This document shows, one piece after another, positions 1-11,387 of a stretch of DNA of 11,387 bases. The stretch spans positions 1 through 11,387 of the forward strand of contig JAPHUJ010000336.1 of NCBI GenBank assembly GCA_026193735.1, in the 5' to 3' direction. Origin of the DNA: Sulfurovum sp. GTDB lineage: Bacteria; Campylobacterota; Campylobacteria; Campylobacterales; Sulfurovaceae. Positions within the stretch are counted from its first letter, which is position 1, and each line of letters opens with the position of its first letter. The translations under genes were made by a program, and so were the position numbers. The notes beneath the pieces were generated by a model, which was given only the letters and a program-made list of their open reading frames with translations, made no database searches and was not told the DNA's origin.

Positions 1-1326
1 AAAGACTCCGAAGTCACCATACAAGGGCATGGCATCACTAAATCCCAAGGGGTTAAAAAAGGTGCTATAACCAACATAGAACTTGCTTCAAAATCTATCA
101 AAAAAGCTATCTCTGATGCAAAACGTATTGCAGGAAGTAACATTACTTCGGCAACTGTTTCCATCTCCAATGCGTATGCAAAGAGTCTTCAGTCGACAGG
201 TATTGTCAATATACCACATAAAGACATCTCCATTAAAGAGATCAATCGCGTGATGCAAACTGCTCTTTACAATGCGAATGTGCCCACCGAATTTGATATC
301 ATCCATGTATTACCATACAATTTCAGAGTTGATGATCAAGACTTCATAGAAGATCCATTTGGTATGAATGCAAGTCGCATGGAAGTAGATGTCAACATCA
401 TTATGACACAAAAATCAAATCTCTCAAATCTTAAAAAAGCTGTTCGTTCTGCAGGTGTAGAGATAGATGGCATTGTGCTAAGTGGCTATGCTTCTGCCAT
501 AGCCACTATGCATGAAGATGAAAAAGAACTTGGTGTTGCTGTCATTGACTTGGGTGGCCAAACAAGTAACCTTGTTATTCATACAGGTAATTCTATTAGA
601 TACAATGATTTCTTAGGTGTAGGCTCAAACCACATCACAAATGATCTCTCTATGGCATTACATACACCTTTACAAATAGCAGAAAACGTGAAAGTACGTC
701 ACGGAAGTCTTATAGAGACTTCCAATGAAATTATAGAACTTCCGATCATAGGGGATGAAGAGAGTCGTAATGGTGTATCTTTAGAAGTGGTTCACTCTGT
801 CATTTTCGCACGTGTAGAAGAAGCGCTAATGATTTTAGCTAAGTCACTGGAAAAATCTGCGCTAAAAGAACAAATAGGTGCAGGTATCATCCTTACTGGA
901 GGTATGACAAAACTGAAAGGTATCAGAGAATTGGCACAAGCGATCTTCACTGGTATGCCGGTAAGAGTTGGGTACCCGGATCATATAAATGGTCTTTATG
1001 ATGAACTCAGAGATCCCGCATTTTCAACGGTAGTGGGATTACTGCTCTATCAGGCAGGCGGTCATACCGAATATGAGATAAATTTTCAACAAGATCTATT
1101 GCATTCTAAAGCAATACATGATGAAAGCCTAAGCGACATCAGGATAGGTCATACGGAAAATGATCCCGAAGAGGCACAAACAAAAAGAAGTAAAAAAGAA
1201 GTAAAACAAAGTAAAAAAGAAAATCAGGAAGAGTCAATTATATCATTTGGCGATTTACCGGATTTAGGACATGAAAATAAAAATCCATTTAAAAAACTGG
1301 CCAATTGGGCAAGGCAGCTTTTTTAA
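1..1326 (+). CDS. ftsA: Cell division protein FtsA, 3' part (5' end outside window)
   Basis: The reading frame is open from the first base, so about 441 C-terminal codons are present; roughly 30 N-terminal residues are missing by comparison with the E. coli protein as I remember it. FtsA is an actin-fold ATPase that anchors FtsZ filaments to the inner membrane. The visible signs are an SHS2/1C-like region (about bases 90-460), the second actin phosphate motif VAVIDLGGQTSN (bases 535-570), the late glycine motif GAGIILTGGMTKLKG (near 880-925) and an amphipathic C-terminal helix NPFKKLANWARQLF (1282-1323), the membrane-targeting sequence of the family. Before that helix is a charged linker (about 1090-1280) with a lysine-rich repeat. 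GTG/ATG codons near 250 are internal and not the start, because coding similarity continues to base 1. ftsZ follows after 35 bases, the usual ftsA-ftsZ order. Confidence 0.93.
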   Translation, partial: KDSEVTIQGHGITKSQGVKKGAITNIELASKSIKKAISDAKRIAGSNITSATVSISNAYAKSLQSTGIVNIPHKDISIKEINRVMQTALYNANVPTEFDIIHVLPYNFRVDDQDFIEDPFGMNASRMEVDVNIIMTQKSNLSNLKKAVRSAGVEIDGIVLSGYASAIATMHEDEKELGVAVIDLGGQTSNLVIHTGNSIRYNDFLGVGSNHITNDLSMALHTPLQIAENVKVRHGSLIETSNEIIELPIIGDEESRNGVSLEVVHSVIFARVEEALMILAKSLEKSALKEQIGAGIILTGGMTKLKGIRELAQAIFTGMPVRVGYPDHINGLYDELRDPAFSTVVGLLLYQAGGHTEYEINFQQDLLHSKAIHDESLSDIRIGHTENDPEEAQTKRSKKEVKQSKKENQEESIISFGDLPDLGHENKNPFKKLANWARQLF

Positions 1327-1361
1327 TAGCATTTTTAAATACATCAAATAAAGGGGAAGAT

Positions 1362-2522
1362 ATGGAAGAGTTTGAAATAGACATCGTCGAAGCAAAATGT
1401 CATACTACTGGGGCAAAGATCAAAGCAATCGGCGTTGGTGGCGGTGGTGGAAACATGATAAATCACATGATAAGTGAGGGGATCAACAGTATTGATCTGA
1501 TTGTTGCAAATACTGATGCGCAGGCACTGGCCAGCTCTTTGGCACCATTCAAAATGCAATTGGGGATCAATGCGACAAGAGGTCTTGGTGCAGGTATGAT
1601 CCCAGACAAAGGTAGAGAAGCTGCACTTGAAAGTTTTGAAGATATTAAAACAATGCTTTCAGGTGCTGATATTGTTTTTATCTCTGCGGGTCTTGGTGGT
1701 GGTACGGGTACAGGTGCAGCACCTATCATTGCACAAGCAGCTAAAGAAGTAGGAGCACTCACAGTTTCTATCGTAACAAGTCCTTTTAAATTTGAAGGTA
1801 GAAAAAGAACAAAGCTTGCAAAAGAAGGTTTAGAAGAACTTAAAAGAGAAAGTGATTCTATCATTGTTGTTCCTAATGAAAAACTTCTTTCTATTGTTGA
1901 AAAAAATCTTGGTATTAAAGAGAGTTTTAGAATGGTAGATGATATTCTAGCTCAAGCGGTTGGCGGTATTTCTAAAGTGATCCTTTCTCATGGAGAAAAT
2001 GACATCAACCTTGACTTTGCCGATGTAAAAACGGTTATGAGTCACAGAGGTCTTGCTCTCATGGGTGCAGGATACAGTACAGGAGCCAATGCGGCTTATG
2101 ATGCTGCAAAAGCTGCTATCGAGTCTCCGTTACTTGACAATATCTCTATAGATGGTGCCATGGGTGTACTTGTTCACTTTGATATTCACCCTGATTATCC
2201 TATCATGGAAATCGGTGAAGCTATGGGTATTGTTGAAGAGAGTGCAGATGAAAATGCCTCTGTTATCTTTGGTACAACGACAAATCCAAATATGGCTATT
2301 GATGAAGTAAAAATTACTATTGTTGCCACTGGTTTTGAAGACAAAAGTGCTATTTCTGAACCAACAGTAAAGAGACAAGAAACACTATTAAGTTCAAATG
2401 CTTGTAATATCAATACGCTTCGATCTGCTAACAGTGCACATAGAATGGTCGTAGGTGGCTATAATGGTGACAATGAAGATATTTTGGATGTACCTACTTT
2501 TCTAAGAAAGCAGATGGACTAA
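1362..2522 (+). CDS. ftsZ: Cell division GTPase FtsZ
   Basis: This is the tubulin-like GTPase that forms the cytokinetic ring, 386 residues, a normal length. Visible motifs are the N-terminal nucleotide-binding loop GVGGGGGN (residues 24-31), the tubulin signature GLGGGTGTGAAP (110-121), and the conserved C-terminal tail peptide DVPTFLRKQMD (376-386), which binds FtsA and other partners. A variable linker of about 50 residues precedes the tail. The ATG at 1362 is chosen because AAGGGGA (1351-1357) lies just upstream at proper spacing and the protein then begins MEEFEIDIVEA. A TTG-initiated extension back to 1305 would run into the end of ftsA and has no comparable ribosome site. It is probably co-transcribed with ftsA. 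Identification is secure from motifs at both ends. Confidence 0.97.
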   Translation: MEEFEIDIVEAKCHTTGAKIKAIGVGGGGGNMINHMISEGINSIDLIVANTDAQALASSLAPFKMQLGINATRGLGAGMIPDKGREAALESFEDIKTMLSGADIVFISAGLGGGTGTGAAPIIAQAAKEVGALTVSIVTSPFKFEGRKRTKLAKEGLEELKRESDSIIVVPNEKLLSIVEKNLGIKESFRMVDDILAQAVGGISKVILSHGENDINLDFADVKTVMSHRGLALMGAGYSTGANAAYDAAKAAIESPLLDNISIDGAMGVLVHFDIHPDYPIMEIGEAMGIVEESADENASVIFGTTTNPNMAIDEVKITIVATGFEDKSAISEPTVKRQETLLSSNACNINTLRSANSAHRMVVGGYNGDNEDILDVPTFLRKQMD

Positions 2523-2542
2523 ACAAACCTTTTTATACTTTA

Positions 2543-2571
2543 AAACAGAGAATCCTCTTCCTTCTCTGTTT
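2543..2571 (+). terminator. Possible terminator after ftsZ
   Basis: AAACAGAGAA (2543-2552) and TTCTCTGTTT (2562-2571) form a perfect 10-pair stem around a 9-base loop, starting 21 bases after the ftsZ stop. The stem is AT-rich and is followed by TTTCCCCT rather than a clean T run, so termination may be partial. A T-rich stretch occurs further on (2588-2598). Confidence 0.5.
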
Positions 2572-2613
2572 CCCCTATACTACAACTCTTTTTCCTTTCT
2601 ATTAACCATATTT

Positions 2614-2622
2614 TGCTATGAT
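2614..2622 (+). promoter_or_regulatory. Extended -10 promoter for the lipoprotein-ligase pair
   Basis: TGCTATGAT matches the extended -10 form TGnTATAAT with one mismatch and lies 27 bases before the start codon at 2650, after T-rich sequence. Housekeeping promoters in this phylum usually lack a conserved -35 box and have upstream T-rich stretches, as here. Predicted from sequence only. Confidence 0.5.
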
Positions 2623-2649
2623 TCTCCAAACAATAATTATGGACAAAAG

Positions 2650-3240
2650 ATGAAACATTTAAGAAAACTTTCAACCATTGCAACAGCTACAGGACTTGGT
2701 GCTCTTTTAGCTACCGGTGTTACAGGTTGCTTTAGTGATAACCAACAACAGCAAGAAGAGACTAAAGTACAAAATGCATTTGTTATTATAGAAGAAACTG
2801 CTCCAGGTAGATACCAAATAAAAGATGAATTTCCCGCAGAAGAAACGCGTGTCGTACTTAAAAAACTTGATGGAACAGAAAGCATATTGACTAAGGGCGA
2901 AATGGATGCCCTTATTGCGGAAGAAGCAGCTAAAATTGATAATGGAACATCCAACCTTACCAAAGAACAAAACCCACAAATGTCACAACAAGGAGGTATG
3001 GGGCTAGGAGAAATACTGTTATCAAGCATCGCAGGAGCAATGATAGGGTCTTGGATAGGATCTAAACTTTTTGGTAATCAAAACTTCCAAAATAACAGAA
3101 AAGCAGGATATAAATCTCCTTCTACCTACGCAAAAAGTCAAAAAAGTTTTAATAATCCTCAAAAACGTACCAGTAAAAAAAGTGGATTTTTTGGAAACAA
3201 GAAATCTACAAGCCGTACCGGCGGCTTCTTTGGTGGTTGA
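2650..3240 (+). CDS. UPF0323-family lipoprotein
   Basis: A 196-residue predicted lipoprotein. The N terminus MKHLRK is basic, followed by a hydrophobic stretch and a lipobox VTGC with the lipidated cysteine at residue 27, so it should be anchored in the cell envelope. After a Gln-rich spacer there is a small folded-looking region (about 38-95), a Gly/Ser/Ile-rich segment resembling a glycine zipper (about 115-141, ending SWIGSKLFG), and a basic low-complexity tail with two related units, SGFFG (178-182) and TGGFFGG (190-196). Length, tail and the neighbouring glutathionylspermidine-synthase-like gene match the UPF0323 lipoproteins of Campylobacter and Helicobacter (recalled: Cj0371, HP0232). 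The molecular function is unknown. The ATG at 2650 gives the full signal peptide; its ribosome site is weak. The downstream gene starts 3 bases after the stop, implying one operon and translational coupling. Confidence 0.85.
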   Translation: MKHLRKLSTIATATGLGALLATGVTGCFSDNQQQQEETKVQNAFVIIEETAPGRYQIKDEFPAEETRVVLKKLDGTESILTKGEMDALIAEEAAKIDNGTSNLTKEQNPQMSQQGGMGLGEILLSSIAGAMIGSWIGSKLFGNQNFQNNRKAGYKSPSTYAKSQKSFNNPQKRTSKKSGFFGNKKSTSRTGGFFGG

Positions 3241-3243
3241 TAA

Positions 3244-4425
3244 ATGCTAAACTTACAAAAAATTACTCCTTTAGACACAGACTATTTGGAGTCACTTGGT
3301 TTTGTCTGGCATACTGACAATGATGAGACTGCATATATCTCTGATGAACTTCTTATCATCAGTGAAGAAGAAGCTGAATCCTATTATGAAGCCACTAATG
3401 CACTTTATGACATGTATGTAGAGGCAGCAGAATATGTTGTAGAAAATAATCTCTTCCATGAAATAGGTATACCTTTTAACCTTGTAGAAGTGATCAAAGA
3501 GTCATGGGAAAACGATGTACACTGGCATCTTTATGGTCGATTTGACTTAGCAGGCGGACTGGATGGGAAACCTATCAAACTTTTAGAATTTAATGCAGAT
3601 ACACCTACTGCACTTTTTGAAACTGCTATTGTACAATGGGCTATGCTTAAGCAAAATAACCTTGAAGAAGAGAAACAATTTAATGGACTTTACGAAGCAC
3701 TTGTGGACAACTTTAAGCGTCTGGTAACACTAGAAGAAGATGTCTCTACTTTTGAAGAACGTTATGATGGGTGGAACTTACTGTTTACATCTGTCAAAGG
3801 AAACTCTGAAGAAGAAAATACAGTGAGACTACTTCAACATATTGCTACAGAAGCAGGCTTTGAAACAGAGTTTGCCTACATAGATGACATAGAGTTTTCA
3901 GCAGAGGATGGTATTTTTTATCAAGATAAAAACTATGAACTTTGGTTTAAACTGATCCCTTGGGAAGATATAGCACTGGAAGAGTCAGACTTGGCAATGC
4001 TTCTTACAAATATTATCAAAAACCAAAAAGCTATCATCTTTAATCCAGCCTATACTCTACTTTTTCAAAGTAAAGGCTTGCTTAAGATCCTATGGGATCT
4101 ATATCCCAATCATCCTCTTCTACTCAAAAGTTCTTTTAAGCCCTTAAAAGGGCAGAAACAAGTCAAAAAACCTGTCTTCGGTCGAGAAGGTAGAAGTGTC
4201 AGTATTTTGGATGAAGAAGCAAATGATGTAGAAAGTGTAGAGGGTGACTATGATAACTATAAAATGGTCTACCAAGCCTATACAGAGCTAGCAAAAGATA
4301 CACGAGGGCAATGCTATCAGGCAGGCGTATTCTATGCTTATGAAGCTTGCGGACTTGGATTCAGAAAAGGCGGGAAGATCTTGGACAATATGTCTAAATT
4401 CGTTGGGCACTACGTCAAACTTTAA
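3244..4425 (+). CDS. Glutathionylspermidine synthase-family ATP-grasp ligase
   Basis: A 393-residue protein matching the synthetase half of GspS-type enzymes (ATP-grasp, Pfam GSP_synth), without the N-terminal CHAP amidase domain of E. coli GspS. It therefore resembles the stand-alone E. coli paralogues YgiC and YjfC. Visible motifs are YGRFDL (97-102) and LLEFNADTPT (113-122), which hold the Arg, Glu, Asn and Asp ligands expected for ATP, metal and substrate; KKPVFGREGRSV (308-319), the ATP-grasp Lys and Arg-Glu-Gly loop; and the C-terminal LDNMSKFVGHYVK (380-392). The family forms an amide bond using ATP. The real substrates of stand-alone members are uncertain, so glutathionylspermidine should not be assumed. 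It starts 3 bases after the lipoprotein stop. No terminator is evident after its own stop, but a second, diverged copy of its last 13 codons lies at 8606-8647. Confidence 0.88.
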   Translation: MLNLQKITPLDTDYLESLGFVWHTDNDETAYISDELLIISEEEAESYYEATNALYDMYVEAAEYVVENNLFHEIGIPFNLVEVIKESWENDVHWHLYGRFDLAGGLDGKPIKLLEFNADTPTALFETAIVQWAMLKQNNLEEEKQFNGLYEALVDNFKRLVTLEEDVSTFEERYDGWNLLFTSVKGNSEEENTVRLLQHIATEAGFETEFAYIDDIEFSAEDGIFYQDKNYELWFKLIPWEDIALEESDLAMLLTNIIKNQKAIIFNPAYTLLFQSKGLLKILWDLYPNHPLLLKSSFKPLKGQKQVKKPVFGREGRSVSILDEEANDVESVEGDYDNYKMVYQAYTELAKDTRGQCYQAGVFYAYEACGLGFRKGGKILDNMSKFVGHYVKL

Positions 4426-4543
4426 CACCCTGTACAATATCTTACATACGGGGCTACTTCAACATTTTATATGATGCAAGAACTGAGTTTTTTTCATACA
4501 AATAATTTTATAACAAATTCGTTTTATATCTTTCCATTATTGA

Positions 4544-4551
4544 TGTATAAT
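4544..4551 (+). promoter_or_regulatory. Candidate promoter upstream of the aminotransferase
   Basis: A perfect TATAAT (4546-4551) preceded directly by TG, with T-rich blocks at roughly helical spacing upstream (ATTTTA near 4505, GTTTTA near 4521, TCTTTCC near 4529). This is the housekeeping promoter style of Campylobacterota. It lies in the 234-base spacer between the ligase stop and the likely aminotransferase start, so the cassette could be transcribed independently of the ligase operon. Confidence 0.5.
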
Positions 4552-4579
4552 ACAAAAAAGATGCTAGAAAAATAGAAAC

Positions 4580-4588
4580 TGGTATAAT
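4580..4588 (+). promoter_or_regulatory. Candidate extended -10 promoter, aminotransferase-proximal
   Basis: TGGTATAAT is an exact match to the extended -10 consensus TGnTATAAT. It is 72 bases before the likely TTG start at 4660, giving a leader of about 65 bases. No convincing -35 box is seen. It is 34 bases downstream of the other TATAAT, so tandem promoters are possible. Confidence 0.55.
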
Positions 4589-4659
4589 GATATTCTCAAG
4601 CTGATGGAAAACTAGGTCGATCCGTGATTAAAAATACTGTATAGGAAGTGGTACCAACA

Positions 4660-5784
4660 TTGAAAACGATACATGTAACTGAGACATATTTACCTGATAT
4701 ACAAAAATATCAACAGTATGTTGAAAGAATTTTTGAAACTAAAATTGTAACAAATAATGGTGTGCTCGTATGTGAACTTCAAGAGAGACTTGAAAAGTAT
4801 TTAGGCGTTAAGCATGTACTAGTGGTCTCTAATGGAACAGCGGCTTTGCAGATTGCGTACAAACTTTTGGATTTGAAAGGTGAAGTGATTACGACACCCT
4901 TTAGTTTTGTGGCAACAACAAGTTCTCTTGTATGGGAAGGTCTTAAACCAATTTTTGCAGATATTGATCCTCTTAGTTTCAATATGGATGCAAAGAACAT
5001 AGAGAAATTAATCACTGAAAACACATCTGCCATTGTACCTGTACATGTATTTGGCAATGCCTGTGAAGTTGAAACGATTGAAGAGATAGCAAATAGGCAT
5101 CAGCTTAAAGTGATCTATGATGCAGCCCATGCCTTTAATGTCAACTATAAAGGGAAAAGTGTATTAAAATATGGAGATCTGTCCATCTTGAGTTTTCACG
5201 CAACAAAACTATTTCATACGATAGAGGGTGGTGCACTCATTATAGATGATGATGAACAGTATTTACAAGCCAAGAAAATGATCAATTTTGGTATTGATGC
5301 AGACGCATATGGTGGGAGCATTGAAGCACTGGGTATCAATGCCAAGATGAATGAGTTTCAAGCAGCAATGGGTTTGTGTATTCTTGATGATATTGATACG
5401 ATTGAAAAAGAACGCAAACTAGTATATGAATATTATAAAGAAAACCTACAGGATCATCTACAGTTACAGAAATATAATTCAAATGCTGAGATGAATTACA
5501 GTTATTTCCCGGTTCTTTTTGATTCCGAAGAGTCATTGCTGAAAGTAGCCAGTCAATTGAATGTTGAAAACATCTTTCCACGACGATATTTTTATCCCTC
5601 CCTTGATCTTTTACCTTATCTTGAAAAGTCCAAAACGCAGCCTGTTTCAGATGATATTTCTAAACGGGTTTTATGTTTACCGTTATACTATGGATTAGAA
5701 CAAAAGATACAGAAAAAAATTGTAGATATTATTTTAAATACTCTCAAGGAGCTACACCCAAGTAAAAAAGTTCTTGATAAGTGA
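4660..5784 (+). CDS. DegT/DnrJ/EryC1/StrS-family sugar aminotransferase (VioA-like)
   Basis: A PLP-dependent nucleotide-sugar aminotransferase of about 374 residues. Counting from the TTG, the visible signs are VTNNGVLVCELQERLEKYLG near the N terminus, SNGTAAL (57-63, PLP phosphate contact), TTPFSFVAT (78-86), YDAAHAF (153-159, with the Asp that pairs with the PLP ring nitrogen) and SFHATKLFHTIEGG (178-191), whose Lys183 should form the Schiff base. The overall pattern is close to VioA-type dTDP-4-amino-4,6-dideoxyglucose transaminases from memory, so a 4-keto-6-deoxy nucleotide sugar is the likely substrate; the exact sugar is inferred. TTG at 4660 is preferred because AGGAAG (4643-4648) lies 11 bases upstream and the protein then starts MKTIHVTETYLPD like its relatives. 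GTG at 4648 overlaps that ribosome site. It heads the four-gene cassette. Confidence 0.9.
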   Translation: MKTIHVTETYLPDIQKYQQYVERIFETKIVTNNGVLVCELQERLEKYLGVKHVLVVSNGTAALQIAYKLLDLKGEVITTPFSFVATTSSLVWEGLKPIFADIDPLSFNMDAKNIEKLITENTSAIVPVHVFGNACEVETIEEIANRHQLKVIYDAAHAFNVNYKGKSVLKYGDLSILSFHATKLFHTIEGGALIIDDDEQYLQAKKMINFGIDADAYGGSIEALGINAKMNEFQAAMGLCILDDIDTIEKERKLVYEYYKENLQDHLQLQKYNSNAEMNYSYFPVLFDSEESLLKVASQLNVENIFPRRYFYPSLDLLPYLEKSKTQPVSDDISKRVLCLPLYYGLEQKIQKKIVDIILNTLKELHPSKKVLDK

Positions 5785-5794
5785 TCTTACTGCC

Positions 5795-5827
5795 AAGTAT
5801 TACTCTCAAAAGCATTAGTAAATACTT
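5795..5827 (+). repeat. Inverted repeat between aminotransferase and glycosyltransferase
   Basis: AAGTATT (5795-5801) pairs with AATACTT (5821-5827), and an inner ACT/AGT extends the stem past a single bulged A. No T run follows, so it is not a standard terminator. It could be an RNA-processing or stability element, or chance in AT-rich DNA. Confidence 0.3.
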
Positions 5828-5859
5828 ACAAGAATAAAAAATGAACTCAAAGTATAGCA

Positions 5860-6891
5860 ATGATAGAAAAAAATGAAGCTCAAATTATTAAGAACTGGGC
5901 ATATTTTGAACCTCCTTTATTAACTGTTGTGTCTATTACATATAACCATGAAAAATATATTTCAGATGCTTTGGATGGTATGTTAATGCAAAAAACTGAT
6001 TTTCCATTTGAGATTATTGTTCATGATGATTGTTCAACAGACAGCACAGCAACTATATTAAAAGACTATGCTAAAAAATATCCAACTATAATAAAATTGA
6101 TCTTACAAAAAGAGAACCAATATTCTAAAGGTATAAAACCAATGACACTGGCTTTCGACAAGGCTCTTGGAAACTATCTTGCTATAAGCGATGGGGATGA
6201 TTACTGGATAGATCCCAATAAGTTACAGATACAACTTGATGAGATGCGTAAAGTTGAAAATTGTCAAATGTGTTTTCACTCGGCTATTGATATATATGAG
6301 GATAATAGCAGAAAAAATAAAATCACTACAAAACAGGCAAATGGCAATAAATTATTTACCACAAGTGAAATTATTAAAGGAGGTGGAGGCTTTTGTCCAA
6401 CAGCATCTTTGATGTTTAAAAAGGAAGTTGTAGAGAATTTACCACAATGGTATAAAAAGGCACCTTTCGGAGATTATTTTTTACAGGTTTTTGGATCATT
6501 AAAGGGTGGTGCCCTATATATAGACAGGCCTATGTCTGTATATAGAAAAAACACTCTAGGTTCATGGTCCAGAACAATGCAAGATATAAACATGAGAGAA
6601 AAAATGTTTGAAAAACTGATGGTATCCTTAGATGACATGGATAACTCTCTTAATAAACAATTTTATTCTGAAATAATGAAAATAAAATCAGATCAGTATC
6701 TTGATTGGTCACTCGTTTATTTAGAAAATAATTATTTTGTAAAATTCGATCAGACAATTAATAAAAGTTACAATTTAGCAGAGAAAAAATCAAAAAAACT
6801 GTTATTAAGTTTTTATTTGAGAAAGTTTCCTCTACTTTTACAGAGTATCAGAAAACTAATTTTGAGAATGAAGGCAGCTACAGCTGGTTAG
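5860..6891 (+). CDS. Family 2 glycosyltransferase
   Basis: A 343-residue GT-A-fold glycosyltransferase. The N-terminal core is PLLTVVSITYNHEKYISDAL (residues 19-38), then EIIVHDDCSTDST (51-63, nucleotide-binding Asp residues) and ISDGDDYWIDPNKL (109-122), which holds the DGDD metal-binding acidic motif. The C terminus (about 295-343) is Lys/Arg/Leu-rich and could associate with the membrane, though no clear transmembrane span is seen. It probably transfers the amino sugar made by its neighbours onto a glycan or protein; this rests on context. The ATG at 5860 has only a weak ribosome site, and no better start is visible. The gene is more AT-rich than its neighbours: two 60-base stretches counted by hand gave 27-30% GC, against about 42% in one stretch of the BKACE gene. 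The 75-base gap to the aminotransferase suggests co-transcription. Confidence 0.88.
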   Translation: MIEKNEAQIIKNWAYFEPPLLTVVSITYNHEKYISDALDGMLMQKTDFPFEIIVHDDCSTDSTATILKDYAKKYPTIIKLILQKENQYSKGIKPMTLAFDKALGNYLAISDGDDYWIDPNKLQIQLDEMRKVENCQMCFHSAIDIYEDNSRKNKITTKQANGNKLFTTSEIIKGGGGFCPTASLMFKKEVVENLPQWYKKAPFGDYFLQVFGSLKGGALYIDRPMSVYRKNTLGSWSRTMQDINMREKMFEKLMVSLDDMDNSLNKQFYSEIMKIKSDQYLDWSLVYLENNYFVKFDQTINKSYNLAEKKSKKLLLSFYLRKFPLLLQSIRKLILRMKAATAG

Positions 6892-6980
6892 ATAGTTTGA
6901 GATTGAATACAAATCAATTTTTAGTCAATTTTAACCGGAAACACAACACCTGAATTATTACTATCATCCATATTTTAAGG

Positions 6981-7009
6981 TGATTATAGAATAGAATCAT
7001 TTATAATCA
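6981..7009 (+). promoter_or_regulatory. Inverted repeat overlapping a TATAAT box before the acyltransferase
   Basis: TGATTATA (6981-6988) and TATAATCA (7002-7009) are perfect inverted repeats separated by 13 bases, and the right arm contains a perfect TATAAT (7002-7007). It sits 30 bases before the acyltransferase start, inside a 147-base spacer. It may be a promoter with an operator-like site, but the local AT content makes chance possible and no -35 box is evident. Confidence 0.35.
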
Positions 7010-7038
7010 TATAATAACAGTAAATGGAGAAGTTTAAG

Positions 7039-7665
7039 ATGAAGTTATACATACTTGGTTCAAGTTTATATGCTGAAGAGATCGCAGATTATATTATAAG
7101 CTCTGGAACACATCACTTAAGTGGGTTTATTGAGGGTCAAGACCAAGAAAAATGTTCTCGTGAGCTCTTGGAACGTCCGATATTGTGGATCGATGATATT
7201 TCAGAACTTGATGAAAACTGTAGAGGTATATGTGCAGTGGGAAGTCCAAAGCGTAAAAAATTTATTGAGCAGGCACAATCTAAGGGATTAAAATTTACCA
7301 CGTTTGCACACCCTGGTGCCTTTATATCTTCTTCTGCAACTTTAGGTACAGGTTCAATAGTAGGCGCAGGTAGTATCATTGCTGTCAAAACGTCCATTGG
7401 TGCACATACCATCATAAACCGTGGCTGTTTGATAGGACATCATGTCACCATCGGAGATTATGTAACTATATCCCCAGGTGCCAATATTGCGGGGAAGACA
7501 GTGATCGGTGATGGATCATATATCGCCATGGGTGCGATCATACTTGATGGTATCACGATAGGAAAAAATGTGGTTGTTGGTGCAGGTGCCGTTGTCACAA
7601 AAGATGTACCTGATAACGTTCAAGTGGTTGGGTTACCGGCACGTATTGTCAAAGAGTTCACATAA
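7039..7665 (+). CDS. NeuD/PglD-family sugar N- or O-acyltransferase
   Basis: A 208-residue protein with two parts. An N-terminal Rossmann-like PglD domain begins MKLYILGSSLYAEEIADYI (1-19) and carries a central GICAVGSPKRKKF (63-75). A left-handed beta-helix of hexapeptide repeats follows (about 95-195), with strings such as TLGTGSIVGAGSII and VIGDGSYIAMGAII. The segment CLIGHHVTIGDYVTISPG (130-147) carries the family's catalytic histidine (His134 or His135). Relatives transfer acetyl or other acyl groups from acyl-CoA to amino sugars (PglD, VioB-like) or hydroxyls (NeuD). Next to a VioA-like aminotransferase, N-acylation of a 4-amino-4,6-dideoxy sugar is the likely reaction. ATG 7039 is chosen because GGAGA (7026-7030) lies 8 bases upstream; the earlier ATG at 7024 overlaps that ribosome site. 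Confidence 0.9.
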   Translation: MKLYILGSSLYAEEIADYIISSGTHHLSGFIEGQDQEKCSRELLERPILWIDDISELDENCRGICAVGSPKRKKFIEQAQSKGLKFTTFAHPGAFISSSATLGTGSIVGAGSIIAVKTSIGAHTIINRGCLIGHHVTIGDYVTISPGANIAGKTVIGDGSYIAMGAIILDGITIGKNVVVGAGAVVTKDVPDNVQVVGLPARIVKEFT

Positions 7666-7699
7666 TCAATCAAGTCAATATATATGAAGGATAACAATT

Positions 7700-8572
7700 A
7701 TGAGAAATGAAATGATTATTAATTTTACACCCACAGGTATGATACCGACCAAAGAGATGACACCTCATGTTCCCATATCTGTCTCAGAGATCATTGAAGA
7801 TGTACATAGAGCCACTGAAATTGGAATCACTATGGTACACCTTCATGCACGCGATGAAATCACAGGAAAACCAACGTATAAAGCAGAGGTCTATGGTGAT
7901 ATCATTGCCGGTATTCGCTCTTTTGCTCCAGATCTAATTATTGGAGTTTCATTGAGCGGAAGAGGCATTAAAGAGTTTGCCCATCGCGCTGAACCACTTC
8001 AGCTTGAAGGAGATTTGAAACCAGATATGGGTAGCTTAACACTCAGTTCGTTGAATTTCAATCGTATAGCCAGCATCAATGAACCGGATATGATCCAGAA
8101 ATTGGCAAATGAGATGAAAGTAAAAGGAATTTTACCTGAACTGGAAGTTTTTGATGTTGGGATGGTCAATTATGCCAAATATCTTATAAAGAAAGGATTG
8201 TTACAAGAACCACACTATTTTAATCTTTTGTTTGGGAATGCTGCATGTGTTCAGCCGGATCTGCTACATACAGGTGTAGTGACACGAGATCTTCCTGAAA
8301 ACTCTTACTGTAGCTTTGCAGGAATAGGTGATGCGCAGCTTATGATGAACTCTCTGGGCATAGCTGCCGGAGTAGGAGTGAGAGTTGGATTGGAAGATAC
8401 CATATGGTATGATCAGGCACGAACCAGACTTGCTACAAACAGTGATCTTTTACAACGCATTCACACAATGGCCGAAGCGAATGAACGTAATATGATGACA
8501 CCAAAAAGTTTAAGGAAACGCCTAAACCTTCATGAAGGCTTTGGAAAATATGGGTATAAAGAGAGGTTTTAG
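7700..8572 (+). CDS. BKACE-family (DUF849) beta-keto acid cleavage enzyme
   Basis: A 290-residue TIM-barrel protein of the 3-keto-5-aminohexanoate cleavage (Kce)/BKACE family. Family members use a metal ion and acetyl-CoA to cleave a beta-keto acid, releasing acetoacetate and a new acyl-CoA. Visible motifs are NFTPTGMIPTKEMTPHVP (8-25), MVHLHARD (45-52) with metal ligands His47 and His49, GVSLSGRG (82-89), LPELEVFD (145-152) and GVRVGLEDTIWYD (226-238) with Arg228, the metal-binding Glu232 and Asp233. All key residues seem present, so it should be active. AAGGA (7687-7691) precedes the ATG by 8 bases. The gene follows the acyltransferase by 34 bases. BKACE enzymes are usually tied to amino-acid breakdown, so its place in a sugar cassette suggests it supplies an acyl-CoA for sugar acylation (inference). 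The substrate is not known. Confidence 0.9.
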   Translation: MRNEMIINFTPTGMIPTKEMTPHVPISVSEIIEDVHRATEIGITMVHLHARDEITGKPTYKAEVYGDIIAGIRSFAPDLIIGVSLSGRGIKEFAHRAEPLQLEGDLKPDMGSLTLSSLNFNRIASINEPDMIQKLANEMKVKGILPELEVFDVGMVNYAKYLIKKGLLQEPHYFNLLFGNAACVQPDLLHTGVVTRDLPENSYCSFAGIGDAQLMMNSLGIAAGVGVRVGLEDTIWYDQARTRLATNSDLLQRIHTMAEANERNMMTPKSLRKRLNLHEGFGKYGYKERF

Positions 8573-8605
8573 CATTGAATATCTTACTAAATATCGTCTC
8601 TTTTT

Positions 8606-8647
8606 TTAGATAATATGTCTAAATTTGTGGGGCATCTTGTGAAGTAG
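8606..8647 (+). pseudogene. Remnant 3' end of a glutathionylspermidine synthase-family gene
   Basis: Read on the + strand, TTA at 8606 to TAG at 8647 encodes LDNMSKFVGHLVK-stop. This matches residues 380-392 of the intact ligase (LDNMSKFVGHYVK, bases 4381-4419) at 12 of 13 positions. At DNA level 29 of 39 bases agree, including a 14-base identical core (4387-4400 and 8612-8625). Eight codons differ and seven of these changes are synonymous; only Tyr-to-Leu alters the protein. That pattern is expected for a once functional, diverged allele rather than a fresh duplication or chance. Similarity stops sharply at 8606, where a T run (8601-8607) follows unrelated sequence. The bases from 8619 on also encode the end of apaH on the other strand. 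Confidence 0.75.
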
Positions 8648-9500
8648 GTCTTTCTACTTCACTTTCATCTTTTTTTGTCAATTCTTTTTTTGCACAATCT
8701 ATAGAAACTATTTCAATTTCATCACTGTCAATACGCGCAGCGGTAAGTTGACCACCCCATAAACATCCGGTATCTAAAGCCAACACATGTTCATCTTCGT
8801 AAAGTCCTAATGTTGACCAATGACCAAAAATAATACGCAGATCAATATCTTTACGATCTTTGCACTCAAACCAAGGTTTCAATCCTTTTTTTCTTAGTTC
8901 ATCCGTAGGTGCACCTTTTTGGTCAAAATCAAGCCTATGATCACCATAACAAAAACGCATACGTGTAAACGCACTCACAATATAACGGTCAATATCTATA
9001 AGGCTTGCCTCTCTGTTAAAACGATTACTCCCTTTACGAAGCATCTGTTCCAACCAAATTCCAGCATGATCGCTTTGTAATTTCTCTTCCACGCCTTTAG
9101 CATACATCATAGCCATGCCCAAATCAAACTCAGGTGAGATACCGGCGTGAGCCATACAAAATCCAAGTTGATAATCCACATGTAAAAACTTTTGTCCTCT
9201 AAGCCAATCTATGAGCTTTTTAGCTTCCGGTGATTTAAGTATAGGATCAATAGTCGGATTGGATTTTTTGATCCCATAGTAAGCCGCTATTAAGGTAATG
9301 TCATGATTTCCCAAAACGATCTCAACATTTTCTTTTATACTATATAGATATTCCAATGTCTCAAGTGAACCTTCCCCCCTATTTACTAAATCTCCAGCTA
9401 TCCAAAGCTTGTCTTGCTTTACATCAAAGTCTATCTTTTCCAGTAGCTCTCTAAAGGAATTGTAGCATCCTTGTATATCACCTATAGCCCAAACTGCCAT
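8619..9500 (-). CDS. apaH: Symmetrical bis(5'-nucleosyl)-tetraphosphatase (ApaH)
   Basis: A 293-residue calcineurin-like metallophosphoesterase. It hydrolyses diadenosine tetraphosphate to two ADP and limits this stress-linked nucleotide. The two-metal site is visible in order: GDIQGC (7-12), GDLVNRGEGS (36-45), GNHD (64-67), HAGISP (118-123) and GHWS (226-229), followed by ALDTGCLWGGQLTA (241-254) typical of ApaH. It is about a dozen residues longer than the E. coli enzyme as remembered. The hydrophilic tail after about residue 272 is unlike the folded domain, and the last nine residues are antisense to the ligase-gene remnant, so the tail may be a by-product of convergent overlap. The ATG shares one base with the upstream stop (TAATG), implying translational coupling. 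No promoter lies directly upstream; it belongs to the - strand run that includes prmC. Confidence 0.93.
   Translation of the reverse strand: MAVWAIGDIQGCYNSFRELLEKIDFDVKQDKLWIAGDLVNRGEGSLETLEYLYSIKENVEIVLGNHDITLIAAYYGIKKSNPTIDPILKSPEAKKLIDWLRGQKFLHVDYQLGFCMAHAGISPEFDLGMAMMYAKGVEEKLQSDHAGIWLEQMLRKGSNRFNREASLIDIDRYIVSAFTRMRFCYGDHRLDFDQKGAPTDELRKKGLKPWFECKDRKDIDLRIIFGHWSTLGLYEDEHVLALDTGCLWGGQLTAARIDSDEIEIVSIDCAKKELTKKDESEVERPTSQDAPQI
8639..8676 (+). terminator. Rho-independent terminator at the ligase-gene remnant
   Basis: GTGAAGTAG (8639-8647) and CTACTTCAC (8654-8662) form a perfect 9-pair stem with a 6-base loop, followed by TTTCATC and seven Ts (8670-8676). The left arm includes the remnant's stop codon, so this was probably the original terminator of the ligase operon. 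It now ends + strand transcription through the cassette. The T run lies only on the + side, and the hairpin falls within the last codons of apaH on the opposite strand. Confidence 0.75.
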
Positions 9501-9988
9501 TAACTGTATCCTAACTGTTTTTTATACTCGGCTACTTTTTGCTCGAACGTCATCTTTGCATAAGCGGCTGAAGGTGAAGGCAGATAGACTGTTTCTATGC
9601 TAAGCTGTGGAAAATGTATTTTAAAAAGTGTTTCTGCTTTTTTCCCTGTAAAAGCCAATTTAGTAATACTAGGATGATCTTCTAAAAAAGTGACTAAGTC
9701 ATTGACCTCTTCATTTTCCAAAGAACTGTCAAGAGAGTTGTCTCGACTACATACTTTTACCATGTCCCAAAGTCCCAACTTAGACTCTTTAAGTAACCAG
9801 ATTTTTTGGTCACGGTTGATCACCGGATAGGTGGTAATATTTTCGAGAATTTTCCAAAATTGATTGCGCGGGTGTGCATAATAAAAATTCTTTTCAAAAG
9901 ATTGAATACTGGGGAAGGAACCCAATATCAATGTTTGTGTATTTTTAAATACAATAGGTTTGAAGGGATGTTCTAGAACTTCACTCAT
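9500..9988 (-). CDS. Hypoxanthine/deoxyinosine-DNA glycosylase family (UDG superfamily)
   Basis: A protein of about 162 residues resembling the small family of DNA-deoxyinosine glycosylases in the uracil-DNA glycosylase superfamily. Visible motifs are LILGSFPSIQSFEKNFYYAH (20-39) followed by PRNQFW (40-45), the superfamily's water-activating/base-pocket region; LAFTGKKAETLF (111-122); and LPSPSAAYA (136-144), the C-terminal DNA-intercalation loop region. Its proposed role is excision of hypoxanthine (deaminated adenine) from DNA; substrate assignment comes from family memory. The start is uncertain: ATG 9988 is used here, but GTG 9994 overlaps the previous stop as TAGTG and would add two residues. 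Neither has a strong ribosome site, so translational coupling is likely. Its stop overlaps the apaH start by one base. Confidence 0.78.
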   Translation of the reverse strand: MSEVLEHPFKPIVFKNTQTLILGSFPSIQSFEKNFYYAHPRNQFWKILENITTYPVINRDQKIWLLKESKLGLWDMVKVCSRDNSLDSSLENEEVNDLVTFLEDHPSITKLAFTGKKAETLFKIHFPQLSIETVYLPSPSAAYAKMTFEQKVAEYKKQLGYS

Positions 9989-9993
9989 ACTCA

Positions 9994-10473
9994 CTACTTA
10001 CATGCCTTACGCATATTTTGTATGATAAGTACCAACAATGCCAAAGAAAAGATCTTGAAATTTATTTCACTTCCTTTATGCGTATTTATGAACGCTATAG
10101 ACTTTGTCATCTCTACACCCTGCTCTTGCATTGTAATAATATCTGGAATATAATACTGGGAAAAAAGTAATCCTGTTACCAACACAAAGAATGTCGCCAC
10201 TTGTGTCACGGTATCTCTTTCAAATTTTTTAAATTTATAACCTTCATAAAGCACTACAGCAACAAGTATTATATTGACCAAATAAGAGAGTCTCAAAAAG
10301 TTCTCTGTCATTATCTGACCTTCTTGAAATTGTGTTAAAATCTCAGCACCCAGCCATTGTTCTGTATGAAATGTAACCGGTGCTACTACGATGCCGGCAA
10401 AAAGCCCTGCCCCAAGCATTGTGCTTAAGAGTATGAGATATGTCATTGTTGTCATTCTAAAATATTTATTCAT
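9994..10473 (-). CDS. DUF4149-like four-helix membrane protein
   Basis: A 159-residue integral membrane protein with four predicted transmembrane helices: about residues 10-32, 62-78, 90-108 and 137-153. The first helix runs LLSTMLGAGLFAGIVVAPVTF, a Gly-rich start followed by an Ala-Pro pair that resembles DUF4149/TMEM205-type proteins (a resemblance from memory, not a search). The function is unknown. The ATG at 10473 is supported by AGGA (10483-10486) upstream at reasonable spacing. It begins 15 bases after the prmC stop, and its TAG stop touches the next gene, so it is part of the same - strand operon. Confidence 0.75.
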   Translation of the reverse strand: MNKYFRMTTMTYLILLSTMLGAGLFAGIVVAPVTFHTEQWLGAEILTQFQEGQIMTENFLRLSYLVNIILVAVVLYEGYKFKKFERDTVTQVATFFVLVTGLLFSQYYIPDIITMQEQGVEMTKSIAFINTHKGSEINFKIFSLALLVLIIQNMRKACK

Positions 10474-10488
10474 GCTTTTACATCCTAA

Positions 10489-11307
10489 TTAAAATTTGAG
10501 TATAAACCCACGGTCAAACTCTGCCAGATCTTTATAAAATTTTATGTATTTTACTCCGATTTTATTAACAAAGTCTTGTAGTGGTTCTTTTTGATCATAG
10601 CCCATCTCACAGGCAAGGTATTTGATACCTCTGTCCTTCACATCCAAGATTATCTGTTTGAGTAATTCATCTCCCATTCTTCCACCAAAAAGTGCTTCTT
10701 TTGGTTCATAGTCAATCACATTGGATTCAAGTAAAAAATCTTCCGCAATGTAAGGGGGGTTGGAAACAACCAATTCCAAAACTTCTGGTACCGCATCAAT
10801 AAGGTTAGACTTACGTAATTCTATCTGCTTACTCAGACCAAAAGTCTCAATGTTTTTTCCTGCTACTTTAAGTGGAGTATCACAAATATCTGTAGCAATA
10901 ATATGAAGATGGGGAAACTTACGCGCCAAGATCACAGAGATGGCACCAGACCCTATACCTATTTCAGCCATTCTAGTGATATTTTCTTTTTCTATGATCT
11001 CTGCGACCAAGTCTATAAGTATCTCAGTCTCAGGTCTGGGTATAAGTACCCCCTCTTCAACATCTAAATGAATGTCATAAAAACTGGCTGATCCTACGAT
11101 GTATTCGTAAGGTTCATGAACAGCTCTTCTTTGGATAAGTTTTTGAAAAGCATTCACATCAGCAAAAATATCCATATCATGTGTCAATAAATACGTACGG
11201 TCTTTTCCAAGATGATAGGCCAAGAGTAGTTCTGCTTCAAAAGCTGGACGTTCACAAGCCTCTTGGAGTTGTTCTTTAGCCCAGGACAGCCCTTCTTTAA
11301 TCGTCAT
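10489..11307 (-). CDS. prmC: Peptide chain release factor N5-glutamine methyltransferase (PrmC/HemK)
   Basis: A SAM-dependent methyltransferase that methylates the glutamine of the GGQ motif in release factors RF1 and RF2, raising termination efficiency. Counting from ATG 11307 (272 residues, close to the E. coli length), there is an N-terminal helical release-factor-binding domain (about 1-85), then GVLIPRPETEILID (86-99), the SAM loop MAEIGIGSGAISVILA (113-128), the acidic TD (139-140) and the catalytic NPPY motif (183-186). ATG 11307 (MTIKEGL) fits the usual family start. A TTG at 11325 with a good GAGGGG ribosome site 4 bases upstream would add six residues and cannot be excluded. Its start overlaps a possible upstream reading frame, so it is not the first gene of its operon. 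Confidence 0.93.
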   Translation of the reverse strand: MTIKEGLSWAKEQLQEACERPAFEAELLLAYHLGKDRTYLLTHDMDIFADVNAFQKLIQRRAVHEPYEYIVGSASFYDIHLDVEEGVLIPRPETEILIDLVAEIIEKENITRMAEIGIGSGAISVILARKFPHLHIIATDICDTPLKVAGKNIETFGLSKQIELRKSNLIDAVPEVLELVVSNPPYIAEDFLLESNVIDYEPKEALFGGRMGDELLKQIILDVKDRGIKYLACEMGYDQKEPLQDFVNKIGVKYIKFYKDLAEFDRGFILKF

Positions 11308-11387
11308 TTCTGTCCATATGTGCAAAGATCCCCTCTTTAGGCAGTGCAGGTTCTTCTATCACTTCTTCATCTACGATAGTATTGGAT
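11297..11387 (-). CDS. Possible C-terminal end of an upstream gene (partial)
   Basis: On the - strand only one frame is open from the right window edge. It ends at TAA (11297-11299), giving about 29 codons ending EGIFAHMDRNDD, with an acidic stretch VDEEVIEEPALPKEG. It overlaps the prmC start by 11 bases (ATG 11307), a spacing common in coupled operons. Thirty open codons can occur by chance and no family is recognised, so this is tentative. Confidence 0.4.
   Translation of the reverse strand, partial: SNTIVDEEVIEEPALPKEGIFAHMDRNDD

Follow-up and report, generated by a model that had tools for sequence, protein, structure and literature searches.

How did a second copy of the 3′ end of an intact gene come to lie behind a four-gene cassette, partly across the end of a gene on the opposite strand? 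The question was raised by a Sulfurovum sp. window, the whole stretch of 11,387 nucleotides analysed here, which is the entire contig G000:C117 of an assembly with 357 contigs and 78% completeness. One strand of the window carries, in this order, ftsA, ftsZ, a lipoprotein-like gene, a glutathionylspermidine-synthase-like preATP-grasp ligase gene (LIG; 3244 to 4425, + strand; PF03738, Pfam 426.4 bits) and the four cassette genes. The opposite strand carries apaH (8619 to 9500, − strand; TIGR00668, 253 bits), a mug-like gene, a membrane protein gene and prmC; ftsA, ftsZ, mug and prmC are names that we presume from the translations. LIG was matched in 70 of the 78 genus genomes, and in the window it encodes 393 amino acids with zero internal stops, so the target gene is complete after the insertion. 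That the window is one whole contig of a metagenome assembly in so many pieces leaves room for a misassembly, which we nevertheless regard as extremely improbable. An erroneous join is hardly expected to produce a native LIG end that is both in frame and flush with apaH, and a comparable LIG copy was found in G041, whose genome is represented by a single contig.

The second copy, hereafter the relic, lies at 8606 to 8647 on the + strand and encodes LDNMSKFVGHLVK followed by a stop, that is, 13 of the last 14 LIG codons and then the stop codon. The repeat reported in the earlier note was real: compared with 4381 to 4419, 12 of the 13 residues are equal, and seven of the eight differing codons are synonymous. 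When the LIG C terminus was compared without gaps (BLOSUM62) across 4426 to 9500, the relic scored 62, against 27 to 35 in 12 first-order Markov resamplings. An nhmmer profile of the LIG 3′ ends of the genus found the relic with E = 4.7e-5 in 644 kb downstream of LIG, and its reversed control gave zero matches at E ≤ 1. The present LIG 3′ end (4381 to 4425, + strand) encodes LDNMSKFVGHYVKL and a stop, with an unusual HYVKL tail, the Y of which was seen in none of the other 63 LIG C termini compared at that position.

The relic does not lie exactly where apaH ends, as had been claimed. Its last 29 bases (8619 to 8647) are antisense to the final apaH codons and stop, and its first 13 (8606 to 8618) lie outside apaH. 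The short copy could thus be only what the apaH C-terminal coding imposes, an option that the earlier note had named as a refutation, or else a chance match, given that the codons and stop of apaH occupy 29 of its 42 bases. We consider this very improbable. The LIG-like reading continues 13 bases beyond apaH, the score of 62 is well above the resampled maximum, the relic of another genome (G014) lies entirely outside apaH, and LIG itself has the 29-base overlap at the empty sites described below. The coding of apaH can explain the persistence of most of the relic, but would not explain its origin. The left edge of the relic includes an imperfect inverted repeat, TTAGATA-ATA-TGTCTAA (8606 to 8622, + strand), which was rejected as a recombinase site and not counted as evidence, being mostly forced by the codons D-N-M-S. 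A terminator-like hairpin with a 10-pair stem, four of the pairs G-C, spans 8639 to 8662 (+ strand), now behind the cassette, and may mean that cassette transcription also terminates at the relic; it was the one such hairpin found in the region, against a shuffle mean of 1.9, and thus represents no excess.

The surroundings of LIG were collected as 72 stretches from the 69 other matching genomes, and their genes were mapped by tblastn. The overlap of LIG and apaH measures 29 bases in G004, G009, G042, G045 and G065, as it does between the relic and apaH in the window, and 4 bases in G008, G052, G053, G063, G073 and G080. Relatives free of a cassette thus have the two genes converging with either of two overlaps, and five of them present a precise empty site. 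At the level of gene order, the comparison shows that LIG and apaH were formerly convergent, sharing 29 bases, and that the cassette was inserted later, much as the earlier note had proposed.

The inserted cassette (4426 to 8605, ∼4.2 kb, no strand assigned to it as a unit) has a GC content of 0.349, compared to 0.38 and 0.369 in the flanks, and is missing where LIG and apaH overlap. It carries, all on the + strand, genes for a DegT/DnrJ/EryC1/StrS sugar aminotransferase (4648 to 5784; PF01041, 310.7 bits), a family 2 glycosyltransferase (5860 to 6891; PF00535, 74.7 bits), a NeuD/PglB/VioB-family sugar acetyltransferase (7024 to 7665; TIGR03570, 185.9 bits against a cut-off of 160.8) and a BKACE-family (beta-keto acid cleavage) enzyme (7700 to 8572; PF05853, 251.2 bits). 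The cassette probably functions in surface-sugar synthesis, as judged from these families. That the four genes were inserted was supported by tblastn, which gave zero matches to them among the 72 stretches of the 69 other genomes. BKACE homologues in five of the other 77 genus genomes are 46–49% identical, none being closer there, and relatives at 96–97% were found in a large protein collection that does not give the organism. PADLOC gave no match for the four cassette proteins. A 10-base repeat, AATATCTTAC, is present near both ends of the insert (4436 to 4445 and 8578 to 8587), but was equalled by 39 of 2000 shuffles and is therefore weak.

To see which of the two LIG ends is the original one, we compared the 36 bases that start with the N codon. 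Here the relic agrees with the LIG end of the empty-site genome G042 at 34 of 36 positions (0.94) and has an identity of 0.89 to that of G009, likewise an empty site, but it agrees with the window's own LIG end at only 25 of 36 (0.69). The best 36-nt match of the window's own LIG end elsewhere was 0.75. Since the relic is closer to the G042 and G009 ends than to its own LIG end, it is most simply read as the displaced native LIG 3′ end, which would have stayed with apaH; the protein score and the nhmmer match are in keeping with this. An identity of 0.89 was also seen between the relic and the LIG end of G078. The same 36 bases are only suggestive of a foreign origin of the present LIG 3′ end, of which at most the last ∼42 bases would be new, and over this length that end may be foreign or may merely have drifted.

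The earlier note had allowed for either a new LIG 3′ end or a whole new gene; the former is thus suggestive, and the latter was not supported by the trees. Both LIG halves, as well as ftsZ, placed the window's genome nearest G003, and apaH placed it nearest G056 and G003 in the same clade, the LIG and ftsZ placements being without strong support. The predicted discordance between the 5′ and 3′ halves of LIG was therefore not observed. Whole-gene replacement of LIG thus gained no support: the trees gave no sign of it, and sliding identity, which did not cover the last 42 bases, showed no drop up to the LDNMSKF codons.

Insertion between LIG and apaH is common in the genus. Of the 52 genomes with both genes mapped, 29 had a spacing above 500 nt, compared to 0/63, 3/65, 0/70, 0/49, 0/49 and 3/47 at six neighbouring junctions of the gene block. 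On a quick tree (FtsZ, LIG and ApaH; 21 of 58 inner branches weak) there were at least 13 changes between empty and insert among the 58 genomes scored, 18 as empty (<100 nt) and 40 as insert. The latter include seven genomes in which apaH was not reached, among them G011, where apaH was found later; G006, G010 and G075 were left unscored. Genomes G012, G021, G022, G047, G067, G070, G072, G083 and G085 were dropped for a split or cut LIG; contig pieces of G012 and G083 were kept in some comparisons and left out of the quick tree, and G010 was also left out of the gene trees. Where apaH was reached, inserts measured up to about 8.6 kb, and their content varies widely between lineages. Several inserts look common to sister species and inherited, and the convergent junction may be a place that tolerates insertion; for both reasons the hotspot alone is no proof of site-specific entry. 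Separately, ftsZ and the lipoprotein-like gene lie 3.7–3.8 kb apart in G009, G011 and G054 (L031, L034 and L154), and the LIG of G021 matches as two pieces (L050:4091-5264), possibly a frameshift.

Copies of the LIG 3′ end downstream of LIG were found in five genomes, the window's own, G011, G014, G041 and G078, by a protein-level scan (one resampling per gap, maximum 34.1) and by nhmmer with a reversed control. A whole-genome motif search matched 63 of 78 genomes; those with additional copies at the LIG locus were these five of the 78. Away from the LIG locus it gave only one match with three mismatches (G012) and the contig-end LIG pieces of G083, and its reversed-pattern control gave zero. 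Outside the genus, 44 of the 79 named loci were examined; 43 of them showed no copy behind LIG (the remaining one offered <60 bases, and some of the 44 are named Sulfurovum), and a second motif was found in none of 97 sister-genus genomes, only 22 of which show even one. Five more nhmmer matches, with E from 0.096 to 0.69, were taken as chance.

Three genomes had copies with the same left edge. In the window, in G014 and in the first G078 copy the nhmmer alignment starts at model position 91. The second G078 copy is weak (nhmmer E = 0.15, protein-scan score 42.1) and starts at position 87, 4 bases earlier. The base before TTAGA, which would be G at the G^TT crossover of an integron cassette, is T in the window, in G014 and in both G078 copies. 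The TTA leucine codon is common to the relics and also occurs in 11 of 62 LIG genes. The G014 relic lies wholly outside apaH, and the G078 contig has no apaH. Other edges differ: the G041 copy starts 117 nt further left, the third G078 piece comes from further left and has no edge in common with the window and G014, and the second LIG of G011 starts in the upstream gene. In two close relatives of the window's genome, G003 and G062, at best the part of the relic under the apaH tail is retained; G062 scored 30.8, within the shuffle range, and G003 gave no match, so both were accepted only by their position under apaH.

G078 and G011 hold several such pieces. Behind the AbiE cassette of G078 there are three LIG-derived pieces in a row (L176:7145-7907), of which the farther two are more decayed; the nearest, a copy of 75 nt that includes bases past the LIG stop, is 95% identical to LIG, and the farther two are about 80–82% identical. 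Two complete LIG genes lie 7.5 kb from each other in G011 (L031:13593-15008). The second comes with part of the upstream gene; the two stretches are 88% identical over 1413 nt and show no difference in their first 60 bases. G011 also has a third LIG 3′ end, a relic flush with apaH (L270:6299-6327), which lies 6.2 kb after the second LIG. The G078 copy reaching past the stop and the whole-gene second LIG of G011 would both fit a lineage that already had the cassette genes downstream and underwent a segmental tandem duplication at the LIG 3′ end, followed by deletion and without any mobile step at this codon. We judge this improbable: the window's relic is closer to the G042 LIG end than to its own, insert content differs widely among lineages, and the identical edge in three genomes would be left unexplained.

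The explanation that we favour, with some confidence, is that the LIG 3′ end behaves as an attachment site for cassettes at the LDNMSKF codons. By the comparison with relatives, the four-gene cassette entered inside the last LIG codons, and LIG kept or received a full 3′ end to the left of the insert. To the right, the original LIG 3′ end remained together with its terminator-like hairpin and still codes for the apaH C terminus. As to mechanism, incoming cassettes would join at the LDNMSKF codons and would carry in or restore the LIG 3′ end, much like islands at trmE, dusA or tRNA genes, by a recombinase that acted in trans or has since been lost. Later insertions would enter next to the intact LIG and shift older footprints towards apaH, and the identity gradient in G078 is as such accretion predicts. 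We also counted in its favour the empty sites, the likeness of the window's relic to the LIG ends of G042 and G009, the frequent inserts and repeated changes between empty and insert, the near-confinement of extra LIG 3′ motifs to the LIG locus, and the edge common to the window, G014 and G078. Several observations were counted against an attachment site, besides the searches for a recombinase, a carrier and a dif-like core given below: the differing edges in G041, in the second LIG of G011 and in the third G078 piece; the edge near the apaH stop in the window, G003, G062 and G011, which is also expected from selection on apaH; the likeness, at 0.89, of the window's relic to the LIG end of G078 as well; and the G014 relic, which is less similar to kin than the LIG end of G014 itself is.

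The cargo of two other genomes bears on the same point. G014 carries a TOTE/PDC-M16 pair and AbiEi-AbiEii, and G078 carries the same AbiE toxin-antitoxin pair, 92% identical to that of G014 over 1814 bp, with LIG regions that are 75% alike. Behind each AbiE pair lies a LIG relic that starts at one and the same LIG codon, and these relics are just 0.64 alike. Because the relics differ this much despite the 92% identity of the cassette, the AbiE cassette probably entered the G014 and G078 lineages twice, separately, at one codon. Four AbiE relatives, 76–86% identical, were found elsewhere. In G090 the pair (L267:2558-4449) is followed after 111 nt by an intact tRNA-Ser(UGA), the first of four clustered tRNA genes, and adjoins MzaB- and Vsr-like genes; it is perhaps another defence insertion at a 3′ end. 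In G021 the distance is about 120 nt, and what follows is a 32-nt piece of a tRNA-Ser 3′ end (L194:2118-2149), without the full tRNA. A gene-end fragment beside an insert is a common footprint of integrative islands. The relatives in G048 and G004 have no tRNA within the fetched stretch. The two of four near a tRNA-Ser end or fragment, at 84% identity, were counted for an attachment site, and the other two against it.

The main rival, which we find possible but less convincing, is a homology-anchored illegitimate insertion with selection for both overlapping genes. Transformed DNA of another strain would pair with LIG on one side and be joined by chance near the LIG end on the other, and only products leaving both overlapping genes readable would survive, so that a piece of LIG is left beside apaH. 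Such a process would account for the finding of no recombinase at the site, for the very unlike copy lengths in G041 and G011 and for the relics of the window, G003, G062 and G011 lying under apaH coding, and it would suit a junction that simply tolerates inserts. It is harder to reconcile with the left edge shared by the window, G014 and G078, given that apaH does not cover the G014 relic and is absent from the G078 contig, and with the entry of the same AbiE cassette at the same codon in two species.

Machinery for site-specific entry was looked for in several ways. A home-made tyrosine recombinase profile, built from the genus's own enzymes, found none in the insert of the window or downstream of LIG (161 LIG loci and the window), in agreement with the earlier note, which had seen no integrase; the sole match near LIG was one gene in L125, 5.4 kb 5′ of LIG. 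The profile gave 39 matches in recombinase loci as a positive control. Divergent or serine recombinases may escape it, many of the 161 loci were short or represented the same genomes repeatedly, and Pfam covered some of the insert proteins. IMG/VR had no carrier with the exact LIG motif, and phage and plasmid records gave only weak matches (E ≥ 2). An integron integrase (TIGR02249) scored above the cut-off in 20 of the 78 genus genomes, including G011, G014 and G078, and the inserts resemble integron cassettes in being small gene modules with toxin-antitoxin cargo. Unlike integron cassettes, they have no integrase at LIG, and inspection of the G078 relic by eye, by the features that we take to define attC, revealed no attC-like end next to it.

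Integrative islands at gene 3′ ends are flanked by a short copy of the gene end, as is the insert here. The likeness to integrative elements noticed earlier thus held in that it recurs in other genomes, while their machinery was not found. The AbiE type IV toxin-antitoxin pairs of G014 and G078 and the TOTE/PDC-M16 pair of G014 are like the toxin-antitoxin and candidate defence genes that islands carry, unlike the cargo of the window, which looks sugar-modifying. SGI1 at trmE and the dusA islands are reported to integrate at the 3′ end of a conserved protein gene (PMC8409611), and LIG is likewise such a target and is left intact. Compared with the islands described there, the LIG inserts, up to about 8.6 kb where mapped, have no recombinase found in or near them, and the copy in the window doubles as coding sequence of the convergent neighbour apaH. 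The several footprints in a row in G078 and G011 resemble secondary-site and tandem integration of SGI1 (PMC2297512), but they are decayed, of unequal length and without a remaining recombinase gene. LME-1 of Legionella is described as using the host Xer system (PMC9765430); the LIG inserts are similarly joined at a short site, and an element of this kind would not need its own integrase. In contrast to Xer elements, the LIG core lies within a coding region and is dissimilar to the dif site given for Sulfurovum NBC37-1 (PMC2731167). This candidate was rejected, as the 28-mer matched the relic at 15 of 28 positions (reached by 354 of 500 shuffles) and the LIG end at 14 of 28 (366 of 500). By analogy, the LIG site would work in the manner of integrative elements that restore the 3′ end of their target gene, although it would fall outside that class in one defining feature, the recombinase. 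Among the papers listed, no work on this LIG-apaH site was found, as judged by titles and the openings of abstracts, which is not proof of absence.

The locus represents a marked, recurrent acquisition site in one genus, where relics show the old gene end and sister species hold the empty sites, and its cargo includes toxin-antitoxin and candidate defence genes. An overlapping convergent junction can be opened without breaking either gene, via a duplicated overlap. This poses the testable question of what moves cassettes in which a recombinase was not found. A more far-reaching possibility, which we offer as speculative and rather unlikely, is that the genus has a family of small defence and surface-sugar cassettes without a recombinase of their own, which a recombinase acting in trans inserts at a single block of codons in a housekeeping gene that overlaps apaH, each insertion copying the shared overlap so that both genes survive. 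If that were true, the pieces between LIG and apaH would be a readable, ordered record of past acquisitions.
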